Shown: positions 1 to 64,000 of the stretch, piece after piece
How positions within the stretch are numbered: the first letter of the stretch is position 1
Layout: every line of letters begins with the position of its first letter
NCBI RefSeq assembly: GCF_001026695.1
Contig: NZ_LDNB01000002.1
Location: forward strand, 280,360 to 344,359
Direction of reading: 5' to 3'
DNA from: Neobacillus vireti
Lineage (GTDB): Bacteria; Bacillota; Bacilli; Bacillales; Cytobacillaceae
DNA: 64,000 bases
Made by a program: the position numbers and the translations under genes
Notes under the pieces: generated by a model
Database searches by the model: none
What the model was told of the DNA's origin: nothing
What the model saw: the letters and a program-made list of their open reading frames with translations, nothing else

Positions 1-31
1 CCTGGAACGGAACATTCTCTTTAACTTAGCC
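1..31 (+). repeat. 3' tail of a MITE-like repeat (family A, partial copy)
   Basis: The first 31 bases match the right end of the family A elements at 33761, 48150 and 51731: a CCTGGAACGG block, then AACATTC, then TTTAACTTAGCC, which corresponds to the terminal inverted repeat TTTTAACAGAGCC. The rest of the element lies outside the window, so no target duplication can be checked. Confidence 0.75.
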
Positions 32-121
32 AAAAGAAAAAAAGAAAACAACATTGTTTGGTACTATGCTTGTGTTGCGATTCATATATCGTTACTAAAA
101 GCATTTTTTATAACCAAAGGA

Positions 122-135
122 AGCAAACGCTTTCA
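122..135 (+). promoter_or_regulatory. Candidate cre (CcpA) site upstream of the etf/fix operon
   Basis: AGCAAACGCTTTCA matches 12 of 14 positions of the catabolite-response consensus TGWAANCGNTNWCA. It lies about 40 bp before the etfB start, where CcpA binding would block transcription. This would fit glucose repression of an oxidative electron-transfer operon; binding is inference. Confidence 0.5.
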
Positions 136-172
136 ACAATCTAGAGATTAAATGGAGGAGGGAAAATCCTAC

Positions 173-997
173 ATGCACATTGTCGTATGTGTCAAACAAG
201 TACCCGATACAAAAATCATTAAAATTAATCCAAAAACTAACACACTCGACCGCCGAAGTGCGCCAGCTATCTTGAACCCTTACGATGCCCATGCTGTTCA
301 AGAGGCCGTAAAAATCAAGGAAAAGACAGACGGTACGATTTCGGTTTTGTCGATGGGGCCGCCGCAAGCAACAGCTGTTATTAAAAAGAGCATTGAAATA
401 GGTGCAGATAGAGGTTATTTAATTTCTGACCGTGCTTTTGCTGGCGCAGATACACTTGCAACGAGTTATGCCCTATCTAAAGCACTCGAGAGAATTAGTA
501 AAGACCTTCCCGTGGACATGGTTATTTGCGGGAAACATGCCATTGATGGGGATACCGGACAGGTTGGACCAGGTATCGCAAGAAGAATGGATATTCCCCC
601 GGTTACCAATGTAATCGAAGTTTCGGAAGTCAATCAGCAGGAAAAAACCGTTTTAATAAAGCGGAAATTAACGAGCGGCTATGAATTAATTCAGTCTGAA
701 CTGCCTTGTTTATTAACTGTTGAAAAAGAAATTAATGATATCGAATATTCACCAATGCCAAACATGATTAAAGCAGCAAGATATGAGCCGGTAATCTGGG
801 CAGTAAGTGATCTTGAAAATGTAGAACGCACACAGCTCGGACTAAAAGGTTCACCAACTATCGTTGGTAAAATGTTCACACCTCCACGGCCAGAAGGCGG
901 CATACGGCTTGAGGGTTCTTCTGATGAGCAGGTTAGCCAGCTTATGGAAGTCCTGATGGAGAAAAAGGACCTGTTAACAATCCAGTCATCTAAATAA
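173..997 (+). CDS. etfB: Electron transfer flavoprotein beta subunit, FixA-type
   Basis: The product (274 aa) is the beta subunit of an electron transfer flavoprotein that pairs with EtfA next door. The N-terminus MHIVVCVKQVPDT and the central block VICGKHAIDGDTGQVGP are typical of EtfB/FixA. The start is placed at ATG 173: an upstream in-frame ATG at 152 lies inside the GGAGGAG ribosome site (154-160), which is about 12 bases from ATG 173. It is the first gene of an etfB-etfA-fixC-fixX cluster. In known FixABCX complexes the FixA/B flavins bifurcate NADH electrons; whether this pair bifurcates cannot be told from the sequence by eye. Confidence 0.92.
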   Translation: MHIVVCVKQVPDTKIIKINPKTNTLDRRSAPAILNPYDAHAVQEAVKIKEKTDGTISVLSMGPPQATAVIKKSIEIGADRGYLISDRAFAGADTLATSYALSKALERISKDLPVDMVICGKHAIDGDTGQVGPGIARRMDIPPVTNVIEVSEVNQQEKTVLIKRKLTSGYELIQSELPCLLTVEKEINDIEYSPMPNMIKAARYEPVIWAVSDLENVERTQLGLKGSPTIVGKMFTPPRPEGGIRLEGSSDEQVSQLMEVLMEKKDLLTIQSSK

Positions 998-1032
998 TAA
1001 AGATTAATCTTGTCTCGCAGGGAGGGGTTTAC

Positions 1033-2064
1033 ATGAATCTAGACGATTTTCGTGGAGTCTGGATATTCATCGAACAAAACGATGGGAAAATCGAAGGTGT
1101 TTCCCTAGAATTGCTTGGAGCTGGCAGGAAGCTGGCTGATAAATTACAAGTTCCGCTATCGGGATTCTTATTAGGCAGTGAAATTAAATCATTAGCCAAT
1201 CAAGTGATTGCTTATGGTGCTGATCAAGTTTACATGGTTGACCATCCAGTATTAAAGAATTATCGGACAGAGTCCTATATGAAAGGCGTAATGCTCCTGG
1301 CGGAAAAATACAAACCAGAAATTATCCTTTACGGGGCGACACCAAACGGGAAAGACCTAGCAAGTGCCGTCGCTACAGATTTAAATACTGGTTTAACAGC
1401 AGATACAACGATGTTGGACGTGGATGTAGACAATAGATTACTAGAGGCCAGCCGCCCAGCCTTTGGCGGTAATATTATGGCAACCATTCTTTGTAAGAAG
1501 CATCGTCCGCAAATGGCCACTGTCAGACCAAAGGTCATGAAGGCATTAGAACCGGATACTTCAAGACTAGGCAAAATTATTGAAGAGAGCATATCATTGC
1601 AAGAAGAAGATATGCGCACAAAAGTGCTCCGAATTGTGAATGATGTAACAAAAAAAGCCAATTTGGCTGATGCCCATGTGATTGTCTGTGGGGGTAAGGG
1701 AATGGGAGATTTGCAAAACTTCCAGCTAATTCATGAATTGGCAGATACGATTGGAGCAAGTGTCGGCGGTACACGTGACGTTGTCGAAGCTGGCTGGCTG
1801 CCGCATGAGCAGCAAGTTGGTCAAACCGGGGAAACGGTAACACCAAAAATCTATTTTGCGATTGGAATATCAGGTGCAATTCAGCATGTCGTCGGAATGA
1901 AAAACTCAGAGTTTATCATCGCCATCAATAAAGATCCGAACGCACCTATCTTTGATGTCGCCACATATGGAATAGTGGGAGACGCAATGGAAATCGTCCC
2001 AAAACTAATCGAGCAGTTTAAGCAGCTAAGGACCGAAAAAGGCGGTGAAATAAGCTATGCCTGA
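1033..2064 (+). CDS. etfA: Electron transfer flavoprotein alpha subunit, FixB-type
   Basis: The 343-aa alpha subunit binds FAD in its C-terminal half. The signature FAD region is visible: GGTRDVVEAGW near residues 245-255, then VGQTGETVTPKIYFAIGISG near 261-280, and NKDPNAPIFDVATYGIVGD. A GGAGGGG ribosome site precedes ATG 1033. The gene follows etfB by 35 bp and overlaps the FixC-like gene by 8 bp, implying translational coupling. With EtfB it would form the soluble flavoprotein that feeds electrons to the FixC/FixX quinone reductase. Confidence 0.93.
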   Translation: MNLDDFRGVWIFIEQNDGKIEGVSLELLGAGRKLADKLQVPLSGFLLGSEIKSLANQVIAYGADQVYMVDHPVLKNYRTESYMKGVMLLAEKYKPEIILYGATPNGKDLASAVATDLNTGLTADTTMLDVDVDNRLLEASRPAFGGNIMATILCKKHRPQMATVRPKVMKALEPDTSRLGKIIEESISLQEEDMRTKVLRIVNDVTKKANLADAHVIVCGGKGMGDLQNFQLIHELADTIGASVGGTRDVVEAGWLPHEQQVGQTGETVTPKIYFAIGISGAIQHVVGMKNSEFIIAINKDPNAPIFDVATYGIVGDAMEIVPKLIEQFKQLRTEKGGEISYA

Positions 2065-3352
2065 AAAATTTGATGTTATTGTGGTCGGGGCAGGACCAGC
2101 GGGTACATCTTGCGCCTTAACTTGTGCGAAGAGCGGCCTGAACGTATTGCTTATTGAAAGAGGGGAATACCCTGGGGCTAAAAACGTAATGGGCGGGGTA
2201 TTATACCGTAAGCAAATGGAAGAGTTGGTCCCTGAGTTTTGGAAGGAAGCTCCACTTGAGAGACCCGTCATTGAACAGCGTTTCTGGATGATGGATAAAG
2301 AATCTGTCGTACAATTTGGCTACAAAGGTCTGGAATGGGCCACGGAGCCATATAATAACTTTACCGTATTACGGGCGCAGTTTGACCAATGGTTTGCGAA
2401 AAAGGCAGTCGATGCTGGAGCCCTTTTGATCAACGAAACGGTTGTCACGGAATGTATTGTGGAAAACGGAAAGGTAGTGGGTGTCCGTACAGACCGCCCG
2501 GACGGAGAGGTGTTTGCCGATGTTGTGGTCCTTGCCGACGGAGTTAACTCGCTCCTCTCGAAACAATTAGGCTTCCATAAAGAATTCCGTCCAGATGAAG
2601 TAGCCTTAACGGTAATGGAAGTTATTAATCTGCCAAAAGAAAAAATTAATGACCGCTTTAACGTAGAAGATAACCAAGGCTGTACGATTGAGATTTTTGG
2701 TGATTCAACAAAAGGAAATCTTGGTACCGCCTTCCTATATACGAATAAAGAAAGCTTGAATATCGGGGTGGGAACAACCCTTTCAAGTATGATCAAAGCG
2801 AAATTGAAGCCATATGAGCTCCTAGATTACTTGAAAAATCATCCTATGGTTAAACCATTGATTGCGGGTGGAGAATCAGCTGAATATCTTGCCCACTTGA
2901 TACCAGAAGGCGGTTACCGTTCGGTCCCGAAGGTGGCTGGCAATGGCGTTATTATAATTGGCGATGCGGCCCAGCTTGTTAATGCCATCCATCGTGAAGG
3001 TTCGAACATGGCGATGCATTCAGGCCTTTTAGCTGCAGAATCAATCCTTGAGGCTAAACATCGGGAAGACTTTAGTGAATCAAGTTTAAATATCTATCGT
3101 GAGAAGCTTTTTGATAGCTTTATTATTAAAGACTTAGAGAAGTATAAAGATGCGGCCCATACGTTTGAAAAGTATCCACAATACTTTAACGATTATGTGC
3201 CGATGATGAATAAAGCAATGAGTAAATTCTTTACCGTTGATGGAACGCCAAAACGCGAAAAGCAAAAACAAATCATGAAGAGTGTAACAGCAGAAAAAGG
3301 AACGCTTCGAGTGTTGCAAGATTTATATCGTGCTTGGAAGGCGGTGAAATAA
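2057..3352 (+). CDS. fixC: FixC-like ETF:quinone oxidoreductase flavoprotein
   Basis: This 431-aa FAD protein starts with a Rossmann motif (VIVVGAGPAG, residues 7-16) and an ERG segment, and carries a second FAD contact, IIGDAAQLVNAIHREG, near residue 300. This organisation is that of FixC and the ETF-ubiquinone oxidoreductase (geranylgeranyl reductase superfamily). It is expected to pass electrons from EtfAB through FAD and the FixX cluster to menaquinone at the membrane. It overlaps etfA by 8 bp and its TAA overlaps the fixX ATG (taATG), so the four genes are clearly one operon. Confidence 0.9.
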   Translation: MPEKFDVIVVGAGPAGTSCALTCAKSGLNVLLIERGEYPGAKNVMGGVLYRKQMEELVPEFWKEAPLERPVIEQRFWMMDKESVVQFGYKGLEWATEPYNNFTVLRAQFDQWFAKKAVDAGALLINETVVTECIVENGKVVGVRTDRPDGEVFADVVVLADGVNSLLSKQLGFHKEFRPDEVALTVMEVINLPKEKINDRFNVEDNQGCTIEIFGDSTKGNLGTAFLYTNKESLNIGVGTTLSSMIKAKLKPYELLDYLKNHPMVKPLIAGGESAEYLAHLIPEGGYRSVPKVAGNGVIIIGDAAQLVNAIHREGSNMAMHSGLLAAESILEAKHREDFSESSLNIYREKLFDSFIIKDLEKYKDAAHTFEKYPQYFNDYVPMMNKAMSKFFTVDGTPKREKQKQIMKSVTAEKGTLRVLQDLYRAWKAVK

Positions 3353-3636
3353 TGTCAACGAAGAATATCGAGGAAAAACAATATCTGCTTAGGTTTAAGT
3401 GTGATACCAAGTCCCATTTGACCGTGCTTGACCATGATGTTTGCATGACACAATGTCCCGATAAAATTTGTACAGTATTTTGCCCGGCTGAGGTTTATAA
3501 GTGGGAAGGAACCCGGATGCAGGTAGGCTACGAAGGCTGCCACGAATGCGGCAGCTGCCGCATCGGGTGCCCATACCAAAACATCAAGTGGGAATATCCA
3601 AAAGGCGGACATGGAATTGTCTTCCGGTTAGCTTAA
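3352..3636 (+). CDS. fixX: FixX-like ferredoxin
   Basis: This 94-aa iron-sulfur protein pairs with FixC. Nine cysteines are present (17, 31, 35, 40, 44, 63, 66, 69, 73). The run CHECGSCRIGCP at 63-74 gives CxxCxxCxxxC, and CPDKICTVFCP at 35-45 supplies further ligands, so one [4Fe-4S] cluster is secure and a second is possible. The start is ATG 3352, overlapping the fixC stop and preceded by GGAAGGCGGTG; an upstream in-frame start at 3334 lies inside fixC and is less likely. Last gene of the operon, followed by a terminator. Confidence 0.9.
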   Translation: MSTKNIEEKQYLLRFKCDTKSHLTVLDHDVCMTQCPDKICTVFCPAEVYKWEGTRMQVGYEGCHECGSCRIGCPYQNIKWEYPKGGHGIVFRLA

Positions 3637-3640
3637 CTTA

Positions 3641-3679
3641 AAAAAATGCTGCTTGCCATACGCGAGCAGCATTTTTTTA
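3641..3679 (+). terminator. Rho-independent terminator of the etf/fix operon
   Basis: ATGCTGCT and AGCAGCAT form a hairpin followed by seven T residues immediately after fixX. Confidence 0.85.
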
Positions 3680-3765
3680 TAATAGAATAATATTCACTAT
3701 ATGTAGGTTTTTTCACAAGAGAGGATAAAAAGAAGGTGGAGCAGAAGGTAAGTATTTTTTGGAGT

Positions 3766-4113
3766 TTAGCTTATTTTCTCTAATAGGGCTGCCGTGGTAA
3801 GTTCATCTTTTATGCTTGATGCTGTCAATGAAGAAGCAAGTGCGATAGCATGATCGATTAATTTCATCGGTGCGGAACAATAAAATGGCTTTTGCCAATT
3901 AAAATCGCCTTCACTGTTAGCGGGATAAACACTCACTTTCCAATGATAATAAATTTTGGACTGCGGGAGTTGTACCCCTTCTACAGCAATGAGCCAATGG
4001 GTAGAAGGTGAACTTGGATTGTACGTATCGGATTCTTTTAATGTTATTAAATCATTTGCACCAATTGCTATTAATTCCTTTGGATAAAAGTCATGGTAAT
4101 TTGGGGTTTTCAT
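3766..4113 (-). CDS. Conserved-looking hypothetical protein, 115 aa
   Basis: I do not recognise this family. The ORF has a strong ribosome site (GGGAGGGC, 8 bases before the ATG on the minus strand) and a TATAAT -10 element (4145-4150), so it is probably expressed. The protein is soluble, without signal peptide or membrane segment; the middle (THWLIAVEGVQLP, IYYHWKVSVYP) alternates hydrophobic residues like beta strands, and the C-terminal 30 residues look helical. No catalytic motif stands out. It stands alone between the etf/fix operon and the hemerythrin gene, divergent from the latter. A long inverted repeat lies just upstream of its -10 element. Confidence 0.7.
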   Translation of the reverse strand: MKTPNYHDFYPKELIAIGANDLITLKESDTYNPSSPSTHWLIAVEGVQLPQSKIYYHWKVSVYPANSEGDFNWQKPFYCSAPMKLIDHAIALASSLTASSIKDELTTAALLEKIS

Positions 4114-4150
4114 GTTTTTGCCCTCCCTTAAATGGTTTATCTATATTATA

Positions 4151-4195
4151 TGAAACTTTTAAACATTTTTGAGTGATAAATGTTAAAAGTTTTCA
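4151..4195. promoter_or_regulatory. Long inverted repeat next to the -10 of the 3766-4113 gene
   Basis: TGAAACTTTTAAACA (4151-4165) and TGTTAAAAGTTTTCA (4181-4195) are imperfect inverted repeats separated by 15 bp. They abut the TATAAT-type -10 element (4145-4150, minus strand), the position of a repressor or activator site. No regulator is assigned. Confidence 0.4.
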
Positions 4196-4199
4196 AAAA

Positions 4200-4213
4200 A
4201 TTAAACGCTTTCA
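4200..4213 (+). promoter_or_regulatory. Candidate cre-like site
   Basis: ATTAAACGCTTTCA matches 12 of 14 consensus positions of the CcpA cre site. It lies between two divergent genes (3766-4113 and the hemerythrin gene) and could act on either; in AT-rich DNA the match could be chance. Confidence 0.35.
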
Positions 4214-4258
4214 TAAAAAAGACATATTTGAAGCAAGCTTTTAACAATTAACGATGAA

Positions 4259-4301
4259 TGTGACCTATGTCACTTCATTAAATGATGGTTCCTTTTATAC
4301 T
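4259..4301 (+). promoter_or_regulatory. Fnr box plus -10 element of the hemerythrin gene
   Basis: TGTGACCTATGTCACT (4259-4274) fits the Bacillus Fnr/Crp-type palindrome TGTGA-N6-TCACA at 9 of 10 defined bases. A -10 element TATACT lies at 4296-4301. Taking the start of transcription seven bases downstream (about 4308) puts the palindrome centre at -41.5, the standard position of a class II activator. This predicts induction by Fnr under oxygen limitation. Confidence 0.7.
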
Positions 4302-4334
4302 TGAGGCATTAAATGAGGTATGAGGTGAATGATA

Positions 4335-4859
4335 ATGAGTGGCTGCATGAGTGGTTTTGGGGGCATGCCCCAAGCTGAATTATGTGAAGGGCTAAAACAA
4401 TTAAAAAGTGAACATCCTCCATTATTAGGACAATTGGAAGAATTATATGGCTTAACACAACAAATTGATCAAGAAATCGATGTAGAAAATAATTTTAACG
4501 AATTAATTGTGAAGGTAAAGGCATTTAAGGCGGCTCTTGACCCGCATTCAGAAAGAGAAGAGGGTGTTCTTTTCCCGATGATGGGTGTCTATATCGGCAC
4601 AACTTCTGGACCGATTGCGGTGATGGAATATGAACATGATCAAGCGAAAGCAAATATTGGTGCTTTTTTATCAGCAGCGGAGGTTGGCCAAGGGTATACT
4701 GATGAAAAAAAGAAATTAGCTGAATTAATTCAAAATGCCTACTTTATCTTAACCGAGCATTTCTCTAAAGAGGAAAATGTGTTATTCCCAATGGCAGAAA
4801 GAATGCTTACAGATGAAGAAAAGGCGGAATTATTCCGTAAAATCCAAGAAATAAAATAA
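4335..4859 (+). CDS. Hemerythrin HHE-domain protein
   Basis: This 174-aa cytosolic protein should bind a di-iron centre. The ligand pattern is complete: H27, H71-x3-E75 (HSERE), H101 (EYEHDQ) and H142-x3-E146 (HFSKE), the H...HxxxE...H...HxxxE order of hemerythrin domains. The N-terminus is rich in Cys, Met and Gly (MSGCMSGFGGM). Start ATG 4335 is chosen over the in-frame ATG at 4329 because GAGGTG is then at a normal distance. A Fnr box upstream suggests a role in oxygen or nitric-oxide handling, or iron-sulfur repair, under low oxygen. It lacks the ScdA N-terminal domain. The role is inferred from family and promoter only. Confidence 0.88.
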   Translation: MSGCMSGFGGMPQAELCEGLKQLKSEHPPLLGQLEELYGLTQQIDQEIDVENNFNELIVKVKAFKAALDPHSEREEGVLFPMMGVYIGTTSGPIAVMEYEHDQAKANIGAFLSAAEVGQGYTDEKKKLAELIQNAYFILTEHFSKEENVLFPMAERMLTDEEKAELFRKIQEIK

Positions 4860-4893
4860 GGATGGACCCCCCGGGGGCCATCCTTATTTTATT
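4852..4893. terminator. Bidirectional terminator between hemerythrin and MFS genes
   Basis: GGATGGACCCCC and GGGGGCCATCC pair in a GC-rich hairpin flanked by A-rich and T-rich tracts, serving two convergent genes. Confidence 0.85.
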
Positions 4894-6122
4894 TGATTCC
4901 ACTCCCAAACCTTGTGATCAGAAGGAAGAAGGAAGGCGATTAGACCGAGCAGCGGCAGCACCCCGAGCCAGGTGATCATCGACTGTAAACCAATCCAGTC
5001 GGCAATATACCCGAGACCGACTGAGCCAATTGCTCCCATGCCAAACGCAAGCCCGACAGTCAAACCGGACATTGTTCCAATTTTCCCTGGCACTAATTCC
5101 TGGGCATACACAACCGTAACAGAAAAACTGGTCATTAAAATAAACCCGGAAAGAATAAGGAAGATAAAGGCTATCGTTGGCGGGACATAAGGAATTAGTA
5201 TCGAAAAAGGAACGGTCGCCAACATCGAAAAGGAAATGATGTTTTTCTTACCAAATCGATCTGCCAGTGGACCTCCGAAAAATGTCCCGATGGCCCCGGA
5301 TACCAAAAATGCGAACAAAAAGACCTGAGATTCTTTAATCGAAAGTGCATATTCTTTAATCGCATAAAAAGTGTAAAAGTTGGTAATTCCCGAAGTGTAC
5401 CAAGTTCTTGCAAAAATTAATAATAAAATCAGGGCTAATGTATTTTTTACCTCTTTAGACAAACCAATCTTCTTTTCAACTCCAACTTTCTTTTTCTTTG
5501 ATAAGTTTGGAGAAGTTATTAATCTCTGATTATACCAATTGGCGATATAAATTAATAAAATCACGGCGAGGGCGGCGATAATCGTAAACCAGGATGCGCC
5601 AATTTGGCCAAGAGGAACCAATATCAGGGCAGTAATCACTGGGGCTAACGCCTGGCCTGTATTCCCCCCAACTTGGTAAATAGATTGAGCGAGTCCTCTT
5701 CGCTTCCCGGCAGCCATATAAGCCACCCTTGAGCCTTCAGGGTGAAAGACAGCGGAACCAAGGCCAATAAATAGAACTGACAAGACAATCATCCCAAAGC
5801 TTGAAGCAAAGCCTAATACAAGAATTCCGACTAAGGTAAACGAAAGACCGACCGGAAGTGCATAGGGCATTGGCTTTTTGTCAGTAAAGAATCCGACCAT
5901 TGGCTGCATGACAGATGAGACCATATTTAACGAGAAAGCAATAATGCCGAGCTGGGTGAAGCTTAGACCCATTGACTTAGCTAAAATAGGAAACATCGCC
6001 GGCACAACAGCCTGAATAGCATCATTCAATAAATGGCACAGACCAATAATAAAAAGAATTTTATATATGGTCGATTCGGAGGTCTGGGGTTTATTCGCAG
6101 ACAATATTGCTTGTTGACTCAT
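4884..6122 (-). CDS. MFS efflux transporter, fosmidomycin-resistance (Fsr) type
   Basis: This 412-aa major-facilitator protein has about 12 hydrophobic segments. The N-terminal LCHLLNDAIQAVVPAMFPIL and the FHPEGSRVAY motif after the fourth segment are characteristic of the Fsr family. It probably exports a small toxic compound by proton antiport across the cytoplasmic membrane; the substrate is not readable. ATG 6122 follows an AAGGGA ribosome site. A MarR-type regulator is encoded divergently 268 bp away, the usual arrangement for a self-regulated drug pump. Confidence 0.85.
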   Translation of the reverse strand: MSQQAILSANKPQTSESTIYKILFIIGLCHLLNDAIQAVVPAMFPILAKSMGLSFTQLGIIAFSLNMVSSVMQPMVGFFTDKKPMPYALPVGLSFTLVGILVLGFASSFGMIVLSVLFIGLGSAVFHPEGSRVAYMAAGKRRGLAQSIYQVGGNTGQALAPVITALILVPLGQIGASWFTIIAALAVILLIYIANWYNQRLITSPNLSKKKKVGVEKKIGLSKEVKNTLALILLLIFARTWYTSGITNFYTFYAIKEYALSIKESQVFLFAFLVSGAIGTFFGGPLADRFGKKNIISFSMLATVPFSILIPYVPPTIAFIFLILSGFILMTSFSVTVVYAQELVPGKIGTMSGLTVGLAFGMGAIGSVGLGYIADWIGLQSMITWLGVLPLLGLIAFLLPSDHKVWEWNQIK

Positions 6123-6205
6123 GGTATCCCTTCTTTATTATAGTATCTAAATATTTCTTTCCTATTTTACTACTTAATGGCTAGAATAAGAAATATTTGT
6201 TTCTA

Positions 6206-6215
6206 ATTTCGAAAT
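6206..6215. promoter_or_regulatory. Palindrome ATTTCGAAAT in the fsr/marR intergenic region
   Basis: A perfect 10-bp palindrome, extended by AT-rich similarity, lies on the fsr side of the 268-bp divergent promoter region. It is a candidate operator for the adjacent MarR protein; inference only. Confidence 0.35.
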
Positions 6216-6347
6216 ATTTAAATTATAACGGATTGAAATTTATATCATCTAGGCAGTATGTTATTGAAATATTCCTTTTATTTCAAGATAAATTGACAAG
6301 AGTAGATATTTTTTTTATAATAATTTTGAAATCGAGATAATTTAGCG

Positions 6348-6359
6348 TAATCTAGATTA
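6348..6359. promoter_or_regulatory. Palindrome TAATCTAGATTA upstream of marR
   Basis: This perfect 12-bp palindrome lies 31 bp before the marR start codon, where binding would autoregulate the gene. MarR operators are commonly short AT-rich palindromes of this type. Confidence 0.4.
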
Positions 6360-6390
6360 TGATTATTTAAACCTAAAGGATGAGAATTGT

Positions 6391-6831
6391 ATGGAAAATG
6401 ATTCAATTACTAAATCATTAAAGTTGTTTATTGTCCTTTCAAGAGCTTTTAAAGCGATTAATGAACACGTGAATAAGATTATTCAGGCTAATGGGTTAAA
6501 TCCAACTGAATTTGCTGTTTTAGAACTGCTTTATCATAAAGGCGATCAGCCGATGCAGCAAATTGGCGGGAAGATACTGCTTGCGAGCGGAAGCATTACT
6601 TACGTGGTCGATAAGCTCGAACAAAAAGGATTGCTGAAAAGAGTCGCCTGTCCAAGCGACCGAAGGGTAACCTACGCGCAAATTACAGACGAGGGGAAAA
6701 AGTTTATTCAGGATATTTTTCCGGAGCATGCAGCTCAAATCGATAGGTTAATGTCGAGCCTCACAGATTCTGAAAAAACTGAAGCGATTGACCTATTGAA
6801 AAAACTAGGTCTGCCTGCGGGGAAATTTTAA
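6391..6831 (+). CDS. MarR-family transcriptional regulator
   Basis: This 146-aa protein has the MarR winged-helix layout: N-terminal dimerisation helix, LNPTEFAVLELLYHKGD, the recognition region IGGKILLASGSITYVVDKLEQKGLLKR (about residues 57-83), and the wing motif PSDRRVTYAQITDEGKKF. The length is typical. It sits divergently from an Fsr-type MFS pump and is most simply its ligand-responsive repressor. Two palindromes in the shared intergenic region are candidate operators. The start ATG 6391 has GGATGAG upstream. Confidence 0.9.
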   Translation: MENDSITKSLKLFIVLSRAFKAINEHVNKIIQANGLNPTEFAVLELLYHKGDQPMQQIGGKILLASGSITYVVDKLEQKGLLKRVACPSDRRVTYAQITDEGKKFIQDIFPEHAAQIDRLMSSLTDSEKTEAIDLLKKLGLPAGKF

Positions 6832-6857
6832 TACGGCCATTGGTCGTATTTTTTTTA
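6830..6857 (+). terminator. Terminator of marR
   Basis: AATACGGCC and GGTCGTATT form a short-looped hairpin followed by a T tract, starting at the stop codon. Confidence 0.8.
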
Positions 6858-6935
6858 TTGTAAAGAATAGTAGTGGTTAGTGTATAATAAAAGGGGTTGG
6901 AATATTAAAAAAATTTTAACATAGGAGAGAGATAA

Positions 6936-8630
6936 ATGACCTTTGAAAATTATACATATGAACGTCCTAATCTTAATGACATAACAACTAAGTTTAACGC
7001 CGCAATTGAAGAATTCAAAAATGCTGCTTCCGTTGAGGAACAAAGTAAGGCAATGAATTTAATAAATGAGCTTAGGAATGACCTTGGCACGATGTTTAAC
7101 CTTTGTTATACCCGTCATTCGATTGATACGAATGACGAGTTTTATAAAGCAGAACAAGATTACATGGATGAACTTCAACCAGAGGTCGAAGGGTTAGTGA
7201 CCAACTATTATCAAGCCCTGGTTAATTCACAATTCCGCAATGAGTTAGAAGAAAAGTGGGGCAAACAGCTTTTCGCACTAGCTGAAGGACAGCTTAAGAC
7301 GTTTAAACCGGAAATCGTTCCCTTATTACAAAAGGAAAATCGGTTATCAACAGAATATACGAAGTTGGTTGCATCGGCAAAAATTGATTTTGAAGGCGAA
7401 GAACGGACACTTGCCCAAATCGACCCGTTTATCGAATCAACAGATAGAGAAATACGCAAGCTGGCAAGTGAGGCAAAATTTGGTTTCTTCGCTGAGCATG
7501 AAGCAGAATTTGACCGAATTTATGATGAACTTGTTAAAGTAAGAACTGAAATAGCTACAAATCTAGGGTTTAAAAATTTTGTTGAACTTGGTTATTACCG
7601 AATGATGCGAACCGATTACAATGCTGAAATGGTTGCTAATTTCCGCCAGCAGGTGAAGGATTTTATTGTACCCATTGCGACAAAGCTTAAAGAGCGTCAG
7701 CGTGAACGATTAGGCCTTGACCAATTAAACTATTATGATGAAGGCTTCGTTTTTCAGACTGGAAATGCGACTCCAAAGGGAAGTCCGGAATGGATTATTG
7801 AAAACGGACAAAAAATGTATGAAGACTTATCAAAGGAAACGGGAGACTTTTTCCGGTTTATGCAGGAAAATAACCTTATGGACCTCGTTGCCAAGAAAGG
7901 GAAAGCAGGCGGCGGATATTGTACGTATATTGAAAATTATAAAGCGCCGTTTATCTTTTCCAATTTCAATGGAACATCAGGGGATATCGATGTCTTGACC
8001 CATGAAGCAGGCCATGCCTTCCAGGTTTATTCCAGCCGTCAGTTTGAAATTCCGGAATATTACTGGCCAACCTACGAAGCATGTGAAATCCATTCCATGA
8101 GTATGGAGTTTTTTACGTGGCCGTGGATGGAGCTTTTCTTCCAAGAGGATACAGATAAATATAAGTTTTCACACTTAAGTGACGCGCTTCTTTTCTTGCC
8201 ATATGGGGTTTCAGTTGATGAATTCCAGCATTGGGTATATGAAAATCCAACAGCTTCTCCGCAAGAGCGCAAGCTTCAATGGCGAGAAATCGAGAAAAAA
8301 TATATGCCGCATAAAGATTATGATGGCAATGAATATTTAGAAAAGGGCGGCTTCTGGCAGCGCCAAGGGCATATATATAATTCGCCGTTTTATTATATTG
8401 ATTACACACTCGCTCAAATTTGCGCCTTCCAATTCTGGAAACGTTCAAGAGAGAACCAAGAAGAAGCTTGGGCAGATTACGTCAAGCTGTGTAAGCTTGG
8501 CGGCAGCATGTCGTTCATCAAACTTGCCGAAGCGGCAAATTTAATTTCACCATTTGAAGATGGCTGTGTCGAATCAGTTGTCGGTGAAATTGAGAATTGG
8601 CTAAATTCTGTTGATGATAAAAAGCTTTAA
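6936..8630 (+). CDS. pepF: M3-family oligoendopeptidase (PepF-like)
   Basis: This 564-aa cytosolic zinc metallopeptidase degrades oligopeptides. The zinc-binding HEAGH motif is at residues 356-360, with the third-ligand region YEACEIHSMSMEFF about 25 residues further on, and the GTSGDIDVLTHEAGHAF context typical of M3 enzymes. The length fits the shorter of the Bacillus M3 oligoendopeptidases. ATG 6936 follows AGGAGAG. The gene appears monocistronic, and its stop codon directly abuts a 180-bp dispersed repeat. Confidence 0.9.
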   Translation: MTFENYTYERPNLNDITTKFNAAIEEFKNAASVEEQSKAMNLINELRNDLGTMFNLCYTRHSIDTNDEFYKAEQDYMDELQPEVEGLVTNYYQALVNSQFRNELEEKWGKQLFALAEGQLKTFKPEIVPLLQKENRLSTEYTKLVASAKIDFEGEERTLAQIDPFIESTDREIRKLASEAKFGFFAEHEAEFDRIYDELVKVRTEIATNLGFKNFVELGYYRMMRTDYNAEMVANFRQQVKDFIVPIATKLKERQRERLGLDQLNYYDEGFVFQTGNATPKGSPEWIIENGQKMYEDLSKETGDFFRFMQENNLMDLVAKKGKAGGGYCTYIENYKAPFIFSNFNGTSGDIDVLTHEAGHAFQVYSSRQFEIPEYYWPTYEACEIHSMSMEFFTWPWMELFFQEDTDKYKFSHLSDALLFLPYGVSVDEFQHWVYENPTASPQERKLQWREIEKKYMPHKDYDGNEYLEKGGFWQRQGHIYNSPFYYIDYTLAQICAFQFWKRSRENQEEAWADYVKLCKLGGSMSFIKLAEAANLISPFEDGCVESVVGEIENWLNSVDDKKL

Positions 8631-8811
8631 GAAAAGCGGAAGCGCCCTGTTCAGCGGCGTATGGCCTGGAGCGCTCCAACTGAGATAAAGGAAACACGAA
8701 GAGCGAAAGCGATTCGATGTTGACTTATCGTAGGGCGGAGAGCGAAGGACAGTAGCCGCTAGGGCGCTGGAGCTGGACAATTCTTGAAGTCGAAAAGATA
8801 TAAATTCTTAT
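8631..8811 (+). repeat. Dispersed structured repeat, family B, copy 1
   Basis: About 180 bp closely resembling 11142-11320. It begins GAAAAGCGGAAGCGCCCT directly after the pepF stop codon. Nested complementary segments occur in order: AGCGCCCT...AGCGGC...GCCGCT...AGGGCGCT, so the transcript can fold into a long stem; a GCGAAAGC mini-hairpin lies in the middle. No ORF and no clear target duplication. Probably a Bacillus intergenic repeat of unknown function. Confidence 0.75.
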
Positions 8812-8823
8812 ATAATAAAAAAT

Positions 8824-8857
8824 AAAAGCGAAGCCGCTTCTTTAGCGGCTTCGCTTT
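8824..8857 (-). terminator. Terminator of clpE
   Basis: AAAGCGAAGCCGCT and AGCGGCTTCGCTTT form a 14-bp perfect stem; on the minus strand it follows clpE and ends in a T-rich run. Confidence 0.85.
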
Positions 8858-8861
8858 GTTA

Positions 8862-11024
8862 TCACTTAACAGTTGCTGCAATGTCTGAAACAACTTTTAT
8901 TTCCCCGTCTTCTACGACTGCGGCTAACTTTGTTACTTCCGGCTGGTCTAAGATAAAGTCAGCAATTCTGTCTTCAAGCTGTTCTTGAATCACTCTGCGA
9001 AGGGGGCGTGCGCCAAAAGCAGGGTGGTAACCAAGCTCAGCTAGTTTTTCTTTTGCATCCGCTGTGATTGTTAATTCAATGTTTTGTTCTGCCAATGTTT
9101 CCTTCAAATCTGCAAACATTAAATCGACAATATATAAAATATGTTCTTTAGCGAGTGCGTTAAATTCGATAATACTGTCAAAACGATTTAAAAATTCTGG
9201 CTTAAAGAAGCTGCCGAGCGAATCGAGAATATTTGCTTCCTCAACTGCTTCACTTATGCCAAAGCCAACATGAACTGGTTTGTGGGCAATACCGGCATTG
9301 CTGGTCATAATGATGACCGTATCCTTAAAGCTTACAATTCTTCCCTGGCTATCCGTGAGACGGCCGTCTTCGAGAATTTGCAGGAACATATGCTGGACGT
9401 CAGGATGCGCCTTTTCAATTTCGTCTAGTAAAATAATGCTATAGGGGTTCCGACGAACTTTTTCAGTAAGTTGACCTGCCTCATCATGACCTATATAGCC
9501 GGGAGGCGAACCAATTAATTTAGCGACACTGTGTTTTTCCATGTATTCACTCATATCAAGGCGAATCATCGAATCCTTTGTCCCAAATAATTCTTCCGCA
9601 AGTGTTTTCGATAACTCGGTTTTTCCGACACCTGTCGGACCGACAAATAAGAATGAGCCGATTGGACGGTTCTTCGCTTTTAAGCCGGCACGGCTGCGGC
9701 GGATTGCTTTTGCCGTTTTTTGAACAGCTTTTTCTTGGCCGATGACCTTTTTGTTTAGGTTTTCTTCTAAATGTTTCATTCTATCTTGTTCTTCTTGCTG
9801 TAATTTGCCAACCGGTATTCCGGTTTTTTGTTCAATGATTTCTTGAATATGGCTAACCGTTACAATTGGTCTCTCTGAACTTGGAAGATGATTTAAAGCT
9901 TTTTCGAGTTTTGCTTCTTCATCACGAAGCTTTGCTGCCTTTTCATATTCTTCATTTTTTAGGACTTCTTCCTTAGCAGCAGCAATTTCCTTTAGGCGTG
10001 CTTCAATCTGTTCATTAGTTTTGTTATCAGCAGTAAGATTCAATTTTGAACCGGCTTCATCAAGTAAGTCAATCGCTTTGTCCGGCAGGAAGCGGTCTTG
10101 AATATAGCGCTGCGACAGGTTTACACAAGCCCGGATTGCTTCATCTGTATAAATGACATCATGATAATCCTCGTATTTCTTCTGAATACCTTCTAAGATT
10201 TCAATCGCTGCCTCGGCAGTCGGTTCTTGGACATGTACTGGCTGGAAGCGGCGTTCTAGAGCGGCATCCTTTTCGATGTGCCGGTATTCCTTTAAGGTTG
10301 TGGCACCGACTAACTGCAATTCACCACGGGCCAGGGCAGGCTTTAATATATTTCCGGCATCCATGGAACCTTCTGCGGAACCTGCTCCAACTAGCAGATG
10401 AATTTCATCAATGAACAAAATCACATTCTTGCGCTCCTGAACCTCCGTGATTAATTGTTTCATGCGTTCCTCAAATTGCCCGCGAATGCCGGTATTGGCA
10501 ACAAGTGAAGCAACATCTAATAAATAAACTTCTTTATTTCGCAGTTTGCCAGGGACATCTCCTTCAGCAATTTTTTGGGCAAGCGCTTCGGCAATGGCTG
10601 TTTTCCCAACACCTGGTTCACCGATTAGTACTGGATTATTTTTGTTGCGTCGATTTAGGATTTCAATGACACGATTGACTTCCTCGTCACGTCCAATTAC
10701 CGGATCAATTAAGCCTGTATTTGCTAGTTGGGTTAAGTTCCGGCCGAATTGATCAATAAAGCCGCCATGTGTGGTTTTACGTTCATTTTGCGGAGCAAAA
10801 TGATTATTCATGTTTTGATCCGCAGAAGAGTTTTTATTCATGAAGAAATCTTCAAGTGGGAATCCTTGGAATGGGTTTATTTTCATTCCAAAGCCTGCAC
10901 CTAATGCTTGCTTTTCTTTTGTATAACAGTTATGGCAAAGTTTCATATCATTCCGCTGCCCGTTCACATTCACAGTTAATTGAACTTGAGCTTGATTTTG
11001 ATTGCATCGTTGACAAAGCATCAT
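8862..11024 (-). CDS. clpE: ClpE, Clp protease ATPase subunit with zinc finger
   Basis: ClpE is a class I Clp/Hsp100 unfoldase that feeds damaged proteins to ClpP and is required for recovery from heat stress in Bacillus. The 720-aa product has the diagnostic N-terminal zinc finger (C4, C7, C30, C33), then two AAA modules with Walker A motifs GEPGVGKT (about residue 134) and GPTGVGKT (about residue 458), separated by a short coiled coil; there is no long ClpB-type middle domain. The start is ATG 11024, behind a perfect AGGAGG with 7-8 base spacing; an in-frame ATG at 11081 lies inside the promoter/CtsR region and is rejected. Two CtsR boxes control it. Confidence 0.95.
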
Positions 11025-11054
11025 AAAATAACCTCCTAGTTGTTGTGGTTTGAC

Positions 11055-11110
11055 TTTGACTATATTTGACCTTATGTCCATAGTATACTCTGACCTTTTT
11101 TGACTTTCAA
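11055..11110 (-). promoter_or_regulatory. clpE promoter with two CtsR operators
   Basis: On the minus strand, -35 TTGAAA (11105-11110) and -10 TATACT (11082-11087) are separated by 17 bp. AGTCAAAAAAGGTCAGA (11089-11105) lies in the spacer and GGTCAAATATAGTCAAA (11055-11071) downstream of the start; both fit the CtsR heptad repeat RGTCAAA-N3-RGTCAAA, the second perfectly. Heat induction by CtsR derepression is strongly implied. Confidence 0.9.
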
Positions 11111-11141
11111 GGATTTTGTTTGAAGTAATAGTTGGAAATAC

Positions 11142-11320
11142 GAAAAGCGCAAGCGCCCTGGTCAGCGGCGTATGGCCTGGAGCGCTCCAACCGAGATAAA
11201 GGAAACACGGTGAGCTTCGCTGCCCGATGTTGACTTATCGTAGGGCGGAGAGCGAAGGACATTAGCCGCTAGGGCGCTGGAGCTAGACACTTCTCAAAGT
11301 CAAAAGTTTATACTTCTTAT
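11142..11320 (+). repeat. Dispersed structured repeat, family B, copy 2
   Basis: Second copy of the family at 8631-8811, in the same orientation, so the clpE unit lies between direct repeats. The nested stem sequences AGCGCCCT/AGGGCGCT and AGCGGC/GCCGCT are conserved. The middle differs (GTGAGCTTCGCTGCCC here against AAGAGCGAAAGCGATT there), yet both versions can form a small hairpin. It occupies most of the 305-bp gap between clpE and ykvI. Confidence 0.75.
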
Positions 11321-11386
11321 CTTAAGAAAAAAGCTCGTCTTTGTTTGTCCTCTTATTCATATATTTGATGATAAGGGGGAGATGAT

Positions 11387-12436
11387 GTGAAAAGGAATTG
11401 GAATCAAGCCTTTCAAATTGCAGCAGTTTATGTAGGAACTGTTGTTGGAGCAGGATTCGCCACAGGAAAAGAAATCGTTGAATTTTTTTCTCGATTTGGT
11501 TTCTTTGGCTTTATTAGTATATTAATGAGTGGTTATCTCTTTGTCATGATTGGGTCGAAGATGATGAGGATGGCCGCCCAAATCGAGGCAAAATCGTATC
11601 AAGAATTTAATGAGTACCTGTTTGGAAAATGGGCAGGCAGTGTCATTAATTTATTTATGCTTTTGATGCTTCTCGGGGTTAGCGCAGTGATGCTCGCCGG
11701 TGCGGGTGCGGTTTTTGAGGAACAGTTAGGACTGCCAAGAAATATCGGCGTTTTTTTAACGATATTTCTTTCCTACCTTGTGATGCTTGTCGGAACAAAA
11801 GGTCTGTTTGCTGTTAATACATTTGTTGTTCCATTGATGATTACCTTCAGCTTAATTTTAATGTGTTTATCCGTGCAAATGCCGAACTTTTTAGAACAGT
11901 TTTTGTATATTCCCCATGCTGCGGATGGCTGGAAGAGTGTGATTGCTCCTTTTTCTTATGCAGCATTGAATCTGGGCTTAGCTCAGGCAGTACTAGTCCC
12001 GGTTGCCACAGAGGTTAAGGATGACTGGACAATTAAATGGGGGGGAATCTTGGGCGGACTGGCATTAACATTGATTTTAATCGGGAGTCATTTTACGCTA
12101 ATTATGCTTCCAAATTTAGAATTGTATGATATTCCAATGGCAATTATTATGAAAAATCTAGCCCCATTTTTTTATTGGATTTTTGTCCTTGTTATTTATG
12201 GGGAGATTTTTACTTCTGTGATCGGAAATGTCTTTGGACTTGATCGGCAGCTGAAGCAGTTCATACCGGTTTCGACAATGGTGTCGGTTACTGCTATCTT
12301 TGCCGTCTCTTACCTGATAAGCCTAGTGAATTATAGTACGCTCCTTTCCTATCTATATCCATTGTTCGGCTATATTTGTATGTCGTTTTTTATTTTATTG
12401 TGGATGAAACCATTTTCACCAAGTAAGCGAAAGTAA
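11387..12436 (+). CDS. ykvI: YkvI-like membrane protein
   Basis: This 349-aa integral membrane protein has about 10 hydrophobic segments and resembles B. subtilis YkvI, a transporter-like protein with the amino-acid-permease/NSS type of fold. The N-terminus FQIAAVYVGTVVGAGFATGKEI has the glycine-rich unwound helix seen in sodium-coupled amino acid carriers. The substrate is unknown. Translation starts at GTG 11387, with GGGGGAGAT upstream. As in B. subtilis, it is next to clpE. Confidence 0.8.
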   Translation: MKRNWNQAFQIAAVYVGTVVGAGFATGKEIVEFFSRFGFFGFISILMSGYLFVMIGSKMMRMAAQIEAKSYQEFNEYLFGKWAGSVINLFMLLMLLGVSAVMLAGAGAVFEEQLGLPRNIGVFLTIFLSYLVMLVGTKGLFAVNTFVVPLMITFSLILMCLSVQMPNFLEQFLYIPHAADGWKSVIAPFSYAALNLGLAQAVLVPVATEVKDDWTIKWGGILGGLALTLILIGSHFTLIMLPNLELYDIPMAIIMKNLAPFFYWIFVLVIYGEIFTSVIGNVFGLDRQLKQFIPVSTMVSVTAIFAVSYLISLVNYSTLLSYLYPLFGYICMSFFILLWMKPFSPSKRK

Positions 12437-12470
12437 GAAAGCAGTTGAAGAATTATCAGCTGCTCTCCTT
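12437..12470. terminator. Possible bidirectional terminator between ykvI and CPBP gene
   Basis: AGCAG-TGA and TCA-CTGCT arms form an imperfect hairpin between two convergent genes, followed by a T-rich stretch on the plus strand. Weak. Confidence 0.4.
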
Positions 12471-13080
12471 ATTTTAACGGTAGGATGATAAAAATCATTA
12501 GATCAAAGATGATGTGTGAAACAATGACGAGCGGCATACTCTTTTTCCAATAATAAAGTAAACCCCAGAAAAAACCAGAAATTAAGGCAGCAAAGACTAG
12601 TATAAATGAGCCTGAATAAATATGAACTGAGGCGAATAACAACGCGGCTATTCCAATGCTGACAATCGGTTTAAAGTTAGCTAATAGACTTTTTTGGATA
12701 AAGCCCCGCCAAAAAATTTCTTCTCCAGGCGCAGCAACCAAAACTAGTGCAATATACTGCCAAAACAGTTTTGGTGCATACCAGCGATACAGTTTTTTTA
12801 TGTCTTTTTCAAACGGAAGATGAAGATGTTGAATGGTTTGAAATCCCAGCCAAAAGACAAAATATAACAAGAGTCCGCTGATAGCCCCCAGGAAAATATA
12901 TTGGAAAAAGGGGGCCTCATCATCAACATCACCTTGAAACATCGCGTACGCTATTAGCACAAGCAATGATCCAGAAAAGATATACCAAAAGATTGCTTTA
13001 TCGTGAAAGGAAAAAAATACCAGTCCGTGTGCAATAATCAATCCGGCGATAAAACGGATGTTTAGGAATTGTTTTTTCAT
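12469..13080 (-). CDS. CPBP-family intramembrane metalloprotease
   Basis: This 203-aa membrane protein belongs to the CAAX-protease/bacteriocin-processing (CPBP, Abi) family. The three catalytic motifs are intact: EEIFWRGF (EExxxR), ASVHIYSG (FxxxH type) and SHIIFDLMIF (HxxxD type), each within a hydrophobic segment, as required for a zinc site in the membrane. The substrate is unknown; family members process peptides or act in self-immunity. It is convergent with ykvI and appears monocistronic. Confidence 0.88.
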   Translation of the reverse strand: MKKQFLNIRFIAGLIIAHGLVFFSFHDKAIFWYIFSGSLLVLIAYAMFQGDVDDEAPFFQYIFLGAISGLLLYFVFWLGFQTIQHLHLPFEKDIKKLYRWYAPKLFWQYIALVLVAAPGEEIFWRGFIQKSLLANFKPIVSIGIAALLFASVHIYSGSFILVFAALISGFFWGLLYYWKKSMPLVIVSHIIFDLMIFIILPLK

Positions 13081-13244
13081 TTTCGTGAACCCCTTTAATA
13101 ATCAATACAGTATACTTTAACAAAAAACTATCATTAGTTTCAACTCACAACCGATTCATGGAAATGATTACAAAACATTTTACCCCATTAAATTGATTAG
13201 ATTATCAAAAGAAGAAAAGAATAATTGAGAAAGGAGTGAAAGAT

Positions 13245-13364
13245 ATGAGTAAATCGCAGAGTCAGCAAGAACGGGAATGGACTGTCAGGAAACAGGATCA
13301 AAATCCCCATGGTAAGGTAAAATCTTTAAAGCAGATTGCGAAAGAAACGGGTCAAGGAAAGTAA
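13245..13364 (+). CDS. Small basic protein, 39 aa (DUF6254-like)
   Basis: A 39-codon ORF with a strong AAGGAGTG ribosome site 6 bases before the ATG. The protein is hydrophilic and rich in Lys and Gln (starts MSKSQSQQEREWTVRKQDQ; ends KETGQGK). It resembles short Bacillus proteins that I recall as DUF6254, but this is from memory. There is no signal peptide or membrane segment. It is followed by a clear bidirectional terminator. Function unknown; the composition would fit a spore or nucleoid-associated peptide, which is speculation. Confidence 0.65.
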   Translation: MSKSQSQQEREWTVRKQDQNPHGKVKSLKQIAKETGQGK

Positions 13365-13365
13365 A

Positions 13366-13397
13366 CTAGAAAAGGCAGCAGGGCTGCCTTTTCTAGC
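13366..13397. terminator. Bidirectional terminator
   Basis: CTAGAAAAGGCAGC and GCTGCCTTTTCTAG form a long perfect stem between the 39-aa ORF and the convergent ykvS gene. Confidence 0.85.
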
Positions 13398-13403
13398 ATA
13401 CTA

Positions 13404-13592
13404 TTAATAAGCGCTTTCTTTTACGACCTTATAGTTTTTGTGGTTGACGACTGTACGCTGATCCAATTCTAAATCGCGGTAATTATCCATAAATGTTAGG
13501 TCGACTATGACAGAATTTTCATTTACCTTTTCTACAACTCCTTGCAAGCCGTCGCGGAATTCGATGATATTACCTACTTCTGCTTTTTTCAT
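13404..13592 (-). CDS. ykvS: YkvS, DUF2187 family protein
   Basis: This 62-aa protein matches YkvS/DUF2187: MKKAEVGNIIEFRDGLQGVVEKVNENSVIVDLT, a small beta-rich SH3/KOW-like fold with conserved glycine turns. The ribosome site (GGGAGAGA) lies upstream on the minus strand. It keeps the ykv-region order of B. subtilis. Function unknown. Confidence 0.85.
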   Translation of the reverse strand: MKKAEVGNIIEFRDGLQGVVEKVNENSVIVDLTFMDNYRDLELDQRTVVNHKNYKVVKESAY

Positions 13593-13731
13593 TTAGTCTC
13601 TCTCCCTACTATAAAATCCATTTAAATAACAGTTTGCACTACTTTCTTGAATTCGTAAAGCCTTTTATTTTACAATTTTGTTAATTTCTCATGAATAATT
13701 GATTATATGTTACGAAATCTAGAAAAAGAAT

Positions 13732-13745
13732 AGAAAACGCTTACA
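13732..13745. promoter_or_regulatory. Candidate cre (CcpA) site
   Basis: AGAAAACGCTTACA matches 13 of 14 positions of the cre consensus. It lies about 140 bp upstream of ykvS and about 80 bp upstream of the 63-aa ORF at 13827, so it could control either. Confidence 0.5.
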
Positions 13746-13826
13746 AAAGTAGAGTGTGAGAATATCAAAGTTGACTTAGAGAAAGGTCTATACGGTAAAA
13801 TAAAGATGGTAAAGGTGGTGCAGAAA

Positions 13827-14018
13827 TTGAAGGAAGAAATAACAGAAATTTTGGATCGGCTTATGACAGGGGAGCTTTCAGAGTATTATGTCAAAAATGA
13901 AGATTTTATGGAATTTCGCGAGGTTCTCGTAAAGAGAAACGATTTTAAGCATTTTCGCGGCATTGGTCAGCGGGGCGGAGATGTTTTGTATCAATACCTG
14001 AAAGAACCTAGAAGCTAA
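13827..14018 (+). CDS. Small hypothetical protein, 63 aa
   Basis: I do not recognise this family. The start is placed at TTG 13827, which has AAAGGTGGTG at a proper distance; an in-frame ATG at 13806 would place that ribosome site inside the gene and has none of its own. The protein is amphipathic and charged (KEEITEILDRLMTGELSEY, then REVLVKRNDFKHFRGIGQRGG), probably a small helical cytosolic protein. It has its own terminator and is therefore a single transcription unit, with a good cre-like site 80 bp upstream. Confidence 0.65.
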   Translation: MKEEITEILDRLMTGELSEYYVKNEDFMEFREVLVKRNDFKHFRGIGQRGGDVLYQYLKEPRS

Positions 14019-14028
14019 TAGTAGTTGA

Positions 14029-14066
14029 AGAGGAGATCTCATAAATTTGGATTCTCCTCTTTTTTC
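14029..14066 (+). terminator. Terminator of the 63-aa ORF
   Basis: AAGAGGAGA and TCTCCTCTT pair with a 14-base loop, followed by a T tract. Confidence 0.75.
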
Positions 14067-14156
14067 TTAGATTCGTTAAAAGTTTGGAAAAGTATAAAAA
14101 TTTGCTAAAATATAAAAGGACCTATACATACAAATAGAGATTAAGGGGATGAATGA

Positions 14157-15107
14157 ATGGGATTTACAGAGAAAATCGGCCAATTAAAGCAGGAGATAGG
14201 CAAGGTAATCGTCGGTAAGGATTTAGAAGTGGAATTAATGGCCATTTCCGTCTTATTTAATGGACATATATTATTAGAAAGTGTTCCTGGAACAGGAAAA
14301 ACAATGCTTGCAAAAAGCTTTGCAGCCGCAATCGGCGGGGAGTTTTCGAGGATTCAGTTTACCCCGGATGTGCTCCCTAGTGATGTAACCGGGATTCAGT
14401 TTTTTAACCCTAAGGTGCAGGAATTTGTGCTCAGGCCGGGGCCGATCATGGCAAATATCGTTCTAGCGGATGAAATTAACCGGGCAACACCTAGAACCCA
14501 GTCAAGTTTATTGGAGGTAATGGAAGAAAGGCAAGTAACCGTCGATGGAATTACCGTACCGTTGGAAGAGCCCTTTATGGTGATTGCTACACAAAATCCC
14601 GTGGAATCCCAGCAAGGGACCTTTTCACTGCCTATTGCCCAAATGGACCGATTTTTTATCAAAATGAAAGTCGGTTATCCTGATTACGAGGATGAAAAGA
14701 AAATCATGCAAATTCATCGCGGCGATAAAAAAATAGAGGCTATTGCCCAAATATTTTCCATTCAAGAAATAGAACAATTAAAGGCTGCAATAAACGGCAC
14801 GCAAATTTCAGCAGATATCGAAGACTACCTCTTAACCATAGTAAGAAAGACCCGCGAGCACAATAGCATCGAACTAGGTGTCAGCCCGAGAGGAACATTG
14901 GCGCTTATGAAAGCAGCGCAAGGAAAAGCCTTTTTGAATGGACGGACATATGTTACGCCAGATGATGTGAAAACAGTAGCCCCATTTGTGCTGGGACATA
15001 GAATTTTTCTATCGATTGAAGGATCACTGACGAAAACAGCAGAAACCATTATCGAAGAAATTCTTGATTCAATACCTGTCCCGGTAGAATCAGGTGCAAA
15101 TGGATGA
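14157..15107 (+). CDS. MoxR-family AAA ATPase
   Basis: This 316-aa AAA+ ATPase of the MoxR/RavA class (B. subtilis YeaC type) carries Walker A ESVPGTGKT ending at residue 50 and Walker B with the sensor block IVLADEINRATPRTQSSLLEVMEE. MoxR proteins act as chaperones for assembling or activating partner proteins with von Willebrand or DUF58 domains. Its stop overlaps the start of a DUF58 gene by ATGA, so the partner is probably that protein. First gene of a three-gene operon (MoxR, DUF58, DUF4129). Confidence 0.92.
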   Translation: MGFTEKIGQLKQEIGKVIVGKDLEVELMAISVLFNGHILLESVPGTGKTMLAKSFAAAIGGEFSRIQFTPDVLPSDVTGIQFFNPKVQEFVLRPGPIMANIVLADEINRATPRTQSSLLEVMEERQVTVDGITVPLEEPFMVIATQNPVESQQGTFSLPIAQMDRFFIKMKVGYPDYEDEKKIMQIHRGDKKIEAIAQIFSIQEIEQLKAAINGTQISADIEDYLLTIVRKTREHNSIELGVSPRGTLALMKAAQGKAFLNGRTYVTPDDVKTVAPFVLGHRIFLSIEGSLTKTAETIIEEILDSIPVPVESGANG

Positions 15108-16303
15108 GTTGGAAAAAATATTCGCTAGAAGATCGGAAAATTCCGGGTATTAGCGGCTTTGCCATCATCCTTATTATTGTAAGTCTATATATTCAATCAA
15201 AATTAGTGCTGTTTCTTGCTGTTTTTTTTCTTATTGTCATATTCTGTAATCAACTTTATTTAAAAAGGACTGGCGAAAAGCTATATTTTGAAAATCTGAA
15301 TGTAAAAAATTACTTTTTTATTGGCGATAAGGGCGAATGGTTCTTAACGTTTCGGAATGAAGGGTTTCCGATTTTAAAAGCTGAGTTGAGGATTTATTTT
15401 GATTTTTTTGTGTCGCCAGATGAAGACCTACAGGAAACAAGTCTTTCTTCCATGTATGAGATGTCGATTCCCTTTTCGTTATTCACCAATCAAGCAAAAC
15501 AGATAAAAATTCCTTTTACAGCGAAACAGCGGGGCATTGCCAAAATTCGCTCCATCGAGTTTCGCGTTCCCAGCCTGTTAGGTTTTGGGGAAACCGTCTT
15601 AGAATCCAAATATTTCGTGAAACAACAAGCAGTGGTCTATCCGCTGCCCATCCCTGTAAAAGGATTAAAGGAACAAATCTCTGTCCTTCAAGGGATTCAT
15701 ATTGTCCCGATTTCTGTTTATGAGGAATTGCTTGGTCCTGTTGGAACAAGAGACTATGTTCCCTCCGACAGCTTCAATCGAATTCATTGGAAAGCCAGTG
15801 CCAGAAAACAGGAGCTCCAAACAAAAGTGTATGAAAGAATCTCGGAAAAGGGCTGGAATATTGCGCTTAATGTTTCTGATGGACATTCGATTACAGGGAA
15901 GCTTGAAAAATTACTTAGCAGCATCACGGAATTTGCCTACTATGCTTTCCATAAGCAAATTCCCTACTCGCTTTGCATTAACGTTCGTACGGCTGGGAGC
16001 ACTCCATTTCTTTATCTTCCAATCGGAGAAGGGAAAGAGCATTTACAAAAGGTATTAGAGACACTCGCTTCGGTTAGTACGCAAAATACAAGTCTGCCGT
16101 ATGATTATATGCTCTCCTTTTATAACAGTCATTTAACCGCCCAGCCCTATTTTATCCATGCCGGGATTAAGACAGACGACACCAAGAGAATGCTGCTAGG
16201 GATATCGAAAAAAGGGGCAAAATTATTTGAATTGAAAATTGAACAGGAGTTTGGCTTATTAAGTGAACTGGCCATACACCAGGAAAGAAGGATGCTGCTA
16301 TGA
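15104..16303 (+). CDS. DUF58 domain membrane protein
   Basis: This 399-aa protein has two N-terminal hydrophobic segments (about residues 15-50) followed by a soluble region with the DUF58 signature GTRDYVPSDSFNRIHWKASARKQE (about residues 208-232). It is the YeaD-type partner of the MoxR ATPase; in this family a beta-sandwich and a vWA-like domain are tethered to the membrane. It is joined to both neighbours by 4-bp ATGA overlaps, so stoichiometric coupled translation is expected. Function remains unknown. Confidence 0.9.
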   Translation: MSWKKYSLEDRKIPGISGFAIILIIVSLYIQSKLVLFLAVFFLIVIFCNQLYLKRTGEKLYFENLNVKNYFFIGDKGEWFLTFRNEGFPILKAELRIYFDFFVSPDEDLQETSLSSMYEMSIPFSLFTNQAKQIKIPFTAKQRGIAKIRSIEFRVPSLLGFGETVLESKYFVKQQAVVYPLPIPVKGLKEQISVLQGIHIVPISVYEELLGPVGTRDYVPSDSFNRIHWKASARKQELQTKVYERISEKGWNIALNVSDGHSITGKLEKLLSSITEFAYYAFHKQIPYSLCINVRTAGSTPFLYLPIGEGKEHLQKVLETLASVSTQNTSLPYDYMLSFYNSHLTAQPYFIHAGIKTDDTKRMLLGISKKGAKLFELKIEQEFGLLSELAIHQERRMLL

Positions 16304-17526
16304 TGAACCGTGTGGCGGCTGTTACCTATCAATTTATTTTAGAACTAATTTTAGGGATGCTTTGTCTATTTTTCGTCTATATCAATAAAAACGAGTTTCC
16401 ACCTCTCCTTTTATTAGCAGTTTTGTGTATCAGCAGTATCATTCCTTTTTCACTGCTCCTTGCAAAATTTCACAATAACGGGAAATGGCTGTATCTTGTA
16501 ACTATATTACCAGTAATGTTATTAATCGGGTTTCAAACCGGGCTGCCACTTTTTTGCGGATTAGGACTAGGCTTGCTTGTTTATTGGCGGGGTATTTCCT
16601 TGTTTAATGATGTTTCAGAACGTCCTGAAGCCCTCTTGCTGCTGCTTTCATTCATAATTGGTTTGGTTGCGATCATTTATTCAGCCATGAGCAAGTATCC
16701 TTTCCAAAGTGAAATCGTCATATTGCTTTTAACACAGCTAGTAATAGTTCTTCTTGGCGGGTTTTTAAGAAAATGGAATTCGATTCAAACAGATAAAGCC
16801 AAGTTTGCCGTTTACTTTTTAAAAGTGATTGCAGCGGTTATGGCGATTGGTGTAATACCGACTGTTTTACTAAAATACATTCAAATGATTTTATTTGCCG
16901 TTTTACATTTCTTTGTCATCCTTTTATCGACAGTGTCGGAACCTCTATTTGGGTTTCTGGAATATCTGTTACGTTTAAACGGGAATGAGGGACGAAAAGC
17001 AAATATAAAAACCGGCACCGGCTTGCCTGATGAGTACCAACCGCCAGCGTACGAAAAGACAGAAACTACTTTGTATATTCTATTAATCGTGGTGGCAGTT
17101 GCATTTATCATCTTTCTGTATAAAAAGAAATTCACAAAGCATGATTTTTCTGTCGCTAATTCAGCAGTTGTTTCTGTTTCAGAAGGTGCGTATGGATCAA
17201 CTAAATCAAACCTTTTCCGACGCAGGATGAAGCCGCCGGAGGATATCATCAGGCGAGAAATATTTGAATTAGAAAAATATGCCGGCAAATTAAAATTAGG
17301 TCGGCTTCCGTTCGAAACGCTAGAAGAATGGTGGCAGCGCATTGGTTTATCAGGATCGTCTGAAGCAACCGCCATCTATGAAAAGGTCCGGTACGGCGAA
17401 GGAACATCATCAATTGAGGAACAAACCATGATGAAAACAGAAATTGTCCAGGTAAAACAGCAATTAAGAGAAATATATAAAACAATGAAGGAAAAATCGA
17501 AATTTAAAGGCAGCGGCGGTATTTAA
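16300..17526 (+). CDS. DUF4129 domain membrane protein
   Basis: This 408-aa protein has about seven hydrophobic segments, then a hydrophilic C-terminal domain. The segment RREIFELEKYAGKLKLGRLPFETLEEWWQR (about residues 313-345) is DUF4129, the part usually found at the C-terminus of transglutaminase-like membrane proteins such as YebA. No periplasmic transglutaminase catalytic triad region is evident, so it appears to be a shorter version holding only the membrane and DUF4129 parts. Third gene of the MoxR operon, followed by a terminator. Confidence 0.8.
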   Translation: MMNRVAAVTYQFILELILGMLCLFFVYINKNEFPPLLLLAVLCISSIIPFSLLLAKFHNNGKWLYLVTILPVMLLIGFQTGLPLFCGLGLGLLVYWRGISLFNDVSERPEALLLLLSFIIGLVAIIYSAMSKYPFQSEIVILLLTQLVIVLLGGFLRKWNSIQTDKAKFAVYFLKVIAAVMAIGVIPTVLLKYIQMILFAVLHFFVILLSTVSEPLFGFLEYLLRLNGNEGRKANIKTGTGLPDEYQPPAYEKTETTLYILLIVVAVAFIIFLYKKKFTKHDFSVANSAVVSVSEGAYGSTKSNLFRRRMKPPEDIIRREIFELEKYAGKLKLGRLPFETLEEWWQRIGLSGSSEATAIYEKVRYGEGTSSIEEQTMMKTEIVQVKQQLREIYKTMKEKSKFKGSGGI

Positions 17527-17554
17527 ATAATATTCATTCATTTAATAAAAGCAG

Positions 17555-17604
17555 AAACCACAAAGACATGATTGGAATTCAGGTGTTTTGTGGTCTTTTT
17601 TTTA
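17555..17604 (+). terminator. Terminator of the MoxR operon
   Basis: ACCACAAA and TTTGTGGT arms with a long loop, followed by eight T residues. Confidence 0.75.
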
Positions 17605-17666
17605 TTTCCGATTCATTAATCTACGCATATTAAATATAAGGGCTTCATAATCGGGAGGAAATCACC

Positions 17667-19340
17667 TTGAATTTTTCAAATTTAAACCGAAAAGAAATTG
17701 TTAATAAATTGAAATGTGAAACATATGACGTACTGGTGATTGGCGGTGGGATTACCGGGGGTGGCATTGCCCTGGATGCCCAGTCTAGAGGAATGAGCAC
17801 TGCACTTGTTGAGATGCAGGATTTTGCCGCCGGAACGTCTAGCAGATCAACGAAACTTGTCCATGGCGGGCTTCGTTATTTAAAACAAATGGAAGTGAAA
17901 ATGGTTGCGGAGGTCGGGAAGGAAAGAGCAATTGTCTACGAAAACGGTCCGCATGTGACCACACCAGAATGGATGCTGCTTCCATTGCACAAGGGAGGGG
18001 CCTTCGGTAAATTCAGTACTTCAATTGGTTTACTCGTTTATGATTTCCTAGCCGGAGTAAAAAAAACCGAACGGCGGACGATGTTATCGATTGAAGAAAC
18101 TTTGGCGAAAGAACCGCTTGTAAAAAGGGCTGGCTTAAAGGGCGGAGGCTATTATGTTGAATATCGAACAGATGACGCGAGGCTGACGATTGAAGTGATC
18201 AAGGCTGCGGTTGAAAAAGGAACAACTGCTAGTAATTATACAAAAGTATTGGAGCTCATCTACGAAAATACAAAAGTGGCTGGTGTTCTTATCGAAGATC
18301 AGTTGACCGGTGAAAGATATGAAATACATGCGAAAAAGGTAGTCAACGCTGCAGGGCCCTGGGTTGATTCAATTCGAGAACTAGATCAATCAAAGCAAGG
18401 GAAAACAATTCAATTATCTAAAGGTGTTCATCTTGTCATTGACCAGTCCCGTTTTCCCTTAAAACAAGCGATTTATTTTGATACACCAGACGGCAGAATG
18501 GTCTTTGCAATCCCTAGAGATGGAAAGGCATACGTAGGAACAACTGACACATTTTATAATGAAGATGCACTAAATCCAAGGATGACGATAAGTGACCGAA
18601 GCTATATAATCAATGCCATCAATTACATGTTCCCTGAAGTGAAAATCAGCGAAAAAGATATAGAATCAGGCTGGGCTGGGGTGCGTCCGCTTATTTATGT
18701 GGAAGGGAAAAAGGCATCTGAAATTTCACGGAAGGATGAAATTTGGGAGTCCAAATCGGGGTTAATAACAATAGCAGGCGGCAAATTAACCGGTTATCGA
18801 AAAATGGCTGAAACGATCGTAAATTTAGTAGCTGCCAAACTTCAGGCAGAGGAAGCAAGAAGCTTCTCACCATGCCAAACCAAGCATTTGCCGATTTCAG
18901 GCGGCAATGTTGGTGGATCAGCAAATTTCCATGCTTTTGTTGCCGAACAAATTAATAAAGGTACAGCTGCAGGATTAAATAAAGCAGAGGCTAAACGGTT
19001 AGCTGCCATCTATGGCTCAAATGTTGAGATTGTTTACGACCTCGTTAAGCAAAATAAAGATGCTGCTGCTAAATCCAAGTTACCGCTCGATTTATTTGCA
19101 CAGTTAATTTATGGAATCGAGCACGAGATGATTGCAACTCCAATTGACTTCTTCAATCGAAGAACTGGTGATATTTTGTTTCATATTCATTTAGTTAAAA
19201 AGTGGAAGAACCAAGTGATTGCATACATGGCGGAAAGACTGGATTGGGCCGAACAAGAAAAGAAAAGATATATTATATCTTTAGAAGAAGCCATTCTCGC
19301 TACAATTATTCCTGTGGATGAAAAAAATGAATATTTTTGA
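17667..19340 (+). CDS. glpD: Aerobic glycerol-3-phosphate dehydrogenase
   Basis: GlpD oxidises glycerol-3-phosphate to dihydroxyacetone phosphate and passes electrons to menaquinone at the membrane. The 557-aa protein has the FAD Rossmann motif [17 protein letters not shown] (about residues 22-38), [15 protein letters not shown], and the C-terminal [10 protein letters not shown] and helical domain of GlpD. It begins at TTG 17667, with GGGAGG 9 bases upstream. It is alone, without glpF or glpK beside it. I saw no GlpP-type antiterminator hairpin in the 140-bp leader, so its regulation may differ from B. subtilis. Confidence 0.95.
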
Positions 19341-19526
19341 CGGTTTTGTGAACATTTGCGAATCATGAGTATTTCAGTTGTTTGAAAATCATGAAAATGC
19401 TATTCTAGCATTTGTATATAAGATAAACATAATCATAGGGTGAAAAAACAATACATGATTGGTTTCCTTTTGGTAAAAATACGAAATGGATTCCCCTTTT
19501 ATTTCTTTACCCTACTATTGATTTAG

Positions 19527-19555
19527 TTGACTAAATGAGAAGAAATGTTTATTTT
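19527..19555 (+). promoter_or_regulatory. Candidate sigma-A promoter of ptsHI
   Basis: TTGACT (19527-19532) and TATTTT (19550-19555) are separated by 17 bp, about 50 bp before ptsH. Since ptsG is not upstream, the operon needs its own promoter. Confidence 0.55.
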
Positions 19556-19605
19556 TAATGGAGAAAGTAAAATTTTTAGATAAATATTAAAGGAGTTTGA
19601 TTAAC

Positions 19606-19872
19606 ATGGCAGAAAAGCAATTTAAAGTAATCGCAGATACCGGAATTCATGCAAGACCAGCAACTTTATTGGTACAAACAGCAAGTAAATTTGATTCAGA
19701 AATTACCTTAGAATATAAAGGGAAAAAAGTGAATTTAAAATCAATTATGGGTGTTATGTCACTTGGGATTGGCCAGGGAGCAGACATTAAGATTGCTGCT
19801 GAAGGCAGCGATGCTGAACATGCACTAAGCAGCCTTGAAGAAACATTGAAAAAAGAAAGTTTGGCTGAATAA
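19606..19872 (+). CDS. ptsH: HPr, phosphocarrier protein of the PTS
   Basis: HPr relays phosphate from enzyme I to the sugar-specific EII proteins and, when phosphorylated on serine, is the CcpA co-repressor. The 88-aa product has the catalytic His15 in GIHARPA and regulatory Ser46 in [14 protein letters not shown] 19606 follows AAGGAG; an upstream in-frame TTG at 19597 lies too close to that site. It is directly coupled to ptsI (TAATG overlap). Unlike B. subtilis, no ptsG precedes it. Confidence 0.97.
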
Positions 19873-21587
19873 TGACTTTTTTATCTGGAATAGCCGCTTC
19901 AAATGGGATTGCGATTGCGAAAGCATACCGTTTAGTTGAACCGGATCTCTCTTTTGAACAAACAAAAATTGATGATGCTGCCCAAGAGGTTGATCGTTTC
20001 CGTCAAGCAATGAACAAATCCAAAGCGGAACTAGAAGTCATTCGTGACCGGGCTAAGATCGACCTTGGAGAGGACAAGGCTGCCATTTTTGAAGCACATC
20101 TACTTGTACTTAGTGATCCGGAATTAAACACACCGATTGAAGATAAGATAACTTCTGATCATGTGAATGCAGAATCAGCCCTAAAAGAAACGGCTGACAT
20201 GTTTGTAATGATGTTTGAACAAATGGATAATGAATATATGAAAGAACGAGCAGCTGATATCCGTGATGTGACAAAGCGGGTTCTTTCTCATTTATTAGGA
20301 GTTCAAGTAGTGAATCCAAGTATGATTGCCGAAGAAGTGATAATTGTGGCGGAAGATTTAACCCCTTCTGATACAGCACAATTGAACCGGCAATTTGTTA
20401 AAGGTTTCACGACGAACATCGGCGGACGGACATCCCATTCAGCGATTATGGCACGTTCATTGGAAATTCCTGCTGTTGTTGGTACGAAAACAGCAACAGA
20501 AGCCATTAACAATGGAGATTTAGTGATTGTCGATGGGCTGAAGGGTGAAGTTCATATTAATCCAACACCTGAACTAGTAAATCAATATCGAAAAATTCAC
20601 GATGAATATGAAGTTCAGAAAGCGGAATGGGCAAAGTTAGTCAATGAACCATCTGTATCTTCTGATAACCACCATGTTGAATTGGTTGCCAATATCGGTA
20701 CTCCCAATGACTTAAAAGGAGTTGTCGCTAACGGCGGGGAAGGTGTCGGACTTTATAGGACCGAATTCCTTTACATGGGACGCGATCAGCTTCCAACCGA
20801 GGATGAACAGTTTGAAGCTTACAAAGCAGTCCTTGAAGGAATGGCAGGCAAACCAGTTGTTGTTCGGACCTTGGATATTGGCGGCGATAAAGAGCTGCCC
20901 TACCTGGAATTGCCAAAGGAAATGAATCCTTTTCTTGGCTTCCGCGCTATTCGCTTGTGTTTAGAAGAGCAAGGGATATTCCGTACCCAGCTTCGCGCTT
21001 TATTACGGGCAAGCACCTATGGAAATCTCAAAATCATGTTCCCGATGATTGCAACGCTGGATGAATTCCGAGCTGCTAAAGCGATTCTTGAGGAAGAAAA
21101 GCAAAAGCTTCTTTCTGAAGGGCAAAAGGTTGCCGATTCAATTGAACTTGGAATCATGGTGGAAATTCCATCAACCGCTGTTTTAGCTGACCAATTTGCA
21201 AAAGAGGTTGACTTCTTTAGCATCGGAACAAATGATTTAATTCAATATACGATGGCAGCAGACCGGATGAATCAGCGTGTCTCTTATCTATATCAGCCAT
21301 ATAGCCCATCTATTTTACGCTTAGTAAAAATGGTCATTGACGCATCACATGCAGAAGGAAAATGGACAGGTATGTGCGGCGAAATGGCCGGTGATGAAAC
21401 TGCGATTCCGATTCTTCTTGGCCTTGGCCTTGATGAGTTTTCTATGAGTGCCACTTCGATTCTAAAGGCCCGCTCCTTAATTAGGAACTTGAAAAAGTCT
21501 GACATGGAGAAACTCGCACAAGAGGTCCTAAATATGCAGACAACTTCACAGGTTATCGAAGCAGTTAATTTTGCAACGAAAAAATAA
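19872..21587 (+). CDS. ptsI: PTS enzyme I (phosphoenolpyruvate-protein phosphotransferase)
   Basis: Enzyme I takes phosphate from PEP and passes it to HPr. The 571-aa protein has the phospho-histidine His189 in [13 protein letters not shown], and the C-terminal PEP-binding TIM barrel with [31 protein letters not shown] and the active-site cysteine in [11 protein letters not shown]. Length and residue numbering match Bacillus enzyme I. It overlaps the ptsH stop codon by one base and ends the operon. Confidence 0.97.
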
Positions 21588-21593
21588 ATTATT

Positions 21594-21633
21594 AAAAGGA
21601 TCAACAATGTCAAAAATGTTGGTCCTTTTTTTA
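21594..21633 (+). terminator. Terminator of ptsHI
   Basis: AAAAGGATCAACA and TGTTGGTCCTTTT form a 13-bp stem followed by T residues. Confidence 0.85.
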
Positions 21634-21706
21634 TGCCTTTTCCAAGTGTTTCCTTTCATTATCTTGTATAATTAAGGTAAGGACCAATAAGGAGGAAAAA
21701 GAAACT

Positions 21707-21784
21707 ATGGATTTGAAATTAACTGGTAAAATTGCACTTGTTGTTGCTTCTAGCCGCGGGTTAATGTTTGCTATGTCTGGATGA
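21707..21784 (+). pseudogene. N-terminal remnant of a short-chain dehydrogenase (SDR) gene
   Basis: A 25-codon reading frame with an intact AAGGAGG ribosome site reads MDLKLTGKIALVVASSRGL and then loses similarity and stops at TGA. This is the beginning of an SDR oxidoreductase of the 3-oxoacyl-ACP reductase class: strand, then the TGxxxGxG-like nucleotide-binding turn. Nothing resembling the remaining 220 or more codons follows; the next 100 bases are AT-rich and noncoding. It looks like the remnant of a deletion, although a short peptide could still be made. Confidence 0.6.
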
Positions 21785-21885
21785 TTAAAACCATTTAACT
21801 ATCTATATTTTTCCTTAATTAACCTTTCTTTACGTTTATCACCAATGTATTTTGGCCATGGTAAAAATATAAGGGAGTGTTATAA

Positions 21886-22359
21886 ATGCGAAGTAATATT
21901 CGAGTCGTAAAGGTTTTAGTTTTAGGTATTTTTTGTTTCTTCTTTCTGAGCGGATGTGGAATGCTATTTTCCAATGAGTTGATTGTAAATCGATATGCAG
22001 ATGCCCTGCTCACAAAAAATAATGAGCTCCAATTCCGCTTTCGTATTAACAATGAGATCCTTGATGGGGATCAATTATATAAAGTGAAAGTAAGCATCCA
22101 CGATGAAAGGCTTGCTGCGGCAATTGGTAAACGGGAAATTGTCTATGGCGAGGACCAAGTATTGGACGGTGAATATTTAGAAGTTAAAGGAAAACGCGAG
22201 AAATATATTTTTATGGACCCAATTCCATTAAAGAAAGATTTACATATTGATGAGCTCAGAAACATGATTGAGCAGGACCAGGCCGTTTCTATCGAAGTGT
22301 TTAATAATGAAGAGGTATTTGGCCGTGTCTTCTTAACAAACTTTTCTTCCGAACTATAA
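21886..22359 (+). CDS. Putative lipoprotein, 157 aa
   Basis: The N-terminus is a lipoprotein signal peptide: basic MRSNIRVVK, hydrophobic VLVLGIFCFFF, then lipobox LSGC, so the mature protein would be anchored to the outer face of the membrane by a lipidated cysteine. The mature part is mixed charged and beta-like (ELQFRFRINNEILDGDQLYKVKVSIHDE) without a motif I recognise. It is monocistronic, between the SDR remnant and ykwC. Function unknown. Confidence 0.75.
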   Translation: MRSNIRVVKVLVLGIFCFFFLSGCGMLFSNELIVNRYADALLTKNNELQFRFRINNEILDGDQLYKVKVSIHDERLAAAIGKREIVYGEDQVLDGEYLEVKGKREKYIFMDPIPLKKDLHIDELRNMIEQDQAVSIEVFNNEEVFGRVFLTNFSSEL

Positions 22360-22423
22360 AAGCGGTTTATTTTTGATTATTTTGGGTACCATTAATATGT
22401 GCATAAATTTGGAGATGGAGCAC

Positions 22424-22459
22424 GAAAGCCGGGACGACTGGGACGTTCCGGCTTTTTTT
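22424..22459 (+). terminator. Terminator upstream of ykwC
   Basis: AAAGCCGGGACG and CGTTCCGGCTTT pair (one G-T) and are followed by T residues; it probably ends the lipoprotein transcript. Confidence 0.75.
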
Positions 22460-22521
22460 ATTCCTAAAAAAAAATGATAGTGCTAAAATAAAAGAAAATA
22501 CCTATGAGGGGATAGATTCAT

Positions 22522-23400
22522 TTGTTTACTCCAAAAAATACGGTTATTGGTTTTATTGGAATCGGTGTGATGGGGAAAAGTATGGCGGGGCATTTGCTAA
22601 ATGCCGGCTATCCTTTAGTTGTTTATTCACGAACAAAAGAAAAAGTGGCAGAATTGTTGGAGAAAGGGGCCGAGTGGGTCGAAACGCCAAAGGAAGTGGC
22701 GGAAAAGGCTTCCGTTATTTTTACAATGGTCGGTTACCCGAAGGATGTAGAAGAAATCTATTTAGGTGAAAATGGGTTAATTCAAAATGCGAGAGAGGGG
22801 GATTATTTAATTGATATGACAACCTCTGCACCATCACTCGCTGTGAAAATCTACGAACAGGCGAAAAAGAGTGGGATTCAGGTAATTGATGCACCAGTTT
22901 CTGGCGGGGATGTGGGGGCAAGGGAAGCAAAGCTCTCCATTATGGTTGGCGGCGAAGAAGCTGCTTTTGCGGCAGTTCATCCTCTACTTGAGCTGCTAGG
23001 AACGAATATCGTTTACCAAGGAGAGCCGGGAGCAGGGCAGCATACGAAAATGTCTAATCAAATCGCGATTGCTTCCAATATGATTGGTGTCTGTGAAGCC
23101 ATCATTTATGCCGAAAAAGCTGGTCTTAATCCGGAAAATGTCTTGAAAAGTATTACAACGGGGGCCGCCGGAAGCTGGTCATTAAACAATCTCGCCCCAA
23201 GGATGCTCCAGGGGAATTTTGAACCGGGCTTCTACATAAAGCATTTTATTAAAGATATGAAAATTGCCTTAGACGAGGCTGAACAAATGGATATGGAGGT
23301 ACCTGGGTTAGCATTGGCGAAGTCGCTTTATGATCAATTAGTAGAACGAGGGGAAGAAAACAGCGGCACCCAGGCCCTTTATAAATATTGGAATTACTAA
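22522..23400 (+). CDS. ykwC: NAD(P)-dependent beta-hydroxyacid dehydrogenase (YkwC-like)
   Basis: This 292-aa enzyme belongs to the 3-hydroxyisobutyrate/6-phosphogluconate dehydrogenase-like family. The N-terminal dinucleotide motif is GFIGIGVMGKSMAGHLL (about residues 10-26), the substrate motif is IDAPVSGGDVGAREAKLSIMVGG (about 121-143), and the catalytic lysine lies in GAGQHTKMSNQ (about 170). It reduces or oxidises a small beta-hydroxy acid in the cytosol; the precise substrate is unknown. Translation starts at TTG 22522, with GAGGGG 10 bases upstream. Confidence 0.85.
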   Translation: MFTPKNTVIGFIGIGVMGKSMAGHLLNAGYPLVVYSRTKEKVAELLEKGAEWVETPKEVAEKASVIFTMVGYPKDVEEIYLGENGLIQNAREGDYLIDMTTSAPSLAVKIYEQAKKSGIQVIDAPVSGGDVGAREAKLSIMVGGEEAAFAAVHPLLELLGTNIVYQGEPGAGQHTKMSNQIAIASNMIGVCEAIIYAEKAGLNPENVLKSITTGAAGSWSLNNLAPRMLQGNFEPGFYIKHFIKDMKIALDEAEQMDMEVPGLALAKSLYDQLVERGEENSGTQALYKYWNY

Positions 23401-23471
23401 ATTGGCAATGAATAATTTCCACCTGCCTTCAAGAAACTATGATGGAAGCTTGAAGATAGGAGGAGTTTTAA

Positions 23472-23651
23472 ATGGCAAAACGGACAAAGAAGAATGATGC
23501 TAAACAAAAGAATAAAAAGGGCTTTGATTCTGCTGTTTTAAATGAAGAGTTTGCCCATGAAATGGGTTCGGCCGCTGCCAATCAAATTCATAAGGACAAG
23601 GCTAAAAAGGAAAAGGCATCAAAGAATAATGGGAAATATAAGGGACAATAA
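23472..23651 (+). CDS. Small lysine-rich protein, 59 aa
   Basis: A 59-codon ORF with a strong ribosome site (AGGAGGAG, about 7 bases before the ATG) encodes a hydrophilic, very basic protein: MAKRTKKNDAKQKNKKG at the N-terminus, then a short conserved-looking NEEFAHEMGSAAANQIH, then a Lys-rich tail. The central NEEFA segment is reminiscent of small acid-soluble spore proteins, but I cannot place it in a named SASP family. It is followed by a bidirectional terminator. Confidence 0.65.
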   Translation: MAKRTKKNDAKQKNKKGFDSAVLNEEFAHEMGSAAANQIHKDKAKKEKASKNNGKYKGQ

Positions 23652-23652
23652 A

Positions 23653-23689
23653 GATAACCCTCACTTTTTAAGTGAGGGTTATCTTTTTC
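23653..23689. terminator. Bidirectional terminator
   Basis: GATAACCCTCACTT and AAGTGAGGGTTATC form a perfect 14-bp stem with a 3-base loop, between convergent genes; it overlaps the 3' end of patA. Confidence 0.9.
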
Positions 23690-24837
23690 TCATTGCTCAA
23701 AAACTGCTCCATTCGATCTAGGCCTTGCTTTAAAGTTTCCATGGAACAGGCAAAGGATAACCGGAAATAGCCTTCGCCATAATCGGAAAATGCACTGCCT
23801 GGAACAACCGCTACCTTTGCTTTCTGAACGAGGGTAAGGGCGAAGTCGAAGCTGTTTAACGGGACACTGGAGGGGATTTTGACAAAGAAATAAAACGCCC
23901 CATCTGGTTTGACGACTGCAAGTCCCATTGAAATTAACCGTTGATAAACATATTCTCGTCTGGCCAGATATTCCTTTTTCATGGTAATAGCGTCATCCAT
24001 TCCTGCAGTTAGAGCCTCATACGCTGCCTTTTGGGCAATGGAATTGGCACAGGATACATTGTATTGGTGAACCTTTAAAATGTGCTTAGCAATGTTTTCG
24101 GGAGCAAATAAAAAACCAATTCTCCAGCCCGTCATGGAATGGGACTTGGATAACCCGTTAATTACAATCGTTTTTTCTTTTAAAAAGCTGGCGATTGATT
24201 TATGAGGCTTGTCAAAGGTAAGCTCACTATAGATTTCGTCTGCTAAGATAAAAATATCTTTATCCCTAAAAAACGCGGCCATTTCTCTCAGTTCTACTTC
24301 TGAAAGGCTTACTCCGGTCGGATTCGATGGGTATGGAAGGACAATACACCGGGTTTTTTCTGTGATATATGGTTTTATTAACTCTAAAGTAAAGCGAAAA
24401 TGATTTGCGCGAATATCAACATGTACGGGGATGGCGCCCATCATCCGGATAATCGGTTCATATCCGGGATAAATCGGTCCGGGCAGGATGACTTCTGCCC
24501 CCTCTGTTAAAATCGTACGAAAGGCAATATCAATTGCTTCGCTTGCCCCCATGGTCACAATCACTTCTGATTCAGGTTTATAGTGTAAATCATATTTTTT
24601 TTCAACAAAATCACATGCTGCCTTTCTTAATTCAATTGTACCGGCATTATGGGTATAGGAAGTAAAATCCTCCTTTATTGCCTCGATACCCGCCAATTTT
24701 ACATGCTCTGGGGTAGGGAAATCAGGCTGCCCAATTGTAAATGAAATCAAGTCCTCCATATGGGAAACTAGATTAAAAAACTTCCGAATTCCAGAAATTT
24801 CGATGTTTTTTACGCGCTGATTAATCAAATGTTCCAA
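23668..24837 (-). CDS. patA: PLP-dependent aminotransferase PatA
   Basis: This 389-aa fold-type I aminotransferase matches B. subtilis PatA (aminotransferase A), implicated in aromatic and DAP-pathway amino acid transamination. Visible signatures: GASEAID, YPSNPTGVSLS, ADEIYSEL and the PLP lysine in NGLSKSHSMTGWRIGF (about residue 233), ending with a FRLSFACS arginine region. Translation begins at TTG 24837, preceded by GGAAGGATG. Monocistronic. Confidence 0.88.
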   Translation of the reverse strand: MEHLINQRVKNIEISGIRKFFNLVSHMEDLISFTIGQPDFPTPEHVKLAGIEAIKEDFTSYTHNAGTIELRKAACDFVEKKYDLHYKPESEVIVTMGASEAIDIAFRTILTEGAEVILPGPIYPGYEPIIRMMGAIPVHVDIRANHFRFTLELIKPYITEKTRCIVLPYPSNPTGVSLSEVELREMAAFFRDKDIFILADEIYSELTFDKPHKSIASFLKEKTIVINGLSKSHSMTGWRIGFLFAPENIAKHILKVHQYNVSCANSIAQKAAYEALTAGMDDAITMKKEYLARREYVYQRLISMGLAVVKPDGAFYFFVKIPSSVPLNSFDFALTLVQKAKVAVVPGSAFSDYGEGYFRLSFACSMETLKQGLDRMEQFLSNEKKITLT

Positions 24838-25043
24838 TATTGTTCATCCTTCCGTATCAGGAATAATCTAGATTTAGAATATATTGATTATAGACTATTT
24901 TCCACTCAAGGTTCTACATTTCTAGTAAAGGCTTAACAGAAATTATTGGATCATTTATTAAAATATTTTAAAAAAAGAATAAATGAACTGCTTCTAATGA
25001 TATACTTAAATTGAAATTTTCAATTTTATTTTGGAGGAATTAA

Positions 25044-25556
25044 ATGGAACCCTATTCTTTAGAAAAACAGCCAGTAAAGCAAGTAAAGTTCGCTGGATTT
25101 TGGATTCGTTTTGCCGCCTATTTGCTAGACTCAATCATTATCTCAATCCCTCTAACAATCATTATGATTGTGATTATGGTTTTTGGGTTCGGCACAATGG
25201 ATGTATTTGCAGATCCGGCAGCCTTGGAAAACGAGGTTATTACAGACCAGCAAGCAATCTCGTTACTGTTTTTGTCCCTGCTGATGATACTAATAGGTTT
25301 GATTGGCAGCACTGCTTATTATGCGGGCATGCACGCATCAAAATGGCAGGCAACTGTTGGGAAAAAACTGTTGAAGCTGAAAGTAACGGACCTGCAAGGG
25401 AACCGAATTTCTTTTTGGCGCGCATTTGGACGGTTACTGGCAATGAGTTTTTTATCGGGAATATTTTATATTGGCTATATCATGGCAGCTTTTACCGAAA
25501 AGAAACAATCATTACATGATCTAATTGCCGGAACAGTCGTTGTTGAAGATAATTAA
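25044..25556 (+). CDS. RDD-family membrane protein
   Basis: This 170-aa protein has three or four hydrophobic segments and the RDD-family pattern: the first segment FWIRFAAYLLDSIIISIP carries the Arg...Asp pair, and the C-terminal half has KLLKLKVTDLQGNRISFWRAFGR and LHDLIAGTVVV. RDD proteins are small membrane proteins, some linked to sodium/proton transport. ATG 25044 follows GGAGGAA. A longer overlapping frame starting at 25031 is a shadow. Confidence 0.85.
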   Translation: MEPYSLEKQPVKQVKFAGFWIRFAAYLLDSIIISIPLTIIMIVIMVFGFGTMDVFADPAALENEVITDQQAISLLFLSLLMILIGLIGSTAYYAGMHASKWQATVGKKLLKLKVTDLQGNRISFWRAFGRLLAMSFLSGIFYIGYIMAAFTEKKQSLHDLIAGTVVVEDN

Positions 25557-25561
25557 TAAAC

Positions 25562-25593
25562 AAAAAAGCCAGATCAGCATCCTGGCTTTTTTT
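25562..25593. terminator. Bidirectional terminator
   Basis: AAAAAGCCAG and CTGGCTTTTTTT form a hairpin between the RDD gene and convergent ykyB. Confidence 0.85.
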
Positions 25594-25600
25594 GCATTTA

Positions 25601-26080
25601 TTAAGTATATCTTTCGCCTAATTTTTTAAAAATCGGTTTTTGGTATGTCCGCTGGTTTTTTCGTGGATTGGAAGGCGGCTGATCAAAATCTGAGATACCA
25701 GTATAGGTTTGTAATAATGCTTTTGCTGTATTTAGTGAAAGAGTTGCTTTTGGGTTTCTAACATGTCCATCCAATTTACCAAGATGTGGGAGATCGTGGA
25801 AGTCCGTTTTAGTTGGAGGAATATGAAAGGTATATTTTCCACATTCAACGAGTACATCAGATTGCTGTTGACTATTTCTTGGATTTTCAGAAAAATGAAG
25901 ACCTACCTTTTTAGCTTTACCTTCTTCGATTAACTTTTTTAATGATTCTTGTTTTAATTTGTATAAAAATTTGGGGTTCGGTGCTGTTTTCGCATGGCGA
26001 TTCACAATGAAAACTGCTTGAGCGAGGTTTTCGATGGTTAGGTTTACACTTTTAAGGGGGTATTTCTGATCGGCTTTCAA
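25601..26080 (-). CDS. ykyB: YkyB-family protein
   Basis: This 159-aa protein matches the YkyB family, including LTIENLAQAVFIVNRHAKTAPNPKFLYKLK and the central FHDLPHLGKLDG. It is basic, soluble and has no signal peptide. In B. subtilis ykyB lies beside cheV and before the yku genes, and the order is kept here apart from the missing cheV. Start TTG 26080 is preceded by AAGGAGA. Function unknown. Confidence 0.85.
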   Translation of the reverse strand: MKADQKYPLKSVNLTIENLAQAVFIVNRHAKTAPNPKFLYKLKQESLKKLIEEGKAKKVGLHFSENPRNSQQQSDVLVECGKYTFHIPPTKTDFHDLPHLGKLDGHVRNPKATLSLNTAKALLQTYTGISDFDQPPSNPRKNQRTYQKPIFKKLGERYT

Positions 26081-26383
26081 AATATGTTCTCCTTTCTATC
26101 TTTTACAACAAGTACATTATACCTTTATTTCAGGAAAATAGAAATACAACAAAGGATTTTATTGTCTGAAAAGACTTGCAGATTTTTTGGGATTGAAAAT
26201 AATCAATGTAGTATTAGGTTACTAAATTCATTCCATCCAATGAAAGGATAAAAAACTTTAGTGAAATAATCACTATTTTCAATAAATTACTTTCTTTCAA
26301 TTAATTTCATTGTAAAATAGAAATACAAGAATGTAAAAACATTATTGTGAAAACAGGGAACTTTTTCTTTTGAGGATGATAAT
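26081..26383. other. Intergenic region without recognised features
   Basis: This 303-bp AT-rich gap between divergent ykyB and the GGDEF-EAL gene must hold both promoters. I found no convincing promoter pair, operator, RNA structure or repeat in it. Confidence 0.4.
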
Positions 26384-28504
26384 ATGGAATATTTAAATAG
26401 ATTATTAGCTAATGAATTAGAATTAGAAAATACAAGTAACCTCATTCAGAAAATCATGTTTGATATTATTTTTCAACATGTTCAAGACATGGTTTTTGTT
26501 ATGAAGGTGGAAAATGGACCGAAATTTCGGTATTTGTTTGTCAATGAATCAGGGATGAAGAAAGCAAAACTTTCAATTGAAGCTCTTGGAAAGACCCTTC
26601 AAGAAGTTCTTCCTGTGGAAAATGCTAAATCTTTACAACAGAACTATGAGAAATTATTAAGAAAAAAAGAAATAGTCATGTTTGAAGATAAATTCTTCTT
26701 TGAGGGCGGGAGAAAAATTTATGGGGAAACTATTTTAACCCCTGTATATAACGATGAAAAATCAATTAGTTACATCGTTGCCGTAACGAGGGATATTACC
26801 AAATGGTCTATTGAAAAAAATAAAATCATTGAAAGCGAGCAAAAATATCGTTCCATTGTAAATAACAACTTAGACGCGATTTTTATGATAAGCCCAGAAG
26901 GTAAAATTCTTGAAGCTAATCCTGCAGCAGCACTAATGACGGGATATTCGGAAAAACAAATGACCAATAGAAACATATATGATTTGATCATAGGCAAAGA
27001 TTTAGAGAAATTTAAAACGTTATTAGAAAAGACTTGTTCAGGATATGCTCTTGAGTCACTGGATTGCAAAATAATGCATCGCAAAGGAAATCAGCTGATC
27101 GTCCAGATAAAGACGGTTCCCATCGTGGTCCATGAACAAATAAACGGGCTTTATGTCATGTTAAAGGATTTGTCAGACCAGGCTAAAAATATGGAAATGA
27201 TTAGATTTATGGCTTTTCATGACCAGCTAACGGGATTACTTAATAGAAAAGCACTGCATGAACATTTGAATGAACATATCTTTTCGCCGTCCTACAAAAC
27301 AAACGAGTTTGCATTAATCACCATCGATTTGGATCGGTTTAAATTTTTAAATGATACACTTGGTCATTTAGCAGGCGACCAAATATTAAGAAGGGTTTCG
27401 GAACGATTATTGCGGTTTCAAAATGAACATTGTTTTGTTTATCGCGTTGGTGGGGACGAGTTCAATATTTTACTTTTGAATAGCGGAAGCAAGAAGGCCA
27501 ATATATTTGTACGAAAGGTGTTTTCGGCCTTTTCACAATCCTTTTATTTAAATTCCCAAGAATATTTTATTTCGCCAAGTATCGGGATCAGTATGTATCC
27601 AAACGATGGCAAAGATGCTGAAATGCTAATTAAGAATGCGGACGAGGCACTTTATCGTGTGAAGGAAAGAGGGAAGGCGCATTATCAATTTTATCGGACA
27701 GAAATGAATTCTTCTGTCTTTACTAATGTAGTTACCCTAGAGACACATTTACGAAAGGCAATTGATAAAGCTGAACTTAGCTTATATTATCAGCCTCAAG
27801 TAAACACGGAAACTGGAGAGGTGAAAAACTTTGAAGCCCTCCTTCGCTGGAAGGACAGGGAGTTCGGTCACATATCACCAAGTATTTTCATTCCATTGGC
27901 TGAAGATACAGGACTGATTATTTCAATTGGGTATTGGGTTATCGAAAATGCATGCAGGCAAATAAAATCCTGGAATGACAACGGTTACGATGATATCCAT
28001 GTGGCTATTAACATTTCACCAAAGCAATTCCAGCACCCAAACCTTGTTCAGTTTATCCAGTCAATGATTAAAAAATATGATATTCAAGCCTCGTCTTTAG
28101 GAATTGAAATTACAGAAGGTGCCATGAATGATACCAAGGAAACGATTCCTATTCTAAAGAAAGTGAAAGAACTGGGTATTTCTATTTCTGTAGACGATTT
28201 TGGGACGGGGTACTCATCCTTAAATTATATTAAGCAGTTTCCGATTGACGTCTTAAAAATTGATCAGTCCTTTATTAGGGATATCCTGTTGGATGAAAAG
28301 GATGCAGCGATTACATCCACGATCATCCACTTAGGAAAAAGTCTCGGGCTTGAAGTAGTTGCCGAAGGAGTCGAGAATCAAAAACAAGTAGAGTTCCTTT
28401 CGAATGCGGAGTGTTATAAAATTCAAGGCTTTTATTATTCAAAACCGCTTCCCGGTGATGAAATTGAGAAACGATTTTTAGTGAATAATAAGCTAAAGCA
28501 ATAA
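26384..28504 (+). CDS. PAS-PAS-GGDEF-EAL cyclic-di-GMP protein
   Basis: This 706-aa sensor protein has two PAS-like domains (about residues 25-140 and 150-265), a GGDEF diguanylate cyclase domain with an intact GGDEF at 356-360, and an EAL phosphodiesterase domain with intact E484-A-L-L-R, the NISPKQF asparagine region, the EITEG glutamate and DDFGTGYSSL. All catalytic motifs are present, so both synthesis and breakdown of cyclic-di-GMP are possible. No membrane segment is visible, suggesting a cytosolic sensor. Monocistronic with its own terminator. Confidence 0.93.
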   Translation: MEYLNRLLANELELENTSNLIQKIMFDIIFQHVQDMVFVMKVENGPKFRYLFVNESGMKKAKLSIEALGKTLQEVLPVENAKSLQQNYEKLLRKKEIVMFEDKFFFEGGRKIYGETILTPVYNDEKSISYIVAVTRDITKWSIEKNKIIESEQKYRSIVNNNLDAIFMISPEGKILEANPAAALMTGYSEKQMTNRNIYDLIIGKDLEKFKTLLEKTCSGYALESLDCKIMHRKGNQLIVQIKTVPIVVHEQINGLYVMLKDLSDQAKNMEMIRFMAFHDQLTGLLNRKALHEHLNEHIFSPSYKTNEFALITIDLDRFKFLNDTLGHLAGDQILRRVSERLLRFQNEHCFVYRVGGDEFNILLLNSGSKKANIFVRKVFSAFSQSFYLNSQEYFISPSIGISMYPNDGKDAEMLIKNADEALYRVKERGKAHYQFYRTEMNSSVFTNVVTLETHLRKAIDKAELSLYYQPQVNTETGEVKNFEALLRWKDREFGHISPSIFIPLAEDTGLIISIGYWVIENACRQIKSWNDNGYDDIHVAINISPKQFQHPNLVQFIQSMIKKYDIQASSLGIEITEGAMNDTKETIPILKKVKELGISISVDDFGTGYSSLNYIKQFPIDVLKIDQSFIRDILLDEKDAAITSTIIHLGKSLGLEVVAEGVENQKQVEFLSNAECYKIQGFYYSKPLPGDEIEKRFLVNNKLKQ

Positions 28505-28513
28505 TCACAAAGC

Positions 28514-28548
28514 AAAAATCCTTATCAACTGTGATAAGGATTTTTTTA
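28514..28548. terminator. Bidirectional terminator
   Basis: AAAAATCCTTATCA and TGATAAGGATTTTT form a perfect stem with a 4-base loop between convergent genes. Confidence 0.9.
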
Positions 28549-29415
28549 ACCAGAATTTAAGGTGAAGATGGTTAATTCCGGTACTGCCATAAAGCGAAAC
28601 GGAAGCCGGGTTGTGCCAATTCCTCTGTTTACATAGAGGGTTAACGGGTCGTCATCTCCAATTGTATAAAGCCCTTCAGGATAATTTCTTGCAAATGGCG
28701 GCTTGACAAGCGCTCCAATAAAGGGAATCTTTACCTGTCCGCCGTGACTATGTCCACTAATTTGCCAGTGGATTGGATAATTAGCGGCATCATCAGCAAG
28801 ATCAGGGGCATGTGATAATAAAATGGTAAATCGATGATCAGGCACATTTTTCAGAGCCAAAGGCAAATCAGGTTTCCCTAACATCGCATCATCAATTCCA
28901 AGCAGATAGATGCTGCCGCCGTCTTTTCGTTTTATTGCTGTCGATTCATTGAGAAGAACGGTGAAATTCGTGCTTTCCATAATATTTCGGTAAATTTCGG
29001 AACCATAGCCACCGTGGTCATGGTTGCCAAAAATGCAGAATTTCCCGAATGGGGCGTGTAACTGTTCCAACATAGGTACTAGTTGATTCATTTCCCTATA
29101 TTTGTTCGGCTCGTCCATTAAATCACCGGTAAATAAAATAATATCAGGCTGAAGTTTATTGATTTTATTAATTAACTTTTTAAATTGGGTAAGATTGTAA
29201 TGAAACCCCAGATGGGTATCGCTAAATTGAACTATTTTCATTCCATCAAAGCTTTTAGGGATTAATGGATGTTTGATTTGCTGCTTCTTAATATCGAGTA
29301 GTGTAGGCTCAATTCGATTGGCATAAAAGTAGCCTCCCGAGCTCAACCCGAAAACAGTAAGAATGGATCCAAATGCTCGTTTCAGGAACCTTCTCCTCGT
29401 CAGTTTATCTGCCAT
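28546..29415 (-). CDS. ykuE: Tat-exported metallophosphoesterase YkuE
   Basis: This 289-aa protein has a twin-arginine signal (RRRFLKRAFGSILTVFGLSS, from about residue 7) and a calcineurin-like phosphoesterase domain with all metal motifs: FSDTHLG, FTGDLMD, GNHDHGG, LSHAPD and SGHSHGGQ. It is a secreted or wall-associated, two-metal phosphoesterase. B. subtilis YkuE is a known Tat substrate. It is convergent with the GGDEF-EAL gene and divergent from ykuI. Confidence 0.92.
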   Translation of the reverse strand: MADKLTRRRFLKRAFGSILTVFGLSSGGYFYANRIEPTLLDIKKQQIKHPLIPKSFDGMKIVQFSDTHLGFHYNLTQFKKLINKINKLQPDIILFTGDLMDEPNKYREMNQLVPMLEQLHAPFGKFCIFGNHDHGGYGSEIYRNIMESTNFTVLLNESTAIKRKDGGSIYLLGIDDAMLGKPDLPLALKNVPDHRFTILLSHAPDLADDAANYPIHWQISGHSHGGQVKIPFIGALVKPPFARNYPEGLYTIGDDDPLTLYVNRGIGTTRLPFRFMAVPELTIFTLNSG

Positions 29416-29696
29416 TTTTTCCCCCAGCCTTATCTTTTTTCTATCTATAAAATAAATGAGTCCATAAGTATTTTCGTTAAAAACAGCCTATATTGCAAGA
29501 GAAAAGTTCATTAATAGTTTATTATTCGAAAAAAGAAAAAATGCTAAAAAACCAGCCCATAATATAAGGGCTCAGCCTTCAATTATGTGTGGATGTGATT
29601 GTATCCTTCAAGCTATAATGGTATCCTTTAGGAAAAGAACGAGAAGCTTGAGTGAAGCGTATCCTATAATGAGAAAAAATTTTTGGAGGTACTTGG

Positions 29697-30908
29697 ATGG
29701 ATGCATTGGAAATCCTATCGGATCTTGAAAATTGTTTTCCGTATTTTCAACCGATTTTTAGTGCCGATGAACAACGTGTAATTGCCTATGAGGTACTGGG
29801 AAGGTATCAATCGAAGGGCGATATTATAAGCTTAGGTCCCTTTTTTCAGGATGACCAAATTCCTGATGAATACAAATTTGAAGTGGATTTGCTGTTAGTA
29901 AATATGGCTCTAGAAAAAGCACTTGAGCTGAATGAGGACGTTAATATTTTTTTAAATCGTAATGCAGAGCTATTAATGTATCGGAACGGCGAACCATTTT
30001 TACAGGAGCTTTTAGCATTTGAAGCAAGAGGATTAAGTTTAAAGCGGATTGTTCTTGAAATATCCGACCGGAACTACCACGGTGATTTGGATCAATTCGA
30101 TCATCTGCTGCAATATTACCGGACATATGGTATAAAGATTGCCATAGCCGGTATTGATAATGAAAGTCTTTATTTTGAACGAATCGGGCAGCTCGAACCG
30201 GATATTTTGAAAATTAATCTTCAGGCATTGAAATCCACGGCAACGGCGGTAAATTTTAATGATGTTTTATTTTCTTTGTCACTTTTGGCAAGGAAAATCG
30301 GGGCGGCGCTTTTGTTTGAAAATATTGAAATGAGTTATCAGCTTCAGTTTGCATGGAAAAACGGCGGCCGCTATTATCAGGGGTATTATTTACATCCTCC
30401 TTCTAGCGAGTTCGTTGAACGGGATCTGTTAAGACAGCGCTTAAAAGAAAAATTTCATGACTTTATTTCCTATGAAAAGAGAAAATTAGAAGCTGTTTTT
30501 ACTACAACAGAATATTTTCATGCTAAGGTTCAGGAATTGGTTTTCAAAAATAAAAAAGGCGGCTACGAAGAATTATTTCAGGTGTTAATAAGGGAAATGG
30601 ACCAAATTGCTTTCCGCATGTATGTTTGCGACGGGGATGGATTTCAAAAGTCAGCCAATATCTTTAAGGGTCAGAACGGCTGGATAACACAATCTGAATA
30701 TCTGAATAAAAATTGGAGCTGGCGTCCTTATTTTTTGGAAAATATCATCAAAATGCGTCACGAACAAAAGGGAATCCTTTCTGATTTGTATTGTGATATT
30801 GAAACGGGAGAGACAATCCGAACTTTTTCATTTCCAATGAACGGTAATGAATATTTATTTATCGATTTAAGCTATCAGTATTTATTCGAACACGACCAAT
30901 TACTTTAA
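29697..30908 (+). CDS. ykuI: YkuI, EAL-domain protein
   Basis: This 403-aa protein has an N-terminal EAL-type domain (about 1-260) and the C-terminal PAS-like YkuI_C domain. The motif reads E32-V-L-G-R instead of EALLR. The double-aspartate motif of active EAL enzymes is reduced to IAGIDNESLYF, while LKINL keeps the lysine. B. subtilis YkuI binds cyclic-di-GMP with little or no hydrolysis, so a receptor role is likely here too. ATG 29697 follows GGAGG. It is followed by a terminator. Confidence 0.9.
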   Translation: MDALEILSDLENCFPYFQPIFSADEQRVIAYEVLGRYQSKGDIISLGPFFQDDQIPDEYKFEVDLLLVNMALEKALELNEDVNIFLNRNAELLMYRNGEPFLQELLAFEARGLSLKRIVLEISDRNYHGDLDQFDHLLQYYRTYGIKIAIAGIDNESLYFERIGQLEPDILKINLQALKSTATAVNFNDVLFSLSLLARKIGAALLFENIEMSYQLQFAWKNGGRYYQGYYLHPPSSEFVERDLLRQRLKEKFHDFISYEKRKLEAVFTTTEYFHAKVQELVFKNKKGGYEELFQVLIREMDQIAFRMYVCDGDGFQKSANIFKGQNGWITQSEYLNKNWSWRPYFLENIIKMRHEQKGILSDLYCDIETGETIRTFSFPMNGNEYLFIDLSYQYLFEHDQLL

Positions 30909-30945
30909 GTATGCACCAGCATAGAAAGATTCACTATATTATTGC

Positions 30946-30972
30946 AGGTCTCATGCCGATGGGACCTTTTTT
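30946..30972 (+). terminator. Terminator of ykuI
   Basis: AGGTCTCAT and ATGGGACCT pair (one G-T) and are followed by six T residues. Confidence 0.8.
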
Positions 30973-31168
30973 ATATACAAAATAGAAAAAAATAGCTAAT
31001 TTTTTCATTTTTACTTGGACAAATGGGGAGCGTTATTTTATTCTTTTAATATTGGCATAAAAAATTCTAATGAAAAATTTAAAAAAAGAATCACATTAGG
31101 ATAGAAATATGACAAATGAGAAACATAAATGTAGATAGTTTGTTTGTGTTTAAAAGGAGGATAAACCT

Positions 31169-31405
31169 ATGTCACAGCTTCAAGGCATATTAACAAGATT
31201 AAAAAACCTGCAGGAACAATCAAATAGTGGTGAGCCAGCCCAACGCTATTTCGAGGTAAATGGAGAAAGAAAGTGTCAAGTAACATTTCATCCGAAAACC
31301 GAAACATTTGAATTAGAAATATACAACGAGAAGGAAAAACCTAAAAAATATCAATTTGATAATATTGATATGATTACCATCGAAATTTTTGATTTGATTC
31401 AATAG
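31169..31405 (+). CDS. ykuJ: YkuJ-family protein
   Basis: A 78-aa soluble protein of the YkuJ family: MSQLQGILTRLKNLQEQ helix, then a beta-rich part (RYFEVNGERKCQVTFHPKTETFELEIYNE). ATG 31169 follows AAAGGAGG. It sits between ykuI and darB as in B. subtilis, but ykuK, which normally lies next, is absent. Function unknown. Confidence 0.85.
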   Translation: MSQLQGILTRLKNLQEQSNSGEPAQRYFEVNGERKCQVTFHPKTETFELEIYNEKEKPKKYQFDNIDMITIEIFDLIQ

Positions 31406-31432
31406 GGACCTTATGGGTTCCTTTCTTTTTAC
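31405..31432 (+). terminator. Probable terminator of ykuJ
   Basis: AGGGACC and GGTTCCT arms around TTATG, followed by a pyrimidine-rich run with T residues. Confidence 0.55.
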
Positions 31433-31520
31433 CTAAAGAGGTGTGAAAAGTTAACCCAGACTCCCGAAAACTATGATAGAATATGTCTGAAGGAAAACAA
31501 ATATTAGGGAGTTTTCGGCG

Positions 31521-31964
31521 ATGATCAGTCTTCCCAGTGGAGAGTTTTTGGAATTAACGATAAAAGAATTAATGATATCATCAGAGCGGGTTGCACATGT
31601 GCAAATTGGAAACAATCTTGAGCATGCCTTATTGGTGCTGACGAAAAGTGGATATACAGCTATACCTGTCTTAGATCCAGATTACAAGCTCCATGGGTTA
31701 ATTAGTACACCCATTATTATGGATTCTATACTAGGTCTTGAGAGAATTGAATTTGAACAACTTGAAAACAAACGTGTTGAAGAGGTCATGAAAAGCTCGA
31801 TTCCACGTATTAAAATTTCAGCGTCAATTATTACCTGCCTTGAATTACTTGTTAGCCATCCGTTTCTTTGTGTTGAAACAGAAGATGGATTTTTTGCAGG
31901 AATTTTGCCGAGGAGCACAGTATTAAATCAAGTAAATAAAATTGTTAAAAGGTTTAAAAAATAG
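31521..31964 (+). CDS. darB: Cyclic-di-AMP receptor DarB (CBS-domain protein)
   Basis: This 147-aa protein has two CBS motifs (about residues 12-70 and 85-140) and matches YkuL/DarB, also called CbpB. In B. subtilis it binds cyclic-di-AMP; the free form binds and stimulates the (p)ppGpp synthetase Rel and pyruvate carboxylase. The pieces GYTAIPVLDPDYKLHGLIS and HPFLCVETEDGFFAGILPRS are typical of the family. It is a separate transcription unit with a good terminator. The pyruvate carboxylase gene is not at its usual place next to ftsW in this window. Confidence 0.88.
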   Translation: MISLPSGEFLELTIKELMISSERVAHVQIGNNLEHALLVLTKSGYTAIPVLDPDYKLHGLISTPIIMDSILGLERIEFEQLENKRVEEVMKSSIPRIKISASIITCLELLVSHPFLCVETEDGFFAGILPRSTVLNQVNKIVKRFKK

Positions 31965-31975
31965 AAAATAACTTT

Positions 31976-32003
31976 AGCTCCCGAAAAGGGAGCTGTATTT
32001 TTT
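31976..32003 (+). terminator. Terminator of darB
   Basis: AGCTCCC and GGGAGCT around GAAAA, followed by T residues. Confidence 0.8.
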
Positions 32004-32041
32004 AATAAGAAAAGAAACGGTTTTTTTGAAGGAGGTTTCTC

Positions 32042-32929
32042 TTGTCCTCATTATCAGAATTTCAATTATTATCCGTTTTAGCCCAGGAAATGAATATGCG
32101 CAAAGCCTCGGAACGGCTATTTGTCTCACAGCCAGCCCTGTCACAGCGTTTACAGACGATTGAAAAAGACTGGGGTACAAAGCTATTTATCCGCTCGCAA
32201 AAAGGTCTGGCACTAACTCCTGCAGGTGAACATGTAATTGATTTTGTAAACGACGTGATCAAAAAACAGGAGAAGGTTCGTGAAACCATTTATTCTCTGC
32301 AATCCGGGGTGTCAGGCACCTTAAAAATCGCGGTAGCTTCAATTGTCGGCCAGAATTGGCTTCCACAGGTTCTCAAGCAGTTTATTGATAAGTATCCGCA
32401 GGCGAAAATTTCTCTGGTGACGGGGTGGAGCAGCGAAATCCTTAAATGCTTATACGATGACCAGGTCCATATCGGAATTATTCGTGGAACCCCTGACTGG
32501 AAAGGCGTAAAGGTACATCTCTTTAACGACCCGCTTTATTTAGTCGATAGGGAAATCACTAAGCCTGAAGAGGTTTTAAATACCGACCGCCCGTTTATTC
32601 AATTTAAAAGTGATTCGAATTATTACCAGGAGATTCAAGATTGGTGGATGCGGAACTTTAAAACATCACCGAAGAGAACGGTTGTTGTCGATCAAATTGA
32701 GACGTGTAAACAGATGGCCTTTAATGGAATAGGCTACGCTATTTTACCCGCGATAACGTTAACCAAAACGGAACGGGATATTTTTAAAATACCGCTTGTT
32801 GATGAGAATAACGAACCGCTAAAACGTGACACATGGCTGCTTGGTTATGAATCTGCCTTTCAATTAAAGCAAGTTCAGGCATTTGTGGAATTAATCAAAG
32901 AATATATCGCTGAATCTTCTGAAGAGTAA
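32042..32929 (+). CDS. ccpC: LysR-family regulator CcpC
   Basis: This 295-aa LysR regulator has the N-terminal helix-turn-helix (MRKASERLFVSQPALSQRLQTIE, about residues 17-40) and a periplasmic-binding-like effector domain. Location between darB and dapH and its sequence point to CcpC, the citrate-responsive repressor/activator of citB, citZ and its own gene in Bacillus. Translation begins at TTG 32042 after a strong GAAGGAGG. The assignment rests mostly on synteny. Confidence 0.85.
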   Translation: MSSLSEFQLLSVLAQEMNMRKASERLFVSQPALSQRLQTIEKDWGTKLFIRSQKGLALTPAGEHVIDFVNDVIKKQEKVRETIYSLQSGVSGTLKIAVASIVGQNWLPQVLKQFIDKYPQAKISLVTGWSSEILKCLYDDQVHIGIIRGTPDWKGVKVHLFNDPLYLVDREITKPEEVLNTDRPFIQFKSDSNYYQEIQDWWMRNFKTSPKRTVVVDQIETCKQMAFNGIGYAILPAITLTKTERDIFKIPLVDENNEPLKRDTWLLGYESAFQLKQVQAFVELIKEYIAESSEE

Positions 32930-33002
32930 GGTTGATTTTTCTTGTTTTCAGTTCTTTTGTTTGTTAAAGTATTTTCTAGTACATATTTAGGGGGTTTATC
33001 AT

Positions 33003-33713
33003 ATGAAAATGATGGATGCAAATGAAATTATATCTTTTATTCAAAATAGTAAAAAGTCAACGCCGGTTAAGGTTTATGTTAAAGGTGAATTAGCAGGAAT
33101 TGACTTCGGAAGCAATGCAAAAACGTTTATTAATGGAAATACAGGTGTTGTTTTTGGTGAATGGTCTGAAATCAATGCTGTCTTAGAAGCAAATAACGAA
33201 AAAGTGGAAGATTTTGTAGTGGAAAACGACCGCCGTAATTCAGCGATTCCATTATTAGATACTAAACATACTAATGCCCGGATTGAGCCAGGTGTGATTA
33301 TTCGTGATCAAGTTGAAATTGGCGACAATGCCGTCATTATGATGGGCGCTGTGATCAATATTGGCGCTGTGATCGGTGAGAAAACAATGATTGATATGGG
33401 CGCTGTCCTTGGCGGCAGAGCAACAGTCGGTAAGAACTGCCATATCGGTGCAGGAACCGTTTTAGCAGGCGTAATTGAACCGCCATCTGCACAGCCGGTA
33501 ATCATTGAAGATGACGTGCTAATTGGTGCCAACGCAGTTGTTCTTGAAGGAGTAAGGGTAGGAACCGGTTCTGTTGTTGCTGCTGGGGCGGTTGTAACAA
33601 AAGACGTAGAGCCATTTACAGTCGTTGCGGGAACTCCTGCTAAAAAAATCAAAGATATTGACGAAAAGACAAAGTCAAAAACAGAAATCATGCAAGAACT
33701 TAGACAATTATAA
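33003..33713 (+). CDS. dapH: Tetrahydrodipicolinate N-acetyltransferase DapH
   Basis: DapH acetylates tetrahydrodipicolinate in the acetylase branch of lysine and meso-diaminopimelate synthesis. The 236-aa protein has a small alpha/beta N-terminal domain and a left-handed beta-helix built of hexapeptide repeats (about residues 90-205: [40 protein letters not shown]). The length is that of Bacillus DapH. A terminator and a MITE-like element separate it from dapL, which in B. subtilis follows directly. Confidence 0.95.
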
Positions 33714-33723
33714 GCAGTAAGCA

Positions 33724-33752
33724 AAAGCGTGGATCATTTCCACGCTTCTTTT
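33724..33752 (+). terminator. Terminator of dapH
   Basis: AAGCGTGGA and TCCACGCTT around a short loop, followed by TCTTTT. It would reduce read-through from dapH into dapL. Confidence 0.8.
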
Positions 33753-33760
33753 ATAGAAAA

Positions 33761-33947
33761 AGCCGTGTTAAAGAACATTGTTGATTTTGAGCACAATGTT
33801 GATTGTAGTGGAAGGCGCGAGACTCCTGCGGGAGCAGCGGGACAGGTGAGACCCCGCAGGCGCGCAATTCGCCGAGGAGGCTCACCGCCCGCCCCGCGGA
33901 AAGCGAAGCGCCTGGAACGGAGATCAACATTCACTTTTAACATAACC
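33761..33947 (+). repeat. MITE-like element, family A, copy between dapH and dapL
   Basis: A 187-bp copy of the family. Ends are AGCCGTGTTAAA and TTTTAACATAACC, decayed versions of the terminal inverted repeat. Inside are AATGTTGATT/ATCAACATT inner repeats, CTCCTGCGGGAG, and the GC-rich block with GGCGCGCAATTCGCC. The flanking octamers (ATAGAAAA, TATAAATA) do not match, so this is probably an old insertion. It ends about 8 bp before the dapL ribosome site, leaving almost no original promoter sequence. ORFs through it are spurious. Confidence 0.85.
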
Positions 33948-33968
33948 TATAAATAAGGAGGAGTATAG

Positions 33969-35093
33969 ATGAACCCTTTGGTCAAAATTCGCCGTGACCT
34001 CCATCAAATTCCCGAAATCGGCTTTCAAGAATTTAAGACACAAGCCTACATATTTTCTTACCTAGAGTCATTAACTCAAGAGCGGATTACAATTAAAAAA
34101 TGGAAGACAGGCTTGCTGGTTAAGGTTCATGGTTTAAATCCAAGAAAAACAATTGGGTATAGGACAGATATAGATGGTCTCCCCATTAGTGAACAAACAG
34201 GCTTGCCTTTTTCGTCTATACATGAGGCAAGGATGCATGCCTGCGGGCATGATTTTCACATGAGCATTGCTCTCGGGGTCTTAACCTATTTTGTAGATAA
34301 TCCTATTATCGACGATATAATCTTTGTTTTCCAGCCTGCTGAAGAAGGGCCAGGCGGTGCAGAAGCCATGCTGAAATCGTCTGAAATGCGGGAATGGATG
34401 CCCGATATGATTTTCGCTCTTCATATTGCCCCGGAATATCCTGTAGGAACTATTGCTGTGAAAGAAGGCTTATTATTTGCCAACACCTCTGAATTGTTCA
34501 TTGATTTAAAAGGCAAGGGAGGGCACGCAGCTTACCCGCACCAAACGAACGATATGGTGATTGCTGCCTGCACGCTCGTTAATCAGCTCCAAACGATTAT
34601 TTCTAGGAATGTCGATCCATTAGATAGTGCGGTAATTACCATCGGGAAAATTACCGGGGGTACAGTCCAAAATATTATCGCAGAGAAAGCAAGACTGGAA
34701 GGAACAATTCGGACATTATCACCAGAATCAATGGGTAAGGTCAAGCACCGGATTGAAGCATTAGTGAAAGGAATCGAGACTGGCTATGAATGTAATGCGG
34801 TCATCGACTACGGTTCAATGTACCACCAAGTATATAATACAAAGTCAATTACAAAAGACTTTATAAATTATATACAGCAGGAGTTAGATGTAAAGGTAAT
34901 AGAATGCAGGGAAGCGATGACGGGAGAAGATTTTGGATATATGCTCAAGGAAATTCCAGGACTGATGTTTTGGCTTGGTGTCGAATCACCCTTCGGACTT
35001 CATCATGCTAAATTATCTCCAAATGAAGCCGCAATTGACGTTGCTGTAAATGTAATGACCAGCTATATTTCCTTTAAAGGGAATGAAGAGTAA
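33969..35093 (+). CDS. dapL: N-acetyl-diaminopimelate deacetylase DapL
   Basis: This 374-aa M20-family metallopeptidase removes acetate from N-acetyl-LL-diaminopimelate. Metal-site motifs are present: [11 protein letters not shown] (about residue 65), [10 protein letters not shown] (about 94-103) and [12 protein letters not shown] (about 122-133). ATG 33969 follows AAGGAGGAG. Together with dapH and patA it gives the acetylated route to meso-diaminopimelate for wall and spore dipicolinate synthesis. Because a terminator and a MITE-like repeat lie upstream, it either has a promoter in the repeat or depends on read-through. Confidence 0.95.
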
Positions 35094-35256
35094 GGAAGCT
35101 ATTTTATTTGGTTCCTCTGGTTAATTATGCTAAAATGAGAGAGAATTAACGGAAGATTGTTACATATTGTCGTTTATTCTTATGTGAAATAGGTAAAACT
35201 TATGTAGGGGCAAATGAGAATGGCTATTTAAATTAATTATCATGGAGGGATTTGTA

Positions 35257-35805
35257 ATGCCAGAACGTATGGTGGGTAAACAAGCACCACGATTTGAAAT
35301 GGATGCCGTTATGCCAAACAAAGAATTCAAAAAAGTTAGTCTTGAAGAAAACATGAAAAATGACAAATGGACAGTATTGTTCTTCTATCCGATGGACTTT
35401 ACATTTGTATGTCCAACTGAAATTACTGCGATGTCTGACCGTTTTGAAGAATTTGACGATTTAGATGCAGTTGTAATTGGTGCGTCAACTGATACGATCC
35501 ACACACATCTTGCTTGGATTAAAACGGACCGGAAAGAAAACGGACTTGGTGATTTAAACTACCCATTAGCAGCTGACACGAACCATGTTGTCGCACGCGA
35601 TTACGGTGTGCTGATTGAAGAAGAAGGTGTTGCACTGCGCGGCCTATTCATCATCAGCCCAGAAGGTGAAATGATGTATTCTGTTGTTAACCACAATAAT
35701 ATTGGCCGTGACGTTGATGAAACATTACGTGTGCTTCAAGCATTACAAACTGGCGGTCTTTGCCCTGCAAACTGGAAGCCTGGACAAGCAACATTAAACG
35801 TGTAA
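35257..35805 (+). CDS. ykuU: 2-Cys peroxiredoxin YkuU
   Basis: This 182-aa AhpC/Prx1-type peroxiredoxin reduces hydrogen peroxide and organic peroxides with thioredoxin-like donors. The peroxidatic C52 is in FYPMDFTFVCPTEI, and the resolving cysteine near residue 169 lies in GGLCPANW, so it is a typical 2-Cys enzyme. ATG 35257 follows GGAGGG; an upstream in-frame ATG at 35242 overlaps that site and is rejected. It pairs with ykuV downstream, a likely reductant. Confidence 0.95.
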   Translation: MPERMVGKQAPRFEMDAVMPNKEFKKVSLEENMKNDKWTVLFFYPMDFTFVCPTEITAMSDRFEEFDDLDAVVIGASTDTIHTHLAWIKTDRKENGLGDLNYPLAADTNHVVARDYGVLIEEEGVALRGLFIISPEGEMMYSVVNHNNIGRDVDETLRVLQALQTGGLCPANWKPGQATLNV

Positions 35806-35819
35806 TATCAACAAAGTGA

Positions 35820-35852
35820 TAGACCTAACCTTTTTAGCGTTAGGTCTTTTTT
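35820..35852 (+). terminator. Terminator between ykuU and ykuV
   Basis: AGACCTAAC and GTTAGGTCT form a 9-bp stem followed by T residues; it may attenuate rather than separate the two genes. Confidence 0.8.
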
Positions 35853-35869
35853 AAAGAGGGGGTTTTAGA

Positions 35870-36325
35870 ATGAAATTACGTGAACCAATGCCGGAGTTAA
35901 CCGGTGCAACGGAATGGCTGAACGGCGAAGTGACAAGAGAGGAGTTAATCGGCGACAAACCAACCCTAATTCATTTTTGGTCGATTAGCTGTCATTTATG
36001 TAAAGAGGCGATGCCGCAGGTCAATCAATTCCGTGATGATTTCAAAGATAAATTAAATGTTGTTGCCGTTCATATGCCGCGTTCTGAAAACGATTTGAAC
36101 ATGGAAGAAATTAAGCAATCAGCTGCTGAACACGGAATTAGTCAGCCGATTTTTGTCGATAGCGATCATAAATTAACGGAAGCCTTTGAAAATCAATACG
36201 TTCCTGCCTATTATGTGTTTGATCGTGAAGGCAAGCTCCGCCATTTCCAAGCTGGCGGAAGCGGGATGAAAATGCTTGAGAAACGGGTTAATCGAGTTCT
36301 AGATGAGATAGAAAAAACAGAATAA
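35870..36325 (+). CDS. ykuV: Thiol-disulfide oxidoreductase YkuV
   Basis: This 151-aa thioredoxin-fold protein has the redox pair C41-H-L-C44 in FWSISCHLCKEAMP and the cis-proline region VPAYYVFDREG. There is no signal peptide or lipobox, so it acts in the cytosol, as B. subtilis YkuV does. Its place behind the peroxiredoxin gene suggests that it recycles YkuU. ATG 35870 follows AGAGGGGG. Confidence 0.9.
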   Translation: MKLREPMPELTGATEWLNGEVTREELIGDKPTLIHFWSISCHLCKEAMPQVNQFRDDFKDKLNVVAVHMPRSENDLNMEEIKQSAAEHGISQPIFVDSDHKLTEAFENQYVPAYYVFDREGKLRHFQAGGSGMKMLEKRVNRVLDEIEKTE

Positions 36326-36342
36326 TCCTTAATAAAGAATCG

Positions 36343-36377
36343 ACTGCTCGTTGCTGCCCACGGGCAGTTTTTTTTTT
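36343..36377 (+). terminator. Terminator of ykuV
   Basis: ACTGCTC and GGGCAGT arms (one G-T) followed by ten T residues. Confidence 0.75.
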
Positions 36378-36481
36378 GATGGTGCGTTGTTTTACTGTAA
36401 CCTTGTATCCGTTTAATCGTCGGTATTAGTAAAGATAAGTAACAGAACGGCCTACTAAGAGAGAAAAAGGGGTGTCGTGAG

Positions 36482-37390
36482 TTGAAAAAACTTAAAAAAT
36501 GGGTACCAATTTATTTTTTTGCCTTGTTAGTTTTTTTGGCAGGGTGCAGTGCGAGTAGTGAAGATAAAAGCGGAACGATGAATGATGGGGCAATGGATTC
36601 AGCCAAGTCCAGTTCAAACGAGTATGACTCTATTTCAGCAGGGGATAAAGCCGCCGAAAATAAGGCAACAACGAATTATGAAAAAATAACAGTATCGAAT
36701 AAGATGGTGATCTATCAAGCAGATTTAGCTCTAAGGGTGAAGAAGTTTAATCAAACTTTGCAAAGTTTGGAGGAAAAGGCGCTAAAATATGGCGGTTATA
36801 TTGCTGAATCGAATGTCACAAAAGAAGGAAAAGATCAGGTTAGCGGCAGTATAAAAATTAGAATTCCACAAAAGCATTTCCAGGGCTTTTTGCACGAAGC
36901 AGAAGGGCAGGCTGCAGAGGTTCTTCAAAGGACCATTACAGGTCAAGATGTAACCGAGGAATATGTTGACCTTGAATCACGATTAAAGTCAAAGCGAGTC
37001 GTCGAGGAACGGCTCCTGACGTTTATGAAAGGTGCAGCTAAAACTGAGGATTTATTAAAAATTTCCGCAGATTTGGCAGCTGTTCAAGAAGAGATTGAAA
37101 CAATTGAAGGTAAAATGAAGTTTTTAGAGAATCAAACATCGCTTTCGACGGTCAATATTACCCTTTACGAAAATAAAGTTGTGGTCCCGAATATCGATAA
37201 AGATAAACTAAATACATGGGAAAAAACGAAAAAACAATTTATGAAAAGTACGAACATTTTATTGGCAGGACTTTCTGGCTTAGTCGTTTTTCTTCTCGGC
37301 AATCTGCCGATTTTATTAACATTGACCATTATTGGCTTCCTTAGCTTCCTTTTTTACAAAATAAGAAAAAACAAAAATAGACGGGAGTAA
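36482..37390 (+). CDS. DUF4349 lipoprotein
   Basis: This 302-aa protein has a lipoprotein signal (LLVFLAGC, lipid-modified C22), a low-complexity Ser/Asp/Lys linker, a DUF4349 domain (about residues 70-240, including KMVIYQADLALRVKKF, KYGGYIAESNV and DLESRLKSKRVVEERLL with a coiled coil), and a C-terminal membrane helix near residues 262-290. It is thus anchored at both ends on the outer face of the membrane. Function unknown. Translation begins at TTG 36482 after AAGGGGTG. Confidence 0.88.
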   Translation: MKKLKKWVPIYFFALLVFLAGCSASSEDKSGTMNDGAMDSAKSSSNEYDSISAGDKAAENKATTNYEKITVSNKMVIYQADLALRVKKFNQTLQSLEEKALKYGGYIAESNVTKEGKDQVSGSIKIRIPQKHFQGFLHEAEGQAAEVLQRTITGQDVTEEYVDLESRLKSKRVVEERLLTFMKGAAKTEDLLKISADLAAVQEEIETIEGKMKFLENQTSLSTVNITLYENKVVVPNIDKDKLNTWEKTKKQFMKSTNILLAGLSGLVVFLLGNLPILLTLTIIGFLSFLFYKIRKNKNRRE

Positions 37391-37477
37391 CTGATGGTAT
37401 CTCACTATATAAAAAATCGACAAAGGATGCTAAAATGATACCATATTAGATATTTTGTGTTCTTGGGGGAGTTATTT

Positions 37478-38137
37478 GTGAAAAAAAGTTTTGCAGTCAT
37501 TGGGCTTGGCCGATTTGGCGGGAGTATCTGCCGGACGCTGACCGATGAAGGAATGGAAGTTCTGGGAATAGATGTTGATGAAGAGCGAGTCAATGAATTT
37601 TCGATGATAGCTTCCCATGCTGTTGTAGGTGATACAACGGACGAAAATGTCTTAAAAAGTCTTGGGATTCGAAATTTTGACCATGTGATTGTTGCAATTG
37701 GTGACGATATTCAATCAAGTATCCTAACTACACTTATTCTCAAAGAATTAGGGGTGGGACGTGTTACTGCAAAGGCCCAAAATGATTATCATGAAAAAGT
37801 GCTTCGAAAAATTGGTGCGGACCATGTTGTCCACCCTGAACGAGATATGGGTAAACGAATTGCTCATAACATGGCATCAGGTAATGTTGTTGACTATTTA
37901 GAACTATCTGATGAACATAGTATCGTAGAAATAGTTGCAAACGGAAAACTTAGCGGTCATACCATTATGGGTATGGATATTCGTAAGAAATATGGATTAA
38001 ATATTGTTGCGATTAAAAGGGGAGAAGAAATCATTGTTTCCCCGCAAGCAAAAGAAACGATTTACGTCAATGATGTATTAATAGTAATCGGAAACGATAA
38101 CGATATTGCCCGATTCGAAAGAAAAGTTTTAGAATAA
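37478..38137 (+). CDS. ktrC: Potassium channel gating subunit KtrC (TrkA/RCK type)
   Basis: This 219-aa cytosolic protein has an N-terminal RCK/TrkA-N domain (FAVIGLGRFGGSICRTL, residues 4-20) and a C-terminal TrkA-C domain. It forms an octameric ring that opens a KtrD-type potassium channel in response to nucleotides; in B. subtilis KtrC is also a cyclic-di-AMP target. The start is GTG 37478 behind GGGGGAG rather than the upstream in-frame TTG at 37457. It follows the B. subtilis position before rnjA, but adeC, normally between them, is absent. Confidence 0.92.
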   Translation: MKKSFAVIGLGRFGGSICRTLTDEGMEVLGIDVDEERVNEFSMIASHAVVGDTTDENVLKSLGIRNFDHVIVAIGDDIQSSILTTLILKELGVGRVTAKAQNDYHEKVLRKIGADHVVHPERDMGKRIAHNMASGNVVDYLELSDEHSIVEIVANGKLSGHTIMGMDIRKKYGLNIVAIKRGEEIIVSPQAKETIYVNDVLIVIGNDNDIARFERKVLE

Positions 38138-38175
38138 GAAAAGCGGAAGCGCCTTGCGCTTCCGCTTTATTTTTT
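38137..38175. terminator. Bidirectional terminator between ktrC and rnjA
   Basis: AAAGCGGAAGCGC and GCGCTTCCGCTTT form a 13-bp perfect stem with a 3-base loop. Its first 16 bases, GAAAAGCGGAAGCGCC, are identical to the left end of the family B repeat at 8631. Confidence 0.92.
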
Positions 38176-39841
38176 ACACTTCCATAATGATTGGTAAAAT
38201 CATCGGTCTGCGTTTTGTTTTTTCGTACAGGAATGGTGCTAATGTATCGGTAATTTCATTTTTAATTTCAGACCATTGACTTGTCTTACGCTCCATCACC
38301 TTATTTAAGTGTTTTGTAATTAGGTTTTGAGCGTCATTGATTAAGTCGCCTGATTCCCTCATATAAACAAATCCGCGAGAAATAAGGTCTGGACCTGAAG
38401 CAATTTTAAATTCCTTCATATTGATACTGACAACAACAACGACTAAGCCCTCTTCTGAAAGAATTCTCCGGTCACGCAAGACAATATTTCCAATGTCACC
38501 TACACCGCTTCCATCGATATATACAGAACCGGATGGGATCTTTCCAGCCACTTGTGCCGTATCGTCTGAAAGTGCTAACACTTCACCATTATCCATAATA
38601 AAGCAATTTTCTTTTTCAACACCACAATCAACCGCAAGTTTAGCATGCATAATTTGCATTCGGTATTCACCGTGAATTGGCATAAAGAATTTCGGTTTAA
38701 TTAATCGGAGCATTAGTTTTTGTTCTTCTTGCCCGCCATGCCCGGAAGTATGGATATTACTTAACTTTCCGTGAATGACTTCTGCACCAGCACGATACAA
38801 TAAATTAATCGTTCTGCTGACACTTATTGTGTTCCCAGGAATTGGTGATGATGAAAATACAACCGTATCTCCAGGGATAATTTGAATTTGTCTATGTGTT
38901 CCGTTGGCAATTCTTGAAAGTGCCGCCATCGTTTCACCCTGGCTCCCCGTACAAAGAATAGTCACTTTATCGGCAGGCAGGCGATTAATTTGATTTGCTT
39001 CAATAAACGTTTCTTTTGGTGCGGTTATATACCCTAAGTCAAGTCCTATATTAATGGCAGCTTCCATACTTCGGCCAAAAACGGCTACTTTTCTTCCATT
39101 GTCAACTGCTGCCTCAACGACCTGCTGTAATCTGTGAATATTTGAAGCGAAAGTCGCAAAGATGATTCGTCCATCTACTTTACGGAAGATATCGTGAATA
39201 CTTTCTCCAACCCGGCGTTCTGACATTGTGAAGTCAGGAATCTCACTATTTGTGCTATCAGAAAGTAAACACAATACTCCTTCTTTACCGATCTCTGCCA
39301 TTTTTGTGATATTTGCTGGTTCACCTACAGGGGTAAAATCAAATTTAAAATCACCTGTATGGACGATTTGACCCGGAGGAGTTTTCACAACAATTCCATA
39401 TGAATCCGGAATGCTGTGGGTTGTTCGGAAAAACGTAACCGATGTTTTGCGGAATTTAATCACATCATCTTCTTTAATTTCAATCAATTTGGCATTACGT
39501 AATAATCCATGTTCTTCTAGTTTATTTTTAATTAATCCTAGGGCAAGCTTTCCGCCATAAATGGGAATATTGACTTCACGTAATAAATAGGGAATACCGC
39601 CAATGTGATCTTCATGTCCGTGGGTCACAAACAACCCTTTAATTTTGTCTTCATTTTTTACAAGATAGGTATAATCGGGTATTACATAATCAATACCTAA
39701 AAGTTCATCTTCCGGAAACTTTATACCGGCATCGATTAAAATTATTTCATCCTGGAACTGAACTGCATATGTGTTCTTGCCGATTTCACCTAAACCGCCA
39801 AGCGCAAAAACTGCAGTTTGATCATTTTTTACAAATTTCAT
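38174..39841 (-). CDS. rnjA: Ribonuclease J1
   Basis: RNase J1 is the essential 5'-3' exo- and endoribonuclease of Bacillus RNA decay. The 555-aa protein has the beta-CASP metallo-beta-lactamase motifs: [10 protein letters not shown] (about residues 73-82), [16 protein letters not shown] and [11 protein letters not shown], then the C-terminal domain ending in [12 protein letters not shown]. It is encoded downstream of rpoY with a gap of only 6 bp, the conserved Firmicute arrangement, and shares a terminator with ktrC. Confidence 0.97.
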
Positions 39842-39847
39842 AAATTA

Positions 39848-40057
39848 TCAATTCTCCAATACTTTATAATCTGCATTTTGTTTTTCATATTCTAAATATG
39901 CTCCTTTAACTTCTTGTACAAATTCAACATTAAAGCCGCGATCGGCAATTTTTGAGCGGACATCTCGTACCGATTCCCCTTCAATAAATAGAGATTTGGT
40001 GTTCTCTCTAACTGGAACTTCTTTAATGTTTTTTTGAAAATACACTTTAAATATCAT
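39848..40057 (-). CDS. rpoY: RNA polymerase epsilon subunit RpoY
   Basis: This 69-aa protein is the small epsilon subunit (formerly YkzG) that binds Firmicute RNA polymerase. MIFKVYFQKNIKEVPVREN and the conserved ESVRDVRSKIADRGFNVEF are visible. ATG 40057 has GGAGCG 8 bases upstream; the longer frame to 40123 runs into the promoter. It is co-transcribed with rnjA. Confidence 0.92.
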   Translation of the reverse strand: MIFKVYFQKNIKEVPVRENTKSLFIEGESVRDVRSKIADRGFNVEFVQEVKGAYLEYEKQNADYKVLEN

Positions 40058-40094
40058 GACAATTTCGCTCCTAACTTTGGTCATAACTTTTTCT

Positions 40095-40123
40095 ATTATA
40101 TAAAACATTTTCATCTTTTTCAT
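40095..40123 (-). promoter_or_regulatory. rpoY-rnjA promoter
   Basis: On the minus strand ATGAAA (40118-40123) and TATAAT (40095-40100) are separated by 17 bp, about 38 bp before the rpoY start. Confidence 0.6.
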
Positions 40124-40235
40124 TTATTTTCTACAAAAGTCTTGGACTTCATATGAAAAGTATGTAAAAAGTGTATCTGTTTTACAATTTAAATAACGAA
40201 GGAGCCCTTCTAATTTTTGAAGGGCCCTTAAAAAA

Positions 40236-40307
40236 TTAGGCAATGGATTTCTTTCGCAGTAAATCGTTCCACTGTTTTAAGAGCTTCTTCCTCAGCTTCT
40301 TTAACAT
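40236..40307 (-). CDS. Possible 23-aa basic peptide
   Basis: A 23-codon frame with a near-perfect ribosome site (AAGGAGATGAT) 10 bases before ATG encodes MLKKLRKKLLKQWNDLLRKK plus SIA, a strongly basic amphipathic helix. Upstream on the same strand are TTGCTT, 18 bp and TATAAA, a plausible promoter. Downstream is a hairpin (AAGGGCCCTTC/GAAGGGCTCCTT, about 40199-40230). The sequence resembles a membrane-active or nucleic-acid-binding peptide; I know no family for it. Short length makes coincidence possible. Confidence 0.4.
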   Translation of the reverse strand: MLKKLRKKLLKQWNDLLRKKSIA

Positions 40308-40462
40308 AGTGGATCATCTCCTTACTTCTTATTTTATACAATCCTTGTCCAATGTAAAGCAAGCAATAGCAGATATTTGAATTATTTTAAAAAAGACCGT
40401 TCTTTTTACTATTATTATATGGTGAATTAGCTGATTATTTCATGGATAATCATGGAATAACG

Positions 40463-40492
40463 ATGACAATTATTAAAATTGACATTTATAAT
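40463..40492 (+). promoter_or_regulatory. Candidate ykrA promoter
   Basis: ATGACA (40463-40468), 18 bp, then TATAAT (40487-40492), about 70 bp before ykrA. A TTGACA also lies inside the spacer. Confidence 0.55.
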
Positions 40493-40563
40493 TCGAAGGG
40501 TTAGTCTTTTTGAAGAGAATTCGAAAGGGCAGCATTGGTTTGCGGAAAGGGAATTGATAAAGA

Positions 40564-41334
40564 ATGAAAAAAATAGTTTTTTTTGATATAGACGGCACCT
40601 TGCTGGATCATGAAAAGAGTCTTCCAGCAAGCACGAAAAAAGCAATTGAATTATTGAAGGAGAATGGCACCTTTATCGCCATTGCCACTGGCAGAGCCCC
40701 ATTTATGTTTGAAGGCTTGCGCGAAGAACTTGGAATTGACTCCTATGTAAGCTTTAATGGTCAATTTGTTGTCTTTGAAAATGAAGTGGTTTACGAAAAT
40801 CCTTTAAATGAAGTTGAACTAAAAAGGCTGCATCAGCGCGCTGAAACAAGTAAACATCCAATTGTTTTTATGAACGAGAAAACAATGAAGGCGAATGTAC
40901 GGCACCACTCTTTCATCGAACAAAGTTTAGGAAGCCTTAATTTTTCACATCCAGAGAAAGACTCTTCTTTCTATGTAAATCGAAATATTTATCAGTCCTT
41001 ACTCTTCTGTGAAGAAGGGGAAGAAGAAAAATATCTTGCTGACTTCCCGGAATTTAATTATATTAGGTGGCATTCTTATTCTGTTGATGTGCTGCCAAAA
41101 GGCGGCTCGAAAGCGGAAGGTATCAAAAAAATGATTGAACGTTTAGGTTTTGATTTAAAGGATGTTTATGCCTTTGGGGATGGTTTAAATGATTTAGAAA
41201 TGTTGAAGGCTGTTGGGACAGGTGTTTCAATGGGAAATGGTGTTCCGGAGGCTAAGAAGCTTGCTGATTTTGTCACAACTGATGTAGATAACGACGGCAT
41301 TTGGAATGGCTTAAAGGAATTACAACTCATATAA
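40564..41334 (+). CDS. ykrA: HAD-superfamily Cof-type phosphatase YkrA
   Basis: This 256-aa haloacid-dehalogenase-type phosphatase has all four motifs: the nucleophile D8-I-D10-G-T, AIATGRAP, the lysine of PKGGSKAEGI, and the metal site FGDGLNDLEMLK. The cap insertion is of the Cof (IIB) type, whose members dephosphorylate sugar phosphates or flavin precursors. The substrate is unknown. It is the counterpart of B. subtilis YkrA and lies before the convergent def gene. Confidence 0.88.
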   Translation: MKKIVFFDIDGTLLDHEKSLPASTKKAIELLKENGTFIAIATGRAPFMFEGLREELGIDSYVSFNGQFVVFENEVVYENPLNEVELKRLHQRAETSKHPIVFMNEKTMKANVRHHSFIEQSLGSLNFSHPEKDSSFYVNRNIYQSLLFCEEGEEEKYLADFPEFNYIRWHSYSVDVLPKGGSKAEGIKKMIERLGFDLKDVYAFGDGLNDLEMLKAVGTGVSMGNGVPEAKKLADFVTTDVDNDGIWNGLKELQLI

Positions 41335-41366
41335 AGAAACACCGGCCAAATGGCCGGTGTTTTCTT
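41335..41366. terminator. Bidirectional terminator
   Basis: AAACACCGGCC and GGCCGGTGTTT form an 11-bp stem with a 4-base loop between ykrA and def. Confidence 0.9.
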
Positions 41367-41920
41367 TACCTCTCAATCGGTATTGCCCCTTCTACTTGTT
41401 TAAAAGGGTTTTGTTTGTCAATATAATCATAAAACATGATACCGTTTAAATGATCAATTTCATGTTGAAAGCAGATAGCAGGCAATCCTTTTAAGCGAAG
41501 CTTAATTTCTTTGCCCTCAAGGTTAACTCCCTTGACCGTAATTCTAGCGTGTCTTTGAACGTAACCTGGAATCGGTTCATCAACCGAAAGGCAGCCCTCA
41601 CCGGATTGTAAATAGGACTTTTCAACAGAATGGCTGATGATTCTAGGGTTAAATAAAGCATAGCTATAAAGTTCTTCTTTATCATCTGTAAGATGTACGG
41701 CAATCATCCGTTTGGAAACATTAATTTGTGGTGCTGCAAGACCGATTCCTGGACGCAATCCATATTTGGCAGAGATTTCGCTGTTTTGGCTATTGATTAC
41801 GTATTCTAAAAGGCTTGATAGTATTTGTTTATCCACATCTGATGGCGGCATAGCGACTTCTGCAGCCACTTTTCTAAGTGTGGGATGGCCATCTCTAATG
41901 ATATCCTCCATCGTTATCAT
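41366..41920 (-). CDS. defB: Peptide deformylase
   Basis: Peptide deformylase removes the formyl group from nascent proteins. The 184-aa protein has the three conserved motifs: GIGLAAPQ, EGCLSV with the metal-ligand cysteine, and QHEIDHLNG with the HExxH-type site. Insertions and length match the Gram-positive type 2 enzyme, B. subtilis DefB (YkrB), found at the same position. Monocistronic. Confidence 0.95.
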   Translation of the reverse strand: MITMEDIIRDGHPTLRKVAAEVAMPPSDVDKQILSSLLEYVINSQNSEISAKYGLRPGIGLAAPQINVSKRMIAVHLTDDKEELYSYALFNPRIISHSVEKSYLQSGEGCLSVDEPIPGYVQRHARITVKGVNLEGKEIKLRLKGLPAICFQHEIDHLNGIMFYDYIDKQNPFKQVEGAIPIER

Positions 41921-42095
41921 AAACCTTCACTCCTGTGTTCAAAAAAGTTATTAGCAACCATTAGTCTATCAAACAATGGATTAAATGTTAATAATGAAAT
42001 AATGATTACTTCCATATTTTGCTCGTTTTTGCCTAGAGGATATTGTCAAATAAACCAAGTATCGATATAGTTGGTATTAGTTAGGGGGTTGCGAA

Positions 42096-42758
42096 TTGTC
42101 TTATAAGAAAAAAGGCCGCTATTTAATTTTTATGCTAGCTATTTGTTTAATTTTATCAGGTTGTGTTAATAAAAAGACACCAGTTGAAAAGATGTATAAT
42201 GTTTTAGAGAAGGTTGTTTCCAAAGAAGAGGTATTTGAAGAACAGCAAGATCCGCTTGTAAAATTGGAAAAGGAAGAAAAAGAAAAATATGACCAGATTA
42301 TCGGGCTTGGCATGAAAGAGTATGACCAGATAATCAAGCTATCCGACGAAGCAATTGCTTTGACTGATAAAAGAAAAGAACATATGGACAAAGAAACAGA
42401 GAGCCTAAAGAAATCTGAGCAGGAATTTAGGAAAGTTGCTGACATTAAGGATGAACTAGATAATGCAGAACTTAAGAAATTGATAAATGAATTAAATGAA
42501 ATCATGACGCAAAGATATCGAGCGCATGAAGAGTTGTACAAGGAATATTCAGAATCCTTAAAAAGCGATAAAGATTTATACGAGATGTTTAAGAATAAAA
42601 ACCTAGCCCGCGAAGACCTTGAGGCACAAGTTTCAAAACTAAATGAGACGTATAAAAAGGTTCTTGAGGCTAATGAAAATTTTAATAAGCTTACTGAACA
42701 ATACAATGATAAGAAATTGTTATTTTATAAGAAAGCAGGACTAAAATTGAATAAATAA
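42096..42758 (+). CDS. ykyA: YkyA-family cell-wall-binding lipoprotein
   Basis: This 220-aa protein has a lipoprotein signal (FMLAICLILSGC), then an almost entirely helical, highly charged mature part (EKEEKEKYDQIIGLGMKEYD, LKKLINELNEIMTQRYRAHE) expected to form an extended coiled-coil bundle. It is the YkyA family found just before pdhA in Bacillus. Start TTG 42096 follows AGGGGGTTG. Function unknown; Pfam describes the family as putative cell-wall binding. Confidence 0.85.
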   Translation: MSYKKKGRYLIFMLAICLILSGCVNKKTPVEKMYNVLEKVVSKEEVFEEQQDPLVKLEKEEKEKYDQIIGLGMKEYDQIIKLSDEAIALTDKRKEHMDKETESLKKSEQEFRKVADIKDELDNAELKKLINELNEIMTQRYRAHEELYKEYSESLKSDKDLYEMFKNKNLAREDLEAQVSKLNETYKKVLEANENFNKLTEQYNDKKLLFYKKAGLKLNK

Positions 42759-42771
42759 TGATCGCATTATA

Positions 42772-42799
42772 GAAATCGGCTGAAAACAGCCGATTTTTA
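42772..42799 (+). terminator. Terminator of ykyA
   Basis: AAATCGGCTG and CAGCCGATTT form a 10-bp stem with a 4-base loop followed by T residues. Confidence 0.85.
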
Positions 42800-44309
<1,510 letters not shown>

Positions 44310-44312
44310 GCC

Positions 44313-45290
44313 ATGGCTCAAATGACAATGATTCAAGCAATTACTGATGCAATGCGGACGGAATTACGTAATGATCCGAATGTATTGGTTTTCGGTGAAG
44401 ACGTAGGCGTAAACGGCGGTGTATTCCGTGCGACAGAAGGATTGCAAAAAGAATTTGGCGAAGATCGTGTATTTGACACACCACTTGCTGAATCAGGTAT
44501 CGGCGGTTTAGCGGTCGGTCTTAGTTTGCAAGGCTTCCGTCCAGTACCGGAAATTCAATTCTTCGGCTTTGTTTTTGAAGTAATTGACTCAATTTCTGGT
44601 CAGGCATCTCGTCTCCGCTATCGTACAGGCGGAAAATATAATGCTCCGGTTACTTTCCGTTCGCCTTTTGGCGGCGGCGTCCATACTCCAGATATGCACG
44701 CTGACAGCTTAGAAGGTCTTATGGCGCAAACACCTGGAGTAAAAGTTGTGATTCCATCAACACCATATGATGCAAAAGGACTTCTCATTTCATCGATCCG
44801 TGATAATGATCCGGTCATTTTCCTTGAGCATATGAAGTTATACCGTTCTTTCCGCCAGGAAGTTCCTGAAGAGGAATATACGATTCCACTTGGAAAAGCG
44901 GATGTGAAACGAGAAGGAACAGATGTATCAATCATTACTTATGGTGCAATGGTTCACGAATCATTAAAGGCTGCTGAAGAGCTAGAAAAAGAAGGATTTT
45001 CTGCTGAAGTTATTGACTTACGTACAGTAAGCCCGATTGATATTGAAACGATTATTGCCTCTGTTGAAAAAACTGGACGTGCTATCGTTGTTCAAGAGGC
45101 TCAAAAACAGGCTGGGATTGCTGCAAATGTAGTTGCTGAAATTAACGATCGAGCAATTTTAAGCTTGGAGGCTCCTGTATTACGAGTAACAGCCCCTGAT
45201 ACTGTATTTGCGTTCCCGCAAGCTGAGTCTGTCTGGCTCCCTAATTATAAAGATGTGATCGAAACGGCTAAAAAGGTATTAACATTCTAA
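44313..45290 (+). CDS. pdhB: Pyruvate dehydrogenase E1 beta subunit
   Basis: The 325-aa beta subunit completes the E1 heterotetramer and contacts E2. Family features include [38 protein letters not shown] and the C-terminal transketolase-type domain with [15 protein letters not shown]. It follows pdhA after 3 bp, with the ribosome site (AAGGAG) inside the end of pdhA, so the two subunits are translated together. Confidence 0.97.
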
Positions 45291-45407
45291 AAAAGCGCGC
45301 TGCTCGGTAGTTAGCAGGGTAATAGATATCGGGGAAAGGCAGTTCTTTTCCCGTTTTCATCCTAGTAAAATTGGGTAAAATACATGAATAATAGGAGATG
45401 AATCCCA

Positions 45408-46730
45408 GTGCCATTTCAATTTAAAATGCCTGACATCGGTGAAGGTATTCACGAAGGGGAAATCGTCAAATGGTTCATCAAACCAGGTGACAAGGTCCAA
45501 GAAGACGATGTTCTTTGTGAAATCCAAAATGATAAAGCAGTCGTTGAAATTCCTTCCCCAGTAGAAGGAACTGTTGTCGATATATTAGTTGGTGAAGGAA
45601 CTGTTGCAACAGTTGGTCAAACCCTTGTAACATTTGATGCACCAGGATATGAGAATTTACAATTTAAAGGCGATCATGGTGATGACGAGCCTAAACAAGA
45701 AGAAAAGGCAGCTGCTCCTGAAGCAACGCCAGAAGCAGCACCACAAGCAGCGCCTGCAGCTGCTGCTGTACAACCACAAGCTGATGTAGATCCTAATCGC
45801 CGAATTATTGCTATGCCGTCTGTTCGGAAATATGCACGCGAAAAAGGGGTAGAAATAAGCTTAGTTGCCGGTACAGGTAAAAACGGCCGTATTATGAAAA
45901 CAGACATTGATACATTCGTAAATGGCGGTGCCCAAACAGCTGCACCACAAGCTAATACAGCAGTTGAAGCTCCTGAAGCTGTAAACAACAAGGCAGAAGC
46001 GAAGGCAGCTCCAATTCCGCAGGGTGAATATCCGGAAACACGTGAGAAAATGAGCGGCATCCGTAAAGCAATTGCCAAAGCAATGGTTAACTCGAAACAC
46101 ACTGCTCCACATGTAACACTCATGGATGAAGTCGATGTAACAAAACTAGTTACTCATCGCAAGAAATTCAAAGAAGTAGCGGCAGCAAAAGGCATTAAGC
46201 TAACCTTCTTACCGTATATTGTAAAAGCATTAACAAGTGCGCTGCGTGAATTCCCAGCATTAAACACCTCACTTGACGATGCAACAAGTGAAATTATTCA
46301 TAAGCATTACTACAACATTGGAATTGCAGCGGATACAGAAAAAGGTTTGTTAGTACCAGTTGTTAAAGATGCAGATCGTAAGTCTGTTTTCTCAATTTCC
46401 AATGAAATTAATGAATTAGCAGGTAAAGCACGTGAAGGAAAACTTGCTCCAAACGAAATGAAAGGTGCATCATGCACAATTTCAAATATAGGTTCAGCTG
46501 GCGGACAATGGTTTACCCCTGTTATTAACCACCCTGAAGTTGCTATTTTGGGTGTAGGGAGAATTGCTGAAAAACCGATTGTTAGAGACGGTGAAATTGT
46601 TGCGGCTCCAGTTTTAGCTCTTTCACTAAGCTTCGACCATCGTATGATTGACGGGGCGACGGCACAGAACGCATTAAATCACATCAAACGATTATTAAAC
46701 GATCCAGAACTTTTGTTAATGGAGGCGTAA
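45408..46730 (+). CDS. pdhC: Dihydrolipoamide acetyltransferase (E2)
   Basis: E2 is the core of the pyruvate dehydrogenase complex. The 440-aa protein has one lipoyl domain with the modified Lys43 in [10 protein letters not shown], an Ala/Pro/Gln-rich linker, the peripheral-subunit-binding domain ([18 protein letters not shown], about 128-145), a second Ala-rich linker, and the catalytic domain ending in [13 protein letters not shown] with the active histidine. It starts with GTG 45408 after GGAGATG. The 117-bp gap after pdhB may contain an internal promoter or processing hairpin. Confidence 0.96.
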
Positions 46731-46734
46731 AAAA

Positions 46735-48150
46735 ATGGTAGTTGGAGATTTTCCTATTGAAACGGATACAATAGTCATCGGTGCAGGTCCGGGAGGGTAT
46801 GTGGCAGCGATACGGGCTGCGCAGCTCGGACAAAAAGTAACAATTGTAGAAAAGGAATATGTAGGCGGCGTTTGTTTAAATGTTGGCTGCATTCCTTCTA
46901 AGGCGTTAATTGCAGCCGGCCATCGCTACGAAACAGCGGTTCATTCTGAGGCATTCGGGATTACGGCTGAAAATGTAAAGGTTGACTTTTCCAAGGTTCA
47001 AGAATTTAAAGCCGGAATTGTGAAGAAATTAACGGGCGGCGTGGAAGGTCTTTTAAAAGGAAATAAAGTAGATATTGTACGCGGTGAAGCATATTTTGTT
47101 GATGCTAATACACTAAGAGTGATGGATGAAAATTCAGCGCAGACGTATACCTTTAAAAATGCGATCATTGCAACAGGATCTCGCCCGATTGAACTTCCAG
47201 CCTTTAAATATTCAAAACGTGTGCTTAATTCTACCGGTGCACTTGACTTAGCGGATATTCCCCAAAAAATCGTCGTAATCGGCGGCGGGGTAATCGGAAT
47301 TGAGCTTGGTGGTGCCTATGCAAACTTTGGTTCTCAAGTAACCATCGTAGAGGGCGCAGATGAAATTTTAGGTCTTGGCGTTTTTGATAAGCAAATGGCT
47401 GCCCTTGTTAAGCGAAGCATGAAGAAAAAGGGTGCAGAATTCTATACGAAAGCATTGGCTAAGGGTGTCGAAGAAACTGAAAACGGTGTGATTGTAACAT
47501 TCGAATCAAAAGGCGAAGAGAAGAAAATCGAAGCTGATTACGTATTTGTAATGGTTGGTCGCCGTCCTAACACTGATGAAATGGGACTTGAACAAGTTGG
47601 TGTGAAATTGAGTGACCGCGGCTTGATTGAAATTGACAAGCAATGCCGTACAAATATTAGTAATATTTATGCCATTGGTGATGTTGTTCAAGGTCCTCAA
47701 TTAGCGCATAAAGCGTCATATGAAGCAAAAATTGCTGCCGAAGCGATTGCCGGACATTCATCTGTTATTGACTACTTAGGTATTCCAGCAGTTGTCTTCT
47801 CTGAACCTGAACTAGCTTCAGTTGGGTATACTGAAACACAAGCGAAAGAAGAAGGGATCACAGTGAATGCTGCTAAATTCCCATTTGCAGCAAATGGCCG
47901 TGCATTATCACTAGACAGCGGTGATGGATTCTTAAAATTAATCACGCGTAAAGAAGACGGTCTTGTGATAGGAGCGCAGATTGCTGGTGCGAGTGCATCC
48001 GATATGATTGCAGAATTAGGTCTAGCAATTGAAGCGGGTATGACAGCTGAAGATCTTGCGATGACGATCCATGCCCATCCAACACTAGGTGAAATTACAA
48101 TGGAAGCAGCCGAAGTAGCCCTTGGCAGCCCAATCCATATTATGAAATAG
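46735..48150 (+). CDS. pdhD: Dihydrolipoamide dehydrogenase (E3)
   Basis: E3 reoxidises lipoamide and makes NADH. The 471-aa flavoprotein has the FAD motif [19 protein letters not shown], the redox disulfide C47-x4-C52 in [12 protein letters not shown], an NAD motif [13 protein letters not shown], and the C-terminal HAHPTLGE with the catalytic histidine. Its last codons read ATG AAA TAG; the G of this stop is the first base of a MITE-like element. The same ATGAAATA octamer, followed by A, reappears after the element, showing that the ancestral stop was TAA. The protein sequence is unchanged. Confidence 0.97.
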
Positions 48151-48339
48151 GCTGTGTTAAACCGTATATTTTTGATTTTGACTACAATGTTGATTGAAGT
48201 GGAAGGAGCGAGACTCCTGCGGGAGCAGCGGGACAGGTGAGACCCCGCAGGCGCTTTAGCGCCGAGGAGGCTCACCGCCCGCCCCGCGGAAAGCGAAGCG
48301 CCTGGAACGGAAATCAACATTCACTTTTTTAACGCAGCC
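48150..48339 (+). repeat. MITE-like element, family A, inserted in the pdhD stop codon
   Basis: A 190-bp element with ends GGCTGTGTTAAA and TTTTTTAACGCAGCC (reverse complement GGCTGCGTTAAAAAA). A perfect 8-bp target duplication, ATGAAATA, flanks it (48142-48149 and 48340-48347). Internal structure: AATGTTGATT/AATCAACATT inner repeats, CTCCTGCGGGAG hairpin, GGTGAG/CTCACC pair and central GGCGCTTTAGCGCC hairpin. It has no transposase, so mobility would need an enzyme in trans. Confidence 0.92.
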
Positions 48340-48350
48340 ATGAAATAAAG

Positions 48351-48390
48351 AAAAAAAGTCCTTTTCGAAAAAACGGAAAGGACTTTTTTT
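48351..48390 (+). terminator. Terminator of the pdh operon, displaced by the MITE
   Basis: AGTCCTTTTCG and CGGAAAGGACT pair (one G-T), followed by T residues. In the pre-insertion sequence it would lie within 10 bp of the pdhD stop; now it is about 200 bp downstream. Confidence 0.85.
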
Positions 48391-48515
48391 ATAAAAAGCG
48401 AATTGTATAAACTGAAGGATATAAAAACTAACCTAACTGACTAGTTTAATGCATATACTTACAACACGAAATCTCTTTGTTTTTTAAGAACAATGTATTT
48501 TGAGTGGTGATAAAT

Positions 48516-48758
48516 ATGAGGATTTATATTGTCATAATAGTCCAATTTATTATTTGGAGCGGATATACCTTAATTGAATGGCTCTCAAGTCACGATCAAC
48601 TCATTTATAAAGTCATCATGTTTTTTGTGTTTTTTTATTTAGCATTTTTAATAGGAAACCACGCGACAAAATCAGTGGGGAAAACACTCTTTATCACGAC
48701 ACTAAGCCTTGTTATTTATACGTCGATTCACTATACCTTAGCATTCCTTGTCCATTAA
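48516..48758 (+). CDS. Small membrane protein, 80 aa
   Basis: This hydrophobic protein has about three membrane segments (IYIVIIVQFIIWSGYTLIEWL, IMFFVFFYLAFLIG and LFITTLSLVIYTSIHY) and no recognised motif. ATG 48516 is preferred over an in-frame GTG at 48504; a weak GTGGTGAT ribosome site precedes it. It stands between the pdh operon and the convergent DUF1885-like gene. Function unknown. Confidence 0.6.
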   Translation: MRIYIVIIVQFIIWSGYTLIEWLSSHDQLIYKVIMFFVFFYLAFLIGNHATKSVGKTLFITTLSLVIYTSIHYTLAFLVH

Positions 48759-48783
48759 AAAAAGCTCCCTAAAGGAGCCATTA
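48757..48783 (-). terminator. Terminator between small membrane gene and DUF1885-like gene
   Basis: GGCTCC and GGGAGCT around TTTA, followed on the minus strand by seven T residues. Confidence 0.75.
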
Positions 48784-49215
48784 CTTTCTTGGATTGTAAT
48801 ACATGATACGTTCGTTAAAAAGGTGAAGTTCCCCTTGCAGCTTTTTGGAAAGGAATTTACAGAATTCATTTGCCTTCCCTTTGTCACCAAAGGTGGATTG
48901 TTCAGGCAGCGTGACCTGTATGTATGTTTGCTCGCTCAGAGTACCATCCTCACTTCTAATCGTTTCTGTATCAACACCTATTAATATCGAATTGTAGCGC
49001 TCGTGCTCAGAATGTAAGTAAAACCATTTTCCTTTTCCATCTTCGGTTTCTTTTATTTCATATGGAAACGCGGTTTCTCCGTATTGCCAATTCAATTGGT
49101 TTCCTGTTTTTGTGGTTATGTTTTTATAATAATGAAATAAATCCTTTACCTCTTCAATTGCTACTGTTTGTTTTGCGGATGAAGGCACAAGTTTAATAAA
49201 AGCGTTTTCAGCCAT
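48781..49215 (-). CDS. DUF1885-like protein, 144 aa
   Basis: A soluble protein (MAENAFIKLVPSSAKQTVAI, then VKDLFHYYKNITTKTGNQLNWQYGE and a beta-rich C-terminal half) that I associate with the Bacillus DUF1885 family from memory. Three ATG codons are in tandem; the third (49215) is chosen because GGGGGG is then 8 bases away. No signal peptide and no catalytic motif. Function unknown. Confidence 0.7.
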   Translation of the reverse strand: MAENAFIKLVPSSAKQTVAIEEVKDLFHYYKNITTKTGNQLNWQYGETAFPYEIKETEDGKGKWFYLHSEHERYNSILIGVDTETIRSEDGTLSEQTYIQVTLPEQSTFGDKGKANEFCKFLSKKLQGELHLFNERIMYYNPRK

Positions 49216-49376
49216 CATCATTTCCCCCCTATTACTTATAATATATGCCCTTCTATTCTAGCATTGAATAAAAAGTGATGACAACTCTTATAGAAATTAA
49301 TTGCCAAGTTTCTTGTTATTAGGATAAAAATCAATTATAATAATATTCAAAATATTATAAGAACAGGAGGAGAATT

Positions 49377-49676
49377 ATGGAGCTTTTTGACAAACTTTAT
49401 GATGAGCATGAAAACACTAAAGTAAGGTTTATTGGATTTACCACTGAAGATACCCGTTATGACTTTGGTATTATTTATACTAATATGTTTTTCGGCAAAC
49501 CGCTTGTAATCTGTATGCAAACTGGGCGTTCAACTCTCCTCGATCCAAAAGAAATTGAAGACTTAGACTACCTTCAAACAGTATTCCGTATCCCTGATAA
49601 ACAACAGGCAGCCGATTTAGCTGAGTTTTTCCGCGAAACACTACCGTCCATTCCTTTCGTCACTCAATATGAATAA
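49377..49676 (+). CDS. DUF3055-family protein, 99 aa
   Basis: A small acidic soluble protein (MELFDKLYDEHENTKVRFIGF, then YDFGIIYTNMFFGKPLVICMQTGRSTLL and an amphipathic C-terminus) that fits DUF3055, a Bacillaceae/Staphylococcus family without known function. ATG 49377 has a strong AGGAGGAG site, and the gene ends at a terminator, so it is a single unit. Confidence 0.75.
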   Translation: MELFDKLYDEHENTKVRFIGFTTEDTRYDFGIIYTNMFFGKPLVICMQTGRSTLLDPKEIEDLDYLQTVFRIPDKQQAADLAEFFRETLPSIPFVTQYE

Positions 49677-49683
49677 AAGTACC

Positions 49684-49710
49684 AAAAGGTCCAGAAAGGG
49701 ACCTTTTTTT
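49684..49710 (+). terminator. Terminator of the DUF3055 gene
   Basis: AAAAGGTCC and GGGACCTTTT with a 5-base loop, then T residues. Confidence 0.85.
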
Positions 49711-49745
49711 AATGGATTTTTTTAAATGTGACATACAAATTAGGC

Positions 49746-49774
49746 TTGAAATTTCCAATGTGATATATTATTAT
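49746..49774 (+). promoter_or_regulatory. Candidate promoter of the SR1 RNA
   Basis: TTGAAA (49746-49751), 17-bp spacer and TATTAT (49769-49774) predict a start near 49781, about 60 nt before the SR1P start codon. Confidence 0.6.
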
Positions 49775-49787
49775 TGCATTAAAGGTA

Positions 49788-49801
49788 TTTAAACGCTTTC
49801 A
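49788..49801 (+). promoter_or_regulatory. cre-like site in the SR1 leader
   Basis: TTTAAACGCTTTCA matches 13 of 14 positions of the CcpA cre consensus. It begins about 8 bases after the predicted transcription start, a position where CcpA blocks elongation or initiation. SR1 of B. subtilis is under glycolytic repression by CcpN and CcpA. Confidence 0.6.
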
Positions 49802-49840
49802 AAATTATGGTCATTCAATTATGAAAAGGGGATTGAACAG

Positions 49841-49963
49841 ATGGGCACACTTGTATGCCAAACATGTAACTCTACTATTGATCATTTTGAAGATGAAAAA
49901 GTAACAGTTCTTTACTCGAAATGTAACTGTTGCGACGACCATCACTCTGCCGAAGAAATATAA
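49841..49963 (+). CDS. sr1P: SR1P, GapA-binding peptide
   Basis: A 40-aa peptide beginning MGTLVCQTCNSTIDHFEDEK and ending in a Cys/His cluster (KCNCCDDHH), nearly identical in its first half to B. subtilis SR1P. SR1P binds glyceraldehyde-3-phosphate dehydrogenase GapA and promotes its interaction with RNase J1. C6, C9, C28, C30 and C31 could bind zinc. Start ATG 49841 is preceded by AAAAGGGGATTG. The target enzyme RNase J1 is encoded in the same window (38174). Confidence 0.88.
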   Translation: MGTLVCQTCNSTIDHFEDEKVTVLYSKCNCCDDHHSAEEI

Positions 49964-49984
49964 AAAAGCTAAAAATAAATAAAA

Positions 49985-50019
49985 ACAGGATTCCGCAGCC
50001 CGGAATCCTGTATTTTTTA
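49985..50019 (+). terminator. Terminator of SR1
   Basis: CAGGATTCCG and CGGAATCCTG form a 10-bp perfect stem with a 5-base loop followed by a T-rich tail. Confidence 0.9.
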
Positions 50020-50023
50020 TTTA

Positions 50024-50211
50024 GGCTTTGTTAGAAAAGAATGTTGATTTCCGTTCCGGGGGCTTCGCTTTCCGCGGGGCGGGCGGTGAGCCTCCTCGGC
50101 GCTAAAGCGCCTGCGGGGTCTCACCTGTCCCTCCCGCAGGAGTCTCGCCCCCTCCACTCCAATCAACATTGTGATCAAAATCAACAATATTCTTTAAAAC
50201 AGCCTTTAGCC
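50024..50211 (-). repeat. MITE-like element, family A, between SR1 and the end of speA
   Basis: A reverse-oriented copy. The left border is GGCTTTGTTAGAAA; the right border is either ACAGCC at 50204 or the second GCC at 50211. With the longer version the flanks are TTTATTTA and TTTATTTT (7 of 8), a probable but imperfect target duplication. It begins immediately after the SR1 terminator and ends one base before the speA stop codon, so it may supply the speA transcription end. Long frames through it are spurious. Confidence 0.85.
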
Positions 50212-50212
50212 T

Positions 50213-51685
50213 TTATTTTATAGCTTTATACTCTTTAATGACATGGATTGTTTTGATTTCATCGTCTTCGGGTCCTTGGACAGGTAAGCCGGCTTCAAGG
50301 TTTTTACGAATATAATGAAGATTTTCCTGTGTAATAATCTCACCGGGAATAAAAATTGGAATTCCAGGCGGGTAAACCATAATAAATTCAGCAATGATTC
50401 TGCCTTCAGATTCTTCAAAAGGAATAACTTCTGTCTCAGCATAAAAAGCATCTCTTGGAGTTAGGGCAAGAACAGGAATTTCTGGAAGGAGAACCTCCAC
50501 CGGTTCAAACTTTCCAGGACGATGTTTACATTCGTCGGCCAATTCCTTTAAGGCATTTACTAAAAGGTCTGCCTCAACTTCTGTGTCCCCAATTGTGATA
50601 ATACAAAGGATGTTGTATAAGTCTGATAATTCCACTTCGATATTATGTCTTTCTCGCAGCCACTTTTCTACATCATACCCAGTTAAGCCTAATTCCTTGA
50701 CAGAAATAATTAGTTTAGTCGGGTCATAATCAAAGGTTGCTTTAGAACCTAAAATTTCTTCGCCAATACAATTGAGATGATCAATCTCATTAATTCTTTT
50801 GCGGATAGACTGGGCAACTTGAATCGTCCTATCAATTAACTTTTTGCCTTTTGTTGCGAGCTGCTTACGGGCAACATCAAGAGAAGCAAGCAATAAATAG
50901 GAGGTCGACGTTGTAGTCAGCATGCTTAAAATCGATTGGACATGCTTCGCTGAAACAAGCCCTTCTTTTACATTTAGAATGGAGCTTTGTGTCATGGAAC
51001 CGCCAAGTTTATGGACACTTGTTGCTGCCATATCTGCCCCGGCCTGCATTGCTGAAAGCGGGAGCTCGTCATGAAAATGGATATGAACTCCGTGAGCTTC
51101 ATCGACAAGGACGGGAACATTATATGAATGGGCGATTTCGACAATTTTCTTTAAATCAGCAGATATACCAAAATAAGTAGGATTAATAACTAATACACCT
51201 TTAGCATCAGGGTGCTGCTGAAGTGCTCTTTCCACAGATTCAGTAGTAATCCCATGGGAAATTCCTAAATCTATATCGATTTCCGGATGAATGAATACCG
51301 GGATCGATCCGGAAAAGACAATCGCAGACATAACCGATTTATGAACATTTCTTGGCACAATGATTTTCTCACCTGGTCCACAAACGGCCATCACCATGGC
51401 AATAATGGCACCGCTTGTCCCTTGTACAGAAAAGAATGTGCGGTCGGCGCCAAAAGCTTCAGCAGCTAAATCTTGCGCCTGTTTAATGATTCCCTTCGGC
51501 TGGTGAAGATCATCAAGGGGTCCGATATTAATTAAGTCGATAGATAGGGCATTATCGCCAATAAATTCACGGAATTCAGGGTCAATTCCAGCTCCCTTTT
51601 TGTGCCCGGGGATATGGAATTGAATCGGATTTCTCTTTGCATGGGCTAATAAGCCGCTAAATAACGGTGTTTGATATTGTGACAA
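50213..51685 (-). CDS. speA: Arginine decarboxylase (biosynthetic, aspartate-aminotransferase fold)
   Basis: SpeA makes agmatine from arginine for polyamine synthesis. The 490-aa PLP enzyme belongs to the Orn/Lys/Arg decarboxylase class I family, with the N-terminal IQFHIPGHKKGAG, VDEAHGVHIHFHDELPLSAMQ and the PLP lysine in TSVHKLGGSMTQSS (about residue 226). The start is TTG 51685 (MSQYQTPLF), 9 bases behind AGAGGTG and giving the B. subtilis length and N-terminus; the frame to GTG 51697 overlaps that site. Family A repeats flank both ends, one within 50 bp of the start codon. Confidence 0.95.
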   Translation of the reverse strand: MSQYQTPLFSGLLAHAKRNPIQFHIPGHKKGAGIDPEFREFIGDNALSIDLINIGPLDDLHQPKGIIKQAQDLAAEAFGADRTFFSVQGTSGAIIAMVMAVCGPGEKIIVPRNVHKSVMSAIVFSGSIPVFIHPEIDIDLGISHGITTESVERALQQHPDAKGVLVINPTYFGISADLKKIVEIAHSYNVPVLVDEAHGVHIHFHDELPLSAMQAGADMAATSVHKLGGSMTQSSILNVKEGLVSAKHVQSILSMLTTTSTSYLLLASLDVARKQLATKGKKLIDRTIQVAQSIRKRINEIDHLNCIGEEILGSKATFDYDPTKLIISVKELGLTGYDVEKWLRERHNIEVELSDLYNILCIITIGDTEVEADLLVNALKELADECKHRPGKFEPVEVLLPEIPVLALTPRDAFYAETEVIPFEESEGRIIAEFIMVYPPGIPIFIPGEIITQENLHYIRKNLEAGLPVQGPEDDEIKTIHVIKEYKAIK

Positions 51686-51722
51686 AGATAATTGCACCTC
51701 TTTATAAAAAAATACTCTATTT

Positions 51723-51921
51723 TAATTTAAGGCTGTGTTAAAATACATTGTTGATTTTGAGCACAATGTTGATTGGAGTGGAAGGCGCGAGACTCCTGCG
51801 GGAGCAGCGGGACAGACCACGCAGGCGCGCAATTCGCCGAGGAGGCTCACCGCCCGCCCCGCGAACCGCTCGCGCCTGGAACGGAAATCAACATTCACTT
51901 TTAACAGAGCCTAATTTAAAA
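51723..51921 (+). repeat. MITE-like element, family A, upstream of speA, with 8-bp target duplication
   Basis: The element proper is 51731-51913 (183 bp), ends GGCTGTGTTAAAA and TTTTAACAGAGCC, which are inverted repeats of each other with one mismatch in 13. TAATTTAA flanks it directly on both sides (51723-51730 and 51914-51921). Internally it lacks about nine bases of the GGTGAGACC block found in other copies and reads CGCGAACCGCTCGCG near its end. It lies in the 375-bp gap between divergent speA and the nitronate-monooxygenase-like gene. Confidence 0.92.
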
Positions 51922-52072
51922 AAATAAAACAAATGGAATTATAGCATTATTCCTTTGGATTGCATAGTGTTAATGGGAAAATATCAGCAGTTTGTAATCT
52001 TGATGTTAGTTTCTCAATAATAAAGGAAAAATAACCTTTTAAGCAGAATATACAAATAGAGGAGGGATAGCA

Positions 52073-53032
52073 TTGAATTGGGAAACACGAGTTACTGAAC
52101 TTCTTAATATCCAATATCCAATTATTCAAGGAGGCCTAGCATACCTCGCCTATTCTGACTTGGCAGCAGCTGTCTCAAACGCGGGTGGTCTTGGTCAAAT
52201 TACAGCCATGTCATTAGCACATCCGGATGAGCTAAGAGAAGAAATACATAAAGTAAAAAAACTGACAAACAAACCTTTTGGAGTCAATTTTGCTATTGGA
52301 CAGCATGGCCGGCCGTTTGCAGACTTTCTACAGGTTGCAATTGAAGAAAATGTTCCGGTTGTCTCGATGACTGGAGGGAATCCAGCTCCGATTTTTGAGC
52401 AGTTAAAAGGAACAAGGATCAAAACACTTGTCCTTGTTGCGGCACGAAGACAGGCTGTCAAGGCAGAAGAGCTCGGTGCCGATGCGGTAATGGTTGTCGG
52501 GCAAGAGGGAGGCGGCCATCTCGGCAGGGATGATATTGGTACAATGGTATTGATTCCACAAGTCGTTGATGCCGTTTCCATTCCTGTGATTGCATCTGGA
52601 GGTATTGGAGATGGCAGGGGACTAATGGCAGCACTTAGTTTGGGTGCTGAAGGGATTGAAATGGGGACGAGATTTATTGCAACAAAAGAATGTGTTCATG
52701 CAAATGAACGATATAAAAAGAGGTTAGTGGAAGGAACGGAAACAGACACTGTAGTCATAAAGAGGACTTTGGGAACACCAGCCAGGGCACTCGCGAACAG
52801 CTGGACAGAAAAAATCCTGGAGATAGAGAAGAATAAGGGGGATTACGAACAATTAAAAGATTTTATTAGCGGTATGGCGAACAAACGATATATATATGAT
52901 GGTTCTACCAGTGAAGGCTTTGCCTGGGCCGGACAGGTGATGGGATTAATTAAAGATGTACCTTCTGTTGCGGAATTGTTTGAACGAATGGTAAAAGAGG
53001 CAGAACAAATCCGTGCAAAATGGGGAAAATAA
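52073..53032 (+). CDS. Nitronate monooxygenase-family flavoprotein
   Basis: This 319-aa FMN-dependent TIM-barrel protein fits the nitronate monooxygenase / FabK-like family: N-terminal IQYPIIQGGLAYLAYSDLAAAVSNAGGLG, GADAVMVVGQEGGGHLGRDD (about residues 137-156) and PVIASGGIGDGRGLMAALSLGAEGIEMGTRFIAT. Members oxidise alkyl nitronates, or reduce enoyl-ACP (FabK); the sequence alone does not decide, and gene context favours neither. Translation starts at TTG 52073 after GAGGAGGG. Confidence 0.85.
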   Translation: MNWETRVTELLNIQYPIIQGGLAYLAYSDLAAAVSNAGGLGQITAMSLAHPDELREEIHKVKKLTNKPFGVNFAIGQHGRPFADFLQVAIEENVPVVSMTGGNPAPIFEQLKGTRIKTLVLVAARRQAVKAEELGADAVMVVGQEGGGHLGRDDIGTMVLIPQVVDAVSIPVIASGGIGDGRGLMAALSLGAEGIEMGTRFIATKECVHANERYKKRLVEGTETDTVVIKRTLGTPARALANSWTEKILEIEKNKGDYEQLKDFISGMANKRYIYDGSTSEGFAWAGQVMGLIKDVPSVAELFERMVKEAEQIRAKWGK

Positions 53033-53073
53033 CGATATCATACTCTTTAGGTAAAATGTAAGAAGGTGAACTA

Positions 53074-53346
53074 ATGGAATACCAATACCCAATCGATTAT
53101 AACTGGTCTACCGACGAAATTGTCGATGTGATTAAATTCTTTGAAGTGATTGAGAAGGCATATGAAAAAGGAATTGACCGTGAGGAAGTCATGAACGTGT
53201 ATCGTCGTTTTAAAGAAATTGTGCCTAGTAAAGCGGAAGAAAAGACTTTATGCGGTGAATTTGAAGAAATAAGCGGCTATTCGTCTTACCGGACCGTCAA
53301 AAAAGCAAAAGAAGCTTCAGCTGGAGACAGAATTAAAATGAAATAA
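53074..53346 (+). CDS. yktA: UPF0223 protein YktA
   Basis: A 90-aa soluble helical protein of the UPF0223 family, including [20 protein letters not shown] and [19 protein letters not shown]. It is at the B. subtilis yktA position, before convergent yktB. ATG 53074 follows GAAGGTG. Function unknown. Confidence 0.88.
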
Positions 53347-53389
53347 ACAAAAGCTCCCGAACAAATTTGTTCAGGAGCTTTTGTTTATT
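53345..53389. terminator. Bidirectional terminator
   Basis: AAACAAAAGCTCC and GGAGCTTTTGTTT with an inner GAACAAATTTGTTC hairpin make a long stem between yktA and yktB. Confidence 0.9.
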
Positions 53390-54017
53390 TACTGTTTTGC
53401 GCTAGTTTATATAGTGGTGCCACATTTTTAAAAACAAAATCAATTTGTTGCAATAATCCTTCAGCCCCTAATTGGATGGCCTCTTCCTTATCGATTGTAT
53501 AGCCGCATAATAATTCTGCTTTTTTAACATTTTGCAAGCGTTCAAAATAGGCACGTAAATTATCCTTAGAAAGTTGTCCATGTGCAATCGTTTCCGGCTT
53601 TGTATGATCTAGAGACCAAACAAAATCCTTGGGAATTTCTTTATGTATTTTGGCTGCCTTTTTTATAAATCTCGCTCCGATTTCGGCTTTTAGCGGTGCT
53701 TCGTATATCACAGCAAACCAAATAAATAAATGGGTGTTCCACAAGCCGATTTGAAAATGAGGCATCATTTTATACCCGCGGGGATTACCCGCGAAGGCGA
53801 CCCATGTGTCCTTTGGAGGATTTATCGTTCGCCGCGCATGCTTGGCCACGTGGACAAATAATTCTTCACCTGTAATAGCTGATAATGTTGGAGCAAAATA
53901 TTGTCCTAGTCCTTCTAATTTTGGCCGAATTATCTCTTTAAGAGCCTCCATTCTTGGCTCTAAACCATCTATTAAAAACACGTCAAAATCTTCAGTAGTA
54001 AATCCAGTAAAATTCAT
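53385..54017 (-). CDS. yktB: YktB, DUF1054 family protein
   Basis: A 210-aa soluble protein of the YktB/DUF1054 family (MNFTGFTTEDFDVFLIDGLEPRMEAL; HVAKHARRTINPPKDTWVAFAGNPRGYK). ATG 54017 is chosen because a strong TTGGAGG precedes it; the reading frame extends upstream to 54110 without a ribosome site. Monocistronic. Function unknown. Confidence 0.88.
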   Translation of the reverse strand: MNFTGFTTEDFDVFLIDGLEPRMEALKEIIRPKLEGLGQYFAPTLSAITGEELFVHVAKHARRTINPPKDTWVAFAGNPRGYKMMPHFQIGLWNTHLFIWFAVIYEAPLKAEIGARFIKKAAKIHKEIPKDFVWSLDHTKPETIAHGQLSKDNLRAYFERLQNVKKAELLCGYTIDKEEAIQLGAEGLLQQIDFVFKNVAPLYKLAQNSK

Positions 54018-54201
54018 TGTAAAACCTCCAACAAACCATCTTTCTTGGAATGATTGTAGCATATTGCCGAGTATACAAGAAGTATGTTGCTTATCTAGGT
54101 TAAAGCACATATTTGTTCCAACATTCTAAAATGCCTCATATTATACAGTAAAAAATTATCTGAAAAATTAGTTACATTAACAAGGAAGGGGAGGAATAAA
54201 G

Positions 54202-54396
54202 ATGAAACAATTGATGAATACATCACTAAAAAAAGTTGGAGAAAAAGAAAGAACAGCTATATTAAGATTGGAAATGGACTATGAATTAGCTGTATTATTT
54301 GAGGCAATTGAGGAAAAGAATGAAAAAAAGATGAAGGAATGTAAGCAAAAGTTAGAAAAAATCCGCCAAGAATTATTACGATTAAAAGCACTTTGA
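54202..54396 (+). CDS. ykzI: YkzI-like small protein
   Basis: A 64-aa highly charged helical protein (MKQLMNTSLKKVGEKERTAI ... KKMKECKQKLEKIRQELLRL) able to form a coiled coil. Length and position between yktB and yktC match B. subtilis YkzI. ATG 54202 follows AAGGGGAGG. Function unknown. Confidence 0.75.
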   Translation: MKQLMNTSLKKVGEKERTAILRLEMDYELAVLFEAIEEKNEKKMKECKQKLEKIRQELLRLKAL

Positions 54397-54473
54397 CTGC
54401 TCTCTTGATTTTTATTAGCTAAGGGGAAACAAAATAGAATGAAACAAAAAGGAATAATTCAAAGACTTATCTA

Positions 54474-54512
54474 AGGACGAACTCCAAAAGAATGAGGGGA
54501 GTTCGTTTATTA
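54474..54512 (+). terminator. Terminator of ykzI
   Basis: GACGAACTCC and GGAGTTCGTT arms with a T-rich tail, about 80 bp after ykzI. Confidence 0.7.
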
Positions 54513-54642
54513 TTGTGTAACAAGGCTAAAAGTTGATGTGTGCGGTTAATTTGTTTAAGCTATAGGTACATCAAATTATTGGCCATGCTTCATACTACAT
54601 ACATTGGAATTGAATTTTAAATATGTTGGCTGGAGGAGAAAA

Positions 54643-55440
54643 ATGAATTGGGAAGACATTTATGCTCATGCACAGGAATGGGTAAAAGAAGCCGGAAATA
54701 GAATCCGTTCATCCTTTGATCAGACGCTAAATATTCAAACAAAATCAAACCCTAATGATCTTGTAACGAATATTGACAAAGAAATTGAACAATTTTTTAT
54801 AAAAAAAGTTAGGGGAGTTTATCCAAATCATAAAATATTGGGTGAAGAAGGGTTTGGTGACGACCTAAAGAGCCTTGAAGGAATTGTCTGGCTGATTGAT
54901 CCTATTGATGGGACAATGAATTTTATTCACCAACAAAGGAACTTTGCGATATCCCTAGCGGTATATGAAAATGGAATCGGTAAAATTGGTCTCATTTATG
55001 ATGTCGTCCATGATGAATTGTACCATGCAATCCGAGGAAATGGTGCCTATTTAAATGAAAAATCTATCCCGGTACTTAAGAGTACAACAGTGAAGGAATC
55101 CATCATTGCCCTAAATGCAACATGGGTTATGGAGAATCACCGTATAGATCACAATTTAATGATTCCACTTGTAAAGGACGCTAGAGGCACAAGGTCATAC
55201 GGGACAGCAGCGCTAGAGATGGTGTTTGTTGCCACTGGAAGGGTGGACGCTTATTTATCGATGCGATTATCACCATGGGATTTTGCAGCAGGGGCTGTCA
55301 TTATTGAAGAACTAGGTGGAGTGGTAACAAATTTACGGGGAGAAAAGCTGGATTTTCTTTCCCAAGATTCCTTATTTGCCGCAAACTCCGGCTTACATCA
55401 TTCGATTTTAAAAGAATATTTAAAAGATGGAAAGTGGTAA
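54643..55440 (+). CDS. yktC: Inositol-1-monophosphatase family protein YktC
   Basis: This 265-aa Mg-dependent phosphatase of the IMPase/SuhB family has GEEGF (about residue 66), WLIDPIDGTMNFIH (about 82-95) and SPWDFAAGAVI (about 206-216), which together hold the metal and phosphate. It hydrolyses inositol monophosphate or related sugar phosphates. The start is ATG 54643 after TGGAGGAG; the frame extends to 54604 without ribosome site. B. subtilis YktC has the same length and position. Confidence 0.92.
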   Translation: MNWEDIYAHAQEWVKEAGNRIRSSFDQTLNIQTKSNPNDLVTNIDKEIEQFFIKKVRGVYPNHKILGEEGFGDDLKSLEGIVWLIDPIDGTMNFIHQQRNFAISLAVYENGIGKIGLIYDVVHDELYHAIRGNGAYLNEKSIPVLKSTTVKESIIALNATWVMENHRIDHNLMIPLVKDARGTRSYGTAALEMVFVATGRVDAYLSMRLSPWDFAAGAVIIEELGGVVTNLRGEKLDFLSQDSLFAANSGLHHSILKEYLKDGKW

Positions 55441-55470
55441 AGAAAAGAAGCCCATTAGGCTTCTTTTTAA
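55441..55470. terminator. Bidirectional terminator
   Basis: AAAAGAAGCC and GGCTTCTTTT form a 10-bp stem between yktC and convergent ylaF. Confidence 0.85.
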
Positions 55471-55652
55471 ATTTCCCCATTCTTGCGCATTTTTCTTTTT
55501 GTCTTAAATCCCATTCCCATAACAATGACAACTGCCAAGATTGAGACAATCGCCCCGAAGATGCTCTTTGCACTTATGGCAATGCCTATCCCAATAATAC
55601 TTGCTGCAGCTAAAATCGCATAAATGAGTAATGGCCATTTCACTTGATTCAT
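55467..55652 (-). CDS. ylaF: YlaF, DUF5325-like small membrane protein
   Basis: A 61-aa protein with two membrane helices (LLIYAILAAASIIGIGIAIS and FGAIVSILAVVIVMGMGF) and a basic C-terminal tail (KTKRKMRKNGEI), in keeping with the positive-inside rule. Length and position fit B. subtilis YlaF. Function unknown. Confidence 0.78.
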   Translation of the reverse strand: MNQVKWPLLIYAILAAASIIGIGIAISAKSIFGAIVSILAVVIVMGMGFKTKRKMRKNGEI

Positions 55653-55798
55653 TTATAAATCCCCTTAAATTTTTCATTTATTTTTATAATACATTAAAAT
55701 GCTTAGTGGTTTCCACTTTAAGTATGGTATAATATTTTAGTTGTATTTGGGAAACTAAAAATAGCGTTAATTTTTATAAAATAGGTAGGAGTGGAATT

Positions 55799-57637
55799 TT
55801 GAAACTAAGAGAAGATGTACGAAATATAGCGATTATCGCCCACGTTGACCACGGAAAAACGACTTTGGTGGACCAATTGTTAAAACAATCTGGAACGTTT
55901 CGTTCGAATGAGCACGTGGAAGAACGTGCGATGGACTCTGGTGATATAGAAAGAGAACGAGGCATCACCATCCTTGCGAAGAATACCGCAATTCAATATA
56001 AAGATACAAGAATCAATATTTTGGATACACCAGGACATGCAGACTTTGGCGGAGAAGTAGAACGAATCATGAAAATGGTTGATGGTGTTTTACTTGTAGT
56101 CGATGCTTATGAAGGCTGTATGCCGCAAACACGTTTTGTGCTTAAGAAGGCATTGGAGCAAAAAATCACCCCGATTGTCGTAGTAAATAAAATTGACCGT
56201 GATTTCGCCCGACCTGCTGAAGTAGTAGATGAAGTCATAGATTTGTTTATTGAACTTGATGCCACGGAAGAACAGCTTGAATTTCCGGTAATCTACGCAT
56301 CAGGAATAAACGGTACAGCAAGTACAGATCCTGAAAAGCAAGATGAAAACATGCAGTGTCTATATGATGCAATCGTTGAATATATTCCTGCCCCTATTGA
56401 TAATCACGATGAACCATTGCAATTTCAAGTAGCTCTTCTTGATTATAACGATTATGTTGGCAGAATCGGGATTGGACGCGTTTTCCGCGGAACGATGCAT
56501 GTTGGTCAACAAGTCGCATTAATGAAATTGGATGGAAGTGTAAAACAATTCCGCGTCACCAAGATCTTTGGTTTCTTTGGTCTAAAGCGGCAGGAAGTGC
56601 AAGAAGCGAAAGCAGGCGACTTAATTGCTGTTTCTGGTATGGAAGATATCAATGTCGGCGAGACAGTATGCCCTACAGAACATCAAGAAGCATTACCAGT
56701 TTTACGAATCGACGAACCGACATTACAAATGACATTTGTCGTAAACAATAGTCCGTTTGCCGGCAGAGAAGGAAAATATTTAACTTCTAGAAAGATTGAA
56801 GAAAGATTGCGTTCCCAATTGCAAACAGATGTAAGCTTACGTGTCGATAACACTGATTCACCGGATGCTTGGATCGTTTCCGGCCGGGGTGAACTTCATT
56901 TATCGATTTTAATTGAAAACATGCGCCGTGAGGGCTATGAGCTTCAAGTTTCAAAACCTGAAGTTATTGTAAAGAATATCGATGGCGTTCGCTGTGAACC
57001 GATTGAAAGAGTACAAATAGATGTTCCTGAAGAGCACACTGGTTCCGTAATGGAGTCAATCGGTGCCCGTAAAGGTGAAATGCTTGATATGATTAATAAT
57101 GGATCTGGTCAAGTCCGCTTAATCTTTAATGTGCCAGCACGCGGTCTAATTGGTTATACAACCGAGTTTTTAACGATGACACGCGGTTATGGTATTATTA
57201 ATCACACTTTTGATAGCTATCAGCCAATGCTGCCAGGACAGGTCGGTGGAAGACACCAAGGTGTACTTGTATCAATGGAATCTGGAAAAGCGTCCACGTA
57301 TGGTATAATGCAGGTAGAAGACCGCGGAACGATTTTCGTTGAACCGGGTACGGAAATTTACGAGGGAATGATTGTTGGCGAAAACACTCGTGAAAATGAC
57401 ATCACTGTTAATATTACCAAAATGAAGCAAGCAACGAATGTTCGGTCAGCCAACAAAGACCAAACATCGGTAATTAAAAAGCCGCGCATTATGACATTAG
57501 AAGAGTCATTGGAGTATTTAAATGAGGACGAATATTGTGAGGTTACACCGGTATCCATTCGTCTGCGTAAGAAAATTCTTGATAAAAATGAGCGTGAAAA
57601 AGCAGCTAAAAAGAAAAAGTATGCTGAACTGAGTTAA
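55799..57637 (+). CDS. bipA: Translational GTPase BipA/TypA
   Basis: BipA is an EF-G-like GTPase that assists assembly of the 50S ribosomal subunit at low temperature or stress. The 612-aa protein has G1 AHVDHGKTT (residues 13-21), the RERGITI switch, G3 DTPGHADF, G4 NKID, then EF-G-like domains and the BipA-specific C-terminal domain. It starts at TTG 55799 with TAGGAGTGG upstream. It is the first gene of a run with ylaH and a small unknown gene. Confidence 0.96.
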
Positions 57638-57660
57638 GTACAAAGGAGTGCACAAAGGAT

Positions 57661-57966
57661 ATGGAAGGATTTTCCCCTAGTCTTAGATTTTTCATTGAAC
57701 TAACAGATGTAAAAACGGCTGTATGGTTACAGTATTTTTATATTGTAATCCTCGCGGCAATTGTATATAAGTTAGGCTTTGCAAAAAAGCTGCCTCTTTT
57801 GAAAAACATTGTGATTTATTTCTGCCTCTTAATTGGGTGCTTAGTGATGCTGATTTTTTCTTATGCACTGCCAATTGCAGAAGGACTTGCGGGTGCTGCG
57901 ATTTTATTAATTATTTATAAAATTCGCTTACACCAAACAAAAAAGCAGCAGACAGAAGCGAAATAA
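57661..57966 (+). CDS. ylaH: YlaH-like membrane protein
   Basis: A 101-aa protein with three membrane segments (WLQYFYIVILAAIVYKLGF, NIVIYFCLLIGCLVMLIFSY, AEGLAGAAILLIIYKI) and a polar C-terminus, matching the YlaH family. It follows bipA by 23 bp with AAAGGAGTG nearby, so it is co-transcribed. Function unknown. Confidence 0.85.
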   Translation: MEGFSPSLRFFIELTDVKTAVWLQYFYIVILAAIVYKLGFAKKLPLLKNIVIYFCLLIGCLVMLIFSYALPIAEGLAGAAILLIIYKIRLHQTKKQQTEAK

Positions 57967-57980
57967 TGGGGGATGCCTAA

Positions 57981-58271
57981 ATGAAATCCTTACAAGATGC
58001 ACTTTATAATTGGCTAACGATAAAGGTTGTTTGTGATGCTCGTCCTGAAGATACAGCAGCAAAAGAAACACTTGAATATTTTGATGAGATGTTAACTACG
58101 GAGCACCACGTTTCCAATATCGAAACGACTACAGATGAAATGATGTATTATCTTTCATACCAGCATGGCGAAGAAATGAAAAAAGCACGCTATCCGCGTG
58201 AGTTAATTGAAATTATGCTCGACCAAATTAATAATGAGCCTGAAAAGTATGAGAACTATCCAACAGAATGA
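57981..58271 (+). CDS. Conserved-looking hypothetical protein, 96 aa
   Basis: A small acidic helical protein (MKSLQDALYNWLTIKVVCDA, then ETTTDEMMYYLSYQHGEEMKK and LIEIMLDQINNEPEKYENYP). It follows ylaH by 14 bp with a good GGGGGATG site and ends at a strong terminator, so it is the third gene of the bipA transcript. I do not recognise the family and know of no counterpart at this place in B. subtilis. Confidence 0.75.
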   Translation: MKSLQDALYNWLTIKVVCDARPEDTAAKETLEYFDEMLTTEHHVSNIETTTDEMMYYLSYQHGEEMKKARYPRELIEIMLDQINNEPEKYENYPTE

Positions 58272-58273
58272 TA

Positions 58274-58323
58274 AGAAAAACCCGCTTGCAATTCCAGTAA
58301 GGATATTGCAAGCGGGTTTTCTT
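58274..58323. terminator. Bidirectional terminator
   Basis: AAAACCCGCTTGCAAT and ATTGCAAGCGGGTTTT form a 16-bp perfect stem between convergent genes. Confidence 0.92.
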
Positions 58324-58523
58324 TACCAATCATCTTTTTCGGACTTTGTACGATATAACTTGAAATTGCCTGTATCGATGCGTGCATTTGTTCTTTTGGT
58401 TATTCTTGAGCTGCATTCATTGCACATATATGTATGGATTGGACGATTGCGCAGGCGTTTGGCTTCTAACGATTCATCTTCTATCGCTTCGATTTTATCG
58501 CAGATCACACACTTTACTCTCAT
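58323..58523 (-). CDS. ylaI: YlaI, DUF2197 zinc-ribbon-like protein
   Basis: A 66-aa protein with two CxxC pairs (KCVICDK near residue 5 and YMCNECSS near 33), which should bind one zinc ion, followed by a basic tail (RITKRTNARIDTGNFKLYR). It matches YlaI/DUF2197. ATG 58523 is preceded by AGAGGTG at 8 bases; the longer frame to 58574 has no ribosome site. Function unknown. Confidence 0.85.
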   Translation of the reverse strand: MRVKCVICDKIEAIEDESLEAKRLRNRPIHTYMCNECSSRITKRTNARIDTGNFKLYRTKSEKDDW

Positions 58524-58689
58524 TAAGGCACCTCTTTTAATTCTTTCTAAATCAGAATATTTATAGTATAACATGGCAGCGCATTACCAAGTAAATCAAT
58601 TGCGTTTATATTGATGAAAAAATGGGATAGTAGTAATATGAGAATATCTGTTTAAACAGAATGAAGCAATAAATAAAGGGGTTGTAAAG

Positions 58690-59145
58690 ATGGCAAATCA
58701 AGTGGAGCCTAAGCTCATCAGTCCATTATATGAAGGGCTGCAAAAAGAACGCTTCGTAACTTTAGCAACAATTGACCATGAAACAGGAGGGCCAAACGTC
58801 AGTGCAATTTCCTGGATTTTAGCGAAGGATGACAGTACCATCTATTTTGCTGTTGATAATCGTTCCAGAATACTGGGAAATATCAACAAAAATGATAAAG
58901 TAGTTATCAATTTAATTGCTAATGAATCTACATATTCAATTCAAGGGGATGCCCGGGTTAAAGAAGAAAGACTGCAAGATGTACCGCTAAAGCTTGCCTT
59001 GGTTGAAGTTTCAATTACAGAAGTACGGGACGTTATGTTTTACGGTTCGAAAATTATCACAGAAGTTCAGTATGATAAGACCTACGATAAAAATGCGGCT
59101 GAAAAGTTAGATAGACAAGTTATGGATGCAATGAAAAAAGCTTAG
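58690..59145 (+). CDS. Pyridoxamine 5'-phosphate oxidase-family protein
   Basis: A 151-aa split-barrel flavin-binding protein: FVTLATIDHETGGPNVSAISWILAKDDSTIYFAVDNRSRILGNI is typical of the PPOX-like fold, which binds FMN, F420 or heme. It may act as an FMN-dependent reductase; substrate unknown. It is the only gene of its unit, and its stop codon lies inside the terminator stem. Confidence 0.8.
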   Translation: MANQVEPKLISPLYEGLQKERFVTLATIDHETGGPNVSAISWILAKDDSTIYFAVDNRSRILGNINKNDKVVINLIANESTYSIQGDARVKEERLQDVPLKLALVEVSITEVRDVMFYGSKIITEVQYDKTYDKNAAEKLDRQVMDAMKKA

Positions 59146-59162
59146 GATTCCTAAGCTTTTTT
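59134..59162 (+). terminator. Terminator of the PPOX-family gene
   Basis: AAAAAAGCTTAGG and CCTAAGCTTTTTT form a perfect stem that includes the TAG stop codon. Confidence 0.88.
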
Positions 59163-59165
59163 CAG

Positions 59166-59255
59166 CCGATAGGAAAGTATAACTTTCCTATCAGGCATAA
59201 GTGCAACTACGCCTCTGTCTTCGCCTAACGGCTCGCCAATCGGCGAGTTTTCTAA
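59166..59255. other. Two hairpins between the PPOX and ylaJ genes
   Basis: GATAGGAAAGT/ACTTTCCTATC (59168-59191) is a perfect 11-bp inverted repeat without a T tract. CTCGCC/GGCGAG (59232-59247) is followed by TTTT. They may stop transcription of the convergent ylaJ and PPOX genes or stabilise the mRNA ends. Confidence 0.5.
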
Positions 59256-59267
59256 TGCCCACACAAA

Positions 59268-59858
59268 TTATTTATGATTATTAGATTGGTCTTTCTGTTC
59301 CTTTTTTAATTTATCTTCTTCATTTGCTGGGAGCTTTTTGTCTGGTTTTTCAGTTGCCTTTTTCGGGCTTGGGGTAATTAAATCGCCTGGTATTTCTGGC
59401 ATTAATCGGCCTGCAACATCTGCAAGCTCCTCCATAATGCCTCGTACCGGCTTGCCTTTTTTAATATCTGTTTGGATTTCTTTTAAACGCGCTGTTGTGT
59501 CTGCATCAGCTACGACAACAGCGTTAGCGCCATGTGGATCTTTTTTCAAGCTTTCTGCTACAGAATACTTTATCGTCCCAACCTGTGAGCGGTCAAGCTT
59601 AGCATTTACGTCGATACCGACAATCGCATATCTCCCTAATACTACGGCAGTTGCATCATTCACACCGGGAATGCTTGTTGCAAGCTGAACCAGGTGCTTG
59701 GATATTTGTTGACCCGACTTGCGGTCAACACTTTCAATATAACTGTTTTTTACGTTCACTAATGAATGGTTTTCACTTTTGGCCATTTCCTTATGTTTAT
59801 CGGTATTACATCCACCTAAAAGCAAACATAGTGCAGCTATCGCAAAGAATTTCTTCAT
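59268..59858 (-). CDS. ylaJ: YhcN/YlaJ-family sporulation lipoprotein
   Basis: This 196-aa protein has a lipoprotein signal (FFAIAALCLLLGGC, lipid-modified cysteine about residue 17) and the YhcN/YlaJ domain (ISKHLVQLATSIPGVNDATAVVLGRYAIVGIDVNAKL), then a Lys/Pro-rich tail. In Bacillus such proteins are made during sporulation, and YlaJ is implicated in germination. It marks the organism as a spore former. Confidence 0.9.
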   Translation of the reverse strand: MKKFFAIAALCLLLGGCNTDKHKEMAKSENHSLVNVKNSYIESVDRKSGQQISKHLVQLATSIPGVNDATAVVLGRYAIVGIDVNAKLDRSQVGTIKYSVAESLKKDPHGANAVVVADADTTARLKEIQTDIKKGKPVRGIMEELADVAGRLMPEIPGDLITPSPKKATEKPDKKLPANEEDKLKKEQKDQSNNHK

Positions 59859-60067
59859 TTAAGACCCTCCAAGATGCATTATTAAAAGGTTAAATAATTT
59901 CTAATGCTAGAATTTAACCATCCTTGAGTGCTTACTTACATTTATTGTGCGGAATTCCTTCTATCTTTATTCTGATTCACATATATTTTACCAAAGTCCA
60001 ATAAGCGCAAAGAGGTTGTTGAAACTTTTTTACAATCTTGACATCCAGTGAAGCGGGAGGCGTCGCT

Positions 60068-61396
60068 TTGAGTAAAATATACGTGTTAGATACAAATGTC
60101 TTACTGCAGGACCCGTATTCCCTTTTTTCCTTTGAAGATAATGAAGTGGTTATTCCAGCAGTAGTTCTTGAAGAAGTGGACTCAAAGAAAAGATATATGG
60201 ATGAAATCGGGAGAAATGCACGGCACGTATCGAGATTAATTGATGGTCTTAGAGCTTCAGGGAAGCTTCATGAAAAAATCCCTCTTGAGAACGGAGGGAC
60301 AATTAAAATTGAATTAAATCATCGGGCCTTTCATGAGCTTCAAGATATTTTTGTTGAGAAAACAAACGACAATCGCATACTTGCGGTTGCTAAAAATTTA
60401 TACTTAGAAGAACAAGCGAAAGAAAATGGCAAGCCTGTAATTATAGTAAGTAAGGATGCTCTAGTTCGAGTAAAAGCAGATGCCATTGGATTAACGGCTG
60501 AAGATTTTTTAAATGACCGGGTGGTTGAAATAGACCATATATATACAGGCTTTTTCGAAGTACTCTTGCCGATTGAATTATTAGGTCGTTTCTATGAAAA
60601 AGGGGAGTTATTCCTTTCTGAGTTTGCAAATCATCCGTTTTATCCTAATCAATTTCTTCTCATGAAAGATGCTCTTGGCAGTTCTACATCTGCTATTGGA
60701 ATGGTGGACAAAACAAGTAAGAAGGTAAAAAAATTGACCTTAAATCAAGAGCATGTTTGGGGAATCCATTCAAGGAATGTGCAGCAGACGATGGCGATTG
60801 AATTATTGCTGCGGAAGGATATCCCGCTCGTTACCTTAACAGGCAAAGCCGGGACAGGAAAAACATTGCTTGCGCTTGCTTCCGGATTAATGCAAACTGA
60901 GGATTTCAAAGAATATAAAAAGCTATTAGTCGCTAGACCGATTGTACCTGTTGGTAAAGACTTGGGGTTCCTGCCAGGTGAAAAACAAGAGAAACTTAGA
61001 CCGTGGATGCAGCCGATTTATGACAACTTGGAATATCTCTTTAATACAAAAAAGCCAGGCGAACTGGATGCAATTTTAGCCGGCATGGGTTCGATAGAGG
61101 TGGAGGCGTTAACGTATATTCGCGGCAGAAGTTTACCTAAACAATTTATTATCATTGATGAAGCACAAAACTTAACGAAGCATGAAGTAAAAACAATCTT
61201 AACTCGGGTGGGGGAGGGAAGTAAGATTGTGCTGATGGGAGACCCGGAACAGATTGATCATCCATATCTCGACGCCTATAATAATGGCCTTACTTTTGTC
61301 GTTGAAAGGTTCAAGGACCAAGACATTTCAGGCCATGTTAAGCTATTAAAAGGAGAACGCTCAGGCTTGGCGAGGCTCGCAGCGGATTTACTATGA
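60068..61396 (+). CDS. ylaK: PIN-PhoH family ATPase YlaK
   Basis: This 442-aa protein joins an N-terminal PIN nuclease domain (VLDTNVLLQDP from residue 5; NDNRILAVAKN) to a PhoH P-loop ATPase/helicase domain with Walker A TGKAGTGKT (about 258-266), FIIIDEAQN Walker B and GDPEQID. PhoH2-type proteins are RNA helicases with RNase activity. Start TTG 60068 follows GCGGGAGG and gives the B. subtilis length; the frame to 60038 is too long. Monocistronic with a strong terminator. Confidence 0.93.
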   Translation: MSKIYVLDTNVLLQDPYSLFSFEDNEVVIPAVVLEEVDSKKRYMDEIGRNARHVSRLIDGLRASGKLHEKIPLENGGTIKIELNHRAFHELQDIFVEKTNDNRILAVAKNLYLEEQAKENGKPVIIVSKDALVRVKADAIGLTAEDFLNDRVVEIDHIYTGFFEVLLPIELLGRFYEKGELFLSEFANHPFYPNQFLLMKDALGSSTSAIGMVDKTSKKVKKLTLNQEHVWGIHSRNVQQTMAIELLLRKDIPLVTLTGKAGTGKTLLALASGLMQTEDFKEYKKLLVARPIVPVGKDLGFLPGEKQEKLRPWMQPIYDNLEYLFNTKKPGELDAILAGMGSIEVEALTYIRGRSLPKQFIIIDEAQNLTKHEVKTILTRVGEGSKIVLMGDPEQIDHPYLDAYNNGLTFVVERFKDQDISGHVKLLKGERSGLARLAADLL

Positions 61397-61397
61397 G

Positions 61398-61432
61398 AAA
61401 GACGGGTGCCAAGGGCACCCGTCTTATTTTAC
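61398..61432. terminator. Bidirectional terminator
   Basis: GACGGGTGCC and GGCACCCGTC form a 10-bp stem with a 3-base loop, followed by TTATTTT; shared with the convergent 61424-61921 gene. Confidence 0.88.
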
Positions 61433-61921
61433 GGTAAAAGCTCTTACATTTTTAATTGGATCCTGCTGATTAGAGCCATCACCGAAGTAGACATGAACCG
61501 GTCCATCAGCATTTAACGGTTTACCGGTATCTGAGAACGCCAAAATTAAATCAAAGGCACGTTCAAGAAGTACTTCGTAATCACCATCGGTACTATGAAT
61601 GACCAATGTTTGTGCTTCATCGGCAGGCTCAGAATTTACCAAGAAAGGCTTGAAAGGAATTCCGAAAGTCCCAGTTAATACTTTTTCCTTTTCAAATTTC
61701 TTTTCTGTTTTTAACGTCGGAGGATAAATGGCTCCCTCCATAATTTCGCGGTCCCAATGTTTTGAAACAGACTTCGTATAATCTTCCAATGAATTTGCGT
61801 TCACTTTGTTTGTTGAAAAATAAGTAGTCAAATCAATGCGGCGGTCATCAAAAATCCAGACGCTTGGTTCAAGTGTAATCGTATACTTTACTTTACCGGA
61901 TATGATAATAATATCATTCAT
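61424..61921 (-). CDS. YlaL-region conserved protein, 165 aa
   Basis: A soluble protein (IIIISGKVKYTITLEPSVWIFDDRRIDLTTYF at the N-terminus; HWDREIMEGAIYPPTLKTEKKFEKEKV in the middle). Its place between ylaK and ylaN corresponds to B. subtilis ylaL. I recall similar Bacillus proteins being labelled peptidyl-prolyl isomerase, but I see no cyclophilin, FKBP or parvulin motif, so I leave the function open. ATG 61921 follows AGGAGGAA. Confidence 0.75.
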   Translation of the reverse strand: MNDIIIISGKVKYTITLEPSVWIFDDRRIDLTTYFSTNKVNANSLEDYTKSVSKHWDREIMEGAIYPPTLKTEKKFEKEKVLTGTFGIPFKPFLVNSEPADEAQTLVIHSTDGDYEVLLERAFDLILAFSDTGKPLNADGPVHVYFGDGSNQQDPIKNVRAFTVK

Positions 61922-62091
61922 CTTCCATTCCTCCTAAAGGCTAACAAGAATAAGTATAACTTTTTTTAGTGTGAATGTCATAAAAGTAACTCCTGTATGG
62001 CAATATCCTTCATTGTTCTTGCAATTTTCGCTTGTAAACGGTAAAATTTATAGATAAGTTGAATTATCGCTCTGAAATGGGGGGATTACTG

Positions 62092-62373
62092 TTGGCGTCT
62101 GAAATGATCGTGAATCATCAGGAAAAAGCCTATGCCTTGTTGCAGGCTGACGCAGAAAAGATATTAAAGCTTATCAAAGTGCAAATGGACAATCTTACGA
62201 TGCCTCAATGCCCTCTTTATGAAGAGGTGTTGGATACACAAATGTTTGGGTTGTCGAGAGAAATAGACTTTGCTGTCCGATTAGGCTTAATAGATAGTAA
62301 GGATGGAAAAGCGATTTTAGATCAATTAGAGAGTGAATTATCTGCGCTTCACGATGCATCCTTAAGAAAATAG
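62092..62373 (+). CDS. ylaN: YlaN, iron-responsive Fur-interacting protein
   Basis: A 93-aa protein almost identical in its core to B. subtilis YlaN ([40 protein letters not shown]). YlaN is needed under iron limitation; it binds ferrous iron and relieves Fur repression. Translation starts at TTG 62092 after GGGGGGAT, as in the B. subtilis protein (MASEMIV); the frame to TTG 62059 lacks a site. It ends at its own terminator before ftsW. Confidence 0.93.
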
Positions 62374-62382
62374 TAGAACAGG

Positions 62383-62420
62383 AACTCAAACAATATCGAT
62401 GAATTGTTTGAGTTTTTTAT
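62383..62420 (+). terminator. Terminator of ylaN
   Basis: AACTCAAACAAT and ATTGTTTGAGTT form a 12-bp perfect stem followed by six T residues. Confidence 0.9.
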
Positions 62421-62549
62421 TATCCTATATAAATTTCAGAATATTCTTTATTAAAATTTGATAACAAAAATACTTTCCTCAAGTCATATCAGTCGTTTTC
62501 TATTATAATAGAGTAGAGTTTATCAATTTTGAAAATGAGGACAACGTAA

Positions 62550-63758
62550 ATGATTAAAAAAATAGTGAAGTCATATGATTATACCTTAATCATAGCTATT
62601 ATCCTTTTGTGTGCTTTTGGTTTAGTTATGATCTACAGTGCCAGCATGGCATGGACTGTTCAATATTATAAAAAGCCAAGTGATTTCTATTATCAAAGGC
62701 AAAAATTGTTTTTATTAGCTTCTTCATTTGTCTTTATTTTTTGTGCAATTGTTCCATATAAAATGATGCAATTTACAAAATGGTTTCTCGCACCAATGGT
62801 TTGTTTATCTATTTTTGGTCTTTTAGGCTTGGATCTTTTTGGACATGTTGCCGGCGGTGCACAAAGCTGGTATCAAATTGGTCCGTTTAAAATCCAGCCG
62901 GCTGAGTTTGTAAAGCTTATTGTCATCATCTATTTGGCCGCTGTTTACGCAAAAAAGCAGGCGTATATTAATCAATTTAATAAAGGGGTCCTGCCGCCAT
63001 TAGTATTTCTGTTTATCGTTTGCGGGCTAATTATCTTGCAGCCTGATTACGGTACTGCCTTTATTATCGCTGTGATTGCCGTCACTATTATTTTTGCATC
63101 CGGGATGAATTTTAAAAGTATTTCGAAATTAATTATCATGGCTCTTATTGTCCTCCTGCCAATTGTTTTTGTTGCTAAAGATAAAATACTTTCTGAGAAG
63201 CGTGTAAACCGATTTGCTGTATTAGATAATCCTTTTGCTCCGGAGCTCGTAAATGATGCAGGCTTTCATTTAGCCAACTCCTACATCGCTATCGGTTCAG
63301 GTGGTGTCAATGGGCTTGGTTTAGGAAAAAGCATCCAAAAGCTCGGTTATTTACCTGAAGCACATACAGATTTCATTATGGCAATCATTGCCGAAGAATT
63401 AGGTATATGGGGAGTAAGCTTCGTTATTATTCTTTTGGCTTATATCGTCTTAAGAGGAATTTATATTGGCTTACAATGTAAGGATCCTTTTGGGAGCCTG
63501 CTAGCGATAGGGATATCTAGTATGCTTGGTATTCAGTCCTTTATTAATTTGGGGGGGATTTCAGGAGTAATTCCGCTTACAGGTGTACCGCTGCCATTTA
63601 TCAGCTACGGCGGTTCCTCATTGTTAATGCTTGCTGCCGCGGCCGGAATTCTCGTGAATGTGTCGATGTTTACGAAATATGAAAAAACATATAAAAATAA
63701 ACAGGTGCAAGTAGACAAAAAGAAACAGCAGCGTGACGGTAAAGTTTTCTATCTTTAA
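62550..63758 (+). CDS. ftsW: FtsW, peptidoglycan glycosyltransferase of the divisome
   Basis: FtsW is the SEDS-family polymerase that makes septal peptidoglycan with its cognate PBP. The 402-aa protein has about ten membrane segments; family motifs are GLVMIYSAS (about residue 25), QPAEFVKL (about 116-123), GSGGVNGLGLGKS, EAHTDFIMAIIAEELG and GVPLPFISYGGSSL. ATG 62550 is about 11 bases behind GAGGAC. In B. subtilis pycA follows; here the next gene is convergent ctaA. Confidence 0.95.
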   Translation: MIKKIVKSYDYTLIIAIILLCAFGLVMIYSASMAWTVQYYKKPSDFYYQRQKLFLLASSFVFIFCAIVPYKMMQFTKWFLAPMVCLSIFGLLGLDLFGHVAGGAQSWYQIGPFKIQPAEFVKLIVIIYLAAVYAKKQAYINQFNKGVLPPLVFLFIVCGLIILQPDYGTAFIIAVIAVTIIFASGMNFKSISKLIIMALIVLLPIVFVAKDKILSEKRVNRFAVLDNPFAPELVNDAGFHLANSYIAIGSGGVNGLGLGKSIQKLGYLPEAHTDFIMAIIAEELGIWGVSFVIILLAYIVLRGIYIGLQCKDPFGSLLAIGISSMLGIQSFINLGGISGVIPLTGVPLPFISYGGSSLLMLAAAAGILVNVSMFTKYEKTYKNKQVQVDKKKQQRDGKVFYL

Positions 63759-63785
63759 TGTTTAGCGAAATCAAATGATAAAAAA

Positions 63786-63817
63786 TTAGCTGCCGGGTAT
63801 AACCCGGCAGCTTTTTT
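63786..63817. terminator. Bidirectional terminator between ftsW and ctaA
   Basis: AGCTGCCGGGT and ACCCGGCAGCT form an 11-bp perfect stem with a 3-base loop and T residues. Confidence 0.92.
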
Positions 63818-64000
63818 AGTAATGATTTCTTTTGGACCTTGAATATAACAAGAGAAAATAACTTAATACCCCAAACAAGCAGGTAATAAAGAAGGCGTGT
63901 AATAGTGCGATGTACAGATTCAATCTGCTGAAAATAATAAAAGCACCGGCAATAACCTGTAATGAAACGAGAATGAAAGAGATGATCCATCCCCAATATA
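63816..64000 (-). CDS. ctaA: Heme A synthase CtaA, C-terminal part (gene runs off the window)
   Basis: On the minus strand, the last 60 codons read [19 protein letters not shown], then [20 protein letters not shown] and a tail ending SRSKRNHY. Two membrane helices and the H in ALLHAFF (a heme ligand) match the end of CtaA, which oxidises heme O to heme A for cytochrome aa3. The 5' part lies beyond 64000. pycA, which separates ftsW and ctaA in B. subtilis, is absent. Confidence 0.8.

Follow-up and report, generated by a model that had tools for sequence, protein, structure and literature searches.

A MITE-like repeat at the pdhD stop codon: probable rebuilding of TAA as TAG with an unchanged protein

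The gene pdhD, the last of a pdhABCD operon in the 64,000-nucleotide stretch of DNA analysed here (the window), ends in a TAG codon made of two bases of a target duplication and the first base of a short, transposon-like repeat. The locus raises the question of how a mobile repeat comes to occupy the stop of a gene of central metabolism with its protein unchanged, and whether the family to which it belongs has a dedicated mechanism for entering stop codons or has merely been tolerated there.

The pdhD stop codon and its empty site

Pfam matches place genes for E1 alpha, E1 beta, and E2 upstream of pdhD; the features of its 3' end are collected in Table 1. The octamer ATGAAATA flanks the element on both sides, an exact 8-bp match expected by chance with a probability of about 2e-5 (arithmetic from window GC). 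On the left, the final TA of the duplication and the G of the element compose the present stop, and on the right the duplication and the next base (A) read ATG AAA TAA (48340-48348). The initial annotation had described this arrangement, with TAA as the ancestral stop, and the nearest relative, which ends in TAA, agrees with it. Two of its measurements are amended here: its span of 48142-48347 includes both duplications, and the terminator, which it had rightly called displaced, has moved by 198 bp (190 + 8) instead of about 190 bp; 2 nt separate it from the relic stop, and 200 nt from the stop now in use.

Table 1. Features at the 3' end of pdhD, and other copies of the repeat in the window
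Feature	Position	Strand	Remarks
pdhD (dihydrolipoamide dehydrogenase, E3)	46735..48150	+	ORF of 471 aa; Pfam Pyr_redox_2 and Pyr_redox_dim
Left copy of 8-bp target duplication	48142..48149	+	ATGAAATA
Chimaeric stop TA/G	48148..48150	+	TA from target, G from element; TAA in closest relative
MITE-like element, 190 bp	48150..48339	+	Without transposase; longest stop-free stretch 57 codons
Left terminal inverted repeat	48150..48161	+	GGCTGTGTTAAA
Inner inverted repeat	48186..48321 (arms 48186-48195, 48312-48321)	.	AATGTTGATT / AATCAACATT; encloses GC-rich core
Right terminal inverted repeat	48328..48339	-	TTTAACGCAGCC on +
Right copy of target duplication	48340..48347	+	ATGAAATA
Relic of ancestral TAA	48346..48348	+	Now 3' untranslated; matches empty site in G023 / N. 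novalis
Native operon terminator	48351..48390	+	Inverted repeat; 17-bp stem and T-run
Family copy	33762..33938	+	91% identical over 179 bp
Family copy	50024..50204	-	88% identical
Family copy	51731..51911	+	Perfect duplication TAATTTAA

The displaced terminator still folds as its own hairpin beside the element (z -5.64 for the 190-bp element), and in a joint fold the two stay apart as strong structures (-104.6 kcal/mol, z -8.88). A consensus terminator scan did not include the 48351-48390 hairpin among its listed terminators; a comparable AAGTCC...GGACTT hairpin lies 3' of pdhD in most of the 60 genus genomes displayed.

The end of pdhD was matched in 60 of 61 genomes of the genus (G046 gave no match), and the stop was read in all 60. 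The closest relative, G023, reads as Neobacillus novalis and matches the end of pdhD at 92% DNA identity. It has the predicted empty site, ATGAAATAAAG with the terminator behind it, and its stop is TAA; the sequence across the site is ATGAAATAAAGAAAAAATAAAGTCCTTTTCG, in full CATATAATGAAA TAA AGAAAAAATAAAGTCCTTTTCG. The record of N. novalis NBRC 102450 has the same empty site, and by these neighbours the window belongs to a Neobacillus. The final residues IHIMK are identical in G023 and the window, so that, as had been proposed, the stop type has changed from TAA to TAG and the enzyme has not.

The element is lacking at the pdhD stop in 59 of the 60 genomes, whose stops comprise 50 TAA and 10 TAG. 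Apart from the window's own, all TAG stops (9 of the 59 other genomes, with 72 nt displayed) occur with no element at the stop. TAG in close element-free relatives had been named in advance as evidence against an insertion; it is found only in more distant genomes, and the nearest relative has TAA. TAG at pdhD arises by mutation too and is not diagnostic alone. A set of 80 named pdhD loci, which overlaps the 60-genome set, gave 73 TAA, 5 TAG, 1 TGA, and one gene that runs off its record; two of these loci (L379 and L436) have an early stop, apparently through a frameshift.

Related sequences also lie near pdhD elsewhere. In G051 (L383 / L052), a diverged relative of the core (86% over 39-170) lies between pdhD and the terminator, its start 24 nt past the TAA, an independent-looking second invasion of the stop-terminator gap in another species. 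The title of record L383 is Paenibacillus sp. BSR1-1; its pdhD is 94% identical to the Neobacillus-type protein of the window, and the record is probably misnamed. In G030 (L386), a full-length, 88% identical copy stands in reverse orientation 454-639 nt past the pdhD stop.

The repeat family and the search for its transposase

The terminal inverted repeats of the pdhD element are 12 bp long with one mismatch, and the end sequence of the family is GGCTGTGTTAAAG. In the window's own genome (G000), 40 family matches were scored, and a first look gave 127 candidates. Copies in the window and at 85 own-genome loci were retained if both ends were present and 6 or more of the 8 duplicated bases agreed; removal of alternative pairings (L100, L115) and of chance-like long pairs (L097, L135) reduced 57 rows to 53, and L110 was left out from the target analysis onwards, giving 52. 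In this pre-selected set the duplication matches at 8/8 bases in 24 copies, 7/8 in 18, and 6/8 in 10, and 51 copies are 112-190 bp long, mostly 180-190 bp, with one of 276 bp. Related matches, many of them to the core only (about 35-170), were found in 52 of 60 genomes searched, and include genomes from other families of the same order.

With both strands pooled, the target of the 52 copies consists of a T-run, eight A/T positions, and an A-run. Of 104 ends, 90 have A as the base 3' of the duplication and 27 have a TA/A junction, and the element's first base is G at 28 of 30 TA ends. Since A nearly always adjoins the duplication and the element starts with G, a TAA that spans the boundary normally turns into TAG. 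The proposal that TGA stops might be formed as well does not hold, the G-first element yielding TAG only (T/GG is TGG). Where a gene runs into the element with one base of a codon already used, 3 residues are added before a stop at 94 of 104 ends; where it does so in phase 0, the addition is 7 residues, at 87 of 104. In the two-base phase without TA the median run-on is 27 residues, with 38 of 104 ends open throughout. An example of the 7-residue case is an rRNA methyltransferase-like ORF of the own genome (L138, 1390-1575), which has its stop inside the element and ends LKGSVKAHS, against a reconstructed LKK. Open frames through the repeat at 47772-48320 (- strand) and 50041-50223 (+ strand) of the window share the starting peptide MLISVPGASLSAGRAVSLLGAKAPAGSHLS, and frames that start in this way are likely spurious proteins in annotations.

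Three transposase families, PF13610 (IS240-domain), PF01610 (ISL3), and PF00872 (IS256/mutator), were searched for across 61 genomes of the genus. G000 has zero matches to all three, and in the 30 loci inspected per family no transposase both carried matching ends and lay within a clean duplication, a weak lead in G024 apart. The G024 lead (L183, 1248-2298) is an IS6-like transposase ORF between similar ends (NCBIfam IS6, E 7e-21, below cut-off); it is a degenerate candidate for the autonomous partner, in another species, with two copies that share a 60-bp flank and have no clean duplication. Rejected were the ISL3 elements of G039 as mobilisers, which sit inside repeat copies, and the 1139-bp TIR pair L110 as an autonomous element, which has small ORFs, in our reading putative tRNA-cluster translations, and no transposase ORF of at least 100 aa. 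The G039 insertions, of about 1.74 kb, lie near one end of the repeat in at least three places (L209 610-2347, L227, L218 949-2685), and the repeat looks like a hot-spot for ISL3-family insertion sequences. G013 carries 50 exact TA-plus-end junctions, far above the other genomes listed, and many of the junctions read have near-perfect ends and duplications, perhaps the trace of a recent expansion.

Elements of the IS6 (IS26/IS240) family make 8-bp duplications and have GG-first ends, two traits that the present family shares; in contrast, the IS6-like copy of G024 has no clean duplication and IS240-domain matches are missing from the own genome. The bcr1 repeat of the Bacillus cereus group, likened here by general description, is another short, mobile-like repeat of the Bacillaceae.

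Recurrence at other stop codons

The expectation that the family would rebuild TAG stops repeatedly is borne out by four further genes, from the own and three other genomes. In two of the 53 own-genome copies tested, the element's first base is also the last of a gene of 80 aa or more; the genes are pdhD and L122, which encodes an SDR-type dehydrogenase of 261 aa. The TA-plus-end pattern is present in 47 of 61 genus genomes, and in 30 sampled loci, with a single locus per genome where given, 3 of 32 junctions end a long ORF with a stop rebuilt as TA/G: a HolA-like ORF of 338 aa (L155, G012), one of unknown product of 288 aa (L163, G023), and an OppF-like ORF of 360 aa (L168, G033). Pfam was run on the pdh genes and one transposase, and the names SDR, HolA, and OppF are readings of translations. 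With G013, where rebuilt stops number 0 of 42 TA junctions (41 new to the count), the total is 5 of 103 distinct TA junctions, from five genes in four genomes. These counts do not sustain the initial annotation's broader suggestion of a general route by which such repeats settle harmlessly.

In all five genes the far duplication copy is perfect and is followed by A; it thus reads TAA, which points to TAA as the ancestral stop. For the HolA- and OppF-like genes this far copy is the sole source of the reading, the search for relatives of OppF having given distant homologues or paralogues (best non-self 74% over part) with no readable empty site. The L163 gene ends in TAA without the element in the own genome and four others. 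The L122 element is common to G000 and G023, and its insertion therefore predates their split; eight orthologue ends without the element comprise 7 TAA and 1 TAG, weak matches L318 and L319 having been excluded as non-orthologous ends. In a further own-genome case, L002, the gene's TAA ends exactly at the element, and the ancestral stop is ambiguous because the duplication copies differ by one base.

Expected frequencies were derived from own-genome sequence totalling 341,120 bases, in which genes were called heuristically. Stop-rebuilding sites make up 0.46% of non-coding positions taken uniformly and 0.30% when weighted by the target matrix; an earlier estimate from the window alone was 0.19-0.36%. 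The own genome gives 2/52 (P 0.024 or 0.011) with pdhD, the index case that was the reason for looking, and 1/51 without it (P 0.21 uniform, 0.14 matrix). Per TA end, with the index case left out, 4/102 were observed against 2.7 expected under the uniform null (P 0.28) and 0.44 under the matrix null (P 0.001). We read the rebuilt stops as recurrence without a proven excess, any excess depending on the null chosen; the figure under the matrix null would still allow a genuine bias. Stop rebuilding looks like rare, tolerated luck and not like a dedicated mechanism.

Alternative explanations, known systems, and significance

Given the element, its duplication, the empty site, and the unchanged C-terminus, all observed directly, we consider it very likely that a MITE-like insertion with an 8-bp duplication spanned the pdhD stop and rebuilt TAA as TAG, the protein remaining the same. 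A non-autonomous transposon would have entered an A/T-rich site across the stop and the A-run before the terminator, by what may have been cut-and-paste or replicative transposition. The 8-bp stagger at ATGAAATA was most likely made by a transposase supplied in trans and repaired into a direct repeat; a boundary after TA, joined to a G-first element, would then give TA/G after the same last residue and push the old TAA and the terminator downstream. The insertion presumably persisted since it was close to neutral. Recurrence elsewhere would follow from the family target, including the A beside the duplication, and from removal of insertions inside genes; targeting of stop codons is not needed.

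The placement of the 52 copies bears on this reading. Coding ORFs receive 53% of the weight of the target matrix, yet the reconstructed empty sites overlap ORFs in 9 copies only, 11 times in all and for the most part at the end of an ORF or in a short one (the overlapped L103, L112, and L117 are candidate genes only), with no copy deep within a long, well-supported ORF. The simplest reading of this coding avoidance is selection against gene disruption. A strong hairpin lies within 45 nt of the duplication in 20/52 copies, compared with 20/140 matrix-matched non-coding points (Fisher P 5e-4) and 119/3000 random non-coding points (P 1e-14), and at 18/87 A-rich ends compared with 87/2000 controls; these figures use our own, uncalibrated hairpin score and threshold, with controls from the same loci and matrix matching that is above-threshold only. 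Hairpins also follow the far duplication copy in three of the five rebuilt-stop genes (pdhD, HolA, and OppF). Coding avoidance and the excess beside terminator-like hairpins together explain the placement without a stop-specific device. The excess is what would be seen if transcription terminators, or their DNA structure, steered the family to gene 3' ends, stop-codon hits being a by-product of that steering and not of selection alone. We regard such steering as possible though doubtful, as terminator-adjacent sites may instead be the most neutral ones, at which copies survive selection.

Other proposals give the element a part in its own retention. It may have been kept as a 3' untranslated hairpin that alters the stability or termination of the pdh message, as its folding together with the terminator and the diverged core relative in the same gap of G051 might suggest; strong folding is, however, expected of any element with inverted ends, the other 59 genomes do without it, and we think such a role very unlikely. 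That the element's ends have been shaped for harmless entry into stops and gene ends, with G first for TA/G and early stops in the other frames, is very unlikely: the early stops, one of which the L138 ORF uses, and the matrix-null result fit the idea, but A/T-rich DNA commonly offers a stop within a few codons, the two-base phase without TA runs on, and neither the uniform null, the own genome minus pdhD, nor G013 bears it out. Equally hard to credit is a 'stop-safe' family, in which an A-run-adjacent target and a G-first element always rebuild TAG, this compatibility being favoured and spread through stop-terminator gaps preferred. A point mutation to TAG between octamers alike by chance, for which the nine element-free TAG stops might be cited, can be dismissed in view of the exact empty site in the nearest relative, the exact 8-bp match, and the 8-bp duplications of the family elsewhere.

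Comparable events are known. According to the accessible text of Croucher et al. 2011 (PMC3049150), the BOX repeat of Streptococcus pneumoniae encodes the stop in 36 genes, with no strong evidence of truncation; going by this description, BOX resembles the present family as a short, non-autonomous repeat that lies at gene 3' ends and supplies stops, but it belongs to another organism and is described there without base-level detail on a target duplication or an empty site. In Coxiella burnetii, QMITE1 and QMITE2 are described, in the part of PMC5896051 available, as inserted at the 3' ends of functional genes with little change in protein size; one QMITE family is an insertion-sequence hot-spot, as the present family seems to be in G039, whereas C-terminal residues come from the QMITE there and the protein is unchanged here, again on the description alone. 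MITEAba12 created a premature stop in one gene, according to the accessible text of PMC6382973. A term search of the main text of a 2024 MITE review, as far as accessible (PMC10969869), found neither 'stop codon' nor 'Bacillus', and the available portions of PMC2229807, PMC2267715, and PMC6807381 do not describe the repeat. A literature search of partial coverage, with subscription papers mostly missing, gave no account of the repeat or of TA/G stop rebuilding, and an Rfam search of 47900-48500 gave no match above gathering score. The kind of event is thus known, and the family and the worked cases of TA/A to TA/G appear to be new within the literature searched.

The pdhD locus offers a base-level example, with empty sites, of a mobile repeat that enters the stop of a central metabolic gene with the protein unchanged. 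The target pattern of the family explains the change from TAA to TAG, which matters for the interpretation of stop-codon changes between relatives and for the annotation of gene ends near repeats. If the hairpin excess is true, terminator-directed insertion would be testable in this family.
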